Assembly (NCBI GenBank): GCA_000972765.1 | Contig: CP011265.1 | Span: 3,531,001-3,595,000, forward strand | Direction: 5' to 3' | Source: Verrucomicrobia bacterium IMCC26134 | GTDB taxonomy: Bacteria; Verrucomicrobiota; Verrucomicrobiia; Opitutales; Opitutaceae | Length of the DNA stretch: 64,000 nt | Shown: positions 1-64,000 of the stretch, piece after piece | Layout: each line of letters opens with the position of its first letter | Numbering within the stretch: position 1 is the stretch's first letter | Program-made: the position numbers and the translations under genes | The notes under the pieces: generated by a model | Told to the model about the DNA's origin: nothing | Seen by the model: the letters and a program-made list of their open reading frames with translations, nothing else | Database searches by the model: none

Positions 1-93
1 GCCACCGCCGCCGCCGCCGAAGCCACGACCGCCACCGCCGCCGCCGCCGAAGCCGCGACCACCACCGCCGCCGCCGCCGCCGAAGGAGCGACC
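1..93 (-). repeat. Tandem coding repeat for glycine-rich tail of RRM protein
   Basis: About three head-to-tail copies of a roughly 30-base unit lie at the window edge. Read on the minus strand, each encodes Arg-Gly-Phe followed by a run of glycines. The copies differ by single bases, as expected for a low-complexity coding repeat that expands and contracts by slippage. The repeat continues beyond the left edge, so the copy number is unknown. Confidence 0.85.
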
Positions 94-354
94 AGCGCCC
101 TCTTCCTTGGGACGAGCCTCGTTGACGGTGAGAGCGCGGCCGCCGAGATCGGCACCGTTCAGCTTCTCAGCGGCTTCCTTGGCCTCATCGGCGGTGCCCA
201 TGGTGACGAACGCGAAGCCGCGGGGGCGACCGGTCATCTTGTCCATGGCGACATAGACGTCGGCGACGGAGCCGAACTGGCCGAAGGCGGAACGGATCTC
301 GTCTTCGGTCGTCTTGAAGGATAGGTTACCAACATATAATTTAGCGTTGCTCAT
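1..354 (-). CDS. RNA-binding protein with RRM domain and glycine-rich tail (C-terminus cut off)
   Basis: The first 118 residues of a single-RRM protein are visible, starting at the ATG complementary to 352-354; the end lies outside the window. RNP2 (LYVGNL, residues 6-11) and RNP1 (RGFAFVTM, residues 45-52) are both intact, so single-stranded RNA binding is well supported. After about residue 80 the chain becomes a Gly/Arg/Phe repeat. The architecture is that of bacterial glycine-rich RNA-binding proteins, related in design to cyanobacterial Rbp and plant GR-RBP proteins, where roles in cold response and RNA chaperoning are known. A function in this organism is inference. The neighbouring S4 gene on the same strand ends about 220 bases upstream, so this gene probably has its own promoter. 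Confidence 0.93.
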   Translation of the reverse strand, partial: MSNAKLYVGNLSFKTTEDEIRSAFGQFGSVADVYVAMDKMTGRPRGFAFVTMGTADEAKEAAEKLNGADLGGRALTVNEARPKEEGAGRSFGGGGGGGGRGFGGGGGGGRGFGGGGGG

Positions 355-574
355 GATGTTTGATTCGTCGCTTACCCGTCTCTGCCAGTCCGTTCCCGAC
401 CATCGGGTTTCAAATCATCACTAGAGCTAACTCTTCTGACGACTCACCAGTTCCTGTCATCTTACGTATCGCTAACGATTGGCCCATCAACAACGCCATG
501 CCCTCCCAACGCAAGCTTAATTTAGTTCGAGGCTTGCGCAAGCCGACCCAAACTCCTCGAAACACGCCCCCTGC

Positions 575-985
575 TCAGGCCTCTCCCCAAAGCTCCCGCC
601 GCGCCCTGCGATCGCGTTTACCGACCGGTTTTCCCGCCGCCCCGGCCTGGGCCTGTTCGCGACTGATTTCAGCCGCCCGCGCATAGACCTCCGGCGGAGT
701 TTCATCGCGCATAAAGTCACTCAAACGCGCCGCCGCTTGCCTGCCGCGCGGCACGGCCAGCATGACCAGCTTCCGCGTCACCGCACCCACCCTCACTTCC
801 ACAATCTGCCCCGCACGCAAAGAATGAGCGGCCTTCGCCTCGCGGCCGTTCACTTGCACCCGCCCCGAACGGCAGGCTTCAGCGGCCATGGGCCGAGTCT
901 TAAACACCCGAACCGTCCATAACCACTTGTCCAAACGCGCATCCTCGAGCGCATCGTTTGCATCTAACTGTTCCGCTTTTGCCAT
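575..985 (-). CDS. S4-domain RNA-binding protein, Hsp15-like
   Basis: This is a 136-residue protein with an S4 fold between about residues 15 and 65, including the typical start RLDKWLWTVRVFKTR and the VQVNG turn. The tail is rich in Arg, Lys and Ala. Length and layout match the Hsp15 (HslR) family, which in E. coli binds stalled 50S subunits that carry nascent chains. Ribosome-associated rescue is therefore the likely role, inferred from family. The gene is divergent from the small membrane-protein gene at 1087. A 14-base perfect palindrome at 531-544 lies just past its stop and could be part of its terminator, but no clear T-tract follows it. Confidence 0.85.
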   Translation of the reverse strand: MAKAEQLDANDALEDARLDKWLWTVRVFKTRPMAAEACRSGRVQVNGREAKAAHSLRAGQIVEVRVGAVTRKLVMLAVPRGRQAAARLSDFMRDETPPEVYARAAEISREQAQAGAAGKPVGKRDRRARRELWGEA

Positions 986-1086
986 TAAAACAGCCTGTGC
1001 CTATATAAATGCCGTGCAACTACTCCCTCGATTCGCTTTTGCAGGCAAAGCGTTATAGTGTGCGGTGGTTGTCCAAGCCTTTTCCC

Positions 1087-1365
1087 ATGTTTGTCGCTCT
1101 CTCTCGTTTTTTCCGCCGCCCGCCCGTTGCTGATGAAGCTGACATCGCCTTCATCCAACACCTCCACGTCGAGCACCCTCGCGAGCCCCGCAACCGTCGC
1201 TCCGAACTTATCCTCGCGATCGGTTGGCTCCTCGTCCTCATCAAATGCGTTGTCGTGTGGTGGGCGTGCCAGACTTACTCGGTCCCCATCCACCCCGGCT
1301 GGATCATAATTCCTACTTTGATCGGAGCCGCGCTTTGCACCGGTCTCTACTGGCGACGTTTTTGA
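1087..1365 (+). CDS. Small two-helix membrane protein, unknown function
   Basis: The open frame begins at 1009, but the ATG at 1087 gives a more natural 92-residue protein starting MFVALSRFF. The first half is polar and basic, with several Arg and His. The second half contains two hydrophobic stretches (about residues 43-62 and 69-88) separated by a short Tyr/Pro loop, and it ends with Trp-Arg-Arg-Phe. This is consistent with a two-helix inner-membrane protein with both ends in the cytoplasm. I do not recognise a family. The gene is divergent from the S4 gene and precedes the gluconokinase fusion by about 80 bases. Confidence 0.6.
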   Translation: MFVALSRFFRRPPVADEADIAFIQHLHVEHPREPRNRRSELILAIGWLLVLIKCVVVWWACQTYSVPIHPGWIIIPTLIGAALCTGLYWRRF

Positions 1366-1448
1366 GCTGCGTTTAATGGATAAATTAAAGCGCCCGTATT
1401 CATTGCTACGGCTTGCGCAACCAACCCGCCGGGCCTCACCTTGACCAA

Positions 1449-2402
1449 ATGCCCGCCGTCCCAGGTCTCCGCAGCCCCTATGTCCGTGTCGGCCGTCTCG
1501 TCTACTTCGGTCGCATGCTGGATAAAATCCGCCTCCAGGCCGCCGGCAGGCTCCCAGCCGACTATGTCGCCAATCTCGGCGACTCAAAACCCACCGTTTT
1601 CGACGGTCGCATCTGCCGCTTTCTCCGCATCAATTTCGCTGATCTCACCGCCCGCACCCTCGCCGGAGGCAGCGACGCTGATATCCTGATCTGGGCCGAA
1701 ATGCACGCCGGACTGCCTCCCCGCACCGACGAGGAATGCGAGATCTGGAACGCCTTCATCACCAAACGCGGCTGGCGCGATCTCGCCACCCCGCTCGTCC
1801 GCCAGCGCGCCGCCGAGTCCGGCCTGGCAGACCGCCCCATCGAGACGATGTTCGACTACATTGATTTCGATGAGGGTCGCGACCCCGTAACCACGCGGGC
1901 ATGGGAACTCAAACCCACTGTCCTCCTCGTCATGGGCGTCTCCGGCAGCGGTAAATCCACCGTAGGCCGCGCCCTGGCCGCCGCCCTCAGCTGGGATTTC
2001 ATCGACGCCGATGATTTTCACCCGCCTGCCAATCTCGCCAAAATGTCTGCCGGCGAGCCGCTCACCGATGCCGACCGCGCCCCCTGGCTGGACGCCATCC
2101 GTGAACGCATCGCCTCCACCCTCGCGGCCGACGCTCCGGCCGTCGTCGCCTGCTCAGCCCTGAAGCAATCCTACCGCGACCACCTCTTCGTCAACCGCCA
2201 GCGTATGAGATTGGTTTATTTGCGTGGCACACGTGATCAACTGGCCATCCGTCTTGCCAGCCGCTCCGGCCACTTCATGCCCGCCTCTCTGCTCGATACC
2301 CAGCTCACCGCACTGGAAGAACCCGCCGACGCCCTTGTCGCCTCCATCACCCCGACGGCGGCCGAACTTGTCGCGATGCTCCGCACCGATCTCGGTTTGT
2401 AA
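1449..2402 (+). CDS. Fusion of DUF5069 domain and gluconokinase
   Basis: Two domains are fused. Residues 1 to about 145 resemble DUF5069, with an N-terminal LRSPYVRVGRLVYFGRMLDK block. Residues about 155-317 form a gluconokinase of the GntK type, with a perfect P-loop (GVSGSGKST), the DADDFH substrate motif and a CSALK motif. GntK phosphorylates D-gluconate to 6-phosphogluconate with ATP. The frame can be opened at a TTG at 1413, but the ATG at 1449 starts directly at the conserved DUF5069 edge and is preferred. The next gene, a second sugar-kinase-like protein, begins 28 bases downstream, so the two probably share a transcript. The role of the DUF5069 half is unknown. Confidence 0.88.
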   Translation: MPAVPGLRSPYVRVGRLVYFGRMLDKIRLQAAGRLPADYVANLGDSKPTVFDGRICRFLRINFADLTARTLAGGSDADILIWAEMHAGLPPRTDEECEIWNAFITKRGWRDLATPLVRQRAAESGLADRPIETMFDYIDFDEGRDPVTTRAWELKPTVLLVMGVSGSGKSTVGRALAAALSWDFIDADDFHPPANLAKMSAGEPLTDADRAPWLDAIRERIASTLAADAPAVVACSALKQSYRDHLFVNRQRMRLVYLRGTRDQLAIRLASRSGHFMPASLLDTQLTALEEPADALVASITPTAAELVAMLRTDLGL

Positions 2403-2430
2403 TTAACCTTAGAGATCAACGGTAACACCC

Positions 2431-3318
2431 ATGAAAATCGGCGTGGACGGCGGCGGCACCAAGACCGAGCTTATCCTGCTCGACGACAAGGGCGTCGTGC
2501 TCACGCACCACGTGGCCCCCGGCTGCAACCCCAACGTCTCGGGACCCGACGCCGCACGCCAGACCCTGCACGACGCCCTTTCCATCCTGCTCGCCAAGCT
2601 GCCCGCCACCATACCCGCATCGCCCATTACCCGCACCCTGCTCTGCATGGCGGGTGCTCCTGCCTTCTGGCGCGAAGTCGCCTCAGGCCTGCAAAGCCAC
2701 GGCCGCGTCGATACCTTCGACGACTCCGTGCCCGTGCTGGAACTCGCCACGGCCGGCGCGCCCGGCATCGCCCTGCATGGCGGCACCGGCTCCTTCGTCG
2801 CCGCCCGCGCACCCGACGGCGCGCTCCACTACGCGGGCGGTCTGGGCTGGCGTTTTGGAGACCCTGGCAGCGGCTACGATCTCGGTCGCCGCACCATCTC
2901 CCGTGCCCTGCTCGAGCTCCAAGGCTGGCACCTGCCCACCCGGCTCACCACGCTCCTGCGTGATCACACCGGCCTTTCGGATTCCCGCGCCATCACCCGT
3001 TTCTTCTACCAGCACGCCGAGCCCAACCGCCAGATCGCCGCACTCGCCCCCGCCGTCCTGCGCCTTGCCGCGGAGGGAGATCCGGCCGCTCACCAAGTGC
3101 TGGTCGAGTCCTGCACCGACATATTAAGCCTCTCGGAGGCCGTGCTCACCAAACTTTTCGCAGGGTGGCACCTTGACCACATCCCCGCCGGCGTAAGCGG
3201 CCCCGTGCTTAGCCACCCGGCCGCTCTGGCAGCCATGCGAGGAAGGTCCTCGCTTACCCTGCGTCCCCTCCCCGAATCTCCCATCGAAGGCGTCCGACGT
3301 ATGCTCACCCGCCTCTGA
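2431..3318 (+). CDS. BadF/BadG/BcrA/BcrD ATPase family protein, likely N-acetylglucosamine kinase
   Basis: This 295-residue protein starts with the phosphate-1 motif of the ASKHA fold (GVDGGGTKTELILLD) and has a second phosphate/adenosine region around GTGSFVAAR and GGLGWRFGDPGSGYDLG. These are hallmarks of the BadF/BcrA family, whose characterised members include N-acetylglucosamine kinases. A cytoplasmic amino-sugar or hexose kinase is the most likely role, but the substrate cannot be read from sequence. It lies 28 bases after the gluconokinase fusion and 24 bases before the thioredoxin-like gene, in an apparent operon. Confidence 0.85.
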   Translation: MKIGVDGGGTKTELILLDDKGVVLTHHVAPGCNPNVSGPDAARQTLHDALSILLAKLPATIPASPITRTLLCMAGAPAFWREVASGLQSHGRVDTFDDSVPVLELATAGAPGIALHGGTGSFVAARAPDGALHYAGGLGWRFGDPGSGYDLGRRTISRALLELQGWHLPTRLTTLLRDHTGLSDSRAITRFFYQHAEPNRQIAALAPAVLRLAAEGDPAAHQVLVESCTDILSLSEAVLTKLFAGWHLDHIPAGVSGPVLSHPAALAAMRGRSSLTLRPLPESPIEGVRRMLTRL

Positions 3319-3342
3319 TCCATCAACTGCAGCGCCATTGTC

Positions 3343-4098
3343 ATGTTACCCACTTTAATCCGTTTGTTGTTTATAACCGTCCTCCTGCCTCTCGGTCTAA
3401 GCGCCGCCTTAGAATTATGGCCCAACCTCGATGGCGAAAAAACGGAGGCCGAACTCATCGCCCGCAAAGGCGACTATGTCTCGTTCAAAAAAACCGACGG
3501 CTCCCGCTACCTTTACCCCTATCAAAAACTCACCCCGGCCGACAAAACCCGGGTAGATGCCCTCGAGGGCGGCACTCCAGAAGCCAATGCCACCCCGAGC
3601 TCCGCCAAAGAATCCTCGTCCGCGAAATCTGGCACCGCTCCAGCCGCCTCAAACAAGTTTGCCCGTCAGCTTGCCGGTCAGCTTGTGGCCATTAAAGAGC
3701 AGTCTCTTTCTCCCGTTTCACCCAACCGTCTCGACGGCATAAAATTTTATGCCGTCTACTTCTCCGCCCAATGGGGCCCGCCTTGCAGGGCATTTACGCC
3801 TGAACTCGTCGCCTTTTACAAAAAAATCAAAGTCAGCCATCCCGAGTTCGAGTTGATCTTTGTGAGTGCGGATAGAGACGAGAAAGCCATGACCAATTAC
3901 ATGATCGAGACCGGCATGCCCTGGCTCGCCCTGCGCCAAGGCAATTCCATTCCCCGACCGGACTACGAAAACGGCATCCCCAACCTCGTATTCGTGGACG
4001 CCAACGGCAAAGACCTCTCGACCAGCTATACGTCAGGAGGCGAGTATGAGGGCCCCCACAAGGTGATGGAGGATATCCGCCAGCACTTCCACCTGTAA
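3343..4098 (+). CDS. Secreted SHD1-like plus thioredoxin-fold protein with one active-site Cys missing
   Basis: An N-terminal signal peptide (residues 1-22) is followed by a segment resembling the SLA1-homology (SHD1) fold (about 25-75), a Ser/Ala-rich linker, and a nucleoredoxin/TlpA-like thioredoxin domain (about 125-251). The active site reads W144-G-P-P-C148 where this family normally has W-C-P-P-C. The first, nucleophilic cysteine is Gly145, encoded by GGC at 3775-3777, one base away from TGC. The remaining fold, including FVSADRDE, the cis-Pro region GIPNLVFVD and the C-terminal helix, looks intact. Disulfide reductase activity by the usual two-cysteine mechanism seems impossible. A monothiol or binding role is inference. 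Confidence 0.85.
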   Translation: MLPTLIRLLFITVLLPLGLSAALELWPNLDGEKTEAELIARKGDYVSFKKTDGSRYLYPYQKLTPADKTRVDALEGGTPEANATPSSAKESSSAKSGTAPAASNKFARQLAGQLVAIKEQSLSPVSPNRLDGIKFYAVYFSAQWGPPCRAFTPELVAFYKKIKVSHPEFELIFVSADRDEKAMTNYMIETGMPWLALRQGNSIPRPDYENGIPNLVFVDANGKDLSTSYTSGGEYEGPHKVMEDIRQHFHL

Positions 4099-4143
4099 CC
4101 GATTCTAGCGCAGACCTGGCGTCCCTTCGCCTTGGCGCAACCC

Positions 4144-5049
4144 ATGCCCGCCGCAACATCCTCCCCAGTCCTCCCTCCCTCGATTCTCGAAGAGACCGAC
4201 TGGCTGGCGCGCGCCCGCACCCACGAGGCGCGCGTTCGCGTCTGGACCGACCCCCACCAAGCCCGCGCCTCCCGAGGAGAAAAACACCCGGTCTACGACT
4301 TCCTGTTCGCCTACTATTCTTTCCGCCCCGCCTGGCTGCGCCGCTGGCACCCCGGAGCAGGAGTGGCTTTGACCGGCGATGCCGCCCGCACCTTCCTCGA
4401 TGATCCTTCGTATCACGAAACTCCTTACGGCGTTACCCTCGATCCCGCCGCCTTTCCCGCCCGCCGCCGCGACTTTGTCGCCTGGCTACGCACTTTGCTC
4501 GCCGCCACCCGCGACCGGACACCCGCCTTCGGCTGCTTCGGCCTGCACGAGTGGGCGATGGTTTACCGCCAGACACCCGACGAGGTGCGGCACAATCAAT
4601 ACCCGCTGCGTTTCCCGCCCGACGAACTCGCCCGCATCGTAGAAAGCCAGCCCGTGCGTTGCTCGCACTTCGACGCCTTCCGCTTTTTTACCCCGCCGGC
4701 CCGGCCACTGAACAAACTCCAGCCCACCCGCGAAGCCGCCCCTGACTTCGAACAGCGCGGCTGCCTCCACGCCAACATGGATCTCTACAAGTGGGCCTTC
4801 AAACTCGCCCCGTTTACGCCCTCCGAGCTCGTCGCCGATTGCTTCGAGCTGGCCCGCGACATCCGCGAGCTCGATATGCGAGCCAGCCCCTACGACCTCG
4901 CCTCCCTCGGATTTCCGCCCGTCCGTATCGAGACCACAGAGGGCCGCGCCCACTACGAGCAACACCAGCGCGCCTTCGCCGCCCGGTCCGAACCCCTGCG
5001 CGCCCGCCTCCTCGCCGTCTGTGATCAGCTTATCTTCGCCTCCACGTGA
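4144..5049 (+). CDS. Conserved protein of the family often labelled 3-methyladenine DNA glycosylase
   Basis: This is a 301-residue cytoplasmic protein from the ATG at 4144; a TTG at 4132 is possible but less likely. It carries strongly conserved blocks: GEKHPVYDFLFAYYSFRP, FGCFGLHEWAMVYR, CSHFDAFRFFTP, GCLHANMDLYKWAFKL and LDMRASPYDL. I recognise this block pattern as a family found in actinobacteria and verrucomicrobia that is frequently annotated as 3-methyladenine DNA glycosylase. I know of no experiment behind that label, and the helix-hairpin-helix of known glycosylases is not evident. The dense His, Asp, Glu and Cys conservation suggests an enzyme, possibly metal-dependent. It is 45 bases downstream of the thioredoxin-like gene. 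Confidence 0.7.
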   Translation: MPAATSSPVLPPSILEETDWLARARTHEARVRVWTDPHQARASRGEKHPVYDFLFAYYSFRPAWLRRWHPGAGVALTGDAARTFLDDPSYHETPYGVTLDPAAFPARRRDFVAWLRTLLAATRDRTPAFGCFGLHEWAMVYRQTPDEVRHNQYPLRFPPDELARIVESQPVRCSHFDAFRFFTPPARPLNKLQPTREAAPDFEQRGCLHANMDLYKWAFKLAPFTPSELVADCFELARDIRELDMRASPYDLASLGFPPVRIETTEGRAHYEQHQRAFAARSEPLRARLLAVCDQLIFAST

Positions 5050-5101
5050 TACGCGTTGCCCGACGGACAAATGCCGATTTGATCAATCACAAGTATCCGC
5101 C

Positions 5102-5578
5102 ATGCATACCTACTCCGACGAACCGGTTCTCATTAAAAATTCCCGCCGTTTCTCAACCAAACACTGGATCGCCATCATCCTGACTTTGGGTCTCGCCGGG
5201 GGCACCGTCTATATACCGATCAATAATACCATCATGGCCGAACGCGCCCATGACGCGAAACGCGGGGCGCACGGCGGATCGATCTACGCCATCACCGCCG
5301 GCGGCAAGCCCCACACGATCGAGCTGGCTTGGAACCAGAGTCGGTTTGCCCCGATTCTAGTTCCGCCGCCCTCACCCGGCACCACCTTGAAGTTAAACAG
5401 CCGGCATGGCACCGAAACCCTCAACTGGGACAACACCCTGAGTTGCTTCGGCCCCGCCGCGAAGGAAGTCGATGCGTTCACCCACTACCAACTCACGCTG
5501 GAGCTCAATGAGGGCGGCCGCACTCTCTGGCGCGACACCCTCTGGGCCTACGGCTACCAAGAGGCCCACGACCACTAG
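5102..5578 (+). CDS. Single-pass membrane protein, unknown function
   Basis: This is a 158-residue protein from the ATG at 5102; the open frame extends upstream to 5021, overlapping the previous gene. A short cytoplasmic N-terminus with basic residues precedes one transmembrane segment (about residues 22-42), and the rest, about 115 residues, would be periplasmic. That part is beta-rich and ends with a His-containing tail. No family is recognised. It follows the preceding gene closely and may be co-transcribed with it. Confidence 0.55.
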   Translation: MHTYSDEPVLIKNSRRFSTKHWIAIILTLGLAGGTVYIPINNTIMAERAHDAKRGAHGGSIYAITAGGKPHTIELAWNQSRFAPILVPPPSPGTTLKLNSRHGTETLNWDNTLSCFGPAAKEVDAFTHYQLTLELNEGGRTLWRDTLWAYGYQEAHDH

Positions 5579-5714
5579 AACAGATAACTTCACCGTTCGC
5601 CGGCGTAAACTCCCGATACTCGAACGGTTCCCGGAACAGATCAATCCAAGCCCGGCGTTTGCGTGATCTCTCCTTTGCGCTCATATAGTCCCCCTCCACC
5701 GGCACCCTAGCAGC

Positions 5715-6593
5715 ATGAACTCCCGAATCTACGAGTGCCACATCATGCACGCACGCCTCCACCCGAAGGCGCACCGATTCGGTTACAATCTCTTCATGCT
5801 CGCGCTCGATCTCGACGAACTGCCCGAGATCGCCCTACACCTCCGCGTGCTACGCATCAACGCGACCGGCATCCTCTCTTTCCGCGAACGCGACTACCTG
5901 CCGACCGACCGCCCCGCCCACAATCCCTCCCACGCGCCCAGCGCCCCCGCCCCGCTTCCAACCGCTTCCGCCACTCGGGCTCCGCTTAAAGCCCGCGTGC
6001 TCGACTACCTCGCCGCACACGGTGTCGCCACCCAGCCCGATGTCCGCGTAGTGCTCATCACTCTCCCGCGCGTCTTCGGCTATCAGTTCAACCCCGTATC
6101 GTTTTACTTCGTGTCCACCGCAGACGGGACTCCGCTCGCCAGCATCGCGGAAGTCACCAACACCTTTCGCGAAACCAAGCCCTTTCTCCTCGGCCCGGCC
6201 ACCCTTGGCACCGCCGCCTCCGCCCCTGCCTTCCATCTGCGCATCCCCAAAAACTTCTACGTCTCTCCTTTCACCGACGTCGACGTCGCCTTCGATTTTC
6301 ACCTGCGCCCCCCGGGGGATCGTCTCGCCCTGCAAATCGACGACTACATCGGATCGCGCCGCACCTTGCTCACCACCGTAAGCGGTCGACCCCGTGCTCT
6401 GCGCGACCGCACCCTGGCCTGGTTTGGGATTAAATACCCGTTCGTCACCCTGCAGGTCATCGCAGCCATTCACTGGCAGGCCTTGCGCCTTTACCTAAAA
6501 AACGTCCCTTGGTTCGCCAAAGCCGCCCGCCCCGCCGATCAACGCGACCTCTATCATCCGCACGCCTCTCTCACCGCCGACACCCGCCCATGA
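5715..6593 (+). CDS. DUF1365 protein, likely lipid-modification partner
   Basis: This is a 292-residue DUF1365 protein. Typical features are the start SRIYECHIMHARLHPKAHRF, the LITLPRVFGYQFNPVSFY block and the C-terminal VTLQVIAAIHWQALRLYLKNV block. DUF1365 genes are commonly found next to cyclopropane-fatty-acid-synthase-like genes, as here, where its stop overlaps the start of the next gene by ATGA. A role in fatty-acid modification together with that enzyme is inference from this recurring neighbourhood. No biochemical activity is established from sequence. Confidence 0.88.
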   Translation: MNSRIYECHIMHARLHPKAHRFGYNLFMLALDLDELPEIALHLRVLRINATGILSFRERDYLPTDRPAHNPSHAPSAPAPLPTASATRAPLKARVLDYLAAHGVATQPDVRVVLITLPRVFGYQFNPVSFYFVSTADGTPLASIAEVTNTFRETKPFLLGPATLGTAASAPAFHLRIPKNFYVSPFTDVDVAFDFHLRPPGDRLALQIDDYIGSRRTLLTTVSGRPRALRDRTLAWFGIKYPFVTLQVIAAIHWQALRLYLKNVPWFAKAARPADQRDLYHPHASLTADTRP

Positions 6594-7909
6594 GTTCGCC
6601 CACTCCCGCACCCGCCGCCTCAAGCGATGCCTTCCTCACCGCCGCCGACGAATGCGGCCCTCTCTGCCGGCGGCTCGTGCTCCGTGCCTTCCGGAACATG
6701 CAGCTCGGACACCTGCGCATCACCCTGCCCGAGGGCCTGGTGGTGGAATACGGCTCTCACCCCGACGCCCTCGCACGACGCCTGCCCCTCGGCCTCTCCA
6801 GCGAAGCGCACATTCGCGTCAAACGCCCCGCCTTTTTCCGCAAATGTCTCCTCGCAGGCGATATCGGCTTCGCCGAAAGCTACCTCGACGGCGATTGGGA
6901 AACCCCTGATCTGGCCAGCCTGATCGCCTGGTTCATCCTCAACGTCGAACATGCCCCCACCCTTTCGGGCTCCGTCCGAAAAACCGGCCAGACTTTATTC
7001 ATCAACGCCCTCCGCTTCGCCAACCGAATCGGCCATCTCCTGCGCCCCAACTCCCGCGCCACCGCCCGTCGCAACATCGCCGAGCACTACGATCTCTCCA
7101 ACGATTTCTTCCAGCTCTTCCTCGACCCTTCGATGATGTATTCCAGCGCCCGCTGGCCCGCCCACGCCGCCGACCTTTCCCTCGAGGCCGCCCAGCGGGA
7201 GAAAAACGACGCCCTTTGCCGCTCCCTCCGCCTCGCCTCCTCCGACCATGTGCTCGAGATCGGCTCCGGCTGGGGCGGCTGGAGTATCCAGGCTGCCACG
7301 ACCTACGGCTGCCGCGTCACCACCCTCACCATCTCTCGCCAGCAATACGATCTCGCCATCGCCCGCGTCGCCGCCGCCGGCGTGGCCCACCTCGTCGAGG
7401 TGAAGTTCTGCGACTACCGCGACATCACCGGCACCTTCGATAAAATCGTCTCCATCGAGATGATGGAGGCCCTCGGCCACTCCTACCTGCCCGCCTATTG
7501 CGACGTCCTTGCCGCCCGCCTCAAACCCGACGGCCTGCTCGCCCTGCAATTCATCACCTGCCCCGACGAGCGCTACGCCTCCTTCCGCCAGGGCGTGGAC
7601 TTTATCCAGAAACACATCTTTCCCGGCTCCCTCCTGCTCTCCCTGAATCGCGTCAACCAGCAGCTCGCCCGCGCCGGCGGCTTTACCCTTCACCACCTGG
7701 AGGACTTCGGCCAGGACTACGCCCGCACCCTGCGCCTCTGGCACGACACCTTCCGCGCCCAGCGCGAAGCCGTGCTCGCCCTCGGCTTTGACGAGCGCTT
7801 CCTGCGCAAATGGAGCTACTACCTCGCCTACTGCGAGGCCGCCTTCGCCATGCGCAACATCTCGGTCGTGCAGACCCTCCACACCCGCGCCAACAACGTC
7901 GCATTCTGA
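6590..7909 (+). CDS. Cyclopropane-fatty-acyl-phospholipid synthase family methyltransferase
   Basis: The true start is the ATG at 6590, which overlaps the DUF1365 stop and gives 439 residues; the frame opens earlier at 6509. An N-terminal lipid-binding region (about residues 20-120) precedes a Rossmann SAM-dependent methyltransferase with the SAM loop VLEIGSGWGGWSI and the family block RRNIAEHYDLSNDFFQLFLDPSMMYSS in separate stretches. The catalytic-region motif VSIEMMEALGH is present. Family members transfer a methyl or methylene group to the double bond of membrane phospholipid acyl chains. The tight overlap implies translational coupling with DUF1365. The product (cyclopropane, methyl-branched or furan-type acyl chain) cannot be told from sequence. 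Confidence 0.93.
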   Translation: MSSPTPAPAASSDAFLTAADECGPLCRRLVLRAFRNMQLGHLRITLPEGLVVEYGSHPDALARRLPLGLSSEAHIRVKRPAFFRKCLLAGDIGFAESYLDGDWETPDLASLIAWFILNVEHAPTLSGSVRKTGQTLFINALRFANRIGHLLRPNSRATARRNIAEHYDLSNDFFQLFLDPSMMYSSARWPAHAADLSLEAAQREKNDALCRSLRLASSDHVLEIGSGWGGWSIQAATTYGCRVTTLTISRQQYDLAIARVAAAGVAHLVEVKFCDYRDITGTFDKIVSIEMMEALGHSYLPAYCDVLAARLKPDGLLALQFITCPDERYASFRQGVDFIQKHIFPGSLLLSLNRVNQQLARAGGFTLHHLEDFGQDYARTLRLWHDTFRAQREAVLALGFDERFLRKWSYYLAYCEAAFAMRNISVVQTLHTRANNVAF

Positions 7910-7968
7910 ACGCTGTCCGACCGGTCTTCGCCCAGTCAGGCAGCCGCCAGTGTCAGGCTCTTTAATCC

Positions 7969-8385
7969 ATGTCCGCCCTTCGTCTCTGGTTTTCCTTCGT
8001 GCTGCTCGCCATGCTCGGCGTGATCGGCTGGGCCAGCTCCCGCTGCGCCCTCTTTGATATCCCGCGCGAGGTGCTCACCCATCCGTGGTTCATCGCGACC
8101 TTGCTCGATGCCTACTTCGCCTTCATCGCCTTTTGGGTATGGGTCGCCTGGAAAGAGGGCACTATTGCCGCCCGGGTGCTGTGGCTGACCACCCTCCTGC
8201 TCTGGGGAAATCCCGCCGTCGCCGGCTACATGCTGCTCGAACTCGCCCGCGTGAAGCGCGACCAGGGCGGGCTGGACGCCGTCTTCACCGTCAGGCGCCC
8301 CGGCCGCGCACGACTGCCGGCGATTCTCACGTTACTAGGCATTGCGGTCTATGCACTGGGGGCCAAATCCTTCCTCTTTGCCTAA
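7969..8385 (+). CDS. DUF1475 membrane protein
   Basis: This 138-residue protein has four predicted membrane helices. The segment TLLDAYFAFIAFWVWVAWKE matches my recollection of the DUF1475 signature, in which a helix with Asp and Tyr precedes a Trp/Val-rich helix ending in Lys-Glu. It starts 59 bases after the cyclopropane-synthase-like gene and ends 12 bases before the DUF2062 gene, so all four genes probably form one operon. Function is unknown. The context suggests a membrane-lipid role. Confidence 0.75.
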   Translation: MSALRLWFSFVLLAMLGVIGWASSRCALFDIPREVLTHPWFIATLLDAYFAFIAFWVWVAWKEGTIAARVLWLTTLLLWGNPAVAGYMLLELARVKRDQGGLDAVFTVRRPGRARLPAILTLLGIAVYALGAKSFLFA

Positions 8386-8397
8386 ATCAGCCGCGCC

Positions 8398-8934
8398 TTG
8401 AACAACAACGCCCCCGCTCCGCTTTCGCCTCCCGCTTCCCCACCTCGCCGGGGTTTCTGGCAACGTCGTGTGCGCGATCCACTCATTGCCCTGATGACCC
8501 ACGGGACCAGCCCGGAGAAACTCGCCACCGGCATAGCCTGGTCGGTCGTGTGTTCGCTGTGCCCCTTTTTCGGCGTCACCACCGGCCTCAACGCCGCCGT
8601 CGCACTCTGGCGCAAACTCAACCAGCCGCTCATGCAGGCGCTCAACTACACCCTTAGTCCGGTGCATTTGATCATGATCCTGGTCTACGTGCGCACCGGC
8701 GAGTGGATCTGGAACGCCACCCAAGACCACTTCTCCCTGGTGGACATGTTCCGCTCCTTCAAAGAGCTCTCTTTTGGCGATTTTCTAAATAAATTCGCCT
8801 GGGCCGGCCTCCACGCCTTCACCGCCTGGGCCCTCACCGCGCCTCTGCTTTTCGCGATCGCCTACTTTCCCGCTCGCGCCGCCCTCCGCCGGCTCGCCCA
8901 CCTGTTGCCGCCCGAAAAAGACGTCGCCAGCTGA
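8398..8934 (+). CDS. DUF2062 membrane protein
   Basis: This is a 178-residue protein with the DUF2062 layout: a basic N-terminus, an RDPLIALMTHGTSPEKLA block, then hydrophobic segments containing CPFFGVTTGLNAAVALW and a C-terminal pair of helices. No ATG is available at the expected place, and the TTG at 8398 is used here because an in-frame stop lies directly upstream at 8383. The next in-frame ATG would remove the conserved N-terminal block. It closes the DUF1365-CFA-DUF1475 cluster. Confidence 0.78.
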   Translation: MNNNAPAPLSPPASPPRRGFWQRRVRDPLIALMTHGTSPEKLATGIAWSVVCSLCPFFGVTTGLNAAVALWRKLNQPLMQALNYTLSPVHLIMILVYVRTGEWIWNATQDHFSLVDMFRSFKELSFGDFLNKFAWAGLHAFTAWALTAPLLFAIAYFPARAALRRLAHLLPPEKDVAS

Positions 8935-9074
8935 CCCTCGCCGTATCCGCCTCATTGTTTACCCTATCATCCCAGATGGGGCAAAGCGGGTTTGTGCAAA
9001 TCTCGCCGCTCGCTTGATTAACACCTACCCGCCGTCCCCGGGCCGCGCCTAGACGACCCACCCCTACCCCGCCC

Positions 9075-12000
9075 ATGACTGCCCGCCCCTCCCGGTTCGG
9101 CCCGCACTTTGCGTTCTCCGTCGCACTTGCCCTGCTCGCTTGCCTGCCCGCCTCCGCCACCCTCACTCAACGCTGGTCGTTCAACAACAACACCAGCATA
9201 GCCCCGTCCGGCACCACCCTCGCTGATTCGGTAAGCGGCACGCTCGCCACGGTGCGCGGCAACGGCGCCAGCTTGAACGGCTCGGCCATTGTCCTGCCCG
9301 GCACCACCAACGGCAACCAGACCGCCGCCGCCGTCTCCGCCTACCTCGACCTGCCCAACGGTTTCATTTCTTCCCGCACCCACCTGACGGTCGAGATCTG
9401 GGCCACGCCCGTCACCGTCAAGGCCTGGCAGCGTCTCTTCGATTTCGGCAACATGGCCGGCGCGGGCGACGGACTGGGCGCCACCGGCGAATGGACCGGT
9501 GGCCTCACCACCGCTCCCGGCACGACCACCGCGTCGGACGAGTTTGCCCTCACCCTGGCCGTCAACAGCGATCTCAACACCCACCGCCTCTACGGCCGGC
9601 TCAACTACGCCGCGCCGAGCACGGGCAATTACTACGTCGAGTCCACCCAGGCCACCACCGCCGGCCAGCGCTACCACTACGTCGTCACGTTTGAAAACGG
9701 CGTGGGCACCTACGGCAGCGCCGGCGCGCGCGAGACTTGGTATCGCAACGGCATACAGGTCGGCACCGTCGACGTGCCTTGGCAGCTCAGCCAGCTCAAC
9801 GACGTCAATAACTGGATCGGCCGCTCCCAGTTCTCCGGCGATAATCTCTCCAACGCCTCCTTCGACGAGATCCGTCTCTACAACCATGTCCTGAGCGTCG
9901 CCGAAATCTCCGCCAACTTCGCCGCCGGCCCCGATAGCATAGTCACCCCGCCCGCGCCCGTCACAGCCCCCACCCCGGATCACCGCTGGATCTTTAACCA
10001 ACAGGCCGATTCCACGGTCGATTCCGGCCTGGCTTTCGCCGACAATATCGGCGGCCTGGTCGCTACCTTGCGTGGCAACGGAGCCACCCTCACCGGCACC
10101 GCCCTGCGCCTGCCGGGCACCACCGATGGCAACCAAACCGCCGCCACCATCTCCGCCTACCTCGACCTGCCCAACGGCATTATCTCCGCCCAACCAAGCC
10201 TTACCTTCGAGGCCTGGGTCACGCCGCTCTCCTCCAAGAATTGGCAGCGGCTCTTCGATTTCGGCCGCTGCGCCACCACCTCAGGCGCCGGTGCGGCCAC
10301 CGGCGAGATCATCGACGGCCCCTCCATCCCCGGAGGCACCGGCGGCTACGACAACATCGGCCTCACCCTCAACACCGGCACCGATCTCAACAGCCAGCAA
10401 CTCGAGGGCCAATACGATGGCAACGCCCCCCTCTACTCCAGCACCACCGCCGCCACCGCCGCCGGCACGGAATACCACTTCGTGTTCGTGATCGAGGACG
10501 GCGCCGGCACCTACGGAGCCGGCGGCTGCCAGGTGCGCTGGTATCGCAACGGCGCCCTGCAAAACTCCATGGATTTGCCCTTCCACACTGCGGGCATGGA
10601 GGACGTCAACAACTGGATCGGCCGCTCCCTCTATTCAGGCGACTCCAACTCCAACTTCACCCTGAACGAGCTGCGCCTCTACCGCCGCGCCCTCTCCGCC
10701 GGGCAGGTCGTCGCCAGCTACAACGCCGGAGCCGATCCGGGCGCAGGCGCACCCGAACCCCTTCCGCCCGCACCGCCCCCCGATAATCGCTGGTCCTTCA
10801 ACGCCGCCTCCGGCGCAGCCGCCTCCGGCACCGCGTTGGTCGATACTTCCGCCCGCGAGACCATCACGGTGCGCGGCACTGGTGCCACCTTCAGCGGCAC
10901 CGCCCTCGTGCTCCCCGGCACCACCAACGGCAACCAGACCGCCGCCGCCATCTCCGCCTACCTCGACCTTCGCAACGGCTTCATCTCCGAACATCCCAGC
11001 CTCACCCTCGAGGCCTGGATCACCCCGCTGTCCTCCAAAAACTGGCAGCGCCTCTTCGATTTCGGCAACTGCACCCTTACCAGCGGCAACGGCGCGGCCA
11101 CCGGCGAGATCATCGATGGAGCCGCCGCCCCGGGCGGCTTTGTGGCCAACGACAACCTGTTCCTTTCCCTCAACGTCAACAACACCCTCGGCTCCCACCG
11201 CCTCGCCGCCAAACTCGACGCCGCTGGCGAAACCGGCCTCAACACCGACCTTTCCTCCACCACCGTCGCCGGCACCGAGTATCACTACGTGCTCACGGTC
11301 GAGGACCAGGCCGGCGCCTACGGCGCCGCCGGCTGCCGCGTGCGCTGGTTCCGCAATGGCGAACTCCAGGGCTCGACCGACCTGGCTTACCACCTCTCGG
11401 ACCTCACCGACGTCAACAACTGGATCGGCCGCTCCCAATGGGCCGCCGACAGCAACTCCAACCTCGCCCTCAACGAACTGCGTTTCTACCCCCGCGCCCT
11501 CTCGACCCCCGAGGTCGTCAGCAGCTACCAGGCGGGCGCCAACGCCGCCTTCGCCGCCCCGCTCGCCAACGCCGACACCGCCCTCATCCAGCCCGCCCAA
11601 AAAGTCCTCGTCGACGTGCTCGCCAACGACACCGGCGCCCCCATCCCCGCCACCCTCCAGCTCGTCACCCCGCCAGCCACCGGCACCGCCACTATCAAGG
11701 GCGGTAAAATACTCTACGCCCACTCCGGCTCCTCCGCCGCTCCGGTCACCTTCACTTACCGCGTGGGCAACGTCAGCGGCTCCACCGCCACCGGCACCGT
11801 CACGATCAATTTCGCCACCGCGCTCCGCATCACCAACCCGGCCGTCGCCATGCCCGTCGCGCCGCCCGCGACTTTTTACCAGGTCGTGGACGCCCTTCCG
11901 GGCGTGACTTTCAACGAACCGGTCGGCCTGAGCACCCAGCCGGGCAACACCCGCCGCCTCTACGTCCTCGAGCGCATGGCCAAAATCCAGCTCGTGCCCG

Positions 12001-14480
12001 ATGTCACCGCCTCCGCCCCGGCCAAAAAACTCTTCCTCGACCTCCAGCTCGCCATCGCCGGCCGCACCCCGGCCGAGACCATCGAGAACGGCGCCAACTA
12101 CGAAAACGGCCTCCTCGGCCTCGCCTTCCACCCGCAGTATTCGACCAACCGATACTTCTACGCCGCCTACACCGTCCGCATCGGCGGGGGTTCCTATTAC
12201 GAACGCATCTCCCGCTTCCGCGCCAGCGCGACCGATCCCGACGTCGCCGACCCCGCCTCCGAGCTCATCCTCCTCCAGCAACTCGACGAGGGCGCCAACC
12301 ACAACGGCGGCGACCTCCACTTCGGCCCCGACGGCTACCTCTACTACGCCGCCGGCGACGAGGAGAACCCCAACGACTTCCGCCAGAACAGCCAGCGCCT
12401 GGACAAGGATTTCCACGCCGGTATCTTCCGTTTCGACGTCGATAAAAAGCCCGGCAACCTCGAGCCCTCCGCCCACCCGGCCATCCCCACCGACGCCGGC
12501 CTCGCCCGCTTCTCCGTGCCGGTCGACAATCCCTTCGTGCCCGTCGCCAAAGGCGGCTCTTGGGACGGCGTCTGGAACGGCGTGCCCATCACCGACGCCG
12601 CCAAGCTCCGCATGGAATACTGGGCCGTGGGCCTGCGCCACCCGTGGCGTTTCTCCTTCGACCCCCTCACCGGCCAGCTCTGGGGCGGCGACGTCGGCCA
12701 GAACACCTACGAGGAGATCAACCTCATCGTGAAAGGCGGCAACTACGGCTGGGTCTGGCGCGAGGGCCTCAGCGACACCACCTTCGCGACCAATCCCACC
12801 CGCCCCGCCGCCTTCACCTCCCTCGATCCGGTCTGGGTTTACCCCCACACCTCCATCGCCGGCGCCGATCCGCTTTTCGCCGGCAACTCCGTCGTCGGTG
12901 GCGTTGTTTACCGGGGCTCGCGCTTCCCCGCCCTCTACGGCCACTACATCTTCTGCGATTCCGTCTCCGGCCACATCTGGCAGCGCGATCCCTCCACCGG
13001 CGGCGTCACCCGCATCACCGGCGTGCCCGGCGTCTATGGCGGCCTCGTCTCCATGGGCGTAGATCCGTCCAATCAGGACGTGCTCTTCGCCGACTACCTG
13101 AACAGCCGCATCATCCGGCTCACCACCGGCACCGTCTCCAGCACCTTCCCCGCCACCCTCAGCGCCACCGGCCTGTTCGCCGATCTCACCGACCTCTCGC
13201 CCAGCCCCGGCCTCATCCCCTACGAACCCAACCTCACCTTCTGGAGCGACTACGCGGTCAAGCGCCGCTGGTTTACCATTCCCTCCTCCTCCGGCCAGAT
13301 GACCTGGCAGCGCGATGCCAACTGGACCTACCCCGCCGGCATGGTCTTGGTGAAGCACTTCGACATCGATCTTACCCGGGGCAACGCCGCCACCCGCCGC
13401 CGCCTCGAAACCCGCGTCCTCGTCAAAGGCGACACCGGCTTCTACGGCGTCAGCTACCGCTGGAACGACGCCCAAACCGAGGCCTCCCTCGTGCCCGACG
13501 AGGGCGCCGAGTTCGACTTCACCGTCACCGAAAACGGCGTTCCCCGCACCCAGCACTGGACCATCCCCGGCCGCACCAGCTGCCTCACCTGCCACACCCC
13601 GCAATCCGGCGGCCCCCTCTCCTTCAACACCCGCCAGCTCAACCGCGACAACGTCATCCACGGATACTCCGGCAACCAGCTCTCCACCCTCGCCGCCGCC
13701 GGCTACTTCGCCAACCCCGTCACCGATCCCAAGATCCTCCCGCGCCACGTCCGTCCCGACGAGACGCTCTACTCCGCCGAGGCCCGCGCCCGCTCCTACC
13801 TCGCGGTCAACTGCGCCTACTGCCACCGCTCCGACGGCACCGTCTCCGGCGCCTTCTGGGACGGCCGCCCCCAGCTCACCCTCGCCCAGACCAACCTGAT
13901 CAACGGCCCCGCCACCAACAACGGCGGCAACCCGGCCAACCGCCTCGTCGTCCCCGGCGATCTCACCCACTCCATCGTCTACAACCGCGTCTCGGCGCAA
14001 AACGGCTTCACCCGCATGCCTCCGCTCGCCACCTCCGAGCTCGATCCCGCCGGCATCGCCCTCCTCGCCGAGTGGATCGCCGCCGTTGGCGCCCGCCCCG
14101 GCTACGCCACTTGGCGCGCCGCCACCTTCGGTGACGCCACCTCGCTCAACGGGGCCGAAACCGCCGACCCCGACGGCGACGGCCTGAACAACCGCGCCGA
14201 GTTCATCGCCTTCACCGATCCGCTCGACAGCGCCAGCACCCTCCGCGTCACCCTCGCCCCCGCCGCCGGCGGCACCGCCCTCACCGTCTCCTTCACCCTC
14301 CCGCCCGACCGGCTCTGGATGATCGAGGCCTCCACCGACCTGGTCTCCTGGGCCCCCTGGAGCGTGAACGGCGCCGACGGCCTGCCCCGCGCCGCCACCA
14401 CCTTGATCCAGCTCACCACCACCCTGCCCTCGGCCGAGGCCCCGCGCCTCTTTTTCCGCCTCCAGCTCACGGAGCCCTGA
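9075..14480 (+). CDS. Giant secreted protein: three LamG domains, sugar-dehydrogenase propeller, diheme cytochrome region
   Basis: This 1801-residue protein has a signal peptide (cleavage near residue 28). Three LamG/concanavalin-like domains follow (about 30-285, 295-555, 565-825), then a beta-sandwich linker (about 830-915). Next is a glucose/sorbosone-dehydrogenase-like six-bladed propeller (about 930-1360) with HNGGDLHFGPDGYLYY and AVGLRHPWRFSFDP. A region resembling the SO2930/TIGR03806 diheme cytochrome family follows, with two CXXCH heme sites (Cys1503-Cys1506-His1507 and Cys1580-Cys1583-His1584). A C-terminal module from about residue 1680 has a DPDGDGL calcium-type motif. The likely role is surface or periplasmic oxidation of a sugar, with electrons passed to heme and the LamG domains binding polysaccharide. 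The order of parts is read directly, but the function is inference. Confidence 0.88.
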   Translation: MTARPSRFGPHFAFSVALALLACLPASATLTQRWSFNNNTSIAPSGTTLADSVSGTLATVRGNGASLNGSAIVLPGTTNGNQTAAAVSAYLDLPNGFISSRTHLTVEIWATPVTVKAWQRLFDFGNMAGAGDGLGATGEWTGGLTTAPGTTTASDEFALTLAVNSDLNTHRLYGRLNYAAPSTGNYYVESTQATTAGQRYHYVVTFENGVGTYGSAGARETWYRNGIQVGTVDVPWQLSQLNDVNNWIGRSQFSGDNLSNASFDEIRLYNHVLSVAEISANFAAGPDSIVTPPAPVTAPTPDHRWIFNQQADSTVDSGLAFADNIGGLVATLRGNGATLTGTALRLPGTTDGNQTAATISAYLDLPNGIISAQPSLTFEAWVTPLSSKNWQRLFDFGRCATTSGAGAATGEIIDGPSIPGGTGGYDNIGLTLNTGTDLNSQQLEGQYDGNAPLYSSTTAATAAGTEYHFVFVIEDGAGTYGAGGCQVRWYRNGALQNSMDLPFHTAGMEDVNNWIGRSLYSGDSNSNFTLNELRLYRRALSAGQVVASYNAGADPGAGAPEPLPPAPPPDNRWSFNAASGAAASGTALVDTSARETITVRGTGATFSGTALVLPGTTNGNQTAAAISAYLDLRNGFISEHPSLTLEAWITPLSSKNWQRLFDFGNCTLTSGNGAATGEIIDGAAAPGGFVANDNLFLSLNVNNTLGSHRLAAKLDAAGETGLNTDLSSTTVAGTEYHYVLTVEDQAGAYGAAGCRVRWFRNGELQGSTDLAYHLSDLTDVNNWIGRSQWAADSNSNLALNELRFYPRALSTPEVVSSYQAGANAAFAAPLANADTALIQPAQKVLVDVLANDTGAPIPATLQLVTPPATGTATIKGGKILYAHSGSSAAPVTFTYRVGNVSGSTATGTVTINFATALRITNPAVAMPVAPPATFYQVVDALPGVTFNEPVGLSTQPGNTRRLYVLERMAKIQLVPDVTASAPAKKLFLDLQLAIAGRTPAETIENGANYENGLLGLAFHPQYSTNRYFYAAYTVRIGGGSYYERISRFRASATDPDVADPASELILLQQLDEGANHNGGDLHFGPDGYLYYAAGDEENPNDFRQNSQRLDKDFHAGIFRFDVDKKPGNLEPSAHPAIPTDAGLARFSVPVDNPFVPVAKGGSWDGVWNGVPITDAAKLRMEYWAVGLRHPWRFSFDPLTGQLWGGDVGQNTYEEINLIVKGGNYGWVWREGLSDTTFATNPTRPAAFTSLDPVWVYPHTSIAGADPLFAGNSVVGGVVYRGSRFPALYGHYIFCDSVSGHIWQRDPSTGGVTRITGVPGVYGGLVSMGVDPSNQDVLFADYLNSRIIRLTTGTVSSTFPATLSATGLFADLTDLSPSPGLIPYEPNLTFWSDYAVKRRWFTIPSSSGQMTWQRDANWTYPAGMVLVKHFDIDLTRGNAATRRRLETRVLVKGDTGFYGVSYRWNDAQTEASLVPDEGAEFDFTVTENGVPRTQHWTIPGRTSCLTCHTPQSGGPLSFNTRQLNRDNVIHGYSGNQLSTLAAAGYFANPVTDPKILPRHVRPDETLYSAEARARSYLAVNCAYCHRSDGTVSGAFWDGRPQLTLAQTNLINGPATNNGGNPANRLVVPGDLTHSIVYNRVSAQNGFTRMPPLATSELDPAGIALLAEWIAAVGARPGYATWRAATFGDATSLNGAETADPDGDGLNNRAEFIAFTDPLDSASTLRVTLAPAAGGTALTVSFTLPPDRLWMIEASTDLVSWAPWSVNGADGLPRAATTLIQLTTTLPSAEAPRLFFRLQLTEP
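9160..11550 (+). repeat. Triplicated LamG-coding segment
   Basis: Three consecutive segments of roughly 770-800 bases (about 9160-9930, 9970-10730 and 10780-11545) are clearly homologous at DNA level. For example, each contains nearly the same run encoding the pair ISAYLDLPNG / ISAYLDLRNG and each ends in a run for DVNNWIGRS. This points to fairly recent internal duplication rather than assembly of unrelated domains. Confidence 0.8.
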
Positions 14481-14912
14481 GTGGCCTCGGCTCTCTCATC
14501 CCGCGATCACCGGGCTGATACTATAGCTCAAGCCATCAGGCTTCTTAATGTATGCCATGATGTTTCATTCTGTTGATCTATCGTCCTAAATAATTTCCTG
14601 TATCCGATTTTTGAATATAATTTATATTTCATAAGTTACTTTAAATAAACGATTAAAATTCGTTACGTAATCGTTATTAGGCCAAAGACTCCGTCCCATT
14701 CGGGGCGCTAAAATCAATTGCCGCCGGGGGTCGAGTGATTACGCCTAGTCACCCTGTTACTCTGTTTCCTCCGAGTCAGATTCAGCTTACCCGGCTGGTT
14801 TTGACCCGTTTCACCCCGCCCCACCCCTAAATCCACCCTACTGCCTCAGGCAGGAAGCGTTCCTGCGCGGACCTCCGGCCATGCCACGCCCATAATACTA
14901 GTTTTCCATCCC
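14481..14912 (+). promoter_or_regulatory. Intergenic region with AT-rich block, candidate promoter of the 1761-residue protein gene
   Basis: No gene is seen in these 432 bases. A block at about 14520-14680 is strongly AT-rich against the very GC-rich surroundings. It contains a perfect TATAAT at 14616-14621, without a convincing -35 box, and a near-palindrome centred on TTACGTAA at 14662-14671, a possible operator. A small hairpin (14530-14545) could be a weak terminator of the upstream gene, and a perfect 7-bp stem with a GCG loop lies at 14850-14866 in the presumed leader. These are pattern-based suggestions only. Confidence 0.4.
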
Positions 14913-17900
14913 ATGAATACCCAGTTAAACACCCCTCCGCCTCGCGCCGCCTGGCGCTCCGCGACCCGGACACGGATCGCTCGATCCGCCTCCTTCCTCA
15001 GTCAAATCGCCTCCGCCAAACTCGCGGGAGCGATTCTCCTCTTGGCCGGCCTCGGCGCCACCGCTCACGCCGCCGTTGCCACTTGGGACGCCGGCGCCGG
15101 CACTCAGGATTGGAACACCGCCGCCAACTGGAGCGGTGACACCTTTCCCTCCGGCAATTGGCCCGACGGCGTCACCACGATCAACACCTCCACGGGGCTC
15201 TATCCCGTCATCACTGCCAACTCCGCCTTCACGCCCTCCGACATACTGATCGGCACCGGCGTCGGCGCCACCGGCCGCCTCGATCAGAACGCAGGCATCG
15301 CCGGCAGCGGCCCGGGCAACTGGCTCATCATCGGCCCGGACGGCGGCAGCGGCGTCTTCAACATCAGCGGCGGCACCTTCAACGCCCGCGAAGTTCACAT
15401 GGCCCGCTCCGGCGGCAACGGTAACGCCAGCGTCACCGTCTCAGGCACCGGCGTGCTCAACAGCACCGTCGGGGGCGTCGTGGTCGCCGATGGCACCGGC
15501 GGCAGCGCCACCGCCGTGGGCACCTTGAACGTGGATGCAGGCGGCACCGTGAACTCGGAGGGCGACCTGCTCGTCGCCTTCGCCGGCGGACCCAACACCC
15601 TCGGCACCGTCAACATCGCCGCCGGCGCGACCGTCAACGTCGCGTCCACGACCAAACGCTGGTTCATCATGAACCAATGGGACAACACCAAAGGCGTGGT
15701 GAACGTCAACGGCGGCACCATCAACCTCAATGCCAACACTGACCTGCGCTTCAGCGTCGGCTCGTGGGGACCCGGCGCCTCGAACGGCCCCAGCACCCTC
15801 ACCCTGAACTCCGGCGCCATCAACGGCGGAGCCGCCGCCGTGGTCGACTTGAACAATAACGCCGACCGCGCCGTCACCAACACCCTCAACCTCAACGGCG
15901 GCACCCTGACCATCAGCCAGATCATCAGCGGCAAGACCAACGGCGCCCGCGTGGTCAACTTCAACGGCGGCACCCTGAAGGCCTCCGCCACCAGCGCCGC
16001 CTTCCTCAGCGCCACCGCCGCCAGCACCGCTAACGTCAAATCCGGCGGAGCCATTTTCAACTCCAACGGCTTCAACATCACCGTCGCCAAGGCCCTCACC
16101 GCCGACGCCACCTCCACCGGCGGCGGCCTCACCAAACTCGGCACCGGCACCCTCACTCTCTCCGGCGTCAACACCTACACCGGCAACACCACCGTATCCG
16201 ACGGCGGCCTGACCCTCCCCGACAACGCCTCGCTGAAATTCGTCATCGGCGCCAACGGCGTGAACAGCAAGCTCACCGGCGCCACCGCCGGAGCGATCGC
16301 CCTCGACGGTGATTTCGACATCGATGTCACCTCTGCCGGCACCACCCTCGGCAACTCGTGGCAAATCGTGGAGAGCGCCCTGAGCAAGACCTACGGCGCC
16401 ACCTTCACCGTCACCGGCTTCACCCTCACCGACGGCAAGTGGATCAAGCCCGCCAACGGCGCCTTCTACAGCTTCGACACCGCCACCAGCGTGCTGAGCG
16501 TCATCGCAGATCCGGCCATCGTCTTCCCTCCGCCCACCGCCAACGCCGGCGCCGCCCGCACCAGCTACGCCATCGGCTCCGACTTCGCCCTAAGCGTCTC
16601 CGCTTCAGGCACCGGCACCCTGACCTATCAATGGTTTTTCCAGGCGACCGCAGGCGCCTCCCCTTCGGCCATCGGCGGTGCGACCAGCACCACTTACGCC
16701 ATCACGGGCGCAACATCAGGCACAGGCGGCATTTACTCGGTCGTAGTCACCGATAGCGCCGCCCCCTCGACGCCCACGACCGTCACATTCGCGGCCATCT
16801 CCGTGCTCCCCGGTTCCGACTTCACCCTCGCCTACTACCGCTTCGAGGACGGAGTCAGCGACGCCTTGATCACCACCACCTCCGACTCCATCCCCGGTGG
16901 CGATAACATGACCGTGCTCGGCACGCCCAACTACGCGGCGGACAGCCTTCCCTACACCAAGGTCCCGCGCACCGGCGCCACCAACACCCTCGGCGCCAAC
17001 TTCCCCGCTTCGGGCAACAACGGCCTCATCGCCCCGACCAACGGCGCACTCGCCGCCGCCGAGATGCTCGACTTCACCGTCGAAGCCTTCGTCCGCCTCG
17101 ACAGCCTCGCCGGCTGGCAGACCATCGTCGGCCGCGACGACAGCGGCAACCCCGGCCAGGGCGCGGCTGGACAGGGCTTGTTCTACCTCTCGAAAGCAAA
17201 CAACGGCGGCTTCCGCGTCGAGCTCATCAACAAGAGCAATATCAATATCCAGGTGAACAGCTCCTTCGTGCCCACCACGGGCACCTGGTATCACGTCGCC
17301 GCCGTGGGTGATGCCGCCAAGGGCACCCTCACCCTTTACGTGAACGGCAACTCCGTGGGCTCCGCCAACGGCTTCAACGGCCTGTTCGTTCCCTCCGTCG
17401 GTTCCGACACCCCCTGGACCCTCGGCCGCGGCGACTACGCCGCCGCTGACGTGGACTTCCTGCGCGGCGACTTGGATGAAGTTCGCTTCAGCCGTGCCGC
17501 CCTCCCTCCCAGCCAGTTCCTCGCCGCGACCGACGCCGGCACCCTCCTTCCTCCCGTCGTCAGCGTAGCCCCCGTCAGCCAGACCCTCCGCACCGGCGAC
17601 TCGGTCACCCTCAGCGTGACCGCCACCGGCACCAGCACCAACCTGACCTACGAGTGGTATAAGAACAGCGTCCTGATCGCAGGTCAGTCCACCTCGAGTC
17701 TGGCCCTGAACAGCGTCACCACCGCCGAAGATGCCACCTACAGCGTGAAGATCAGCGATCCGATCGGAGCGAACCTCGGCGTGGACGTCTCGACCACCTC
17801 TTCGGCCGTAGTCCGCGTGCTCGACGTCTCCACCAGCGCCCGCGCCATCGGCCTGAACTTCGTCGGCACCAGCAACGGCAGCAACTGGTCCGTCCAGATC

Positions 17901-20198
17901 GCGAGCTTGGCCGCCGGCACCTCCGCCGGCTTCATCCCCGCCGCCAACTGGAACAACTCCGGCACCGGTGTGGCCACCCAGACCGCCCCGCTCACGCTGG
18001 TCGAACGCAGCGGCGCTGCTCCATCCTACGCCACCGCCGTCTGGTCCTCGGCCAACACCTGGTCGGCCCGCATCGGCACCGGTGATCCAACCCTCGGCGA
18101 AAAGACCGCCGACGCCAGCCTGCTCCACGGCTACATCGAGTCCCGCACCACCAGCGGTGCCACGGTCTCGGTGGCCAACATCCCCTACGGCACCTACGAC
18201 GTTTACGTCTACGTCGCCGGCGGCATCATCGGCAACGTCGGCTCGCTCTCCATCGACCGCGCCGGCAGCTCCACCTACTACTACAAGGTGCTCCAGCACG
18301 ATAGCTACGTGCCCGCAACCACGCCCTCCAGCGGCAGCCCCTACTCCCTGCCCTTCATGATCGGCGACGCCACCACCCGCGCGGCCGCGCTCACCGCCCC
18401 CGCCGCCACCTTCGTGCGTTTCACCGGCCTCTCCGGCTCTGATCTCACGATCGCGGCGATCGACTCCGTGCTCAACGCCAACGCCGGCGGCATCGCCGCC
18501 ATCCAGATCGTCGACACCACCGCGGTCGGCACGCCCTATCCCCCCACCGTCACCGCTGCGCCCAGCTCACTGCTGCGCGCCGGCGGCGCCTCCGCCACGC
18601 TCTCCGTCTCGGCGGTGAGCAACAACGCCGGCGGCGGCCTCTCCTACCAGTGGCAAAAGGACAGCGTGAACATCGGCGGCCAGACCTCCGCCAGCCTGGC
18701 GCTCGCCAGCCTCACCAGCGCGGACACGGGCAACTACAGCGTTGTCGTCACCGACACCTCCGGCCTCGGTGCCACCAGCACCAGCCGCTCCGCCTCGCTT
18801 GTCGTCGTGGACGCCACTCGCTCGCTGCTCATCAACGGCGACCTTAACACCGCCACCAGCCCGACCCATGTCGGCGACGGTCTGCTCCGTGCCGACGGCA
18901 CGGTGGCCGCCCCCTCGCTGCCAGAAAGCACCACGGTCTGGAACGGCATCCTCGGCGGCGCCGGCACCGCCACCCGCACCCTCGCGAAGGAGTCCACCGG
19001 CCTCAACCTCTCCGGCGTCACCTTCACCTACGCCAACGCCAGCGGCGTCGAGGATAACACCGCCTTGGGCAACATCCTAGGCACGACCGGGGAAGCACTC
19101 GAGCGCGACTACCTCTACGCCAACGCCGGCAGCACCACCCCGATGACCGGCACGGTCAGCGGTCTGCAAGCCCTCGCCGGTAAACAGGTCACCCTCTATG
19201 TTTACTCCATCGGCAAGACCACCAAGACTTGGACCGCGGTAAGCACCGCCACGGTGAACGACACGGCGAATGTGACCCTGGCCACCGCCAACAACTACCT
19301 CGCCAGCCCCTCCGCCTCGACGTCTGTCTTTGGCTTCGGAGGCAGCGATGACGCCGGCCGCAACATCGAGTTTAACAACCCGGTCTACACCGGCGGCCTC
19401 GCCACCGGCTATGTCGCCTTCACCGGCATGGTCGCCGCCGACGGCACCATCGGCTGGTCTATCCTGCCCGACACCAGCACAGGCGGCGGCGGCCTCGCTC
19501 CGTTGGTCGGCTTCCAGCTGCTCGTCACCGGCACCGACATCGCCCCTGCGGTTCCCGCCGGCCTCGGCGCGACCCCTGGCAATAACAGTGTCGCTCTCTC
19601 CTGGTCCGCCGCCAGCGGCGCAGCCACCTACACCGTCAAGCGCTCCGACACCGAGGCTGGCACCTACGCCACCCTCAGCGCCGGTTCCATCACGGGAACG
19701 ACCTACACCGACAACACCGCGTTGAACGGCTCCACCTACTACTACGTCGTGGCCGCCGCCAACAGCGCAGCCCAGAGCGCCGACTCCGCCCCCGTCTCAG
19801 CCACCCTGGTCTCCAGCCTCACCGCCCTGCAAACCTGGCGCCAGAGCAACTTCGGCACCACCGTGGATAGCGGCAACACCGCCAACTCCGCAGACCCGGA
19901 CGGCGACGGTCTGGCCAACCTGCTCGAATACGCCCTCGGCTCCGACCCGGCCTCGGCCAACACCTCGCCTGCCACGGCGGGCACCTCCGGCGCGTTCCTC
20001 ACCCTCGGCTTCACGCCGGTGGCGGACGCCTCCCTGAGCTACGAGATCGAGGCCAGCTCCGACCTCGCGGGCTCCTGGACTACCGCCCAGAGCTACGGTG
20101 CCTTCAACAGCACCGCGCCGGTTACCTACACTGACTCGGTTACACTCAGCAACGGCACCCGCCGCTTCCTCCGCCTGAAGGTCACCCTCGCGCCCTAA
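14913..20198 (+). CDS. Giant secreted repeat protein with PATR, LamG, Ig-like and FN3 domains
   Basis: This is a 1761-residue protein with an unusually long signal peptide (about 53 residues, cleavage after AHA). A beta-helix-like region (about 55-500) includes an autotransporter-associated beta-strand repeat, GTGTLTLSGVNTYTGNTTV, near residue 410. Then come an Ig-like stretch (about 545-635), a LamG domain (about 638-872), Ig-like domains (about 875-980 and 1205-1300), an FN3 domain (about 1548-1635) and the C-terminal module from Trp1642 with DPDGDGL and EYALGSDP. No C-terminal 12-strand autotransporter barrel is seen, so it is not a classical type V autotransporter. It is likely a cell-surface adhesin or S-layer-like protein. 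A strong terminator follows the stop codon. Confidence 0.85.
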   Translation: MNTQLNTPPPRAAWRSATRTRIARSASFLSQIASAKLAGAILLLAGLGATAHAAVATWDAGAGTQDWNTAANWSGDTFPSGNWPDGVTTINTSTGLYPVITANSAFTPSDILIGTGVGATGRLDQNAGIAGSGPGNWLIIGPDGGSGVFNISGGTFNAREVHMARSGGNGNASVTVSGTGVLNSTVGGVVVADGTGGSATAVGTLNVDAGGTVNSEGDLLVAFAGGPNTLGTVNIAAGATVNVASTTKRWFIMNQWDNTKGVVNVNGGTINLNANTDLRFSVGSWGPGASNGPSTLTLNSGAINGGAAAVVDLNNNADRAVTNTLNLNGGTLTISQIISGKTNGARVVNFNGGTLKASATSAAFLSATAASTANVKSGGAIFNSNGFNITVAKALTADATSTGGGLTKLGTGTLTLSGVNTYTGNTTVSDGGLTLPDNASLKFVIGANGVNSKLTGATAGAIALDGDFDIDVTSAGTTLGNSWQIVESALSKTYGATFTVTGFTLTDGKWIKPANGAFYSFDTATSVLSVIADPAIVFPPPTANAGAARTSYAIGSDFALSVSASGTGTLTYQWFFQATAGASPSAIGGATSTTYAITGATSGTGGIYSVVVTDSAAPSTPTTVTFAAISVLPGSDFTLAYYRFEDGVSDALITTTSDSIPGGDNMTVLGTPNYAADSLPYTKVPRTGATNTLGANFPASGNNGLIAPTNGALAAAEMLDFTVEAFVRLDSLAGWQTIVGRDDSGNPGQGAAGQGLFYLSKANNGGFRVELINKSNINIQVNSSFVPTTGTWYHVAAVGDAAKGTLTLYVNGNSVGSANGFNGLFVPSVGSDTPWTLGRGDYAAADVDFLRGDLDEVRFSRAALPPSQFLAATDAGTLLPPVVSVAPVSQTLRTGDSVTLSVTATGTSTNLTYEWYKNSVLIAGQSTSSLALNSVTTAEDATYSVKISDPIGANLGVDVSTTSSAVVRVLDVSTSARAIGLNFVGTSNGSNWSVQIASLAAGTSAGFIPAANWNNSGTGVATQTAPLTLVERSGAAPSYATAVWSSANTWSARIGTGDPTLGEKTADASLLHGYIESRTTSGATVSVANIPYGTYDVYVYVAGGIIGNVGSLSIDRAGSSTYYYKVLQHDSYVPATTPSSGSPYSLPFMIGDATTRAAALTAPAATFVRFTGLSGSDLTIAAIDSVLNANAGGIAAIQIVDTTAVGTPYPPTVTAAPSSLLRAGGASATLSVSAVSNNAGGGLSYQWQKDSVNIGGQTSASLALASLTSADTGNYSVVVTDTSGLGATSTSRSASLVVVDATRSLLINGDLNTATSPTHVGDGLLRADGTVAAPSLPESTTVWNGILGGAGTATRTLAKESTGLNLSGVTFTYANASGVEDNTALGNILGTTGEALERDYLYANAGSTTPMTGTVSGLQALAGKQVTLYVYSIGKTTKTWTAVSTATVNDTANVTLATANNYLASPSASTSVFGFGGSDDAGRNIEFNNPVYTGGLATGYVAFTGMVAADGTIGWSILPDTSTGGGGLAPLVGFQLLVTGTDIAPAVPAGLGATPGNNSVALSWSAASGAATYTVKRSDTEAGTYATLSAGSITGTTYTDNTALNGSTYYYVVAAANSAAQSADSAPVSATLVSSLTALQTWRQSNFGTTVDSGNTANSADPDGDGLANLLEYALGSDPASANTSPATAGTSGAFLTLGFTPVADASLSYEIEASSDLAGSWTTAQSYGAFNSTAPVTYTDSVTLSNGTRRFLRLKVTLAP

Positions 20199-20209
20199 GC
20201 GCCTCTCAT

Positions 20210-20255
20210 CCACGGCACCGCGCCAATAAAGCGCGGTGCCGTGGATCCCTTTTTT
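20210..20255 (+). terminator. Strong intrinsic terminator between giant gene and pseudopilin gene
   Basis: A perfect 14-bp stem (20210-20223 with 20231-20244) with a 7-base loop is followed by a run of six T at 20250-20255. It is a textbook Rho-independent terminator starting 12 bases after the stop at 20198. The pseudopilin ATG lies only 15 bases beyond the T-run, so transcription of that gene must come from read-through or start within the terminator. Confidence 0.93.
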
Positions 20256-20270
20256 AAAAGTCCCACCACC

Positions 20271-20999
20271 ATGAAAACCCGCTCCCGCGCCTTCACCTTG
20301 ATCGAACTGCTCACGGTCATAGCCATCATCGGCATCCTCGCCGCGATTCTCATTCCCACCGTCGGTAAGGTGCGAGAGCAGGCCAAGCGCTCCCGGTGCA
20401 TGAGCAATGTGCGCCAGCTCAGCCTCGCCCTGATCAACGGCGCCAACAGCGCCAAAGGTCAGTATTTCCCGAGCAACCTCGGCGGAACATGGGCGTGGGA
20501 CATCGCTAACAGCATATCAACCGAACTGGTGAACACCGCCGGCCGCGAGGTGCTTTTCTGCCCCTCCTCGAACATGTTGGACAACTACAGCATCGAGACG
20601 CTTTACGATTACGAGGGCCGGAAATTCACCGTCAGCAGTTACATCATACTTGTAACCGGAACCCAGCAGGTGGCCGCCCAGTATTTGAGCAGTCGATTCC
20701 AGGACAGCTACCCGGTCACCATCGGCCCCACCACGGTCTCGCTCGCCCCGAGCCGCCGCCCGCTGGTGGTCGACGCGGTCATTTCCAACGGTAACGACTT
20801 CGCCAACGTCACCGGCGGCCTGGCTAACAACGTCAGCAACCACATGGACTCGAGCCGTAAGTTCCCCGCCGGCGCCCATACCGGCTACGTGGACGGGCAC
20901 GTCAAATGGCGCGCCTTCAAACAGGTCACGCTCGCCACCATGTCCGACCCCGATGTCTTCACCATGAAGACCGCCAACACCCCGAACTTCTGGTTCTAG
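20271..20999 (+). CDS. Type II secretion-like pseudopilin
   Basis: The ATG at 20271 gives a 242-residue protein that begins MKTRSR and continues with the class III leader motif [17 protein letters not shown]. The prepilin peptidase would cut before Phe8, leaving N-methyl-Phe; the residue before the cut is Ala rather than the usual Gly. Glu at +5 is present. The hydrophobic stalk helix is followed by the G/H-type head with the C-terminal motif H-T-G-Y-V-DG-H (about residues 204-211) typical of planctomycete and verrucomicrobial pseudopilins. An earlier GTG at 20241 lies inside the terminator and is rejected. The protein may serve as a minor pilin for exporting or displaying the upstream giant, which is inference. 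Confidence 0.92.
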
Positions 21000-21026
21000 C
21001 GCACCTCTGGTTCGACGGATACTACC

Positions 21027-21057
21027 GGCCGCGCCCCCTCAGGGGCGCGGCCTTTTT
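21027..21057 (+). terminator. Intrinsic terminator after pseudopilin gene
   Basis: A perfect 11-bp GC-rich stem (21027-21037 with 21042-21052), a four-base loop and five T at 21053-21057 follow the pseudopilin stop by 27 bases. Confidence 0.93.
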
Positions 21058-21159
21058 CATGTCCTGCAACCAAAGCTCGCCCTCGTTTAAACGAGGAAAC
21101 CCGGGAGAAAATGCAACAATCCGTCGACGCCGCCAGCAAGCTGACTTAACTGCAGGGCC

Positions 21160-21945
21160 ATGCATCCGCTCTTACTCGCCGCCGTCGCCCTAGCCGCCTG
21201 CTGCGCCGTGTTCGCCGCGTTTTTCCGCGTCGCCCGCCGGCTCGATAACTACGGCGTCGTCGACATTGTCTGGAGCTATGCCTTCGGCCTCGTAGCTCTG
21301 CTCTACGCCGTTTTAGCCACCGGTTGGGCTCCGCGTCGCTGGCTGGTCGCCGCCTTGATCACCGCGTGGAGCCTCCGTCTCGGCACCTACCTCTACCATC
21401 GCGTCATGGGCCACCACCCCGAAGAAGACGGCCGCTACAAGGAAATGCGCACCCGCTGGGCCGCCAACTTCGCCTGGGAAATGTTTAAGTTCTACCAACT
21501 ACAGGCCGTATCCGTCGTCATCCTCTCCGCGCCCTTCCTGCTCGCCCTCGGCCGCCCCGAAAACGCCTTCACTCCCCTCGACCAGGCCGCCCTCGCGCTC
21601 TTTGTCCTTTCGCTCCTAGGTGAAACCCTCGCCGACGCCCAGCTCGCCGCCTTCAAAAGGAACCCGGCCAACAAGGGTAAAGTCTGTGACCGCGGACTGT
21701 GGTCCGTCAGCCGCCACCCCAACTACTTCTTCGTGTGGCTGACCTGGGTGAGTTTTGCCCTCTTCGCCCTCCCCGCCACCTGGGGCTGGCTGGGCCTCAT
21801 CGCCCCCGCCGCCATCCTCTATCTTCTCCTTTTCGTCACCGGCATCCCCCTCACCGAGGAACAATCCATCCGCTCCCGTGGCGACGGCTACCGCGCCTAT
21901 CAGCGCCGCGTCTCCGCTTTTGTCCCGTGGTTCCCGAAAAAATGA
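21160..21945 (+). CDS. DUF1295 membrane protein (steroid 5-alpha-reductase-like fold)
   Basis: This is a 261-residue protein with about six membrane helices. The C-terminal half carries the DUF1295 hallmark: GLWSVSRHPNYFFVWLTWV followed by TGIPLTEEQSIRSRGDGYRAYQRR. The family is related to steroid 5-alpha-reductases and isoprenylcysteine methyltransferases and is thought to act on lipid substrates. The next gene is a cyclopropane-synthase-like methyltransferase, a pairing often seen with DUF1295. A shared lipid-modification role is inference. Confidence 0.88.
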   Translation: MHPLLLAAVALAACCAVFAAFFRVARRLDNYGVVDIVWSYAFGLVALLYAVLATGWAPRRWLVAALITAWSLRLGTYLYHRVMGHHPEEDGRYKEMRTRWAANFAWEMFKFYQLQAVSVVILSAPFLLALGRPENAFTPLDQAALALFVLSLLGETLADAQLAAFKRNPANKGKVCDRGLWSVSRHPNYFFVWLTWVSFALFALPATWGWLGLIAPAAILYLLLFVTGIPLTEEQSIRSRGDGYRAYQRRVSAFVPWFPKK

Positions 21946-22032
21946 AGTCAGAATCCAGAAGTCGGAATTCAGGAGCCCGCCCCCCCAACCCATCCCTTCT
22001 GCTTCATCATTCTGACTCCAGACTTCTGACTC
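21944..22032. repeat. Short inverted AGTCAGAA-type repeats
   Basis: The spacer between the DUF1295 and methyltransferase genes contains copies of a GAAGTCAGAATCC-like motif on the plus strand (21943-21970) and the same motif inverted at 22010-22032. The arms could pair imperfectly around a C-rich loop. It looks like a mobile intergenic repeat rather than a terminator because no T-run follows. It occupies most of the 97-base gap. Confidence 0.6.
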
Positions 22033-22042
22033 CTTCCCTCCC

Positions 22043-23053
22043 ATGATCGACTCCCTCCTCGAAAAAAACCTTCTCCCCGACTGGCTCGTTCGCATCGGCA
22101 TCCGCCGCCTGCTCGCCCAACGCATCCGCGAGGAATCAGCCCGCTACGACCGCGCCGCCTACGTGGCCGACCTCAAGACCCGCGCCCTCGCCGAGCAGAC
22201 CGCCGCCGCCAACGAGCAGCACTACGAGGTCGCCACGCCCTTTTACCAATACTGCCTCGGTGCCCGCCTCAAATACTCCGGCTGCCTCTACCCCACCGGC
22301 AAGGAGTCCCTCAACCAGGCCGAGGAGCTCATGCTCGCCCTTTACGCCGAGCGCGCCCAGCTCACCGACGGCCAGCACATCCTCGAACTCGGCTGCGGTT
22401 GGGGCTCCCTCTGCCTCTACAACGCCGCCCGCTTTCCAAACTCGCAGATCACCGCCATCTCCAACTCCCGCACCCAAAAGGAACACATCGACACCGAGGC
22501 GCGAAAACGCGGCCTCACCAACCTCCGCATCATCACCTGCGACATCAACGCCTTCGACATCGCCCCCGCCCAGTTCGATCGCGTCGTCTCGGTCGAGATG
22601 TTCGAGCACCTCAAAAACTACCAGCTGCTCTTCAAGAACATCGCCCGCTGGCTCAAGCCCGGCGGACTGCTCTTCACCCACATCTTCACCCACCACGCGT
22701 TTAGCTACCACTTCGTCGCCCGCGACGCCACCGACTGGATGAGCCGCTATTTTTTCACCGGCGGCCAGATGCCCGCCCACGACCTGTTCATGCAATTCCA
22801 GTCCGATCTCACCCATGTCGCCGACTGGAAGGTCAACGGCCGCCACTACCAGCAAACCGCCGAACACTGGCTGCAAAACATGGACGCCCACCGCGACGAG
22901 ATCATGCCGCTGTTTCGCGACACCTACGGCCCGGACCAGGCGGTAAAATGGTGGGCCTACTGGCGCACCTTCTACATGGCCTGCGCCGAACTCTGGGGCT
23001 ACAAAAACGGCGACGAGTGGCTCGTCAGCCACTACCTCTTCCGCAAGCCGTAG
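22043..23053 (+). CDS. Second cyclopropane-fatty-acid-synthase-like SAM methyltransferase
   Basis: This is a 336-residue protein. An N-terminal helical region leads to YEVATPFYQYCLGARLKYSG, then a SAM-binding loop (ILELGCGWGSL), followed by FDRVVSVEMFEHLKNY and WLKPGGLLFTHIF. It belongs to the CFA-like/coclaurine N-methyltransferase branch rather than the longer classic CFA type at 6590. It lacks the long N-terminal lipid-binding domain of the latter. Together with DUF1295 upstream and a VOC protein 14 bases downstream it forms an operon. A decayed copy of its last 22 codons is present at 23546-23612. Confidence 0.88.
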   Translation: MIDSLLEKNLLPDWLVRIGIRRLLAQRIREESARYDRAAYVADLKTRALAEQTAAANEQHYEVATPFYQYCLGARLKYSGCLYPTGKESLNQAEELMLALYAERAQLTDGQHILELGCGWGSLCLYNAARFPNSQITAISNSRTQKEHIDTEARKRGLTNLRIITCDINAFDIAPAQFDRVVSVEMFEHLKNYQLLFKNIARWLKPGGLLFTHIFTHHAFSYHFVARDATDWMSRYFFTGGQMPAHDLFMQFQSDLTHVADWKVNGRHYQQTAEHWLQNMDAHRDEIMPLFRDTYGPDQAVKWWAYWRTFYMACAELWGYKNGDEWLVSHYLFRKP

Positions 23054-23067
23054 AGCGACCGCCACCC

Positions 23068-23472
23068 ATGCCCTCTCGCCTCGCTACCGTCAGCTACCTC
23101 GTCCGCGACTACGACGAGGCCCTCGCCTGGTTCACCAGCAGCCTCGGCTTCACGCTCGTCGACGACACGCCCCTTTCACCCGGCAAACGCTGGGTAGTCG
23201 TTGCCCCGCCCGGCGCGACCACGAACGCGGCATCCCTGCTGCTCGCCCGTGCCTCCAACGCAGAGCAACTCGCGCAGGTCGGCCGCGCCGCCGGCGGACG
23301 CGTGGCATTCTTTCTCCATACCGACGACTTCGCCCGCGACCGCGCCGCCTTCGAGGCGCGCGGGGTAAAATTCCGCGAAGCCACCCGACATGAGAGCTAC
23401 GGTTCCGTTGCCGTTTTTGAAGACCTCTATGGCAACGGCTGGGATCTCATTGAGCTCAAGCGCGAAGGCTAG
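23068..23472 (+). CDS. VOC family (glyoxalase/bleomycin-resistance fold) protein
   Basis: The ATG at 23068 gives 134 residues; the frame upstream overlaps the methyltransferase gene and is a shadow. The two beta-alpha-beta-beta-beta halves of the vicinal-oxygen-chelate fold are visible: VSYLVRDYDEALAWFTSSLGF at the start, and VAFFLHTDDFARDRAAFEARGVKF followed by VFEDLYGNGWDLIEL at the end. The metal-ligand pattern typical of the family (final Glu in the LIEL strand) is present. Substrate is unknown. The stop-to-start gap of 14 bases indicates co-transcription with the methyltransferase. Confidence 0.88.
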   Translation: MPSRLATVSYLVRDYDEALAWFTSSLGFTLVDDTPLSPGKRWVVVAPPGATTNAASLLLARASNAEQLAQVGRAAGGRVAFFLHTDDFARDRAAFEARGVKFREATRHESYGSVAVFEDLYGNGWDLIELKREG

Positions 23473-23474
23473 AG

Positions 23475-23549
23475 CACAACCGCGCCGGCGCCGGTTCACA
23501 TGGGCAGGATGTCCGGCCGCGCGCCGAATTTCGCCGCATACGCCGCCGA
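23475..23549 (-). pseudogene. Remnant of the 3' end of a galactokinase gene
   Basis: About 75 bases align with the last codons of the galK gene at 26774, in the same orientation. The plus-strand run ATGGGCAGGATGTCCGGCCG at 23500 matches ATGGGCAGAATATCGGGCCG at 26804, and the shared GCCGCATACGCCGCC follows. Mismatches are scattered at a level suggesting an old duplication or a gene of related origin. The similarity stops abruptly at about 23549, where it joins the methyltransferase remnant. Confidence 0.75.
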
Positions 23550-23612
23550 GCTCTGGGTTACAAAAAGGGCGAAGAGTGGCTCGTCAGCCACTAACTCTTC
23601 CGCAAGCCCTAA
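23546..23612 (+). pseudogene. Remnant of the 3' end of the CFA-like methyltransferase gene
   Basis: These bases align with the last 22 codons of the gene ending at 23053; the run GAGTGGCTCGTCAGCCACTA is identical. One base is missing near 23557, shifting the frame, and a C-to-A change turns the tyrosine codon after His into a stop. It is a dead fragment joined to the galactokinase remnant on its left. Nothing recognisable lies between 23613 and 23706. Confidence 0.8.
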
Positions 23613-23706
23613 CCACCGCTAACGCCGACCTCCGAGGCATCGGCCTTAGCCAAGTCTGGAACGGGCCGTGTGTGCACATAACCGGCGCCCCCTCCCTTCA
23701 ACTGCA

Positions 23707-26526
23707 TCAACGCGATACCCTTAGACGCATAAACCGTCTCGCCGTCGCAGTCGTATCGAGTGCCACGATATCAGTCACCGTGACCGGCCCTTCCGTATTT
23801 GAAGCGCCATTACTCACCCAAATCCGGGTCCAGGACCCGCCGGGAGAATCCGCCGCCTCCACCGCATACGTCAGCGCCGGATCCGCTACCCGACCGAAGA
23901 CAAACGCCAGCCGGGTCTCCGTGTTAACCGTCGCGATCTGGACCACCGGCGCCGCGCCCGCGCTCGTCTCGGTCGGCATCGAACCGAGCGCGTATTCCAT
24001 CAAGTTGGGCAGTCCGTCACCGTCCGGATCAGCCGCGTCCTCCGCCATTTCCGTCGCGGACGTTGCGCCGAAATACTGTAGCCGCCAGCCCTCCAGCGCA
24101 GTCAGCACCGGCACCCCCGAATCCACCACCACAGAGAACGAGTCGAGCTGCACCGTCTTGGCGACGGTGTTGAACGGGGTGATCGCATAGACACCCGCTG
24201 TCAGATCAGGGAAACCGGCGAGAAACGCCGGATCGTTTTTTACTCCTGCAAGCAAGGGGCTCCACTCCACCCCATCCACCACATAGGTCCAGGCCCCGGC
24301 TTCGCGCCGCAGCGTGACCTCCATGCCGTCACTCACATTCAGCGTGGTGCCGCCAAAGTGCCCGGCCGTGTCCGCTCCCGCCTGCGTATGCACCGCGTAG
24401 CGCTCCGGCGTAGCGCCAAAAAGTATCGCCCCGGCACGGGTGAGCGTAATCGCGTTCGCGCCAACGAAGAGACCGACCTGATCCACATAACCGAGGGTCG
24501 GTAGCGCGCGGAACACCACCGACACCGCGAAATCCTGCCCGCCGGTGAAGCCCAGCGACGATAGGGCCACACCCACGCTTCGGTTCACACCCACCCCGGC
24601 CGATCCATTGAAATCCGCCCGGACCGTCGTGAGCCCAAGCGTGCCGTTTGAGGTCGACAAGCTGAGCAAGGGATCGTTCGTCGGAATAAATCCGCCGGTG
24701 CCGGGCAGTCGCGCGCCCAGTCCAGTGAAGCGCCCCGCAGAATCACGCAGCCCGGTCGTTCCCGCGACGGAAAAATCCAGATCGATCCGGCGCAATTGGG
24801 TGCTCGCCCGCACCGTGACCGAAAAGCTCGTGTCCGTCGTGCGAGGGTCGGCGCCGTTATCCGTCGCGCGAACATAGATGATTCGTGTGCCACCTGCATC
24901 GGCCAGCGTAGGGGTCCAGGTGAATACGCCTGTCACGGGATTGATCGACGCCCCCTGCGGCGGCCCCACCAGCGAATAAGTGAGCGTCTGGGCGAAATCC
25001 GGATCCGAGCCCGCAAATGGGACGCTCAAGGTCTCGCCCAGCATGACCTCTCGCGCCCCAGGACCCGGCAGGATCGGTGCGGCATTCGGCGCGGCCACCT
25101 TGCTCCCCCACACTGCCACTCCGCCGGAAGCGACGGCGGAAAAAGCCAGCACCCAAGTCCTGTTGTCATCGTCCCACTGCCGGGAAAACACCCCGCGATA
25201 GACGACGCCATTGATCGTAAGCTGCGCATACCGTCCGCCCGTGAGTATCCACGTGCCGCTCGCCGCCCCCGAGACCGTGCCATCCGCCGCAAGGTTTATC
25301 ACCGTCGAGACGTGCAACGCGGAGGCAATGTCCTTGGCGTGGTTGATAAGTTTGAACGCGCCTGGAATTTCCCCGGTGGCGAGAATTTCAGGCGACTCTC
25401 CAGCATAGCGGTGCGGCGCGACAACCGGCCAGCCCTGCTCGTTAAAATAGAGCTGATGCACCCGCACCTCGAACTGTTCCCCGCGCCCGGCGAAGCGGGT
25501 GTGAAAAACTAAATAATACTTGCCGGTGGCAGCATCGCGAATGGCCGAATTATGCCCGGGCGAAAGGTAGCCGGTGCTTGTCGTGCGCGGTTCCCCGTCC
25601 ACGTGCTGAAACTGATAGTTCCCCATCAACTTCAATCCATAGGGCGCGATTGCGTTATCATCGAAAAACGACCCCGCCGGACCGGCCACGTAGCTCAGGT
25701 TATTGCCCGCCGTATCATAATAGGGTCCATCCGGCGCGGTCGCCCGGCCGACGCGAATCTGGTATCCGCCATCTGACGACAAACCCCCGAAGGAAAGAAA
25801 AAGGTAATAATAGGCAGTCTCCGGATTATAGAGAATGTAGGGGCCCTCGACCCGCACATGGTTGCCGCCGATCAAGCGCCGCCCATAGCCCTGCCCGGCG
25901 CGCGGACGACCGGTCGCGGGATCAAGCTGGAGGATGAAAATTCCGCCCGAATAAGAACCATACACCATCCACAACCGTCCGCTGGCGTCGTCAAAAACAC
26001 ACGGATCGATCGCGTTGGGATGGCGCGTGGCGTCGTAAATCGTTCCGTCCGGGCTGAGCTCGCCCCACATGCCGCTCTTCACCAAAATACCCGCATCGGA
26101 ATAGGGCCCCGTGATCGAATCGGACACCGCCAGACCCAACGCACTCCGCGGCGAATTCCCCGCGCAGGTGCAATAATATAACCCGTAGCGCCCGTCGGCC
26201 AGCCGATGGACGTCGGGCGCCCAATAATTTGCCGCCCCCGCCCACGCGAGCGCCTCGGCAAAGGTCGTCGCCGGATCGGGCACGAGCAGATTACCCGCCG
26301 CCGGACTGCTCGACAGCTGGGTCCATCCCATCAGATCGACCGACATCGCCGACGCCAAATGTGATCCGAAAATGTAGTAGGCTCCCCCCTCCCGCACCAC
26401 CGAAGGGTCGTGAACCACGGCATTGCGGGTGAACGTAGGCGTGGCGAGTTGCGCCCGCGCTCCGTTGACTCCAAAGCCGCCAAGAACTCCGGCACAAAGC
26501 CAGAATAAGGAAGAAAGACGGGACAT
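23707..26526 (-). CDS. Secreted GH43 glycosidase, arabinan endo-1,5-alpha-L-arabinosidase-like, with added domains
   Basis: The ATG at 26526 opens a clear signal peptide (cut near residue 25) and gives 939 residues; the longer frame to 26700 is not credible. A five-bladed GH43 propeller (about 30-430) has the general base Asp40 in VVHDPS, Asp174 in NAIDP and the general acid Glu227 in VRVEGPY. The lipocalin-like C-terminal domain of arabinanases follows (about 440-505, LTINGVVYRGVF), then a putative Ig-like domain (about 515-605), a LamG-like region (about 615-800) and the C-terminal module from Trp814 with DPDGDGL. It should cut alpha-L-arabinan or related pectin side chains outside the cell. 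The galK gene upstream on the same strand fits use of pectin arabinogalactan sugars. Confidence 0.88.
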   Translation of the reverse strand: MSRLSSLFWLCAGVLGGFGVNGARAQLATPTFTRNAVVHDPSVVREGGAYYIFGSHLASAMSVDLMGWTQLSSSPAAGNLLVPDPATTFAEALAWAGAANYWAPDVHRLADGRYGLYYCTCAGNSPRSALGLAVSDSITGPYSDAGILVKSGMWGELSPDGTIYDATRHPNAIDPCVFDDASGRLWMVYGSYSGGIFILQLDPATGRPRAGQGYGRRLIGGNHVRVEGPYILYNPETAYYYLFLSFGGLSSDGGYQIRVGRATAPDGPYYDTAGNNLSYVAGPAGSFFDDNAIAPYGLKLMGNYQFQHVDGEPRTTSTGYLSPGHNSAIRDAATGKYYLVFHTRFAGRGEQFEVRVHQLYFNEQGWPVVAPHRYAGESPEILATGEIPGAFKLINHAKDIASALHVSTVINLAADGTVSGAASGTWILTGGRYAQLTINGVVYRGVFSRQWDDDNRTWVLAFSAVASGGVAVWGSKVAAPNAAPILPGPGAREVMLGETLSVPFAGSDPDFAQTLTYSLVGPPQGASINPVTGVFTWTPTLADAGGTRIIYVRATDNGADPRTTDTSFSVTVRASTQLRRIDLDFSVAGTTGLRDSAGRFTGLGARLPGTGGFIPTNDPLLSLSTSNGTLGLTTVRADFNGSAGVGVNRSVGVALSSLGFTGGQDFAVSVVFRALPTLGYVDQVGLFVGANAITLTRAGAILFGATPERYAVHTQAGADTAGHFGGTTLNVSDGMEVTLRREAGAWTYVVDGVEWSPLLAGVKNDPAFLAGFPDLTAGVYAITPFNTVAKTVQLDSFSVVVDSGVPVLTALEGWRLQYFGATSATEMAEDAADPDGDGLPNLMEYALGSMPTETSAGAAPVVQIATVNTETRLAFVFGRVADPALTYAVEAADSPGGSWTRIWVSNGASNTEGPVTVTDIVALDTTATARRFMRLRVSR

Positions 26527-26773
26527 CGGATGCAGTCGGCGAGACAACTCCGCTCCACGTGCGACCAACAACACCAGCCTCACCGCGCCAGCAACAGGGC
26601 CGCATCCAATCAAAGAGCGTGATAAGTAATGCATGGGGAGGGGCTCCGCAGGTATTCCCCGCGCCTGACGATGCCAACCAGCCCGCCACATCGGCCGCAC
26701 GAGGCAATTTTAAAGCCCCCGACTCGGACGATAACCTAAACAAATAGCCCATGCGCACGATGCCCGCGCCGCA

Positions 26774-27919
26774 TCAAAGCACCGCCGCGCCGTCACCCGT
26801 GCGCATGGGCAGAATATCGGGCCGGGCGCCGAATCTGGCCGCATACGCCGCCGCCACCGCCTCGGCCTGCGCCGCGCCAAAGCCCGCGCCGGCCAGCGCC
26901 ATCACCGCGCCGCCAAAGCCGCCGCCCGTCAACCGCGCGCCATAGACCCCCGCCGACGCCACCAGTGCATCCACCAGGAAATCGAGCTCCGGCGTGCTGT
27001 TTTCAAAAAGATGCTGCGAGCTGCGGTGCGAAGCGGTCAGCAGCGCGCCGACCTTGCCAATGTCGCCCGCCCTCAACGCCTGCACCGTGCCGTCCACCCG
27101 CGCGATCTCCTCGACCACGTGACGGGCCCGCTTGAAGGCCGTCGCCTCCACCCCGGACTCCGCCGCGCGTAGTTTATCCACGGATACTTCGACCAGCAGC
27201 TTCACGCCCAGCGTATGCGCCGCCGCCATGCACTCGCGGTGGCGGGCGGCGTAGAGGCCGTCCACCAGCGCGTGCTTCGTGTGGGTGTTAAAAATCCAAA
27301 AGTCCGCCCCCGACGGCATCGGCACGGTGGCGAAGCGCGGCCCCGCGCAGTCGATAAACACCAGATGACCCGCCTTTCCAAAACCCGACACACCTTGATC
27401 GAGAATGCCGCAGGGCACGCCCACGAAATGGTTCTCGGCGTGCTTGCCGACCTTCACCACCGTCTCACGGTCCGGCGTCTGGCCGGTTGCACCGAGGAAT
27501 GCCAGCGCCGAGGCCAGTTCGATCGCCGCGCTGGACGAGAGCCCCGCGCCAGTCGGCAGATCGCTATCGGCGAAGTAGTCGAAACCCTCGATCACGCCCA
27601 GGCCGAAATGGGGCAGCGCCGCCAGCACGCCGAGCGGATAATTCGTCCACGAAGCTTCGCCCGTCTGCTTCACCTGAGCGTCAGCGGCGGTCAACCTGAC
27701 GGTCTTGCCGGTGTAGCTGCTGTGGAAATTGCGTTCCCCGTCCGTCCGGCGGGCCAGCGCCACCCCCACCCCGCGGTCGATCGACGCGCCAAGCACCGTG
27801 CCGCCGTTGTAGTCGGTGTGATTGCCGATGAACTCGATACGGCCCGGAGCGCGGGTGACGATGTCGGGCTGGCGACCGAAGACTTTTTGAAACTGCGCGG
27901 CGAGGGATGCTTTGTTCAT
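26774..27919 (-). CDS. galK: Galactokinase
   Basis: This is a 381-residue GHMP kinase with the galactokinase N-terminal signature (PGRIEFIGNHTDYNGG, residues 25-40), the glycine/serine ATP loop DLPTGAGLSSSAAIE (about 119-133) and the third motif ARLTGGGFGGAVMA near residue 340. In most galactokinases the first motif reads GEHTDYN; here Glu is Asn (GNHTDYN). It phosphorylates galactose at C1 for the Leloir pathway, but galT and galE are not in the window. The 70-base gap to the upstream small gene suggests an operon with ygfZ. A fragment of a second copy is at 23475. Confidence 0.92.
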   Translation of the reverse strand: MNKASLAAQFQKVFGRQPDIVTRAPGRIEFIGNHTDYNGGTVLGASIDRGVGVALARRTDGERNFHSSYTGKTVRLTAADAQVKQTGEASWTNYPLGVLAALPHFGLGVIEGFDYFADSDLPTGAGLSSSAAIELASALAFLGATGQTPDRETVVKVGKHAENHFVGVPCGILDQGVSGFGKAGHLVFIDCAGPRFATVPMPSGADFWIFNTHTKHALVDGLYAARHRECMAAAHTLGVKLLVEVSVDKLRAAESGVEATAFKRARHVVEEIARVDGTVQALRAGDIGKVGALLTASHRSSQHLFENSTPELDFLVDALVASAGVYGARLTGGGFGGAVMALAGAGFGAAQAEAVAAAYAARFGARPDILPMRTGDGAAVL

Positions 27920-27989
27920 GGCGAATTGGGAGTGGGTAAACCACCGAACTTCAAGGTCCGGCGAAACGGTTGCGAGCGGGTTTTCGAGT

Positions 27990-28226
27990 TTAACTCTTGG
28001 GTTCAGGTGGTTTTCCGCCCTCGAACCCTGGCACGGTCTCGCCGTTTCGCCCCTTTACCAACACTGTAAGCAGGTGCTCCATCGCCCGCACCCGCGTCCA
28101 GCCGCGCTCCGCGACCAGTTGATCGCAGCGCTTCAGAAGCTGCTCGCTCATCGCCGCCGCCTGGGCCGGCGTGGCGCCCATGCGCTCACAGAGAGCGAGA
28201 AGTTGTTCACGCTCGCCGGTGCTCAC
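27990..28226 (-). CDS. Small soluble protein coupled to ygfZ, unknown function
   Basis: The GTG at 28226 overlaps the ygfZ stop (GTGA), giving a 78-residue helical protein with motifs ALCERMGATPAQAAAMSEQL and RGWTRVRAMEHLLTVLVKGR, and a Pro/Gly-rich tail. The open frame reaches far into ygfZ, but that part is a shadow. Charged helices without membrane segments suggest a small cytoplasmic regulator or chaperone-like protein. I do not recognise the family. Translational coupling to ygfZ is likely from the 4-base overlap. Confidence 0.7.
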   Translation of the reverse strand: MSTGEREQLLALCERMGATPAQAAAMSEQLLKRCDQLVAERGWTRVRAMEHLLTVLVKGRNGETVPGFEGGKPPEPKS

Positions 28227-29182
28227 GCCACGTCCTCCATCCGCACGCTTCGCGTGGCATCCGGCTCGATCGCCAAGTCCGCGCCTCCGTCTAGCCCGAG
28301 CAGATTCACCATCGCCAGCCCGAGCCAGCCGCCGCGTCCGTCGTCCACCGCCGCACGCACTTCGCCGGTGCGTTTTCCCGTAGAACCCGCCAACAAACCC
28401 GTGCCCGCCGCCGGCGGCTGACCCGCGCCGGATACCCGCAACAACCTGCGCCGCACCTGCCCCATCGCATGCAGACGCGCCATGACCTCCTGTCCCAGAT
28501 AACATCCCTTGTTAAACGAGATCGCGACCGTCTCCAATCCTGCCTCCTGCGGCAGGTCCGTAGGCCCAAACTCGCCCGGGATAGCGGGCACCCCCGCCGC
28601 CAGACGCGCCCGCTCCAGCGCGCCTTCCGTCAACCCCCCCAGCCCGGCATCCGCCCAACCGGGCGCAACGCCCCCTCCGGCCGGTTTCACCCAGTCCCAC
28701 ACCCGGACCAAGCCGCGCCGCCCCGCCAGCAAGACCCCGCCGCCCAACTCGACCCACGCTCCCGCCACCGGTGGCTCGACTCCACCGAGTGCCCCACGCA
28801 ACCACCCCTCCGCGTGTTCTCCGGCCAGGGTCACCTGCTCCCAAGCACCCGACCCTCCGAGATCTTCCACCGTCACATCATCCGCGATAATAAAATCCTC
28901 CAAGCGCGTCTTCAGCGCCGCTCCCTCCGTATGCGCGCTCCACAACCACCACACGCCACCCGCTCCGCGCACCACAAGACTCTCGCCGAGCACCCGGCCT
29001 TTTATCGTCAACCACAGCGCCGGGCGCGCCTCCCCCGCCATCATTTTATGCACCTCTTGCGTGCACTGCCCCTGCAAAAACGTCGCCGCATCTTCTCCGG
29101 TCACCCGCAACCATGTCCGGAGCTGCGTCGCCGCGACCCCTGAAATTTCGGTGAAATCATTCGTTAAGTTGTTTTTGAACAT
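28223..29182 (-). CDS. ygfZ: tRNA-modifying / Fe-S cluster protein YgfZ (folate-binding, GcvT-like)
   Basis: The ATG at 29182 gives 319 residues; a TTG 12 bases earlier is less likely. The YgfZ signature KGCYLGQEVMARLHAMG, with its conserved cysteine, is near residue 225. The N-terminal LRVTGEDAATFLQGQCTQEV block matches the GcvT-like fold that binds tetrahydrofolate. YgfZ/IBA57 proteins assist maturation of certain Fe-S enzymes such as MiaB. The C-terminal beta-barrel is present. It heads a likely operon with the small gene and galK. Confidence 0.88.
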   Translation of the reverse strand: MFKNNLTNDFTEISGVAATQLRTWLRVTGEDAATFLQGQCTQEVHKMMAGEARPALWLTIKGRVLGESLVVRGAGGVWWLWSAHTEGAALKTRLEDFIIADDVTVEDLGGSGAWEQVTLAGEHAEGWLRGALGGVEPPVAGAWVELGGGVLLAGRRGLVRVWDWVKPAGGGVAPGWADAGLGGLTEGALERARLAAGVPAIPGEFGPTDLPQEAGLETVAISFNKGCYLGQEVMARLHAMGQVRRRLLRVSGAGQPPAAGTGLLAGSTGKRTGEVRAAVDDGRGGWLGLAMVNLLGLDGGADLAIEPDATRSVRMEDVA

Positions 29183-29193
29183 GTTACTAAACA

Positions 29194-29199
29194 ATTATA
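29194..29199 (-). promoter_or_regulatory. Candidate -10 element for ygfZ, possibly near-leaderless transcript
   Basis: The minus strand reads TATAAT here, with an AT-rich stretch to 29220 upstream. The start ATG is only 11 bases downstream, so a transcript starting at the normal distance would have a leader of about five bases. No good -35 hexamer is visible. This is a pattern match, not a proven promoter. Confidence 0.4.
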
Positions 29200-29271
29200 A
29201 GATGAGAGAATAGAGATAACATTGACCCAAACCCTCCACTCTTACCTAATACTCTCATCACTTTTTAACTT

Positions 29272-29376
29272 CTCCTGTGCAAACAGGAGTTTTGGGGTAA
29301 CTAAGAAAGCAAATGCCCGGTCGCTTAGGGGTAGGCGACCGGGCAACTTATTTTACGGATTCGGCGATACGCCGAA
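29272..29376 (+). promoter_or_regulatory. Hairpin-rich leader upstream of DAHP synthase
   Basis: The 319-base gap between ygfZ and the DAHP synthase gene has no credible gene. It holds three perfect or near-perfect hairpins within 105 bases: a 7-bp stem with a GCAA loop followed by four T (29272-29293), a 10-bp stem (29315-29324 with 29335-29344) followed by a TTATTTT run, and a 7-bp stem at 29360-29376. The first two resemble intrinsic terminators. Transcription attenuation of aromatic amino-acid synthesis is a reasonable guess. A small RNA is the alternative. Confidence 0.45.
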
Positions 29377-29513
29377 AAGAATCCCAGACCCACGAAGGCT
29401 CGCATCACCCGTCCGGGCTTGCTCCCTTTTTGTCATTCGACCTTCCACGCCGCCTCCGAGCGGCGCAGGCTTGCCCTCCCGACTGGCAATCCTTCAACCT
29501 GACCGTTTACGCC

Positions 29514-30569
29514 ATGCAAAAGACCTCCGACCTGAATGTCGTCGAGACACGACCCCTGCCGACGCCCGCCCAGCTCCTCGCCGAGCTGCCCAAGACGGAG
29601 CCCCAAGCTGATTTTATCACCGCTGCCCGTCGCGAGATCCAAAAAATCATCTTCACCGACGAACGCCGCTTCCTTCTCGTGATCGGCCCTTGCTCCATCC
29701 ACGACGTCGAGGGTGGTCGCGACTACGCCCGCCGCCTCGCCGCCCTCGCCGCCGAGGTCTCCGACCGCGTCATGATCGTCATGCGCGTCTATTTTGAGAA
29801 ACCCCGCACCACCGTCGGCTGGAAGGGGCTCGTAATGGATCCCCATCTGGACGGTTCGCACGACATCCCCGCCGGTCTCCGCGCCGGCCGTGCCTTCCTG
29901 CGAGAGGTGCTAGACCTCGGACTGCCCACCGCCACCGAGTTCCTCGACCCCATCACTCCGCAATACATCGCCGACCTCGTCTGCTGGGGCGCCATCGGCG
30001 CCCGCACCACCGAGTCACAAACCCACCGCCAGCTTGCCTCCGGTTTGTCCATGCCCATCGGCTTTAAAAACGGCACCGACGGCGGCCTCACCGTCGCCCT
30101 CAACGCCATCAAGGCCGCCGGCCAGCCCCAGACTTTTCTCGGCATCGGCCTCGACGCCACCGCCGCCGCCGTTCGCACCCGCGGCAACCGCGATTGCCAC
30201 ATCGTCCTTCGCGGCGGCTCCAAGGGCGCCAACTTCTCGCCCGCCCACATCGCCGAGACCGAGGCGATCCTCATCAAAAATAATCTGCCCGCCTCCATCC
30301 TGGTGGACGCCTCGCACGACAACTCCGCCAAGAAACCCGAGCTCCAGCCCGAGGTCATGCGAGCCCTCACCGCCCAAATCCAGGCCGGTAACACGTCCAT
30401 CATGGGCGCGATGGTCGAGAGTAACATCCACGCCGGCAACCAGCCCTTCCCCGTGCCCAAGGAACAGCTCAAATACGGTGTCAGCATCACCGACGGCTGC
30501 ATCGACTGGGAGACAACCGAAAAGCTCGTCCGCGACCTCCACGCCGCCCTCGCCGGCCGATTTGCGTAA
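29514..30569 (+). CDS. 3-deoxy-7-phosphoheptulonate (DAHP) synthase, class I
   Basis: The ATG at 29514 gives 351 residues; the upstream frame to 29313 is part of the leader. Class I AroF/G/H motifs are clear: LLVIGPCSIHD, FEKPRTTVGWKGL, GARTTESQTHRQLASGLS with GFKNGTDGG, and IMGAMVESNIHAGNQ. The enzyme condenses phosphoenolpyruvate with erythrose-4-phosphate in the first step of the shikimate pathway. The metal-site Cys (in GPCSIHD) and His are present. The usual SHANSSK loop reads SHDNSAKK here. Which aromatic amino acid inhibits it cannot be told. Confidence 0.95.
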   Translation: MQKTSDLNVVETRPLPTPAQLLAELPKTEPQADFITAARREIQKIIFTDERRFLLVIGPCSIHDVEGGRDYARRLAALAAEVSDRVMIVMRVYFEKPRTTVGWKGLVMDPHLDGSHDIPAGLRAGRAFLREVLDLGLPTATEFLDPITPQYIADLVCWGAIGARTTESQTHRQLASGLSMPIGFKNGTDGGLTVALNAIKAAGQPQTFLGIGLDATAAAVRTRGNRDCHIVLRGGSKGANFSPAHIAETEAILIKNNLPASILVDASHDNSAKKPELQPEVMRALTAQIQAGNTSIMGAMVESNIHAGNQPFPVPKEQLKYGVSITDGCIDWETTEKLVRDLHAALAGRFA

Positions 30570-30668
30570 AATCCGCCTCACAAATCGCAAGCCACGCGTT
30601 TACCGCCCCCCCCGCAGTCTCTAAACTTCGCCCTTTCACTTCGTCCCCTCCTCCACACCCACTCCACC

Positions 30669-31664
30669 ATGAGCAACACCCTCCCCCCCATTCGCGTCGC
30701 CGTCACCGGCGCCGCCGGCCAGATCGGCTACGCCCTCCTCTTCCGCATCGCCTCCGGCGCGATGTTCGGACCCGACCGCCCCGTCATCCTCCAGCTCATC
30801 GAAGCCCCCGTCGAAAAGGCCATGAAGGCCCTGGAGGGCGTCGCCATGGAGCTCGATGACTGCGCCTTCCCTCTCCTCAAGGGCATCATCATGACCGATC
30901 AGCCCGAGGTCGGCTTCAAGGACGCCAACTGGTCCCTCCTCGTCGGCGCCAAGCCCCGCGGCCCCGGCATGGAGCGCGCCGACCTCCTCAAGGACAACGG
31001 CAAGATCTTCATCGGCCAGGGACAGATCATCGACCGCGTCGCGGCCGACGACGCCCGCGTCGCCGTCGTGGGCAACCCCGCCAACACAAACTGCATGATC
31101 GCCGCCTCCCAGGCCAAGCGCCTCACCGCCGATCGCTTCACCGCCATGGTGCGCCTCGACCAGAACCGCGCCCAGACCCAGCTCGCCAAAAAGGCCGGCG
31201 TGGACCTCACCGCCGTCAAAGACATCTTCATCTACGGCAACCACAGCCCCACCATGTTCCCCGCCTTTGCCCATGCCACCATCGGCGGCAGGAAAGCCAC
31301 TGACGTCATCTCCGACCACGCCTGGCTGAAGGGTCCCTTCCTCGAGACCGTCGGCAAGCGCGGCGCCGCCATCATCGCCGCCCGCGGCGCATCCTCCGCC
31401 GCCTCCGCCGCCAACGCCCTCACCGATCACGTCCGCGACCTCATGACCCCCGGCAAGATCCACTCCATCGCCGTGAAGTCCGAAGGTCACTACGGCTTCG
31501 ACCCCAAGGTCTGGGCCGGCATGCCCGTGCGGACCACCACCCCCGGCGCCTACGAAATCATCACCGGCTACGAGATGTGCGACTTCTCCAAAGAGAAGAT
31601 CGCCATCACCAACAAGGAGCTCGTCGACGAGCGCGCCTTCGTCGCCGAGATGATCAACGGCTAA
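30669..31664 (+). CDS. mdh: Malate dehydrogenase
   Basis: This is a 331-residue NAD-dependent malate dehydrogenase of the cytosolic-like class. The nucleotide loop is [19 protein letters not shown], with an NPANTNC block and a catalytic region containing [14 protein letters not shown] and [11 protein letters not shown] (catalytic His). It interconverts malate and oxaloacetate in the TCA cycle. A strong terminator follows, so it is probably transcribed alone or with the DAHP synthase gene 99 bases upstream. Confidence 0.97.
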
Positions 31665-31696
31665 GCGTCGCGATCCCTCGCCGCACCGCTTTTATC

Positions 31697-31731
31697 AAGC
31701 GCCCGTCCCTTACCCGGCGGGCGCTTTTTTT
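31697..31731 (+). terminator. Intrinsic terminator of mdh
   Basis: A perfect 9-bp stem (31697-31705 with 31718-31726) and a T-run to 31731 lie 33 bases after the mdh stop. Confidence 0.93.
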
Positions 31732-31755
31732 GCCCGCACAGGCCGGGCCGCGCCA

Positions 31756-32607
31756 TCAGCGAAACTTCGCCAGCCGCCCCGCCACGTCCACGCGCAAGCG
31801 CTCTATGTAGGCGAGGGTGAATGCCTCCACATCCAACGTGGCGTCAGCTACCAGCGGAGTCAGATCCATCGCCCAGGTGATGCCACGCAGCCGGTCGGTC
31901 GCATGCGAGGTATGAAAAGTCGCATGCGCCAGCCTCCGGCCCAGCGCGGCCAGATCATAGCGTTTCCCACCCGCCACCTGGGTGTCGAAGACCGCCAGTA
32001 ATTCACCCGCCAGATCAGTGCGGCGACCACTGTCGAGCGCCACCTTGTCCGCGTCCACCAGCCAGTCGAGATCACGCCAGACCTCGGCGCCAAGCACACG
32101 CTTCGGCCTGCGCTCCGGCGGCAGCGCGCGCAAAGCCTGCAGGCAACGAAGGAAAACCGCCACATGGGTGTCGTGTTTGTCCGCCGGCTGGTGAAGATAA
32201 ACCACCTCGGGAGAACACGCGTCAAAAATCGCCGCCAGATCGGCCGCCACACCCGCGTCGCCGGGCCGTTTCACCGCCGCGCTGGGATGCGCGAGCTGCA
32301 CCTGGATCGTGTAGCCGCCGAGCTCCGCCGCCCGCCGCTGTTCCTGGCGCCGCATCACCTGCATCTGCTCGTCGGTGAAGGTTGAATACGTCCCGGTGCG
32401 CGGCGAGCCGGCCCCGTTCGTCACCACCACGCCGCCGAAGGCCTTCTCCGCCGGCGCATCAAGGCAGTCGCAGATGCCGTCAAAGGCCAGGATCTCGATA
32501 TCGTCCTGATGCGCCGCCACGCAGAGATGCGTGACGCGCGCGAGCGCGGCGGCAGGCTCGCCGCCTGAGGGCACGTAAACATCCGCGCTGGCTTGGGAAA
32601 ACTTCAT
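31756..32607 (-). CDS. PIG-L/LmbE family deacetylase
   Basis: The ATG at 32607 gives 283 residues. The zinc-binding signature appears as AAHQDDIE near residue 32 and HDTHVAVF near residue 145, matching the AHxDD and HxxH pattern of LmbE-like N-acetylglucosamine deacetylases. Members remove acetyl groups from amino sugars such as GlcNAc-inositol or bacillithiol precursors. In Verrucomicrobia the substrates are unknown. The protein is cytoplasmic, with no signal peptide. It is 54 bases from the upstream 232-residue gene and probably co-transcribed with it. Confidence 0.87.
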   Translation of the reverse strand: MKFSQASADVYVPSGGEPAAALARVTHLCVAAHQDDIEILAFDGICDCLDAPAEKAFGGVVVTNGAGSPRTGTYSTFTDEQMQVMRRQEQRRAAELGGYTIQVQLAHPSAAVKRPGDAGVAADLAAIFDACSPEVVYLHQPADKHDTHVAVFLRCLQALRALPPERRPKRVLGAEVWRDLDWLVDADKVALDSGRRTDLAGELLAVFDTQVAGGKRYDLAALGRRLAHATFHTSHATDRLRGITWAMDLTPLVADATLDVEAFTLAYIERLRVDVAGRLAKFR

Positions 32608-32661
32608 GACTTCACAGAACAGGGATTTTAACCGGAAATAAACGCACAAAACGGCCCGTGC

Positions 32662-33360
32662 CTACCCGATCAGGCCCGCCAGCACTTCATCGCGGCTGAG
32701 CTTGAACGCCGCCCGCACCGCCACGAAGGCTTCCAGACACTCGGCCGGCGAACCCGCCCGCCCTAGGTTCATCGAGAGGGTGGCCCCGTCGCACTCCACC
32801 CGCGCCATCACACCCGGGACGGTCAGCGTGCAACGACTCGCATCCGAGGGATACTCCACGTGCAACGCCGCATCATCCGCCAGCGCCTCCACCGCGTCGA
32901 TCACCGCCTCCACCCGCACGCCGCGCGCAAGGTCGAAAACCACCGCGTCAAACTGCGCCGCAAAGAGCGTATTAAACTCCGCCAACTGCACCAGATCGCC
33001 GTTGCGCAACGAGTGCAGCGAACGTGTCACCTCATAGCGCGCGGGGTCAGCAGCCTCCAGCGCGTAGGTCAGCTCCCAGCAAAAATCCTTCGTCGTGAGC
33101 GTGGCCACCCCAGCGCCGACTTCGAGCGTGATACCCGCTCGTTTGTAGCCCAGCGCCGCCCGAGCGCGTTGAAACATCTCCTCCGCCTCCTGCGTGAGTT
33201 CGCTCGCGCACAGCTTGGCCAAAAATCCGCTCGTCGCCGCGTTCACCGCGTCCGGCAGCTTGTGCCGCGACTTATCGAAGGCCTTGAGCGCCTTCACCGC
33301 GCCTCCGCCTCCGCCTCCACCCAGCCTCACCTGCGAAATTCTGGAAAACGGCGACTTCAT
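32662..33360 (-). CDS. Uncharacterised soluble protein with N-terminal glycine run
   Basis: This 232-residue protein has a run of seven glycines near residue 14-20, then a helical region (KLPDAVNAATSGFLAKLC, ELTQEAEEMFQRARAALGYKR) followed by a mixed alpha/beta part with ITLEVGAGVATLTTKDFCWE and a C-terminal helix. No signal peptide or membrane helix is visible. I do not recognise a family. It precedes the LmbE-like gene on the same strand. Confidence 0.65.
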   Translation of the reverse strand: MKSPFSRISQVRLGGGGGGGAVKALKAFDKSRHKLPDAVNAATSGFLAKLCASELTQEAEEMFQRARAALGYKRAGITLEVGAGVATLTTKDFCWELTYALEAADPARYEVTRSLHSLRNGDLVQLAEFNTLFAAQFDAVVFDLARGVRVEAVIDAVEALADDAALHVEYPSDASRCTLTVPGVMARVECDGATLSMNLGRAGSPAECLEAFVAVRAAFKLSRDEVLAGLIG

Positions 33361-33543
33361 GGTTCGATGAAACCCCGTAGCGTGAATAAAAAAGCCTCCG
33401 CGCCAAGCCCCGCCTCCGCCCCCCTGGTGGCTTTACCGTTCACCCCGTCCTTCATTCTCATCCGACGGTTATACGGGTAGGACTAAAAATATGCTCGTTT
33501 CTGATTGTGCCTTTCGCACCAAGCCGCTCATTGCAACTTATCC

Positions 33544-34344
33544 GTGACGTGCTCTCTCGAATTTAATACCGAACTTCCCGTGCTCGTCGTGCCTGACGTG
33601 CATCAAGACCTTGTTTTCCTCCAACGGGCCGTCGCCTTGGCGGAGCAAGAGGGTGCCGGATTGGCTTTTCTCGGCGACTATGTGGATTCGATCAATCCCC
33701 GCTGGAGAAACGCTCAAGCTCTTGAGGACATCGCAAAAGCCCTTCCTCAGCTCGCCCAATCCCATCGGCACGGCTGTTTGTTCTTGGCGGGTAATCATGA
33801 TGTCATGGCGTTGAAAACCGCTCATTCCCGCGCCCGCCAGCTCATCTCCGGCCACGACGATTTGATCGCCTCGCTGCAGGCCGGCCTGCAACCTGAGAAC
33901 AACTACAGCGCGCTGATCGGCGCCTGGCCCGGACAGTTTTTACACACCTGGCAAATCGCCGCGGTCTGCCACGGCTTCATCCTCTCTCACGCCGGCGTCG
34001 CCCGCCGTTTCTGGCCGTGGGCGGCCGCACCCGACCACATCGGGCAAACCAAGGCTTTTATCGAATCCTCTTCCCGCGCCTGGATTTGCTGGCTCGAGGA
34101 GGGCACAGACAACCCCCTCTTCGCCGTGGGTCCCGCGCGCGGTGGAAAACTTTCCCCCATCGGAGGACCGCTTTGGATGGATTGGGATGCCGAATTCGTG
34201 GACGACCTGGAACTGCCCCAGATTGTAGGCCACACCCGCGGTCATGAACCGCGGCGCAAGAACCGCAGCTGGTGCATTGACGCATCCCAGTCCTGCGTAG
34301 GCCTGCTCGACCCTTCGCACGGACTGCGGTTGGTGAAACTATAA
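33544..34344 (+). CDS. Calcineurin-like metallophosphoesterase
   Basis: Metal-binding motifs of the phosphoesterase fold appear in order: VVPDVHQD, FLGDYVDSI, FLAGNHDVM, ILSHAGVAR and IVGHTRGHEP. These supply the usual Asp, His and Asn ligands of the two-metal site. No in-frame ATG exists at the start. The GTG at 33544 gives 266 residues beginning 12 residues before the first conserved strand, while the TTG at 33505 would add 13 residues. The substrate could be a phosphoprotein, a dinucleotide or another phosphoester. The gene ends at a hairpin shared with the convergent nitroreductase gene. Confidence 0.82.
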   Translation: MTCSLEFNTELPVLVVPDVHQDLVFLQRAVALAEQEGAGLAFLGDYVDSINPRWRNAQALEDIAKALPQLAQSHRHGCLFLAGNHDVMALKTAHSRARQLISGHDDLIASLQAGLQPENNYSALIGAWPGQFLHTWQIAAVCHGFILSHAGVARRFWPWAAAPDHIGQTKAFIESSSRAWICWLEEGTDNPLFAVGPARGGKLSPIGGPLWMDWDAEFVDDLELPQIVGHTRGHEPRRKNRSWCIDASQSCVGLLDPSHGLRLVKL

Positions 34345-34352
34345 ACAACTAA

Positions 34353-34377
34353 CCCGGTCGGAAAGATGCCGACCGGG
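34353..34377. terminator. Hairpin between convergent phosphoesterase and nitroreductase genes
   Basis: A perfect 9-bp stem (34353-34361 with 34369-34377) with a seven-base loop lies between two convergent genes. A short T-run follows on the plus strand at 34383-34386 and a T-rich stretch on the minus strand, so it may stop transcription from both sides. Its arms share the core CCGGTCG/CGACCGG with the leader hairpin at 29315. Confidence 0.75.
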
Positions 34378-34388
34378 CGCAGTTTTCG

Positions 34389-35039
34389 TTAGATATGTCC
34401 CAGTATCTCGGCGACAGGGAAACGCACCTTCGGCGCCAACGCATATTTGTCATCCGCGGCGCGATACCCGACGGAGCACGATACCACGGTGGCGAACTCG
34501 GTGCCCTTTAACCCAAGAATCTCGTCGTAAGCGGCCGGATCGATGCCCTCCATCGGGCAGGCGTCCACCCCTAGCAAGGCAGCGGCGGCCATGAACTGGC
34601 CGAGGGCAATGTAAACTTGCTTGGTCGCCCACATGTCGATGAGTCCCGCGCTGGTCACCTTTTCGACGAAGCCGGTCATCATGCCGCGATAAGGCGCGAG
34701 CGCTTCAAGCGAACCGCCACGCAACTCGATCTGGCGGGTGAGAAATTTATCGACGTGAGCCACATCGACCCCCTTGCGGATGGCAAAAACAACGTGATGC
34801 GAGCAATCCACGACCTGCGCCTGCCCCCAGGAGACGGGCACCAACTTCGCCCTCACGGCGGGATCGGTCACCACGATGAACTTCCAAGGCTGCAGGCCGA
34901 AGGAAGAAGGCGATACGACAAGAGCATGCTCGAGCGCCGCCCAGGTGTCAGACGGGATTTTTTTTTCGGCGTCGAATTTTTTCGTAGCGTAGCGCCAGTC
35001 AAGCGCGGCGGTGAGTTGGGTGGTGGTGATCGGAGTCAT
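34389..35039 (-). CDS. Nitroreductase family NAD(P)H-dependent flavoprotein
   Basis: This is a 216-residue NfsB/oxygen-insensitive nitroreductase-like protein. The FMN-binding start DWRYATKKFD, the block VVSPSSFGLQPWKFIVVTD and the C-terminal LGVDACPMEGIDPAAYDEILGL are characteristic. It would reduce nitro groups, quinones or similar acceptors with NAD(P)H. It lies 49 bases downstream of the alcohol-dehydrogenase/Old-Yellow-Enzyme fusion on the same strand, which suggests a shared operon for electrophile or xenobiotic reduction. Confidence 0.92.
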   Translation of the reverse strand: MTPITTTQLTAALDWRYATKKFDAEKKIPSDTWAALEHALVVSPSSFGLQPWKFIVVTDPAVRAKLVPVSWGQAQVVDCSHHVVFAIRKGVDVAHVDKFLTRQIELRGGSLEALAPYRGMMTGFVEKVTSAGLIDMWATKQVYIALGQFMAAAALLGVDACPMEGIDPAAYDEILGLKGTEFATVVSCSVGYRAADDKYALAPKVRFPVAEILGHI

Positions 35040-35088
35040 AATGCGGATTTAATTGAATGCGGGAATGGAAACTCGGACAGAGCAAGAA

Positions 35089-37380
35089 TCATGCTTTGAG
35101 AAAGGGATAATCGGTATATCCCTCGGGGGCGCCGGGCAGGTAAAACGTCTCCTGATTAGGCGTGTTAAGCGGGGCGTTTTTCAAAAAGCGCGTCGGCAAA
35201 TCAGGGTTCGCCAGAAACGGCACGCCATACGCGATGGCGTCAGCCTGGCCGTCGCGAATCGCCGCCTCGCCCGCATCACGGGTGAAACCGCCGTTGCGCA
35301 CCAGTGAGCCGGAGAAATGTTTTCGGGCTATTCGGGCCAGTTCGTATTCGGCGGGCTGGTCGTAGTTGGCATGGCGCAGCTCCAGAAAACCAAGTCCGCG
35401 TCTCTCGCCCTCGGCCGCGACGTGCGCGACCAGCGCGGCGGGAGCGGAATCCACCATATCGTTGAACCCAACCAGCGGGGAAAAACGCAGCCCCACCCGG
35501 CCGATGCCGAATACACTCGCCACCGCGTCAACCACCTCGAAGAGCAGACGCGCGCGGTTGGCGATCGAACCACCGTAGGCGTCGGTTCGGTCATTCACCC
35601 CATCGCGCAGGAACTGGTCGATGAGGTAGCCATGCGCGCCGTGAACTTGCACGCCATCGAAACCGGCTTGTTTTGCCTGCACCGCAGCAAGGCGGAAAAG
35701 TTCGACGATGCCGGCAATCTCGTCGGTGCGCAGCGCACGCGGCACAGGGTAGTCAAGTTTACCCTGCGGAGTATGGATGGTATCACCGCGCAGCGGCTTG
35801 TTTGAGGAAGAGACAGGCTGCGTGCCGTTATTGAGCACGGAGTGCGTGGCGCGGCCCGGATGCCAGATTTGCAGATAGATACGGCCACCGGCGGCATGCA
35901 CCGCATCGGTCACCCGGCGCCATCCAGCGGCATGCACCGCCGAATGGATACCCGGCTGATGGGGCCAGGCCTGCGCATCGGCCGCGACCATGGTGGCCTC
36001 GGCGATAAGAAGACCGGCGGATGCGCGCTGGCGGTAATAGTCCGCCATGAGATCACCGGGGACATTGTCGCTGCCGGCGCGCCTGCGGGTAAGCGGCGCG
36101 AAGAGCACGCGGTTTGGGATCGAAAGCGAACCTAGTTGGGCGGGAGTGAGGAGTTGCATGGTAAAAAATAAAAGTGGCAGGTCTTGTCGGGCGGTGTCGG
36201 CCAGGATGGCGATAATATCGTCGCGGGTGATCGGCCCGAGCGCATCAATGCTCTTCGCGTCGCCGTAGGTTTTAACCGTGTAATCGGCAACCCGTTCGAG
36301 GTCGGCGGCCGTGAAGCCGAGCGAGGCAGCGGATTGAAACAAGCCGTTGGCCGCCAGCCAGAGCTCGAAATGTTTCACAAAACCGCGGGCCCGCGCCATC
36401 TCATCGCCGGTGAGCCCGAATAGGCGGGAGCCCAGCTGGGCGAAGCGGGCCGTTGCGCGGCCGTGCGCAAGCAGCCAGCGGAAGTAGGCGGGATAAATAG
36501 TCGCCAGCCCTCGACCGTGGGCGAGCTCCGGGCGGACGCCGCTCATGCTGTGCTCGATCGAGTGCATCGGAAAACCGCTGTCACCCCGGCCGGCACCCTG
36601 GAAACCGCCGAGCGCAAGCGTCGAGGCCCAGAGGAGATTGCCGCGCAGTCCCTCGTCAGTAAGCGCGGCGAGCTGCCTGGGCAGGGTCTCGATCACGGTC
36701 AGCATGACGCCTTCGCAATGGCGGTCGGCCAGCGGGGATGCATCGCCACCCAGCAAGTAATTTTCAAAAACATGACTCAGAATATCGGATGCGCCGTCGG
36801 CGGTGACACTGGCAGGGACGGCGACCGTAAAGCGCGGATTCAGCCACGAGACCCGCGGCTTCATGAAATCGTGTCCTAGCACGGATTTTCCATGCGAGGC
36901 GCGCTGAGAAATCACGCTGTAGGGGGTGACCTCGCTCGCGGTCGCCGCGGTGGTGGCGACGCAGGCCAGCGGGAGCGCGGCCTTGAGTTGGAAGGCCTTC
37001 ACACCGCCAAGCGTAAAGGGCCATATGTCGTTTTCACCCGGAGACGCGGCGAGGCCCGCGATGGCCTTGGCGGCGTCCATCGTGGAACCCCCGCCGACCG
37101 CGACGACGAAATCGCAACCTGCAGCGCGCAAAGCAACGGTCGCCCGGTTCACGGTTTCCGCTTCCGGATTCGGTTCTATGCCGGCGAACGCTGTAATCTT
37201 CACGCCCGCTGCGGAAAGCAGGCGCTCAACTTCCGCGAGGTAACCAAGGCGGGCCACCGAACCAGAGCCGGTGACTACGAAAGCATGTTTGCCAAGCTTG
37301 GCTGCCGAAGCGGCAAAGGCCGCGCCTTTGTCAGAGCCGAAGTGTAGCTCAGTGGGAAGATGCAGCGTAAAGGAAAGCAT
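35089..37380 (-). CDS. Fusion of iron-type alcohol dehydrogenase and Old Yellow Enzyme (NemA-like)
   Basis: One continuous 763-residue frame. Residues 1-398 are an iron-containing alcohol dehydrogenase of the YqhD/butanol-dehydrogenase type with VAVGGGSTMDAAKA and candidate metal ligands Asp199, His203, His277 and His288. Residues 408-763 are an NADH:flavin oxidoreductase (NemA-like) with IWHPGRATH, VHGAHGYLIDQFL and YGGSIANRARLL. The alcohol dehydrogenase family normally ends at about ADTAR. Here Gln399 (CAA at 36184-36186) follows, one transition from TAA, then eight linker residues, then Met408, which is a natural Old Yellow Enzyme start. Stop-codon loss is the simplest origin. Initiation at the internal ATG (36159) could still yield a separate second protein. 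Confidence 0.85.
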   Translation of the reverse strand: MLSFTLHLPTELHFGSDKGAAFAASAAKLGKHAFVVTGSGSVARLGYLAEVERLLSAAGVKITAFAGIEPNPEAETVNRATVALRAAGCDFVVAVGGGSTMDAAKAIAGLAASPGENDIWPFTLGGVKAFQLKAALPLACVATTAATASEVTPYSVISQRASHGKSVLGHDFMKPRVSWLNPRFTVAVPASVTADGASDILSHVFENYLLGGDASPLADRHCEGVMLTVIETLPRQLAALTDEGLRGNLLWASTLALGGFQGAGRGDSGFPMHSIEHSMSGVRPELAHGRGLATIYPAYFRWLLAHGRATARFAQLGSRLFGLTGDEMARARGFVKHFELWLAANGLFQSAASLGFTAADLERVADYTVKTYGDAKSIDALGPITRDDIIAILADTARQDLPLLFFTMQLLTPAQLGSLSIPNRVLFAPLTRRRAGSDNVPGDLMADYYRQRASAGLLIAEATMVAADAQAWPHQPGIHSAVHAAGWRRVTDAVHAAGGRIYLQIWHPGRATHSVLNNGTQPVSSSNKPLRGDTIHTPQGKLDYPVPRALRTDEIAGIVELFRLAAVQAKQAGFDGVQVHGAHGYLIDQFLRDGVNDRTDAYGGSIANRARLLFEVVDAVASVFGIGRVGLRFSPLVGFNDMVDSAPAALVAHVAAEGERRGLGFLELRHANYDQPAEYELARIARKHFSGSLVRNGGFTRDAGEAAIRDGQADAIAYGVPFLANPDLPTRFLKNAPLNTPNQETFYLPGAPEGYTDYPFLKA

Positions 37381-37701
37381 GTGTCCTGCACTGAGTAGCT
37401 AAGATGACTATTGGCAAGCGACAGAAACAAACGACGTTCCCCTATGCTTGGCCAAAAAACACAGAACCAGCTTCGAGTGCGATATGGATTACGTAAACCA
37501 GAGCCGCCGTGGCCCGCAGCGAGGTAAGCCACAACGACTGCGTGCCAGCTTTCACCCATGAAAATCCCCCCCCCCCCATCGCATTCACCGTTTTGGCACT
37601 GGCGTTTGCCTCGCGTAGCGCGACCTGCCTCGCGGAAACCGGAACATAAAACGAGGCGTGAAAATTGCTCCGCCCGCGTGCAGGGTGTTTGTTACCCACC
37701 G
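37381..37701. other. Intergenic region with 12-base poly-C tract upstream of ABC exporter
   Basis: No gene is seen in these 321 bases between the divergent fusion gene and the ABC exporter operon. A run of 12 C lies at 37566-37577, about 125 bases before the exporter start. Such tracts can change length by slippage and alter promoter spacing, and they are also prone to sequencing error. An ATG-led frame from 37558 runs into the exporter frame but has no credible coding character. Confidence 0.5.
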
Positions 37702-39590
<1,889 letters not shown>

Positions 39591-39594
<4 letters not shown>

Positions 39595-41540
39595 AGCCGA
39601 AACCCGCCGCGTTTTTTTCCCGCCGGGATCCCGATGATCCGCGCCAACCTCGCCGGCCAGCCACCCAGCGCGACGGACTGCCCGCCGGCCCGCTCACGGT
39701 GGTTCAACGCGAGACCGATGAGGAAGAGGATATCGCGCAACGTCCCCTCGAGTGGGGTCTCATCCGCCGCCTGTTCGCTTACACGAAGCCGCATGCCGCT
39801 CGGCGGAACTGGCTTATTTTCCTCACCTTTCTCCGCGCCATCCAGCTTAACGGCCTGACCTGGCTCTTCAGCTCGGCCATTTCCGGTCCGGTCACGCGCG
39901 GCGATACGAAAGGGCTTTGGCTGGCAGCCGCAGGATACGGTGCGCTCGCCCTCGTCACCGAGGTGATGTTTCACTTTCGAATGCGCTTCGCCCAGGAACT
40001 GGGCGAGAGCGTGGTTCACCGTTTGCGGGCGGAACTGTTCGCCAACGTGCAACGACAGCCGATGGCGTTTTTCCACCAGACCAAGCTGGGACGCATCCTT
40101 GGGCGCCTGACCTCTGACGTGGAGGCCCTGCGCGCCGGCATTCAGGACGTCCTCTTCGCCTCCATCGTGCAATTCGGCCAGATGGCAGGCGCCGCCGTCA
40201 TCATGCTTTGGACGGACCCCGTCATGTTCCTCGTGGTGCTCGGCATGGCGCCTGTGATCTGGATGGTTAACCGCCGCTTCCGCGACCGCCTTTCCCTGTA
40301 TTCGCGCGCCAGCCAGGAAAGCTTCAGCCGCGTCACCGCCAATCTCGCCGAATCAGTCAACGGCATCCGGGTCACCCAGGGCTTCGTGCGGGAAGAAACC
40401 AACGCAGGCCTCTTCCGTCGTCTGCTGGCCGACCATTCGCGCAACAATCTCAACCTCGCCCGCGCCTCCGCGACCCTGAACCCGATTCTTGAACTCAACA
40501 GCCAGTTCTTCATCGCCGCCCTTCTGCTGCTCGGGGGCTGGCGCGTGCTTCATGGTGATATGGCCGTCGGCGAACTCATCACCTTTTTCTTCTTCGCCAA
40601 TCTTTTCTTTCACCCCATCACCGTATTAGGGAATCAATACAATCAGGCCCTTGTCGCCATGGCCGGCGCCGAGCGTGTATTCCGCCTCATCGATCGCGCG
40701 CCCGAATGGACCGACGCGCCCGGAGCCACCGAACTGGCAGACCCTCGCCGGCCCGCCGGGTCACCTTCTTGCTCCCCTATCCCCCCGCTCTCGAATACCG
40801 CGGCAGGCGCGGCCCTTGAATTCCGTAATGTATCCTTTAGTTACGTGCCGGGGGAAACCGTGCTTGAAGGCGTGAGTTTCCACGCCCGTCCCGGCCAGAC
40901 CATCGCCCTCGTGGGCCACACCGGCAGCGGCAAGAGCTCCATCATAAATCTGGCAACCAAGTTCTACCTGCCGGACTCCGGAGAAATTCTGGTCGACGGC
41001 CGCGAGATCCGGACTATCGCCGGACGTTCGCTTCATCGCCAGCTCGGTCTCGTCACCCAGCAAAACTTTCTCTTCACCGGCACCGTGCTCGACAACCTTC
41101 GCTTCGCGCGGCCCGAAGCCACCGAGTCCGAAGTGCGCGCCGCCCTCGCCGCCCTCGGCTGCGAGGATCTGCCCGATTCTTTGCCCAACGGTCTCGCCAC
41201 CGAGGTAGGTGAACGCGGCGGCGGCCTGTCCATCGGGCAGCGGCAACTCGTGTGCTTCGCCCGCGCCTGGCTCGCCGACCCGCGTCTCGTCATCCTCGAC
41301 GAGGCCACCAGCGCGATCGACGCCCTCACCGAGGCGAAGCTCCAGGGCGCGCTGTCCCGCCTGCTGAGCGGCCGCACCAGTCTCGTCGTAGCCCACCGCC
41401 TCAGCACCATCCGGGCGGCCGACCTCATTCTCGTGCTTGATCGCGGCCGGATTTTGGAGCGCGGCACCCATGAACAATTGCTCGCCAGGCACGGCGCCTA
41501 CGCGACCCTGCACGCCAGCTTCTCAAGGGAAAACTTGTAG
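39591..41540 (+). CDS. ABC exporter subunit with catalytic ATP site
   Basis: This is a 649-residue partner of the preceding gene, starting within its stop codon. A polar N-terminal extension of about 55 residues precedes six membrane helices and an ATPase domain with Walker A GHTGSGKSS, Walker B VILDE with catalytic Glu571, and H-loop VVAHRLST. Its signature is LSIGQ (546-550) instead of LSGGQ. Heterodimeric exporters of the TM287/288 type show exactly this split: normal signature plus Asp in one subunit, altered signature plus Glu in the other. One consensus and one degenerate ATP site are therefore expected. Confidence 0.93.
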
Positions 41541-41686
41541 TTATAATCAATTACAAGGACTCTTCGCAGGCTTGAACAAGCAGCAAGTGGGCACGCAAGT
41601 CTTTAATTTCACCTCTGAAACGGTTCGATTTACCTCGTGAAATTGCGGTTGCGTTCACCCCGCCCGCCCCTAGGTCTTCATTCGCT

Positions 41687-41971
41687 ATGGCTACCAAAAC
41701 TACCAAACCTGCTAAACGTAAACCTAACGCAGCATTCATGAAGCCGGTTCAACCTGATGACGTCCTCGCGGCCGTCGTTGGCGCGAAACCTCTCCCCCGC
41801 ACGGAGCTCACCAAAAAGCTCTGGGACTACATCAAGAAGAACGGCCTTCAGGACAAGAAGGTCCGCACCCAGATCAACGCCGACGACAAGCTCAAGGCCG
41901 TCTTCGGTGGTAAGAAGTCTGTCAGCATGTTCGAGATGACCAAGCTCGTCTCCGGACACGTTAAGAAGTAA
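41687..41971 (+). CDS. SWIB/MDM2-domain protein
   Basis: This is a 94-residue basic protein with a lysine-rich N-terminus (about 18 residues) and a single SWIB domain. The domain is recognisable from LTKKLWDYIKKNGLQD, the middle block INADDKLKAVFG and the final helix MFEMTKLVSGHVKK. SWIB proteins are eukaryotic chromatin factors, and in bacteria they are best known from Chlamydiae and relatives. A DNA- or topoisomerase-associated role has been proposed there, so a nucleoid role here is inference. It has its own terminator and probably its own promoter in the 146-base upstream gap. Confidence 0.93.
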   Translation: MATKTTKPAKRKPNAAFMKPVQPDDVLAAVVGAKPLPRTELTKKLWDYIKKNGLQDKKVRTQINADDKLKAVFGGKKSVSMFEMTKLVSGHVKK

Positions 41972-42010
41972 GTCTCGTCTTAGTTGTCCCCAGAACCTGT
42001 ATCTATCAAG

Positions 42011-42042
42011 CCGCCAGCGCTTATCGCGCCGGCGGTTTTTTT
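42011..42042 (+). terminator. Intrinsic terminator of SWIB gene
   Basis: A 10-bp stem with one mismatch (42011-42020 with 42026-42035) is followed by seven T at 42036-42042. Confidence 0.9.
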
Positions 42043-42085
42043 GTGCCGTCAACTCTGCATCGAGCCGGTTCCTTGGCACTGAGTC

Positions 42086-42110
42086 AAAAACCCGGCATCA
42101 GGGCCGGGTT
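42086..42110 (-). terminator. Intrinsic terminator of peroxiredoxin gene
   Basis: Read on the minus strand, an 8-bp stem (42103-42110 with 42089-42096) is followed by a T-run (complement of the A-run ending at 42090). It lies 26 bases past the stop of the peroxiredoxin gene. Confidence 0.85.
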
Positions 42111-42135
42111 GTCCTCAACCGATTGAATGACTTCT

Positions 42136-42657
42136 TCAGCCACCTTGAGCGGCTAGAAACTTCAAAATATCATCGGCCTGCTGCTTGGTGGAGCCCTTGT
42201 GATCGGCATACACAATCTTGCCACCCTCAATCAAGAAAGCCTGCCGGCTCGAAAACCCGAAAAGGGATCCCACTCCGAACGCCTGCAAAACCGCTTTTTC
42301 GGTATCAGCCAGAAGGGTGAAAGGCAGTTTATACTTCGCCTTGAAATCAGCCTGCGCCTTTACGGTGTCAGTGCTCACGCCGATGATCGCCACACTCTTT
42401 TGGGTCAGAACCTCGTAGGAATCACGAAGCGAGCAACCCTGGGCCGTGCATCCGGGAGTATCCGCTTTGGGATAAAAATAGACCAAGGTGTATTTTTGCT
42501 TGGCATAAAAAGAGCCCAGATCGAGGGATACGCCGGACTCGGTAATGGCGGTTACCTGTGGCGCGGGATCGCCGACGGAAAGCGGATTGGAAGGGGCGGC
42601 GGCTGAAAAAGAGAGCATGGTGGTAAACAGGGTGGTGAACAGGATTAGACGTTTCAT
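42136..42657 (-). CDS. Exported peroxiredoxin of the BCP/PrxQ type
   Basis: The ATG at 42657 starts a signal peptide (MKRLILF to about Ala21) and gives 173 residues; the longer frame is not natural. The AhpC/TSA fold has the peroxidatic Cys70 in ADTPGCTAQGC and Cys75 five residues later as resolving cysteine, as in 1-domain BCP/PrxQ proteins. It reduces peroxides using a thioredoxin-like donor. Export to the periplasm is unusual for a BCP, which is mostly cytoplasmic, but the signal sequence is clear. It is divergent from the FAH-family gene, with a 121-base promoter region between. Confidence 0.92.
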   Translation of the reverse strand: MKRLILFTTLFTTMLSFSAAAPSNPLSVGDPAPQVTAITESGVSLDLGSFYAKQKYTLVYFYPKADTPGCTAQGCSLRDSYEVLTQKSVAIIGVSTDTVKAQADFKAKYKLPFTLLADTEKAVLQAFGVGSLFGFSSRQAFLIEGGKIVYADHKGSTKQQADDILKFLAAQGG

Positions 42658-42778
42658 GGTCGATTGAGTGACGGTTGCTGAACACAACAGGCAAGCCAGC
42701 TCACACCACGAAGCAAATGCCGAGGCATATTCGAATTCGCACCTTCTTAAATTCCGGTCACGCTGATCTGCTTTTCCC

Positions 42779-43600
42779 ATGCGTCTTATCCGTCATCTCA
42801 CAGCCACAGGCCCCGCTTACGCATCCCTTCTGCCCGATGGCTCCGCTTTACCACTGACAGGGCATCCCTTCGCCCCCGGCGGTCTCCACTCCTCCGGTCT
42901 GCCGGCGCTGCGTCCGGGCAAACTTCTCGCTCCGGTTCTACCAACGGCAATCTTTGGCATCGGCCTTAACTACCGCCGTCACGCCGAGGAGGTGGGTCGT
43001 CCCCTGCCCGTCCACCCGATGATTTTCATGAAACCCGCCGGGGCCGTGCAGAACCCGGGCGACCCCATTCTACTTCCTCGCGCACTCCGGAGCGATGAAG
43101 TGGATTATGAGGGAGAGCTCGCGGTTGTCATCGGCCGGAACTGCAAAAACGTCCGTCGTGAACATGCCCTCGACCACGTGCTCGGCTACACCATAGCGAA
43201 TGATGTCTCCGCGCGCGACTGGCAGCATCGCCTTGGCGGCGGGCAATTTTGCCAAGGCAAAAGCTTCGATACCTTTTGCCCGCTCGGCCCCCTGCTCGTT
43301 ACCACCGATGAGTTGCCCGACCCCGGTCGCCTCGCGCTTCGCACCTTCGTTAACGGTGAGCTCCGTCAGGATTCATCGACCAGCGACCTGATCTTCGACG
43401 TCCCCGCTCTCATTAGTTTTCTCAGCGCCAGCAAAACCCTGCTCGCCGGCACCGTCATCCTCACTGGAACACCTTCAGGCGTAGGGGCCGCCTTGAACCC
43501 GCCTCGCTTTCTCCAACCCGGCGACACCGTTTCCATCGAAATCGAGTCCTTGGGAACCTTAACGAATTCCGTCTGCGCAGAAACAATTTCCGTCCCTTGA
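42779..43600 (+). CDS. Fumarylacetoacetate hydrolase family protein
   Basis: This is a 273-residue protein with the FAH catalytic core. [14 protein letters not shown] leads in, the metal ligands Glu, Glu and Asp appear in [14 protein letters not shown] and NDVSARDWQ, and LILTGTP-like [11 protein letters not shown] is at the end. Members hydrolyse or decarboxylate acylpyruvates, oxaloacetate or related 2-oxo acids with Mg. The substrate is not readable. The amidase ATG comes 17 bases after its stop, indicating an operon. Confidence 0.92.
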
Positions 43601-43617
43601 ACTCATTTATATCCGCC

Positions 43618-44874
43618 ATGACCTTCGCTGACTGGAAAGCGCTCTCTCCCACTGCTGCCGCCCGGCTCGTTCATCAACGGGTCGCCTCCATGCCCGCCGC
43701 ACAACAACGCGCCGCGCTGGCCACCCTCACACCGGAACACGCGCTGGCCGGCTCCCTCGCCTCCGCACCGCCCACCGCACCCCTCTCCGGCCTGCCTTTC
43801 GCGGCCAAAGATCTTTTCGACGCCGCCGGACTGCCCACCTTCGCCGGCTCAAGCTTTCTCCCCGAAGTGCGCACCCGTGTAGCTGCGGCTGACGGAACTT
43901 TTGTCGCCAACCTCCGCTCCGCCGGAGCAGCTCTCGCCGCCAAAACACACATGCACGAGTTCGCCTACGGTCTCACCGGAGAAAACGCCCACTACGGCGA
44001 CTGCGAGCATCCGCGTTTTCCCGGTCGCACGACTGGCGGCTCCAGCAGTGGATCCGCCGCCCTTGTGGCGGCGGGCGTCGTGCCCCTTGCCCTCGCCTCT
44101 GACACGGGCGGATCGATCCGTCTCCCAGCCGCCTTCTGCGGGCTTTATGGTTTTCGGCTAACCCCGCATCATCGATGGATCGCCGATGCGGTCATGCTCG
44201 CGCCAAGCTTCGACACCCCGGGCTTCTTCACCGCCAACGCCTCCGACCTCCGCACTACCCTCGACGCCCTCGTCCCGGCCTTAAACCCGGCATCGTCCCC
44301 GTCCCCTCGCGGCGCTTACTTCACCCTCCCGGGCCTCGACGCCGAAGTCGCCACCGCGTTCACCGCCGCCGCTTCCCGTCTCGCCGAGCCGCTGGCCCCC
44401 GCGCTCGTCGCCGAGTTGACCGCTCTCTTTGCCCCCGCCGCCGAACTCTACGCGATCATCGGAGGTCACGAGACCTGGGCAATTCACGCACCCTGGTTTG
44501 ATCGTTATCGCGACCGTTACGATCCCGGGGTGCGTGCACGCTTGGATCGCGCTCGCACCATCAACGCCGGACAGCTTGAGCCTGCCAAAGTCCATCGTGC
44601 AAAAATCCGCCTCGCATGGGCCTCACTTTTTCGTGACTACGATTATATCGTGCTGCCTTCAAGCCCGTGTCCCGCGCTTCCAAAAGCCGACTGCACCCTC
44701 GCCAACCGGAACCGCATCCTGTCGCTCACCGCTCCTGCCAGCATGGCGGACCTGCCCGTGCTCGCGCTGCCCGTTGAGTTACCCGGCACCGGCGGTCTCA
44801 CCACGGGCCTGCAGGTCATAGCACCTGCTGTCTCCAGCCCCGCATTCCACCACGCGCTTCGACTGCACGGCTGA
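43618..44874 (+). CDS. Amidase signature family protein
   Basis: The ATG at 43618 gives 418 residues. The Ser-cisSer-Lys triad is visible as Lys64 in AAKDLFD, Ser142 in TGGSSSGSA and Ser166 in SDTGGSIRLP; the 24-residue spacing between the two serines is standard. The family includes GatA, AtzF-like and indoleacetamide hydrolases. No gatB or gatC is nearby, and this is shorter than typical GatA, so it is more likely a catabolic amidase working with the FAH-family protein encoded just upstream. Confidence 0.9.
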   Translation: MTFADWKALSPTAAARLVHQRVASMPAAQQRAALATLTPEHALAGSLASAPPTAPLSGLPFAAKDLFDAAGLPTFAGSSFLPEVRTRVAAADGTFVANLRSAGAALAAKTHMHEFAYGLTGENAHYGDCEHPRFPGRTTGGSSSGSAALVAAGVVPLALASDTGGSIRLPAAFCGLYGFRLTPHHRWIADAVMLAPSFDTPGFFTANASDLRTTLDALVPALNPASSPSPRGAYFTLPGLDAEVATAFTAAASRLAEPLAPALVAELTALFAPAAELYAIIGGHETWAIHAPWFDRYRDRYDPGVRARLDRARTINAGQLEPAKVHRAKIRLAWASLFRDYDYIVLPSSPCPALPKADCTLANRNRILSLTAPASMADLPVLALPVELPGTGGLTTGLQVIAPAVSSPAFHHALRLHG

Positions 44875-44883
44875 AACACCACG

Positions 44884-45426
44884 TCATTTTACTGCGACTG
44901 GTAAAAGTCCCGCGCGCACCAGTATCATCCGGTAAGGCGCGAGCAGCAGGAATGCCATCAACAGTTTTACGCCGAGATCGCCCGCTGCCAAAGCCAGCCA
45001 GTTCAACTCCGTTCCGATGAAGGCCAGGGAGAAAAAGATCGCGGTATCCAGCACGGATGCGGCAACCGAGCCGATGAAAGGAGCCTTCCACCAGGCTTTT
45101 TGTCTTAATTTATTGAATACGGCGATGTCCATGAACTGCGAGGCAAGGAAGGCTGCGGCCGAGGCGAGCGCGATCCGCAGCGGAGCCAGTATCAGGGAAA
45201 GCGTCAGTCCGGTCACAAAACCCACCCAGGCCATCTGGCGGGCACGAACAACGCCGGCGCGGCGGTTCGCCACATCCGTCACGAAGTAGGCGACCGGGTA
45301 GGTGAAGGCGCCCCAGGTGAGCCAGGCGTTCACTGGAAACTGCACCAGATAATTCGAAAGCGCGACAATACCCGCCATTGCGAGCGCGGAGAGCAGGAAA
45401 GAACGACTGATGGGCGTTGATTTCAA
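44884..45426 (-). CDS. VUT family membrane protein, queuosine-precursor transporter-like
   Basis: This is a 180-residue protein with about five or six membrane helices and the COG1738 pattern: LSNYLVQFPVNAWLTWGAFTYP, VTDVANRRAG, RIALASAAAFLASQFMDIAVF and VLDTAIFF. The E. coli relative YhhQ imports queuosine precursors. The start is a TTG at 45426 overlapping the oleD stop (TTGA), so it is probably translated by coupling, an odd partner for a lipid gene. Transport of preQ0/preQ1 is inferred from family only. Confidence 0.88.
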   Translation of the reverse strand: MKSTPISRSFLLSALAMAGIVALSNYLVQFPVNAWLTWGAFTYPVAYFVTDVANRRAGVVRARQMAWVGFVTGLTLSLILAPLRIALASAAAFLASQFMDIAVFNKLRQKAWWKAPFIGSVAASVLDTAIFFSLAFIGTELNWLALAAGDLGVKLLMAFLLLAPYRMILVRAGLLPVAVK

Positions 45427-46586
45427 ATGGACGGTGCGCGCAAGGCGGCGATGAGTTCGGCTGTGCCTGCGGCCATGGTGATACGGGGCGCGTATCCTAG
45501 ATCGCGACGGGCGGCGGTGATGTTAAACCAGTGGTCCTTGGCGAGCTCGGCGGCAATGAAGCGCGTCATCGGCGGCTCATCGCTCCGCCGAAGGAGCGTC
45601 CATGTGGCTTCACCGATCGCGCCAGCGGCATACGCAAGGCCCAGCGGCAGCCGCCCGGGGGGCAATGGTGGACGTCCAAGCGCGCGCAACAGTTCGTCTA
45701 TCCAATTCCAGAGGTTGATGGGCTGCCCGTTGGTGATGAAGTAAGCACGGCCGGCCGCCGGTCCGGCGACGGACACACTCGAGCTATTGCATATCAATGT
45801 TCGAGCAATGCTCCCTGCCTTGATTTCGCGTGCATCGTAAATCGTCGATTCACTAGCTGCCTTGGCCTCGGAGGAGACGGGCATGAGGGCGCGTTCGGCG
45901 AGGAGGTGGGCGGTGGCGGCGTTGTCGACGTGGACCATGTCCACGAGGTTTTGGCCCCGGCCGACGATGCGCAGGCGGCCGGCGGCGGCACGGGCGAGGA
46001 TGCGCGGCACCAGATGCGGATCGCCCACACCCCAGATTAAATGCGGACGCAGGGCACAGGTGGAAAAACCAGGGGCGTTGGCGGCAAGCACCTCCCGTTC
46101 TGCAAGAGCCTTGGTCAGCGGATAGGGGCTGGGACAGGACGTCGTGAGCGGCAGCGACTCGTCGGCGTCGGCAAGGGGCCGTCCGTTGTAAACCACACTG
46201 GGCGTGCTGGTGTGGACAAACCGAGCCACCCCGGCGGCGCGGGCGGCGGCGAGGAGCGTTCTTGTGGCGATGACGTTATCGCGGTAAAAATCACCGTAGC
46301 GGCCCCACACGCCAACCCGGGCGGCGACATGAAAAACCGTGCCGGCGTCGCGCACGGCCTCGGCGCACACGGCGGGGTCGGTCAGCGAGCCGACAACGAC
46401 ACGGATACCGCGGGCGGCAAGGGCGGGCTGCGGAGTGCGTGAAACGATAATGAGCGGCCGGCCGGCGGCGAGCAGGCGCTCCCGCATGCGACTACCTAGA
46501 AACCCGGTGGCACCCGTGACCAGGACGGCACCCTGTCCGCAGATGGGATGCCCGATACTTGCTGAAGTTTCCCCGTTTTCAGACAT
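45423..46586 (-). CDS. oleD: OleD-type NAD(P)-dependent reductase of hydrocarbon biosynthesis
   Basis: The ATG at 46586 gives 387 residues; a TTG at 46601 overlapping the oleC stop is the alternative. It is an extended short-chain dehydrogenase with NAD loop VTGATGFLGSRM and active site Ser plus Tyr-x-x-x-Lys (PYPLTK). It closely follows oleC, the order seen in head-to-head olefin clusters, where OleD reduces 2-alkyl-3-ketoacids from OleA. Oddly, between AERAL and GPAAGRAYFI there is an insert of about 40 residues (45767-45883) with clearly lower GC and no family counterpart that I recall. The related 3-beta-hydroxysteroid dehydrogenase family is the fallback label. Confidence 0.85.
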   Translation of the reverse strand: MSENGETSASIGHPICGQGAVLVTGATGFLGSRMRERLLAAGRPLIIVSRTPQPALAARGIRVVVGSLTDPAVCAEAVRDAGTVFHVAARVGVWGRYGDFYRDNVIATRTLLAAARAAGVARFVHTSTPSVVYNGRPLADADESLPLTTSCPSPYPLTKALAEREVLAANAPGFSTCALRPHLIWGVGDPHLVPRILARAAAGRLRIVGRGQNLVDMVHVDNAATAHLLAERALMPVSSEAKAASESTIYDAREIKAGSIARTLICNSSSVSVAGPAAGRAYFITNGQPINLWNWIDELLRALGRPPLPPGRLPLGLAYAAGAIGEATWTLLRRSDEPPMTRFIAAELAKDHWFNITAARRDLGYAPRITMAAGTAELIAALRAPSI

Positions 46587-46597
46587 GGTCGTGAAGC

Positions 46598-48265
46598 TCA
46601 ACGCTTCGGATCGGACTCATAGCCGATGGCTTTTTTCTCCACCCAACGAGCGAGGGCAAGGCGGTGTATTTTGGCGTTGTGGCGGACATCCAAGGGAAAC
46701 TTTTCCCGGAAATAGAAGGTTTTGAAATGAATTGTTTGGGGATGCTGCAAGGCAATCGCCCGAAGCTCGCGAGCCAGACGACGACACTCGGTGGAGGAAT
46801 AAACGGTTTCAGGTGTCACGGGCTCGACGATAATGACTGCCCGCTGAAACCCGGCAGATGCTATGCCGACGAGCGCGCAGCGCCGGACCCGAGGGTGAGC
46901 GGAGAAAAGCGGTTCAATCTGCTCGGTGTAAAGGAGACCGGAGGCGGTGTGAACGGCCTCGACGCGACGTCCGCAAAACCAAAGGCGTCCGGCGGCATCG
47001 AAGTAACCGAGATCGCCAAGCCGGTGATAGAGCACAGGCGAAGGTATCTTGGCCGCGGCGGTCGCTTCGGGCAGTCCGTCGTATTCACTGGTGACCGTGG
47101 GGCCGGATACGATGATCTCGCCCACCTCGCCGGTGGGGAGTTCGCGAGCGGCAGAGAGATCGGCCAGCGGACCGTCGGGCGGAGCGATTATCTTAACCGT
47201 ATTCGGAGAGATAACACGGCCGACGCAGGTTCCCGCGCCAGTCAGGGTGGCGGCGGCGGTGAGAGCTAGAACCTCGGCCGCTGAAATGGTGCTTACCGGC
47301 AAGGCCTCGGTGGCGCCATAGGGACTATGGAGCAGGCCATTGGGGATGAGCGGCGGAAGCTGCTCCCAAAGCCACGGCGGCACGGGCGCGCCAGCGGAAA
47401 GCACGCGCCGGACAGACGGAAGGGTGAGGCCGGTGGTCTGGCAGTGATTCGTGATCTTGCCCCATAGCGTCGGCGATCCGAAGGAGTTGGTGACGTTTTC
47501 CTGCAAGATGGCCCGGACAAGCAAGGCGGGATCGGCGGAGGCCGGGCGGGCGGGATCAGTCGTCGGCACTATGGTAGTCATGCCGAGGGCAGGATTAAAA
47601 AGTGCGAAGAGCGGGAGGAGCGGAAAGTCGATTTCACCTGGGGCGATGCCATAGGTGTCGCGTATCAGACTAACCTGGGAGTCGAACTGGCCGTGGGCGT
47701 AGATAACGCCCTTGGGTGCGCCGGTGGAACCGCTGGTAAACAGTATCGCCGCCGCGTCGGTGGCGGCGCGGGCGAGCGCGCCGGCATCATCCGCGGGCCG
47801 GCGGGAGGCGGGAGGAGTGATACGGGCGAGCGGCGAACCGGAAACAGGGATGCGCAGCTCGACGGAACGGAAGGAGGTGCGGAAAAGATGCGAAAGCAGA
47901 CGCGCAAACGGAATGCCGACGAGGGCGCGAGGGCGACTGTGTGCGACGCAACGGAGGAAGGCTTCGCGGCCCATGCCAGGGTCGATCACGATGGGCAGGG
48001 CACCGAGTTCGAAGAGGGCAAAAACCAGGGCGATAAGCGGCAATCCCTGCCGGACCATGACAAGGGTGCGATCGCCGGGACGAAGGCCGGCGGCGGCGAG
48101 ACGCGTGCGCCAGGCGGCCACCTCGGCGGAGAGCTCTCCGTAATCGAGGGCCAGATAGTCGATACGATCAGCGCGGGCGAGGCGTGGAACCTTGAGCGCG
48201 ACCTGGGCGGGATGAAGCGCGGCGTAAGCGGCCAGGTGACGGGCGATGTTGGCGGAGGCGGACAA
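46598..48265 (-). CDS. oleC: OleC-type AMP-binding beta-lactone synthetase
   Basis: This is a 555-residue ANL-superfamily enzyme starting at a TTG. The adenylate loop AAILFTSGSTGAPKGVIYAH and the motifs YGATEALP and YHRLGDLGYFD are present. The pairing with oleD and motifs such as YGATEALPVS identify it as OleC, which turns beta-hydroxy acids into beta-lactones on the way to long-chain olefins. OleA (thiolase-like) and OleB (alpha/beta hydrolase) are not adjacent; the gene upstream is a small lipoprotein. The pathway is therefore split, or the product may be a beta-lactone rather than an olefin. Confidence 0.88.
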   Translation of the reverse strand: MSASANIARHLAAYAALHPAQVALKVPRLARADRIDYLALDYGELSAEVAAWRTRLAAAGLRPGDRTLVMVRQGLPLIALVFALFELGALPIVIDPGMGREAFLRCVAHSRPRALVGIPFARLLSHLFRTSFRSVELRIPVSGSPLARITPPASRRPADDAGALARAATDAAAILFTSGSTGAPKGVIYAHGQFDSQVSLIRDTYGIAPGEIDFPLLPLFALFNPALGMTTIVPTTDPARPASADPALLVRAILQENVTNSFGSPTLWGKITNHCQTTGLTLPSVRRVLSAGAPVPPWLWEQLPPLIPNGLLHSPYGATEALPVSTISAAEVLALTAAATLTGAGTCVGRVISPNTVKIIAPPDGPLADLSAARELPTGEVGEIIVSGPTVTSEYDGLPEATAAAKIPSPVLYHRLGDLGYFDAAGRLWFCGRRVEAVHTASGLLYTEQIEPLFSAHPRVRRCALVGIASAGFQRAVIIVEPVTPETVYSSTECRRLARELRAIALQHPQTIHFKTFYFREKFPLDVRHNAKIHRLALARWVEKKAIGYESDPKR

Positions 48266-48304
48266 GTGAAGGATAAGCGGCGGGATACGCAGCCCTTGGG
48301 CAAC

Positions 48305-48332
48305 AAAAAGCCGCGCCTGTGAAGACGCGGCT
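48305..48332 (-). terminator. Intrinsic terminator of the small lipoprotein gene
   Basis: Read on the minus strand, a 7-bp stem (48326-48332 with 48310-48316) is followed by five T. It separates the lipoprotein gene from oleC, whose start is 40 bases further on. Confidence 0.85.
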
Positions 48333-48356
48333 AAAGTCGGTGGAAATCAATACGAC

Positions 48357-48617
48357 TCAGTAGTCGTTGATGGTGAAGGCGCCCCAAGCGATTTTAACCT
48401 GGGTTCCGGAAACCTTGCCGGCATTGCCTGAAACCTGATTGGTGTTGAGCTCCAGAGCCGTGTTGATGGGAGCGGGTTGAAAACCACCCTTATCAACGGT
48501 CACTAGGCCGAAGAGAACGTTGGTGGACCGGCCTGTGCGGGTTTTTTGCGTGGCACAACCTGACAGGATGGCGACCGCGGAGACCAGCACGAGGGGCAGG
48601 AGAAGCTTCTTTTTCAT
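48357..48617 (-). CDS. Small lipoprotein, unknown function
   Basis: This is an 86-residue protein with a type II signal peptide (MKKKLLLPLVLVSAVA) and lipobox LSGC (Cys21). The mature part is about 66 residues, beta-rich, with TNVLFGLVTVDKGGFQPAP. It has its own terminator and is not obviously part of the ole genes. It is probably an outer-membrane or periplasmic lipoprotein; no family is recognised. Confidence 0.8.
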   Translation of the reverse strand: MKKKLLLPLVLVSAVAILSGCATQKTRTGRSTNVLFGLVTVDKGGFQPAPINTALELNTNQVSGNAGKVSGTQVKIAWGAFTINDY

Positions 48618-48709
48618 AAGGGGAAGGTTTCAAAAATGAATAGTGAGATAGTGTTTGGCAAGCCTTGGCTGGCGAGAACTTATGTATAACATTGCAGCCA
48701 AAGGTGCAA

Positions 48710-50161
48710 TCAGGTGAGGGAAACAGCGGAGTCCACTTTCAGCTCGGGCGCGTCTCTCAGCAAATCGGCCTGCCAGGGCAGGAGTATCTCGTCCAGTCGG
48801 GCGGGCTCCCGGCATAAGATGACAAGGGTGGCGCGAGGGGCGATGAGCGTGGGGTCGAGCTCGATCCTGGCACCGACCTGATCACGGTAGGCTTTCAGCG
48901 CATCCTGTCGGGCGATCTCGGCTGCGCTGAGGTGGATGCGCTCGGCCCGGGGGCGACGCGGAAGGGTGGAGGGATCGCGTTCGAGTCCGGCGAGAAGAGC
49001 GGTGCGAAGGGAGGGTAACAAGCGGTCCTGACGTTTGCCGAGATTGACCTGGGCGAGGATGGATTCGACCGAGTCGCCTTGCTCGGCAGCGGCGGAGACC
49101 GCGGAAAGAAACTCGTTGTTAACGACCTTGAATGGAGGTGTATCGAGCTCTTCGGCCCACTTTTGGCGCCAATGCCAGATGGCATGAAGCACGGCGAGGC
49201 CACGGCCGCGGAGGCGATCCACGGGGCCGACGCGCCAGGCGTTTTCTTCGTCGCGAGGGAATCCCGCGAGTCCGGATTCGATCTGGCGACGGCACTGCTG
49301 GTCGAGCCAATCGAGACGGTCCAGCCGGGCGAGTTCGGCGGTGAGCAAATCGCGCAGCGCAGGCAGGTGCCAGACATCGAGGGAAGCGTAGTCGAGAAGC
49401 TTCGGGGTGAGGGGACGTTTTGACCAGTTGGCCTTCTGGCCCGACTTATCCAGGAGGAGGCCGAAGTGCTGCTCAAGCAGGGCGCCGAGGCCTACACGAG
49501 GGCGGTTGAGGAGCTGGGCGGCGAGCATCGTGTCGAATATGCTCTTGGGGCGAAACCGGCAGAGTTCCCATAGCAACCGGATGTCGAAATCGCTGCCATG
49601 CATGATCAGGTGCTTGGTCGCGAGCCGCTCCCAGAGCGGCTCGAGCGGGAGCGGCGTCATCAAGTCGACGAGGTAAACCTCACCGGCGACGAGAAATTGC
49701 AGCAGGCATACGCGGGTGTGGAAGTGGAACATGTTGTCCGCCTCGGTATCCATCGCGACCTCCTCGACGAGGTCGAGGGCGGCATAGAACGGAGCGAGCT
49801 GGTCGGGACGGTCGATGAGCATGAAGTGGGGTGGGCGCTCGCCGGGACGAGAAGGGGGGCGGACGTAGTCATGCGCGGGCTCGCGGGAGGAGGACGAGGC
49901 GGAGGAGGAGAACGCGTCGCCGACCGGTGAATCCGAACGGTGTGAAGGGCGCTCGCCGTGGCGGGGCTGGCGCGGGGACCGGGGGGCGCGGGGTTCGCGC
50001 GGCTCGCGCGGGGGACGAGGGGAACGCGAGCCATCGTCGGCGGCCGGTCCCGACTTGGACCGCTGGCGCGGGTGGGCTTTGGCGGAGGCCGGCGCAGGTT
50101 TGGCAGCAGGCGCGGCGGCAGGCTTGGTCGAAAAAAGACGGGAAATAAGGCGCTTGAGCAT
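48710..50161 (-). CDS. rnd: Ribonuclease D
   Basis: This is a 483-residue protein. A low-complexity Arg/Pro/Ser-rich extension of about 110 residues precedes a DEDDy 3'-5' exonuclease domain. Asp138 and Glu140 lie in MDTEAD, the ExoII motif is near HGSDFDIRLL (Asp193), and the Tyr/Asp pair is in YASLDVWHLPALRDLL. An HRDC domain follows (about 315-400). RNase D trims the 3' ends of tRNA precursors and other stable RNAs. The basic disordered N-terminus is not part of E. coli RNase D and may add RNA contacts. Confidence 0.93.
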   Translation of the reverse strand: MLKRLISRLFSTKPAAAPAAKPAPASAKAHPRQRSKSGPAADDGSRSPRPPREPREPRAPRSPRQPRHGERPSHRSDSPVGDAFSSSASSSSREPAHDYVRPPSRPGERPPHFMLIDRPDQLAPFYAALDLVEEVAMDTEADNMFHFHTRVCLLQFLVAGEVYLVDLMTPLPLEPLWERLATKHLIMHGSDFDIRLLWELCRFRPKSIFDTMLAAQLLNRPRVGLGALLEQHFGLLLDKSGQKANWSKRPLTPKLLDYASLDVWHLPALRDLLTAELARLDRLDWLDQQCRRQIESGLAGFPRDEENAWRVGPVDRLRGRGLAVLHAIWHWRQKWAEELDTPPFKVVNNEFLSAVSAAAEQGDSVESILAQVNLGKRQDRLLPSLRTALLAGLERDPSTLPRRPRAERIHLSAAEIARQDALKAYRDQVGARIELDPTLIAPRATLVILCREPARLDEILLPWQADLLRDAPELKVDSAVSLT

Positions 50162-50349
50162 CGGGCAAAAAAGCCCGGGCGGAGAGCGAGCAGACGAGCC
50201 CGAGCGACTAGGCGAGACCTAGTTGAAGCAAGGATTGGCGCGGATTAAAGTCTGAAAACCAAGTTCGAGCAAAACCGCGGGCGCGGAGGAGCGTTTTCCC
50301 AGCCAGAGCCCGCCGGAAAAGTAACCCGACTGGTTACCTTACCAGCTAC

Positions 50350-52488
50350 TCAGGCTCGTTTGACGTCGCGGACGGGGTATTGGGTGACGGTCACGCCCTT
50401 GTTGCCACGGGCGCCGAGGGTGAGCTCGGTGAGATCGAAGATGAATTCCTTTACCCGGGCACTGCAACGCCCGCTGAGGTAAACGGTCACGGCCTTGGGC
50501 ATGCTTTCCTGGTTCTTGGTCTCGTCGAGGAAGACGAGCTTGGAGCCCTCGGAGGCGGCGAGATTGTAAACCTTTTCGCGGGTCATGCCGCCGAGTTGGA
50601 AGCGTTTGGCGAAGGCCTTGCCGCTCTCTTTATCCTGATAAATGAGGGTGTAGAAACGGTCGTCGCCGTCCTTGGGGACGACATGGAGGTGTTCGATGTC
50701 TTTACCGACGAAAACCTTCTCGGCGACTTTCACGAGCTTGCAGGTGGCGTCTTTCAGGAAGGTCACGACGTCGTCGATCGAGGTTACGTCCTGCACGAAT
50801 TCGAAATCATCCTTGCGGGTATTGAGGGCGATGAAGCCCTCGACCTTGTTGACGTAGAGTTTCTGGTTGGCGGTCAGAACGGAGGCGGCGGAGATCTGCT
50901 CGATCTCGTTGGAGGTGGTTTTGCGTTTGATGCCCTTGCCGAATTTTTCCTGGAGGCGCTCGAACCAGGCGATCGTGTAATCGGTGAGGTGGGCGAGGTC
51001 GTGTTTGACCGACTTCATCTCCTTTTCGAGGGCAAGGATGGCCTCGTCGGCCTTGAAACGATTGTAGGCGGAGATGCGCTTGATGCGAATCTCGGTGAGA
51101 CGGGTGATATCGTCGTCGGTGACGTCGCGGCGCAGCTTTTTGAGGTGGGGCTTCAACCCATCGCGAATCTCCTCAAGCACGGCCTCCCAGGTCTTGGCGG
51201 CCTCGATGCGGCGGTAGATGCGCTCCTCGATGAAAATGCGCTCGAGGGAATCGGCGTGCCACTGGTCGTCGAGCTCGCCGAGGCGGATCTCCAGCTCGCG
51301 GCCGAGGAGGGCGCGGGTGCGGTCCACCGAGCGGCGCAGGATTTCAGAGACGCCCATGAACGACGGCTTGTCGTCGATAATGACGCAGGCGGCGGGCGAG
51401 ATGGTGAGCTCGCAATCGGTGAAGACGTAGAGCTGGTCGATGAACTTGTCGGGGTCGGCGGTGGAAGACAGCTCGATGACGATCTCGACCGTCTCGGACG
51501 TCATGTCCTCGATGCGCTTCACCTTCAGTTTACCCTTGGCGATGGCGCCTTCGATGGAGGTTTTGAGGGACTCGGTGGTGGCGCCGTAGGGGAGCTCGGT
51601 GATGGCGAACTGCATGCGCGAACGCTGCTCGATCTTGGCGCGGACCTTGACCTTGGATCCGCGCTCGCCGTCGGCGTAGGCGGAGAAGTCGGCGATGCCG
51701 CCGGAGGGGAAGTCGGGACGGATACGGAAGGTTTTGCCCTGAAGATGATTGATGGAGGCGCGGCAGAGGTCGTTAAAATTGTGCGGCAGGATCTTCGTGG
51801 TGAGACCCACGGCGATGCCCTCGGCGCCCTCGAGCAGGGTGATGGGGAACTTGGCGGGGAGGGCGACGGGCTCGTTACTGCGACCGTCATAGGATTTTTG
51901 CCAGTTCGTGGTCTTGGGGTTAAAGAGCACCTCGCGGGCGAAAGGCGTGAGACGGCACTCGATGTAACGCGGAGCGGCCGCGTCGTCGCCGGTGAGGGCG
52001 TTGCCGTAGTTGCCCTGGGGATCGATGAGCCAGCCGCGCTGGCCGATGGCGACAAGGGCGGCGCCGATGGAGGCATCGCCGTGCGGATGGTAGGCCATGG
52101 TGGCGCCGACGATGTTGGCGACCTTGTGGTATCGGCCGTCGTCTTTTTCCCAAAGGGTGTGAAGGATGCGGCGCTGGACGGGTTTGAGACCGTCGTCGAG
52201 ATGGGGGACGGCGCGGTCGAGGATCACGTAACTGGCATAGTCGAGGAACCAGTTTTTATAAGAGGCGGCGAGCGGGGCGGAGTCGTTATTCTGGGCGGCG
52301 ACAGGGGCGGCAGCCTCGGCGGCCGGGAGGACGACGTCCGGGCCGGTGGTGGGGGGTGAGGATGGGGTGGCGGCTGAATCGGCAGCAACCGGCACATCGA
52401 CCGCAGGCTGGTCTACAGACGGGGAGACGGAGCCGGAAAGCGGAAGCTCGGGCTGATCATCGGGAGAGGGACGGTGGCCTTTGGGCAT
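50350..52488 (-). CDS. parC: DNA topoisomerase IV subunit A (GyrA/ParC family)
   Basis: The ATG at 52488 gives 712 residues; the longer frame to 52539 is possible but less likely. A disordered Pro/Ala-rich N-terminus (about 70 residues) precedes the winged-helix and tower core, starting at LDYASYVILDRAVPHLDDG. HPHGDASIG and the active-site Tyr175 in AAAPRYIECRL are intact. The C-terminal part (about 500-712) is shorter than the six-bladed GyrA propeller and lacks a clear GyrA box, so topoisomerase IV-type decatenation is more likely than gyrase. The ParE partner is not in the window. Confidence 0.9.
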   Translation of the reverse strand: MPKGHRPSPDDQPELPLSGSVSPSVDQPAVDVPVAADSAATPSSPPTTGPDVVLPAAEAAAPVAAQNNDSAPLAASYKNWFLDYASYVILDRAVPHLDDGLKPVQRRILHTLWEKDDGRYHKVANIVGATMAYHPHGDASIGAALVAIGQRGWLIDPQGNYGNALTGDDAAAPRYIECRLTPFAREVLFNPKTTNWQKSYDGRSNEPVALPAKFPITLLEGAEGIAVGLTTKILPHNFNDLCRASINHLQGKTFRIRPDFPSGGIADFSAYADGERGSKVKVRAKIEQRSRMQFAITELPYGATTESLKTSIEGAIAKGKLKVKRIEDMTSETVEIVIELSSTADPDKFIDQLYVFTDCELTISPAACVIIDDKPSFMGVSEILRRSVDRTRALLGRELEIRLGELDDQWHADSLERIFIEERIYRRIEAAKTWEAVLEEIRDGLKPHLKKLRRDVTDDDITRLTEIRIKRISAYNRFKADEAILALEKEMKSVKHDLAHLTDYTIAWFERLQEKFGKGIKRKTTSNEIEQISAASVLTANQKLYVNKVEGFIALNTRKDDFEFVQDVTSIDDVVTFLKDATCKLVKVAEKVFVGKDIEHLHVVPKDGDDRFYTLIYQDKESGKAFAKRFQLGGMTREKVYNLAASEGSKLVFLDETKNQESMPKAVTVYLSGRCSARVKEFIFDLTELTLGARGNKGVTVTQYPVRDVKRA

Positions 52489-52673
52489 CGCGGGAGGGAA
52501 AGAGAAGAATGGCAGGCGAGTCGAGGAAACGCGCACCATTCAACAAGGTGCGGGCAACATCCAAGGCTTATTTGCGTCCACTCGCACCCTAGCAGGACGG
52601 TTTTTGAACCACCAAAGATCAAATTCTCAATAAACGGGTGGGCGGAGCGACACGGAACCGCTAGTTTCGCCAC

Positions 52674-53552
52674 ATGAACGGAGACTTTGCCGAAGCGGCG
52701 CAAGACTACGCACGGATCGAGCGCGTCATCGCCCTGATCCGAACCCGGACGGATGCGCAACCCGAGCTGGCTGAACTGGCGGCGGCCGCAGGCTTGAGCG
52801 AGGGGTATTTGCAGGGCCTCTTCAATCGCTGGGCCGGAATCAGACCCAAAGACCTCCTGCAGGTGTCAACGCTGGCGGCTTTGCAGGCCAGATCAGGCGG
52901 TAAAAACCAGCAGGCGCTGCTTGCGTTGGCGCCGGACACCGGGCTGAAAGGGGCCGGGCGCTTGCATGATCTGTTTGTAAACCTCGAGGCCTGTTCGCCG
53001 GGCGACTATGCATCCGGCGGCGCAACGATCGGGCTGAGTCACGGCGTGGCGGACACTCCCTTCGGACCGGCGTTCATCGCTTGGTCCAAGCGGGGGCTGA
53101 GTGCGCTGGAATTCATCAACCCGAGCCAGACGGACACAACCGAAACCGCGCGGGAGCGCTTGCGAGCGGAATGGCCGGAGGCGAAACTGATCATGGATTC
53201 ACCAGGTGCCGCGGCATGGCCTGGGCGTATTTTCCCCCCGGCTGGCGGCGGACCGGAACGGGTCCTCTCGCTCCAGGTGAGAGGGACGACTTTCCAAGTG
53301 CAAGTGTGGCGGGCCCTGCTGCGCATCCCGCCGGGCGCGACGACCAGCTACGGAGCCCTGGCGGCCGCACTGGGCAAAAAAGGCGGGGCGCGGGCGGTCG
53401 GCGGGGCGGTCGGCGCGAATCCCGTCGCCTGGCTCATCCCCTGCCACCGCGTGCTGCGAGGCGACGGAGCGGTCGGCGGCTACCGCTGGGGGGTGGACCG
53501 AAAACTAGCCATGCTGGCCTGGGAAGCAGGCAACAACCGCGAGGAGAGTTAA
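52674..53552 (+). CDS. Methylated-DNA--protein-cysteine methyltransferase with AraC-type HTH (Ada-like, no zinc domain)
   Basis: This is a 292-residue protein. An AraC-type helix-turn-helix (about residues 15-70, LAELAAAAGLSEGYLQGLFNRWAG) precedes a ribonuclease-like domain and a C-terminal alkyltransferase domain with the acceptor Cys257 in IPCHRV. It repairs O6-methylguanine by suicide transfer. The N-terminal zinc-cysteine domain that lets Ada sense methylphosphotriesters is absent, so the protein may regulate differently or use the HTH only for binding. It is divergent from parC, with 185 bases between. Confidence 0.93.
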   Translation: MNGDFAEAAQDYARIERVIALIRTRTDAQPELAELAAAAGLSEGYLQGLFNRWAGIRPKDLLQVSTLAALQARSGGKNQQALLALAPDTGLKGAGRLHDLFVNLEACSPGDYASGGATIGLSHGVADTPFGPAFIAWSKRGLSALEFINPSQTDTTETARERLRAEWPEAKLIMDSPGAAAWPGRIFPPAGGGPERVLSLQVRGTTFQVQVWRALLRIPPGATTSYGALAAALGKKGGARAVGGAVGANPVAWLIPCHRVLRGDGAVGGYRWGVDRKLAMLAWEAGNNREES

Positions 53553-53597
53553 ACTTCGTCCTTTATTCCCCCGCCCGTCCCCGCTTACTCACAGACC

Positions 53598-54461
53598 ATG
53601 CAGACGATCGGCGAACGCCTCGAAGAAGCCCGTAAACGTAAAGGTATTTCCATCCGCGAAGCCTCCGAGGCTACGAAGATCCGTGGTGACTACCTGCACA
53701 AATTCGAGAGTAACCAATTCGATATAAAACTGCCCGAAATCTATCTGCGTGGCTTTTTAAAGCTCTACGCCACCTTCCTGAAACTCCCGGCCGAAAAAAT
53801 CATGAATGATTTCGACGCCCTCGGACTGGGCGAAGGCGGACGGGCCGGAGCGAAGGGCATCAACCGCGAGGTCTACGGCAAGATAGACATCAGCCACTCC
53901 GGTGCATCCGCCGGTTCCAGCGGCCGGCACAATTCAGCCGAGCCCGCTTCTGCAACCAGCACCGTTGCCGGAGCGGAATCCACCTCCGGCGGAGCTCCGC
54001 GCCGGCAGCCTTTCCAGCCCCGTATGCCGCTTGGCGGCATCAGCCGCGCGCTCGAGGCAAAGAGCCCTTGGCTGCTCGCCACCGGCGCCGTCATTGTCGT
54101 CGGTCTCTTGATATGGGGAACTTTCACCCTCGTCGGAGGCAACACGACTAAACCCGCGGTCCCCGCAAAACCGGCCGTTGCCCTTGAGACCGAGGCTCCC
54201 GTGACGCTCCTCGCGCTACGCCCAGTCCAAATTATCTCCGTGAAAGGCCGTCTCGACGCACGTGACATTGCCGCCCCTCGCAACCTGGCCGCCGGCGAAC
54301 GCTACGCCCTGCCGAACGCCGACATGCTCGTGTCCGTCAGCGACCGCGCCGCCGTGCAATTCTCCTTCAAGGAGACCACCTACGACGCCCGCAACGCCCA
54401 GACCAATGTGCTGCCCACCGGTCCCGGTGTGCTGACGTTGAACTTCACCGCCCTGCGGTAG
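53598..54461 (+). CDS. RodZ-like helix-turn-helix membrane protein
   Basis: This is a 287-residue protein. The N-terminal HTH_25 domain (about 3-70) reads IGERLEEARKRKGISIREAS, with YLHKFESNQFD and a final ILRGFLKLYA-type turn (YLRGFLKLYATF). A Ser/Ala-rich linker, one transmembrane helix (about 154-176) and a periplasmic beta-domain resembling DUF4115 follow. In E. coli RodZ links MreB to the cell-wall machinery. A cell-shape role is likely but inferred. It lies 45 bases after the Ada-like gene. Confidence 0.88.
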   Translation: MQTIGERLEEARKRKGISIREASEATKIRGDYLHKFESNQFDIKLPEIYLRGFLKLYATFLKLPAEKIMNDFDALGLGEGGRAGAKGINREVYGKIDISHSGASAGSSGRHNSAEPASATSTVAGAESTSGGAPRRQPFQPRMPLGGISRALEAKSPWLLATGAVIVVGLLIWGTFTLVGGNTTKPAVPAKPAVALETEAPVTLLALRPVQIISVKGRLDARDIAAPRNLAAGERYALPNADMLVSVSDRAAVQFSFKETTYDARNAQTNVLPTGPGVLTLNFTALR

Positions 54462-54470
54462 GCCGCGCCC

Positions 54471-54830
54471 TCAAGCCCCGCCACCTTCGAGTGGCTGCGT
54501 GCGCACAATCCACTCCGCGACGGGACGCCCGCCCTCGACGTGCTCCTTCACGATGCGCTCGCAGCGCTCAGGCGTGACGCCGCCATACCAGGTGCCCTCG
54601 GGGTAGACCACCATCCACGGACCACCGGCACAGATGCGCAGGCACTCCGCCTTGGTGCGCAGGGCGGGCGCACCGCAGGCTTTTAAGCGCGCCTTTAGTT
54701 CATCCCAAGTCGCCAGCCCCGCTTCCCGCGCGCAGCACTCCGGACCGGGGCACAAAAAAACGTGCCGCCGCGCCGTCTCGATCCCCATCTTGGCAAAACC
54801 CGCCGCCACCATCGTCTGGTTGTCTTTCAT
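54471..54830 (-). CDS. Thioredoxin-like 2Fe-2S ferredoxin
   Basis: This is a 119-residue protein from the ATG at 54830, convergent with the RodZ-like gene. Ligand cysteines follow the thioredoxin-like ferredoxin pattern: Cys27 with Cys32 or Cys33 in FLCPGPECC, and Cys63 and Cys67 in ECLRICAGGPW. The block VVYPEGTWYGGVTPE is also typical. It carries electrons in the cytoplasm; its partner is unknown. The much longer frame to 55631 is an antisense shadow of the next gene. Confidence 0.88.
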   Translation of the reverse strand: MKDNQTMVAAGFAKMGIETARRHVFLCPGPECCAREAGLATWDELKARLKACGAPALRTKAECLRICAGGPWMVVYPEGTWYGGVTPERCERIVKEHVEGGRPVAEWIVRTQPLEGGGA

Positions 54831-54884
54831 GCCAGCAGCCTTGCCCGCGCCACCACCGGATGCCACTCTTTCGTCACCGCCGCC

Positions 54885-55598
54885 ATGCTCCGATCTCCGC
54901 TCCGCCTGATCCTGCTCGCAGTTCTCGCCTTTGCGGCGGCGCGTCTCCCCGCCGCCGAAGTGCAGTCGCACGGACTCGTGTTTGAACACTGGATCGCAGA
55001 TGCTTTTTTTCAAAAATACCGGCCTCCCGGCTACACCCAGAAATGGGACCTGCCCGCCGACATTCCGCGCGATCTGCCGCCGGAATTCACCGGCCTGCCC
55101 GCCAACCCGAAGGCGGCCAAATACGGCACCCCGGTCGGCCTCGGCGATGCACTCCGCCAATTCGACATCGACGAGCCATTCCTTCTCATCCTCGGCTACT
55201 GGGAGCAGCCCGACCCGGAAGAAAAACGGTTTGTCAAAATCCTCGCCCCGCGCGTCGAACCCGCCGTCTGGCACGCGCTCTGGGGTCCGGTTACCCGCGC
55301 TGATCTGGAGCGGCTCGATACCCTGATCAAACGCCGCGACCTCGACTACCTCGAAGTCCGGCGCCTCGCCCAAAAAATGAAGGCCTCCCCGCCCTACAAC
55401 CAGACCATCTTCGTGCTCAACCCCAAGATCGACTCCCAGGGCCAGCGCCGCTTGCAGTGCAGCCTCCGCTTCGAAGACGTCTTCAAGTATCTCACCCCCG
55501 GACTTGCTCGCGACCGCGAGGAAACACCCTCCCTCTGGGGCGTGCCCTTCCCCGGTCCGGTGCTCTCGACCCCACGCGAGTTCACCCACCAAAAATAA
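54885..55598 (+). CDS. Secreted protein of unknown function
   Basis: The ATG at 54885 gives 237 residues with a signal peptide (MLRSPLRLILLAVLAFAAA, cut near residue 24). The mature part is alpha/beta with DLPADIPRDLPPEFTGLPANP and a helical middle (LERLDTLIKRRDLDYLEVRRLAQ). No catalytic motif is evident. It is divergent from the ferredoxin gene (54 bases apart) and convergent with the membrane-protein gene at 55649. The product is probably periplasmic. Confidence 0.75.
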   Translation: MLRSPLRLILLAVLAFAAARLPAAEVQSHGLVFEHWIADAFFQKYRPPGYTQKWDLPADIPRDLPPEFTGLPANPKAAKYGTPVGLGDALRQFDIDEPFLLILGYWEQPDPEEKRFVKILAPRVEPAVWHALWGPVTRADLERLDTLIKRRDLDYLEVRRLAQKMKASPPYNQTIFVLNPKIDSQGQRRLQCSLRFEDVFKYLTPGLARDREETPSLWGVPFPGPVLSTPREFTHQK

Positions 55599-55621
55599 AG
55601 CTCCGGCTGTTACCCCGGAGC
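55591..55621 (-). terminator. Intrinsic terminator of the membrane-protein gene
   Basis: Read on the minus strand, a 7-bp stem (55615-55621 with 55600-55606) is followed by a T-rich run that overlaps the stop codon of the convergent secreted-protein gene. Confidence 0.8.
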
Positions 55622-55648
55622 GCGTCGCCAAATGGGGGCAAAAGCAGT

Positions 55649-56881
55649 TCAGCTCACCTGCGCCTTAGCCGAGCTTCCGCCGAAAAGCTCCTTCAACGCA
55701 CCCCAGGCCTTGAGCAGGCCGGCATCCTGGACGCCGCCTTCGATCGCGTAGGCGCGCACGACTGCATCCTCATGGTCGCGGTAGCGGGGCGGCAGGATGA
55801 AGGCGGTTTTTTCACCGCAACGGATGGAGGAAATAAACAGTCCTTTGCCAACCGAGACCTGGGCGTCGAGTTTCACGTCCACGGTTTTCTCCGGCAGCAC
55901 CAGCCACGGACGATAACGGAAAACAATTTTGCCATTGGCAGGCTCGTGGCGAAGACGGCCGTAGGTGCGCATCGGCACGCCTTGTTGCGTGAGCGTGTTG
56001 CTGGAGAAAAGAAGGTTCTCGCCCTTCTCCGCCACCTGGAAGCGATGCTTGCGCAGGGTGAAAAAATCCCAGGAGAAAATCGTGCCGAAGATCGTCAGGC
56101 GAAAGGCCCAGCCGGCGACGAGATAAGCGATCAGAATCACGACCAGCGAGAGGATCGCGCTGATCCACGGGCTGAGCGTGGCGGTGAGAGCGATGAGGCC
56201 GAGCAGCGCGGTGCGGGCGCCCTTGAGCGCGGCGTCAATCGCCCCCCAAGGGCTGAGGAGGATGAGGGCGTTGATCGCATGCGAGGCCATCCAGACGATC
56301 AAGAACACCGCAATGCCGATGGGCACGGTCAGGATGCTAAGCGCCCACGACCAATCAATGGCACCGACCTGGACGGCGGCCATGCCGTTGGCGGTGAGCA
56401 TGTCGCCGGCGGGTGTGGCTTGGGCGACGATCATCTTGGAAAGCGCCGACATGGTGAAGGGCACCACCGCACCGGCGGCGACCAGGCCCGAGGCCTTGTT
56501 CTCGATCGTCTCCAACACATCAAGGGGCTTCTTCATGCCGGGAGGGAGGACGGCGCCGATGCTGTCCTTGCAGGCGCAGAGGCCGACCAGGGCGAGGGCG
56601 GGCAAGATAAAACTCCACTGCGCATACCACGGCAGCGCGGCTTTTTCCTCGGGCGTCTTGGCTTTGATGTTTTGGTAAAGCCCAAGCGCGCCCGTGCCGA
56701 GCAGAGGAGAGATCGCCACGCCGGTGACGGTGGAAATCGCCTTGGCGTAAGGCGAGGAGGGGGAGGCGTCCTTGGCCGCCGGCGCAGAAACGGCGGGCGT
56801 GGCGCTTGTCGCCGCGTGTAACGGAGCGGCTAAGACCGCCAGTAAGGTAAACAATGCGAAGAAAGGGCTTAGTCGTTTCAT
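55649..56881 (-). CDS. Multi-helix membrane protein of unknown function
   Basis: This is a 410-residue protein with a signal peptide (cut near residue 23), then five or six membrane helices between about 50 and 265. A soluble C-terminal domain of about 140 residues has paired strands such as IVFRYRPWLVLPEKTVDVKL and KTAFILPPRYRDHEDAVVRAY. I do not recognise a confident family. The N-terminal helices with Gly/Ala-rich GVAISPLLGTGALG resemble integral-membrane scaffolds. It ends at a terminator shared with the convergent gene. Confidence 0.7.
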   Translation of the reverse strand: MKRLSPFFALFTLLAVLAAPLHAATSATPAVSAPAAKDASPSSPYAKAISTVTGVAISPLLGTGALGLYQNIKAKTPEEKAALPWYAQWSFILPALALVGLCACKDSIGAVLPPGMKKPLDVLETIENKASGLVAAGAVVPFTMSALSKMIVAQATPAGDMLTANGMAAVQVGAIDWSWALSILTVPIGIAVFLIVWMASHAINALILLSPWGAIDAALKGARTALLGLIALTATLSPWISAILSLVVILIAYLVAGWAFRLTIFGTIFSWDFFTLRKHRFQVAEKGENLLFSSNTLTQQGVPMRTYGRLRHEPANGKIVFRYRPWLVLPEKTVDVKLDAQVSVGKGLFISSIRCGEKTAFILPPRYRDHEDAVVRAYAIEGGVQDAGLLKAWGALKELFGGSSAKAQVS

Positions 56882-56939
56882 GGTGATTTTATAATCTAGT
56901 GCTTTGCATGACGCTTTCCCTCAAAAATGCAGGCTCTTT

Positions 56940-58058
56940 TCATTGAGCGGGAAAAGACGGCCCCAAGGATTTGAGGACCACCCGCTCCGCTTCGTAGGTC
57001 AGACCGATGGCGCACCGCCAGCGGTCGAGCGTGGCGAGGTTGCCCAGCGTGTCATCCGTGCTCATCTCCGGCACGTCCGCCGCACCCGCCCGCACCGCGC
57101 GGGCAAAGGCATCCGCCTCCAGCGCGTAGAGCGGGCCGCCTTCGATCACGATTTCCTCGGGCGCGGCGGCACCGGCCCGATGCAGGATGAGCTTGGAAGC
57201 GCCGCCCTCGCGGTTGATGACCCACGGCGACGGCACCAGCAGCCAGCCCGCGCTGCCGTGGATGCGCACCACGTTTTCCAAGGTCAGCCCCACACCGGAA
57301 GCGACCTGCGCGATCACGCCGTTGGCAAACTTCAAGGTGGCCGCCGCATAAACATCCACACCGCTCTCGGGATGCAGCATGCCCGCTCCGGAAACCTCCA
57401 CCGGATCGAGAAACGGCCGCCCCGCCGCCGCCCCCGCCACGAGGCGCGACATCGACACCGTGTAACAACCCACATCAAGGATACCTCCGCCACCCGCCGC
57501 ATTGGACCAGAGGCGGGACTCCGCCTGATACTCGGTGCGAAAACTGAAATTCGCCTGCACGAGGCCCACGGTGCCCAGCGCGCCTTCGCGAATGAGCGCC
57601 AGGATCTTCGCCGTCTGCGGGTGGCAGCGATACATGAACGCCTCCATCAACACCACTCCGGCGCGGCGGGCCGCGCCAACCATCGCCACGGCTTCGGCCT
57701 GGTTCAAGCCGAGCGGTTTTTCGCACAGGATATGTTTGCCCGCCTCCGCCGCCTTCTCGACCCACTCGGCGTGCTGCGGGTGGGGCGTGGAGATATAAAC
57801 AGCCTCCACCTCCGGATCCGCCAGCAGACCCTCGTAGGTGGCGTGTGTATGCGCCGAGTCGATACCGTGCTCGGTGGCGAAGCGTCGGGCGGACTCCGCC
57901 GAGCGACTGCCCACCGCCACGAGGCGGCCGGCGCGAGCCGACTTGAGCCCTTCCGCGAAAACACCGGCGATGCGGCCGGTGGCCAGGATGCCCCAGCGCA
58001 GGGGCGGCACGGTGGCGGCGGACGCGGAGGAAGGGGGCGCGGCGAAGAGGGGGTCCAT
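56940..58058 (-). CDS. Gfo/Idh/MocA family oxidoreductase
   Basis: The ATG at 58058 gives 372 residues. The Rossmann domain starts LRWGILATGRIAGVFAEGL, and the family motif EKP appears in ILCEKPLGLNQAEA. The C-terminal beta-sheet domain, with SGAGMLHPESGVDVYAAATLKF, completes the fold. Members oxidise or reduce sugars, inositols and related polyols with NAD(P). Verrucomicrobia carry many paralogues. It is divergent from the TrmH-family gene (65 bases apart). Confidence 0.92.
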   Translation of the reverse strand: MDPLFAAPPSSASAATVPPLRWGILATGRIAGVFAEGLKSARAGRLVAVGSRSAESARRFATEHGIDSAHTHATYEGLLADPEVEAVYISTPHPQHAEWVEKAAEAGKHILCEKPLGLNQAEAVAMVGAARRAGVVLMEAFMYRCHPQTAKILALIREGALGTVGLVQANFSFRTEYQAESRLWSNAAGGGGILDVGCYTVSMSRLVAGAAAGRPFLDPVEVSGAGMLHPESGVDVYAAATLKFANGVIAQVASGVGLTLENVVRIHGSAGWLLVPSPWVINREGGASKLILHRAGAAAPEEIVIEGGPLYALEADAFARAVRAGAADVPEMSTDDTLGNLATLDRWRCAIGLTYEAERVVLKSLGPSFPAQ

Positions 58059-58123
58059 GGCAGCAAAACTGCACGACGCGGGCGGATTGCCAAGCACACG
58101 CCCCGTCTCCATGAATCGCGCCT

Positions 58124-58882
58124 ATGCCGCTCACCAAGGCCGAGATCTCCCACCTGCGCTCCTTGCAGGACAAAAAAGCCCGCGAGACCGCCGGACTCTA
58201 CGTAGTCGAGAATCCCAAGGTCGTGGCCGAGCTGCTCGCCGCCGGCCATCGCTTCGCCGAGCTCTACGCAACCGACTCCGCCATGCTGCCCGAGGGCGGC
58301 GGCGTAGAACCCGGGCACATACCGGCGCCGGTGCGGGTGACGCCGGCCGAGCTGGCGCGCATCAGCCATTTCCCCACTCCGTCGGATGTTTTCGCCGTCG
58401 GCCGGATCACCCGCGCAACGCTCGCACCCGGCGAACTCGCGAGCGGCCTGACTCTGGCGCTCGACGGCATTCAAGACCCCGGCAACGTGGGCACCTTGCT
58501 GCGCATCGCAGACTGGTTCGGCTTCGCGCGGGTGCTGCTTTCGCCGGACGGCGCAGACCTGTTTTCACAAAAGGTGATCAACGCGAGCATGGGCTCCTTC
58601 GCCAGGGTGCGGGTCGTAACGACCGCGCTGGCGCCAGCGCTGGCGAGCGCTGCGGCGGCGAAGGTGCCGGTGCTCGGGTGCGACCTCGCGGGCGAACCGG
58701 TCTACGCACTGGCGCCGCTGGTGGATGCCGTGGTGGTGATCGGCAGCGAAGGCCGCGGCCTCTCGGCCGGAGTGGCGGCGGCGTTGACGCGCCGCGTGAC
58801 CATCCCGCGCCACGGCGGGGCGGAGAGCCTTAACGCCGCCGTCGCCGCCGGCATCGTCTGCGCCGCGCTGAGGCGCGGCTGA
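58124..58882 (+). CDS. TrmH/SpoU family RNA 2'-O-methyltransferase
   Basis: This is a 252-residue SPOUT methyltransferase. A substrate-binding N-terminal part (about 1-90) precedes the knotted domain with the three motifs: DPGNVGTLLRIADWFGF, VVIGSEGRGLS and SLNAAVAAGIV. It methylates ribose in tRNA or 23S rRNA; the exact site is not predictable. The IS3 element begins 12 bases past its stop codon and does not interrupt it. Confidence 0.93.
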   Translation: MPLTKAEISHLRSLQDKKARETAGLYVVENPKVVAELLAAGHRFAELYATDSAMLPEGGGVEPGHIPAPVRVTPAELARISHFPTPSDVFAVGRITRATLAPGELASGLTLALDGIQDPGNVGTLLRIADWFGFARVLLSPDGADLFSQKVINASMGSFARVRVVTTALAPALASAAAAKVPVLGCDLAGEPVYALAPLVDAVVVIGSEGRGLSAGVAAALTRRVTIPRHGGAESLNAAVAAGIVCAALRRG

Positions 58883-58943
58883 AGGGCCACCCTTGGGCTT
58901 CCCCCGATAAAACGGACACTAGTTGGGCTAGATTTTACTTTTG

Positions 58944-59780
58944 TTAGTTGAGGTTGGATTCGTAGTCGAGGGGGCTTTTAAAGCCGAGGGACGAGTGAAG
59001 GCGTATTCGGTTATAGAAGCTCTCGATGTAGTCGAAGATGGCGGTGGTGGCTTCGCTGCGGGTGGCGAAGCGGCGGCGGTAGATCAGCTCATGTTTGAGC
59101 GTGCTCCAGAACGACTCCATTGTAGCGTTGTCGTAACAGTTACCCCGGCGGCTCATGGAGGCGATGCAACCGTGGCCGGACAAGGTGGAGCGATAGGCTG
59201 CGCTGGCATACTGACAGCCACGATCCGAGTGATGAAGCAGGCCTGCGCCCGGCCGGCGTTTTCGCAAGGCCATGTGCAGGGCGGCCAGCGGGAGCGCTGT
59301 CTCCAGGCTCGATCCCATGGCCCAGCCGATCAATCGGCGGCTATAAAGGTCGAGCACTCCGGCCAAGTATAACCAGCCTTCGCCGGTTTCGACATAGGTG
59401 ATATCGGTGACCCACACTTCGTCGGGCTTGGTGGGGACGCTTGCCTTTGGCAGCAGGTTTGGGGCGATATGCTCGTTGTGCGCGCTGTCGGTGGTTCGAA
59501 CCCGATACCGGCGGGCCTGTCGACCGTGCAGTCCGGCTTCTTTCATCAAGCGGGCCACGCGGTTGCGGCCTACCGCTTCGCCTTGCTTGTGCAGGGCCAC
59601 CGTCACCCGCGGACTCCCATATGTGCCACGGGAGGCCGCGTGCACGCTGGCAATCTTTGCCCTGATCGCTTTGGTTTTAAGTGCACGAGCCGAGGCCCGC
59701 GCGCTTTGCCATTGGTAGTAACCACTGCGCGAGACTTCCAGCACCTCGCACATCGTTTTGGTCGGATGTTCGTGGCTCAT
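58944..59780 (-). CDS. IS3-family transposase OrfB (integrase catalytic domain)
   Basis: This is a 278-residue protein with the HTH_21-like region GTYGSPRVTVALHKQG and an rve catalytic core with the DDE triad Asp126 (VTDITYV), Asp186 (HHSDRGCQY) and Glu222 (ATMESFWSTLKHEL). The 35-residue spacing between the last two is diagnostic. Its ATG overlaps the OrfA stop by four bases. The active transposase is probably the OrfAB fusion made by frameshifting. Confidence 0.96.
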   Translation of the reverse strand: MSHEHPTKTMCEVLEVSRSGYYQWQSARASARALKTKAIRAKIASVHAASRGTYGSPRVTVALHKQGEAVGRNRVARLMKEAGLHGRQARRYRVRTTDSAHNEHIAPNLLPKASVPTKPDEVWVTDITYVETGEGWLYLAGVLDLYSRRLIGWAMGSSLETALPLAALHMALRKRRPGAGLLHHSDRGCQYASAAYRSTLSGHGCIASMSRRGNCYDNATMESFWSTLKHELIYRRRFATRSEATTAIFDYIESFYNRIRLHSSLGFKSPLDYESNLN

Positions 59781-60118
59781 CGCTTTAATCCGGGCATACC
59801 GCTGTGCGATGGTTCGGAGAGGATGCCCGCAGCTTTTTTTAGGATGTCCCTCTGCTCGGTGATCCTCGCCAGCTCTTGCCGCAGTCGTTCGTTCTCGGCC
59901 TGCAACACCTCCTTGCTATCGGACGGGGCAGCCAGCCCGGCGGCCCGGGCTGGCTGCCCCGTCCGATTCCAGTCGTAGAGCTGAAACACACTGATTCCCA
60001 GCTCCCGGGCAGTCAGCTCCGCTGACCTCCCGCTTTGCTTCCACATGCGCACTGCTTGCTGACGAAACGCTTCGTCGTGCCTTGGTGGCTTCATTCCTGT
60101 CTGCTTTTGTTCTTTCAT
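59777..60118 (-). CDS. IS3-family transposase OrfA (helix-turn-helix)
   Basis: This is a 113-residue protein with a transposase helix-turn-helix (DEAFRQQAVRMWKQSGRS, then ARELGISVFQLYDWNR) and a C-terminal leucine-zipper-like coiled coil (LQAENERLRQELARITEQRDILKKA). It binds the inverted repeats. A seven-A slippery site in its 3' part (59834-59840) lets some ribosomes shift to the OrfB frame. Confidence 0.95.
   Translation of the reverse strand: MKEQKQTGMKPPRHDEAFRQQAVRMWKQSGRSAELTARELGISVFQLYDWNRTGQPARAAGLAAPSDSKEVLQAENERLRQELARITEQRDILKKAAGILSEPSHSGMPGLKR
59834..59840 (-). other. Programmed -1 frameshift site of the IS3 element
   Basis: The minus strand reads CTA AAA AAA G in the OrfA frame, an A7 slippery heptamer. 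After a -1 shift the frame is open through the OrfB start, giving a continuous OrfAB protein. A stem between GCGGGCAT just downstream and ATGCCCGG further on could stimulate the shift. This is the known IS3/IS150-type arrangement. Confidence 0.85.
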
Positions 60119-60346
60119 CGTTGAGTCTTTCTTTAGTGGCTCAACTCGTGTCCGTCGATTCGGGGCAACCTCACCTGCAGCCTTTCATCGGGCGCTCAGT
60201 TTTCAAATAACGCGATCACTGGGTGTTGTTAAGGCGCACTTACGTTGACTTGTCTTTGCTGCATATTTTTCAGCCCTGACTCCTTCGGCTCGCCGCCGAA
60301 AACGTTGCTCGCGAAGGTGCGGGCAGGTAAACGCGGTGCACCTGAA

Positions 60347-60982
60347 TCAAACCCGAAATGGAATCACCAGGCTGGCTTTGCGAAAAAAGGCGTAGAGAAT
60401 GGGGGCCAAGACAGTGAGGGCGAACACGCCTAAGTTGGTTCCTAAGCCCAGAAAAATATAGCCGACTCCAAGAGCCGCCGCACTAGCAGCGCAGAAACTC
60501 GCGTTTAGATTTCGTGAGGCCATCGCTGTCGTCAGGAAAATTATCGAGACTGCGGCACCCAGAAACTCGAAGCCTATTCTTAGACCTATTAAATAACCCA
60601 GTAAAAATGCTGCGGGAGCAAGGAGTGTCCGGGTTCTTTGCCGGCCAAATTCCATTTGGACGGTTAAGATCACAAACGATGCGGCGCATTGTATGCCTAA
60701 AATAGTCCATGTCTGCTTGGTGTAATTGTTGGAAATGAGATAGAGCCCCAAAGCCACAAAATGTGCGCTGAAAAATCCCCGTATGGGGTCGATCCAGAAG
60801 AGGGGCAGTTTCCACCACAGACGACGCTTTCGACCGTTGTCAGTTTGGCCACTGATGCGCAGATATCCTTGGGTGGTCGCGTCCAGCAGGGTGCCATGAC
60901 GGTGACCGGAACCGTAAAACAAACGGGGCGGAAGGAGCCCCAAAACCAGGCCGATGAGGATAAGTTGCCAAGGGTCAAGCAT
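60347..60982 (-). CDS. Multi-helix membrane protein, unknown, in a less GC-rich region
   Basis: This is a 211-residue protein with about six membrane helices and a basic loop, GQTDNGRKRRLWWKLP, between the first two. The block WIDPIRGFFSAHFVALGLYL looks conserved in style, but I do not recognise a family. The gene and its flanks are visibly less GC-rich than the rest of the window, which with the neighbouring IS element suggests recent acquisition. The 173-base gap to the IS holds no gene. Confidence 0.65.
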   Translation of the reverse strand: MLDPWQLILIGLVLGLLPPRLFYGSGHRHGTLLDATTQGYLRISGQTDNGRKRRLWWKLPLFWIDPIRGFFSAHFVALGLYLISNNYTKQTWTILGIQCAASFVILTVQMEFGRQRTRTLLAPAAFLLGYLIGLRIGFEFLGAAVSIIFLTTAMASRNLNASFCAASAAALGVGYIFLGLGTNLGVFALTVLAPILYAFFRKASLVIPFRV

Positions 60983-61322
60983 ACCAATATCTTCATACCA
61001 AGCTGACGCAGAGCGCTAAATTCAAGAAGCCATTTCTGGTTTCTTAGACTGTTTGTGGGTATATCCCTAGCAGCCTGTCGGGCGTGAAAAGCGGCTTCGC
61101 CAGCGAGGCGGCGGTGACGCGGGTTGAGCGCGAACTCCCGCTGCAAACCGCTGCCGCGGGGGAAATCGGGCGTGGCGAGAATCGCTGAGCGGAGCCCGAT
61201 TATCTCATGTATCTCGGCGCCATTACTGAACTCCTGCTGCACGAAGATTTCGAGGCTCCGGCGAGCATCGAAGGCAGATCACAAGCGCAGCCTATTGACG
61301 CGCCTGATAGGATCGAAAGGTC
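60983..61322. other. Intergenic region, possible decayed sequence
   Basis: No intact gene is seen in these 340 bases. An inverted repeat (AATCGGGC near 61166 with GCCCGATT near 61196) could form a stem. A short frame from the ATG at 61207 (MYLGAITELLLHEDFEAP) has protein-like character but runs out of frame into the phosphatase gene, so it may be a gene fragment. The stretch from about 61070 to 61200 reverts to high GC. Confidence 0.35.
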
Positions 61323-62102
61323 GTGCCGAAAAAAACCAAACCTGCTGGCAGTGTTGAGGCGGTAGCGCTAACGCATCGAGGTAAGATGAGGCGGGATCAT
61401 GAGGATGCATTTATCCTCGGTAGCCATGTGCAACCAGCTCCGGCGCCCTATCCGATAATCACCGAGCAAACCGTGCCGATGGATGGATCCATCGTTGCGG
61501 TCATTGACGGGATGGGCGGACTTGGTGGCGGCGACATTGCGGCAACCTGGCTGGCCGAACGCTGGGCACCACGAAAGGTGCGCACGGCCAAGACACTCGT
61601 GACGCAGTTGAAAAAGGATCATGCTGACCTGCTGGATATGGCCCGGCCGACCAAAACGCCGAAGATGGGGGCGGTGGCGACCGGCGCGGCCTTGCTGCCC
61701 GATCATGTATTGCTTTTCCACGCGGGAGACGCCCGGGCCTATTTAGTCAATGGGACAACCTGCACCCAGTTGACCAAGGACGATCTCAACGACGAGGGAT
61801 TTGTGACGCAGGCGTTTGGAGGGGGAAAGCGTCTTTACGAAGAGGCTCAGATTAAGCCCCACACCCTGAAACTGGATTGGCCGGAAGGCTGCACGATTCT
61901 TTTGATGAGCGATGGGGCGTGGCGATATTTGCGCCCGCCGGTCATTTCTCTGGCCTATGCTGCCCGGCCGAAGCTCAAGGATTTCGTCTTGGCGCTGGCC
62001 GAGGTCGTGCTGGATGGTCGAGCGGACGACAACATCACCCTGATAGCGCTCGCCCCTTCAGTAGCGGCGAGAAAGGGCGTCCGGCCAAAAAATGTTGATT
62101 GA
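61323..62102 (+). CDS. PP2C-type protein phosphatase
   Basis: This is a 259-residue protein starting at a GTG. PP2C metal-site motifs appear in order: RGKMRRDHEDAF, AVIDGMGGLGGGD, LLFHAGDARAYLV, LLMSDGAWRYL and ADDNITLIAL. It dephosphorylates Ser/Thr of target proteins using two metal ions. No kinase is adjacent. It lacks membrane segments and extra sensor domains, so it is a soluble stand-alone phosphatase. Confidence 0.9.
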   Translation: MPKKTKPAGSVEAVALTHRGKMRRDHEDAFILGSHVQPAPAPYPIITEQTVPMDGSIVAVIDGMGGLGGGDIAATWLAERWAPRKVRTAKTLVTQLKKDHADLLDMARPTKTPKMGAVATGAALLPDHVLLFHAGDARAYLVNGTTCTQLTKDDLNDEGFVTQAFGGGKRLYEEAQIKPHTLKLDWPEGCTILLMSDGAWRYLRPPVISLAYAARPKLKDFVLALAEVVLDGRADDNITLIALAPSVAARKGVRPKNVD

Positions 62103-62238
62103 GGAGGGGGTGTTAAGGGAAAGGACAGCTTCAGCAACGGACCTTCTTTCAGGAATCACCGCGGGCTTCGTCGTCGTCTTCCGAATTACTCGCTGACGGG
62201 GACGCGCTTGGCGAAAGGGAGCGGAGTCGCCGCCCTGT

Positions 62239-62979
62239 TCACGCTCCTACCGTGTAGGCGAAGTGGCCGACGGGGGCTTTGCGCAGGCTTTGACAGTCGT
62301 GCACACTGAGGTGCTCGCCGGCCTCGATCCAGTAGATCGCGTCCTGGCGAAAATCCGCACCTAACCGGCGCGCGGCGGCCAGATCAAGGCCGGCCATCCA
62401 ACCCGCTTCGCTATGCAAGCCGTCGGGCGAGACGCCGCTGATGCGGTGGTGCCAGACGCCCCGCTTCACCAGTTCGAGGCGCAGGCGTTCGTCGGCGGCA
62501 CGGTTTTGCGTGTCGGCCCAGGTCTCCCCAGTCGTGGCATAGCCCGTGATCAGGGCGAAGCACGCCGGGGTGTTCGGCGGCGGCGTATCGACCAGGAAGC
62601 GGGTTCGCAGGTAGGCGGGATAAAACCCGTAACGCAGCCCCCATAATTCGGCGGCCAGAAGCTCGGGACCGCGGTCGGCCCGGCAACTCAGGTAACGGCC
62701 AAAGGCTTCGATGCCGATACCTTCCTGCTCAAAAATCGCGCGCAGGGCGTCCGCCAACCGCGCCATCGTCTCATGGTCCGCGTGCGCGACCGTGATTGCC
62801 CAACCGGGGTCGACCTCGCCACGAAACCAGCCTTCGCCCGGTGTGAGCGTGAAGGACGGCGTGACTGCGCCGACCACGGCGGCAACTTCGTGCACAGGCG
62901 GACGTTGGCCGGCCCGCGAACCGAGTCGAAAGGTGTAGAGCGGCAAGCCGGGGCGGAAATCCGAGCAGGGTGTTTCCAT
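62239..62979 (-). CDS. DUF3293 domain protein
   Basis: The ATG at 62979 gives 246 residues; a TTG nine bases upstream is possible. The N-terminal half (about 1-115) is of unknown type. The C-terminal half matches DUF3293, with FALITGYATTGETWAD leading in and QDAIYWIEAGEHLSVHDCQ at the end. DUF3293 has no established function. The protein is soluble. It lies downstream of the STAS/cNMP gene on the same strand with an 84-base gap. Confidence 0.75.
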   Translation of the reverse strand: METPCSDFRPGLPLYTFRLGSRAGQRPPVHEVAAVVGAVTPSFTLTPGEGWFRGEVDPGWAITVAHADHETMARLADALRAIFEQEGIGIEAFGRYLSCRADRGPELLAAELWGLRYGFYPAYLRTRFLVDTPPPNTPACFALITGYATTGETWADTQNRAADERLRLELVKRGVWHHRISGVSPDGLHSEAGWMAGLDLAAARRLGADFRQDAIYWIEAGEHLSVHDCQSLRKAPVGHFAYTVGA

Positions 62980-63063
62980 GCCGCGCAAGGCTTGCAGATA
63001 ACAGACGCGCCGGCCAGCTCAACACGGAGGTAAACGACCGGTGGTGCTGGCGGGGGCGCGGTG

Positions 63064-64000
63064 TCAGGCCGAGTGGGCGGCGGTGATCTCGATGTTGGCT
63101 TTGCGCAGGCGGCGGGCGAGGGTCAGGGCAAGGTTGCGCAGGATGCTCGCGCTGATCGCAGGGTGGTCTTTTTCCAACGACTCGAAGGCGGCGGCCGAGA
63201 GGGCGACGCACTCCACCCGGGTGTGGGCGACGACCGAGGCGGAGCGTGGAGAGGCGTCGAGCAGGGAGAGTTCACCGAGGGCGGTGCCGGCGGAGAAACT
63301 GGCTACGCGGAGGCGCGGCTGGTCCGGCGGCTCGATCCAGACATCGGCCGAACCGCGCAGGATGAAATACAGGATGCGATCCGTGCTGCCCGCCTCGATG
63401 ATGCGCTCGCCAGCCGCGAAGACGTGTGGCTTGAGCAGACCGCGTAAGATGCGAGTGGCCTCGGCGCCGAGGTCGGCCAAGAGTTCGCATTCTTCGGGTT
63501 CGAGCAGGCGGGAGCCCCAGCCGGGGCTGGAGGATTGGGCGACGATACGGTTCTCGATGGTTTCCAAGGCGAGCTCGTAGTCGGGGATGAACTCGACGCG
63601 GCTCCAGCAGTCGGGCGGGAGGGCTCCCCTGAAGGCCAGCTCCAGTTTACCGAGAGACGAGCCACCCGTGAGGGTAAGCGTCCTGCCGCCGGCGAGAAGG
63701 GTGACCGCGAGACGGGCGAGCAGATCAGCCGCGACGTGGTCGATGACGGGCACGTGCTTGAAATTCAGCAGCAGGTGATCCGCCTGCTCCGCCTCGCGCA
63801 GGGTCTCGCGCACGACGCGCTCCGCGGTGGTGAATTGCAGTTCGCCCTGGAAATGGAGGTGGCGGATGCGGGAGCCCTGTTTCTGGAGCAGGGCCTGCTC
63901 GCCGGCGGAACGGATGCGCTTCGAGCCGACCTCGGCGGAGGAGCTGATGGTGCGGATGACGGAGCGGGCCTGGTGGGCGGCGTTGAAGAGGTGGAGGTTG
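63064..64000 (-). CDS. STAS plus cyclic-nucleotide-binding domain protein (N-terminus cut off)
   Basis: The frame is open to the right edge, so only the last 311 residues are seen. A STAS domain (about the first 50-155 visible residues, RHLHFQGELQF and LLLNFKHVPVIDHVAADLL) precedes a cyclic-nucleotide-binding domain, with FILRGSADVWIE and the phosphate-binding cassette ALGELSLLDASPRSASVVA. The short segment at the edge (NLHLFNAAHQARSVIR) could be the end of a glutaminase domain, as glutaminase-STAS-cNMP proteins exist, or of a SulP transporter. This part is uncertain and needs the missing sequence. Confidence 0.78.
   Translation of the reverse strand, partial: NLHLFNAAHQARSVIRTISSSAEVGSKRIRSAGEQALLQKQGSRIRHLHFQGELQFTTAERVVRETLREAEQADHLLLNFKHVPVIDHVAADLLARLAVTLLAGGRTLTLTGGSSLGKLELAFRGALPPDCWSRVEFIPDYELALETIENRIVAQSSSPGWGSRLLEPEECELLADLGAEATRILRGLLKPHVFAAGERIIEAGSTDRILYFILRGSADVWIEPPDQPRLRVASFSAGTALGELSLLDASPRSASVVAHTRVECVALSAAAFESLEKDHPAISASILRNLALTLARRLRKANIEITAAHSA

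Follow-up and report, generated by a model that had tools for sequence, protein, structure and literature searches.

The stretch of the Verrucomicrobia bacterium IMCC26134 genome analysed here (the window, 64,000 nucleotides in full) carries on its minus strand one long open reading frame that runs through two enzymes, an iron-containing alcohol dehydrogenase (ADH) and an Old Yellow Enzyme (OYE). The question raised by this locus is whether the two enzymes are really joined in this bacterium and, if they are, which change in the DNA joined them. The frame and its two halves are the following.

35089..37380, minus strand: fused open reading frame, 763 codons and a stop codon, calculated mass 81.1 kDa, uninterrupted in the assembly
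36172..37380, minus strand: ADH module, codons 1-403, complete by comparison with relatives
35089..36159, minus strand: OYE module of the alkene reductase type, codons 408-763, from its native ATG

Two full-length reductases in one frame

Three Pfam domains were detected in the fused frame: Fe-ADH (PF00465) at codons 9-182, with 150 bits against a curated cut-off of 31.3; ADH_Fe_C (PF25137) at codons 193-395, with 69.2 bits against a curated cut-off of 27; and Oxidored_FMN (PF00724) at codons 410-738, with 234.3 bits against a cut-off of 27 and covering positions 2-341 of the 342-position profile. Each half could be aligned over its whole length with a complete, separate gene of relatives. Because both halves align in this way and no other uninterrupted ADH-OYE match was present among the matches in 57 genomes, the joining of the two modules is more than a chance one.

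The nearest solved relatives of the ADH half by sequence are PDB 7w9x, 1vlj and YqhD (1oj7), and the homology to 7w9x covers codons 3-393. With these YqhD/butanol-dehydrogenase-type iron ADHs, the window protein has PF00465 and PF25137 in common, and Asp199, His203, His273, His277 and His288, which we take to be the putative metal site of the iron ADH family, are identical to 7w9x in the alignment. Unlike them, it continues into a complete OYE at its C-terminus. For the OYE half, the nearest solved relatives are the alkene reductase 8e5i and the ene-reductase 6uff, with xenobiotic reductase B (4ab4) further down. Homology to the OYE family, which also includes morphinone reductase and N-ethylmaleimide reductase, spans codons 409-761, and the sequence HGAHGYL at codons 580-586 is the putative substrate-binding motif of the family, His/His (or Asn) plus Tyr; the window copy differs from the family members in being fused behind an ADH. 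Both halves scored below the NCBIfam cut-offs of the corresponding named models. The ADH half reached 173.7 of the 645 bits set for the PRK15138 alcohol dehydrogenase equivalog, which we take to be E. coli YqhD, and was not assigned to it, while the OYE half reached 320.5 of the 403 bits set for the PRK10605 N-ethylmaleimide reductase subfamily. For this reason, functions are attributed here by family and not by orthology.

The lost stop lies at codon 404

The genus comprises 15 genomes including that of the window, which the collection describes as one per species. In 11 of the other 14 the ADH adjoins the OYE, and since one of them, G003, contains the pair twice, 12 relative copies could be compared. 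An OYE was found without an adjacent ADH in G002 and G012, and no match was found in G013. The two pairs of G003 lie on different contigs (L032 and L038), and with a stated contamination of 7% for this genome one of the copies may be foreign. That ADH and OYE were fused through loss of an intervening stop, as the initial annotation had proposed, is well supported by the separate neighbouring genes of these same-genus relatives. The features of the junction are listed below; in the minus-strand sense it reads CGA CAA GAC CTG CCA CTT TTA TTT TTT ACC ATG.

36184..36186, minus strand: CAA (Gln399), the lost stop according to the initial annotation; Gln in 12/12 relative ADH copies
36169..36171, minus strand: codon 404, TTA (Leu); position of the ADH stop in 12/12 relative copies (11 TAA, 1 TGA)
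36160..36171, minus strand: codons 404-407, LFFT, newly translated from the former stop and the intergenic spacer
36163..36173, minus strand: T4-A-T6 runs, in either of which a one-base change of length puts the OYE half out of frame

The initial annotation had placed the end of the ADH at Arg398 and had taken the following CAA for a former TAA. Both assignments are contradicted by the relatives, as all 12 copies continue through Gln399 (9 CAG, 3 CAA) to codon 403 and have their stop at codon 404, which is 15 nt beyond the proposed site. Although CAA is indeed one transition away from TAA, a lost stop at codon 399 is virtually impossible with both Gln399 and the stop at 404 present in every copy, and this candidate was rejected. 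The relatives do have the separate genes and the stop that the initial annotation had suggested looking for, but the stop is at codon 404 and not at 399. From its position it follows that QDLPL is the native ADH tail and that only LFFT is new before Met408, the start of the OYE. Thus, of the eight residues that had been described as spacer-like, four (LFFT) are new, whereas the other four (DLPL) belong to the ADH. The positions given for the CAA and for the ATG were both confirmed, the latter, at 36157-36159, being the native OYE start. By alignment, the junction would be accounted for by as little as one base, the middle one of codon 404 (36170), changing the stop TAA into TTA, which is a transversion and not the transition that had been assumed; a small deletion across the stop is a possible alternative route.

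Spacers in the same-genus relatives

The gap between the ADH stop and the OYE ATG ranges from 11 to 136 nt in the 12 relative copies, and in three of them (G005, G006 and the first G003 copy, G003a) the OYE start is in the frame of the ADH. There is exactly one in-frame stop between the genes in G005 and G003a (QDHAL*ASHNYIM and QDRPL*HQQSM, respectively), and there are two in G006. The two separate proteins of G005 gave matches to the Pfam families found in the respective halves of the fused frame. Judged by sequence, the fused frame looks like the outcome of losing a single stop such as that of G005 or G003a.

The fusion might also have arisen by a deletion that removed the stop together with part of a longer spacer, instead of by a point change. 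The 9 nt that follow codon 404 in the window, equivalent to the spacer, are fewer than in any of the 12 relative copies, and the nearest relatives examined in a concatenated tree, the sisters G004 and G001, have spacers of 127 and 136 nt, both of which speak for such a deletion. However, spacers of only 11-18 nt exist in G008, in both copies of G003 and in G005, and the long spacer of G004 (L047:1686-1812) is filled by a strong palindrome of the type CACAGAG...CTCTGTG (−30 kcal/mol against a shuffle mean of −13.9, z −6.4), which is found at the same place in G001 (L040/L051). Counting the spacers themselves, the core of this palindrome matched at 10 places in G004 and at 11 in G001; there were four matches in G005 and none in the genome of the window. 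A dispersed repeat thus seems to have lengthened the spacer in the G004/G001 pair, so that the long spacer may itself be derived, and it is plausible that the spacer was short before the fusion. A deletion of this kind is possible but, in our estimate, rather unlikely.

The gene row around the fusion

Two further features lie downstream of the fused frame.

34389..35039, minus strand: nitroreductase-family gene (PF00881), 49 nt downstream of the OYE stop
34352..34378, minus strand: terminator-like hairpin after the nitroreductase gene, 10 pairs, 8 of them G-C; weak evidence

Terminator-like sites in the region numbered 6 against 4.3 expected from shuffles, and a scan for sigma-70-type promoters found nothing. 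A nitroreductase gene follows the OYE in all 11 same-genus loci with enough flanking sequence (L035-L045); the flank of the twelfth copy, L032, is too short, and this copy was left out of the count. The distance between the two genes is 35-55 nt in eight loci and 647-663 nt in the other three (L035, L037 and L038). On the other side, a divergent pair of ABC transporter genes is present in 10 of the 11 loci, and in L039 the contig ends before this point. The gene row is mostly conserved and yet variable, with the gap of about 650 nt in 3/11 loci and with an OYE lacking an adjacent ADH in G002 and G012. The longer gaps (L035:8052-8714, L037:4009-4655 and L038:2193-2847) each contain, between the OYE and nitroreductase genes, a further open reading frame in the same orientation, 205-210 codons long; its product starts with PTVS[IV]VYHTGTGHTAVLAEAI and presumably resembles a protein of the flavodoxin/quinone-reductase type.

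A probable lineage-specific in-frame fusion and its alternatives

The best explanation of the locus, and the most likely one, is a lineage-specific in-frame fusion of two NAD(P)H-dependent reductases. The ancestor would have had an iron ADH/aldehyde reductase of the YqhD/butanol-dehydrogenase type and an OYE of the alkene-reductase type as adjacent co-directional genes, in a row with the nitroreductase gene. Once the ADH stop at codon 404 had been lost, by the change from TAA to TTA or by a small deletion across it, translation could have continued through a short spacer that by chance was in frame and free of stops. The fused chain would then be made as a bifunctional reductase in which each domain folds on its own and the two are connected by a nine-residue stretch, the native tail QDLPL followed by LFFT. 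Some free OYE may still be produced from the ATG retained at codon 408.

One alternative is an error of sequencing or assembly, in which case the real genome would have a stop, or T-runs of another length, at the junction and the genes would be separate. That every relative ADH copy carries a stop points in this direction, and so does the T4-A-T6 sequence at the junction, where gain or loss of one base in either run would shift the OYE out of frame and place the end of the ADH at codon 416 or 443. However, none of the four possible one-base changes of run length recreates a stop at codon 404, although all four break the fusion, and a pure homopolymer-length artefact was rejected on this ground. 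Only a substitution error would therefore make the window equal to its relatives, and substitution errors are presumably rarer than indels in consensus assemblies. In addition, the rest of the 2.3-kb frame is open, and the assembly, which consists of one contig, has a rated completeness of 100% and a contamination of 0.32%. We consider an error improbable.

Another alternative accepts the fused frame in the DNA but holds that the products are separate or mixed, the OYE being made mainly from its own ATG and the fused chain being cleaved, rare or inactive. The retained native ATG is consistent with this, as are the shortness, the hydrophobicity and the low model confidence of the joining stretch. 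Furthermore, in 8 of the 12 relative copies more than 20 nt lie between the ADH stop and the OYE start, and reinitiation was nearly abolished at gaps of more than 20 nt in E. coli and Haloferax according to one report (PMC10666635), which suggests that the OYE probably starts independently in the relatives and could still do so in the window. On the other hand, no in-frame stop is left at the end of the ADH half, and barring a frameshift, a ribosome reaching that point should run on into the OYE. Separate or mixed products are possible but, in our estimate, rather unlikely.

Selection on the two halves

Compared with G004, dN and dS were 0.057 and 0.94 for the ADH half (dN/dS about 0.06) and 0.079 and 0.92 for the OYE half (dN/dS about 0.09). 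The ratio of protein to third-position change on the terminal branch of the window was 0.082 for the ADH, within a range of 0.063-0.183 over 12 sequences, and 0.134 for the OYE, within a range of 0.040-0.202; the ADH value is rough, as the branching around the window in the third-position tree is poorly supported (0.154). The second G003 copy (G003b), whose ADH is cut by a contig end, was left out of the dN/dS, branch-ratio and private-site comparisons. Decay is apparent in neither half.

At sites otherwise invariant, the OYE half has eight substitutions private to the window, against 0-3 in each of the other 11 sequences, and two of them, V26R and A30S in OYE numbering, are near the junction. 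The ADH half has five private substitutions, with 0-4 in ten of the others and 20 in G009. Relaxed constraint after the fusion was considered as a candidate and rejected with the branch ratios lying within the range of the 12 sequences; the eight private OYE substitutions are left unexplained. With three outgroups, relative-rate counts gave 11-20 amino-acid changes in the window and 11-16 in G004; counts that used G001, the sister of G004, as outgroup were disregarded for that reason. Most of what separates the window from G004 may have arisen before the fusion, and for this reason the dN/dS and branch figures are no proof of selection on the fused protein itself.

Predicted structure and function of the fused chain

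An AlphaFold2 model of the fused chain, built from 23 alignment rows, was of middling quality (mean pLDDT 73.4, pTM 0.54). In the model the last helix of the ADH ends at residue 399 and residues 404-406 have pLDDT below 50, and over residues 411-740 the mean pLDDT of 10-residue blocks is 67-98. Values below 50 are also seen at ADH residues 1-17 and 113-183 and in the last 17 residues of the chain. The model is compatible with two domains that fold independently and are joined by a short coil. A junction as short and hydrophobic as this one (LPLLFF) is not necessarily favourable to such an arrangement.

In E. coli, glyoxals are reduced by YqhD, and NemA is an OYE co-regulated with glyoxalase I (PMC5297802). 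By analogy, the ADH half would use NAD(P)H to reduce the carbonyls of reactive electrophiles and the OYE half would reduce activated C=C bonds. The row of NAD(P)H-dependent reductases as a whole suggests a part in the handling of reactive electrophiles. A bolder and quite tentative proposal is that the chain is a stable natural iron-ADH/OYE double reductase, which would convert alpha,beta-unsaturated aldehydes to saturated alcohols within a single chain drawing on a common NAD(P)H pool and would have become fixed in one species through the loss of one stop.

How rare the combination is

So far the fusion is seen in one genome of the 15 in the genus. No other ADH-OYE fusion was present among the matches listed for 384 genomes of the class (down to about E 2e-89, with at most two candidates per genome), nor among the 12 matches at E <= 1e-118 in 387 genomes of the phylum, a search that overlaps with the former and again considered at most two candidates per genome. 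Among 72,556 plasmid records, none had one place covering 80% of the fused query. A long OYE frame in G192 (752 aa) was rejected as a fusion, as the match covers residues 398-761 only and the upstream part overlaps an open reading frame on the opposite strand. Among the open-licence papers listed in literature searches, none dealt with a natural ADH-OYE fusion.

Engineered redox fusions, such as the ene reductase-BVMO fusion XenB-CHMO and ADH-BVMO fusions, likewise join two redox enzymes by a short linker, but they are man-made and combine other enzyme pairs, and the available text of the source names no ADH-OYE fusion (PMC9354712). Longer flavoenzymes, namely mycofactocin FadH/OYE, BaiCD and a bifunctional salicylyl-CoA 5-hydroxylase/oxidoreductase, contain an OYE domain within a longer chain; they were weaker matches, and their models match the window protein in its OYE half only. 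As far as our searches reached, the fusion is ordinary in kind and new in combination. If the chain is made and active, it would be a natural version of the redox cascade enzymes that biocatalysis groups build by hand. With relatives at hand in which a single stop separates two in-frame genes, it offers a clean case for the first step of protein fusion. If the chain is not made, the locus would show how easily the loss of a stop in a short spacer passes for a fusion in annotation.

Related genes outside the genus

In four genomes of the same family (G214, G228, G270 and G303) the OYE is 64-67% identical, and no ADH match at E <= 1e-15 was found in the stretches of 7-8.5 kb around it. The OYE is 61-65% identical to those of Panacagrimonas and of a Lysobacterales MAG (L057 and L058), and the better same-family OYEs outside the genus among the matches in 57 genomes are only 45-54% identical. 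Horizontal transfer of the OYE is possible on these sequence identities. Public records with the gene row include MAGs titled Opitutaceae, Verrucomicrobia and, in three cases, Akkermansia muciniphila, the last of which look mislabelled. In a more distant Verrucomicrobia MAG (L059), the ADH (62%) comes 13 nt after the nitroreductase (61%) and the OYE (48%) precedes both, so that the same three families stand together in an order differing from that of the genus.
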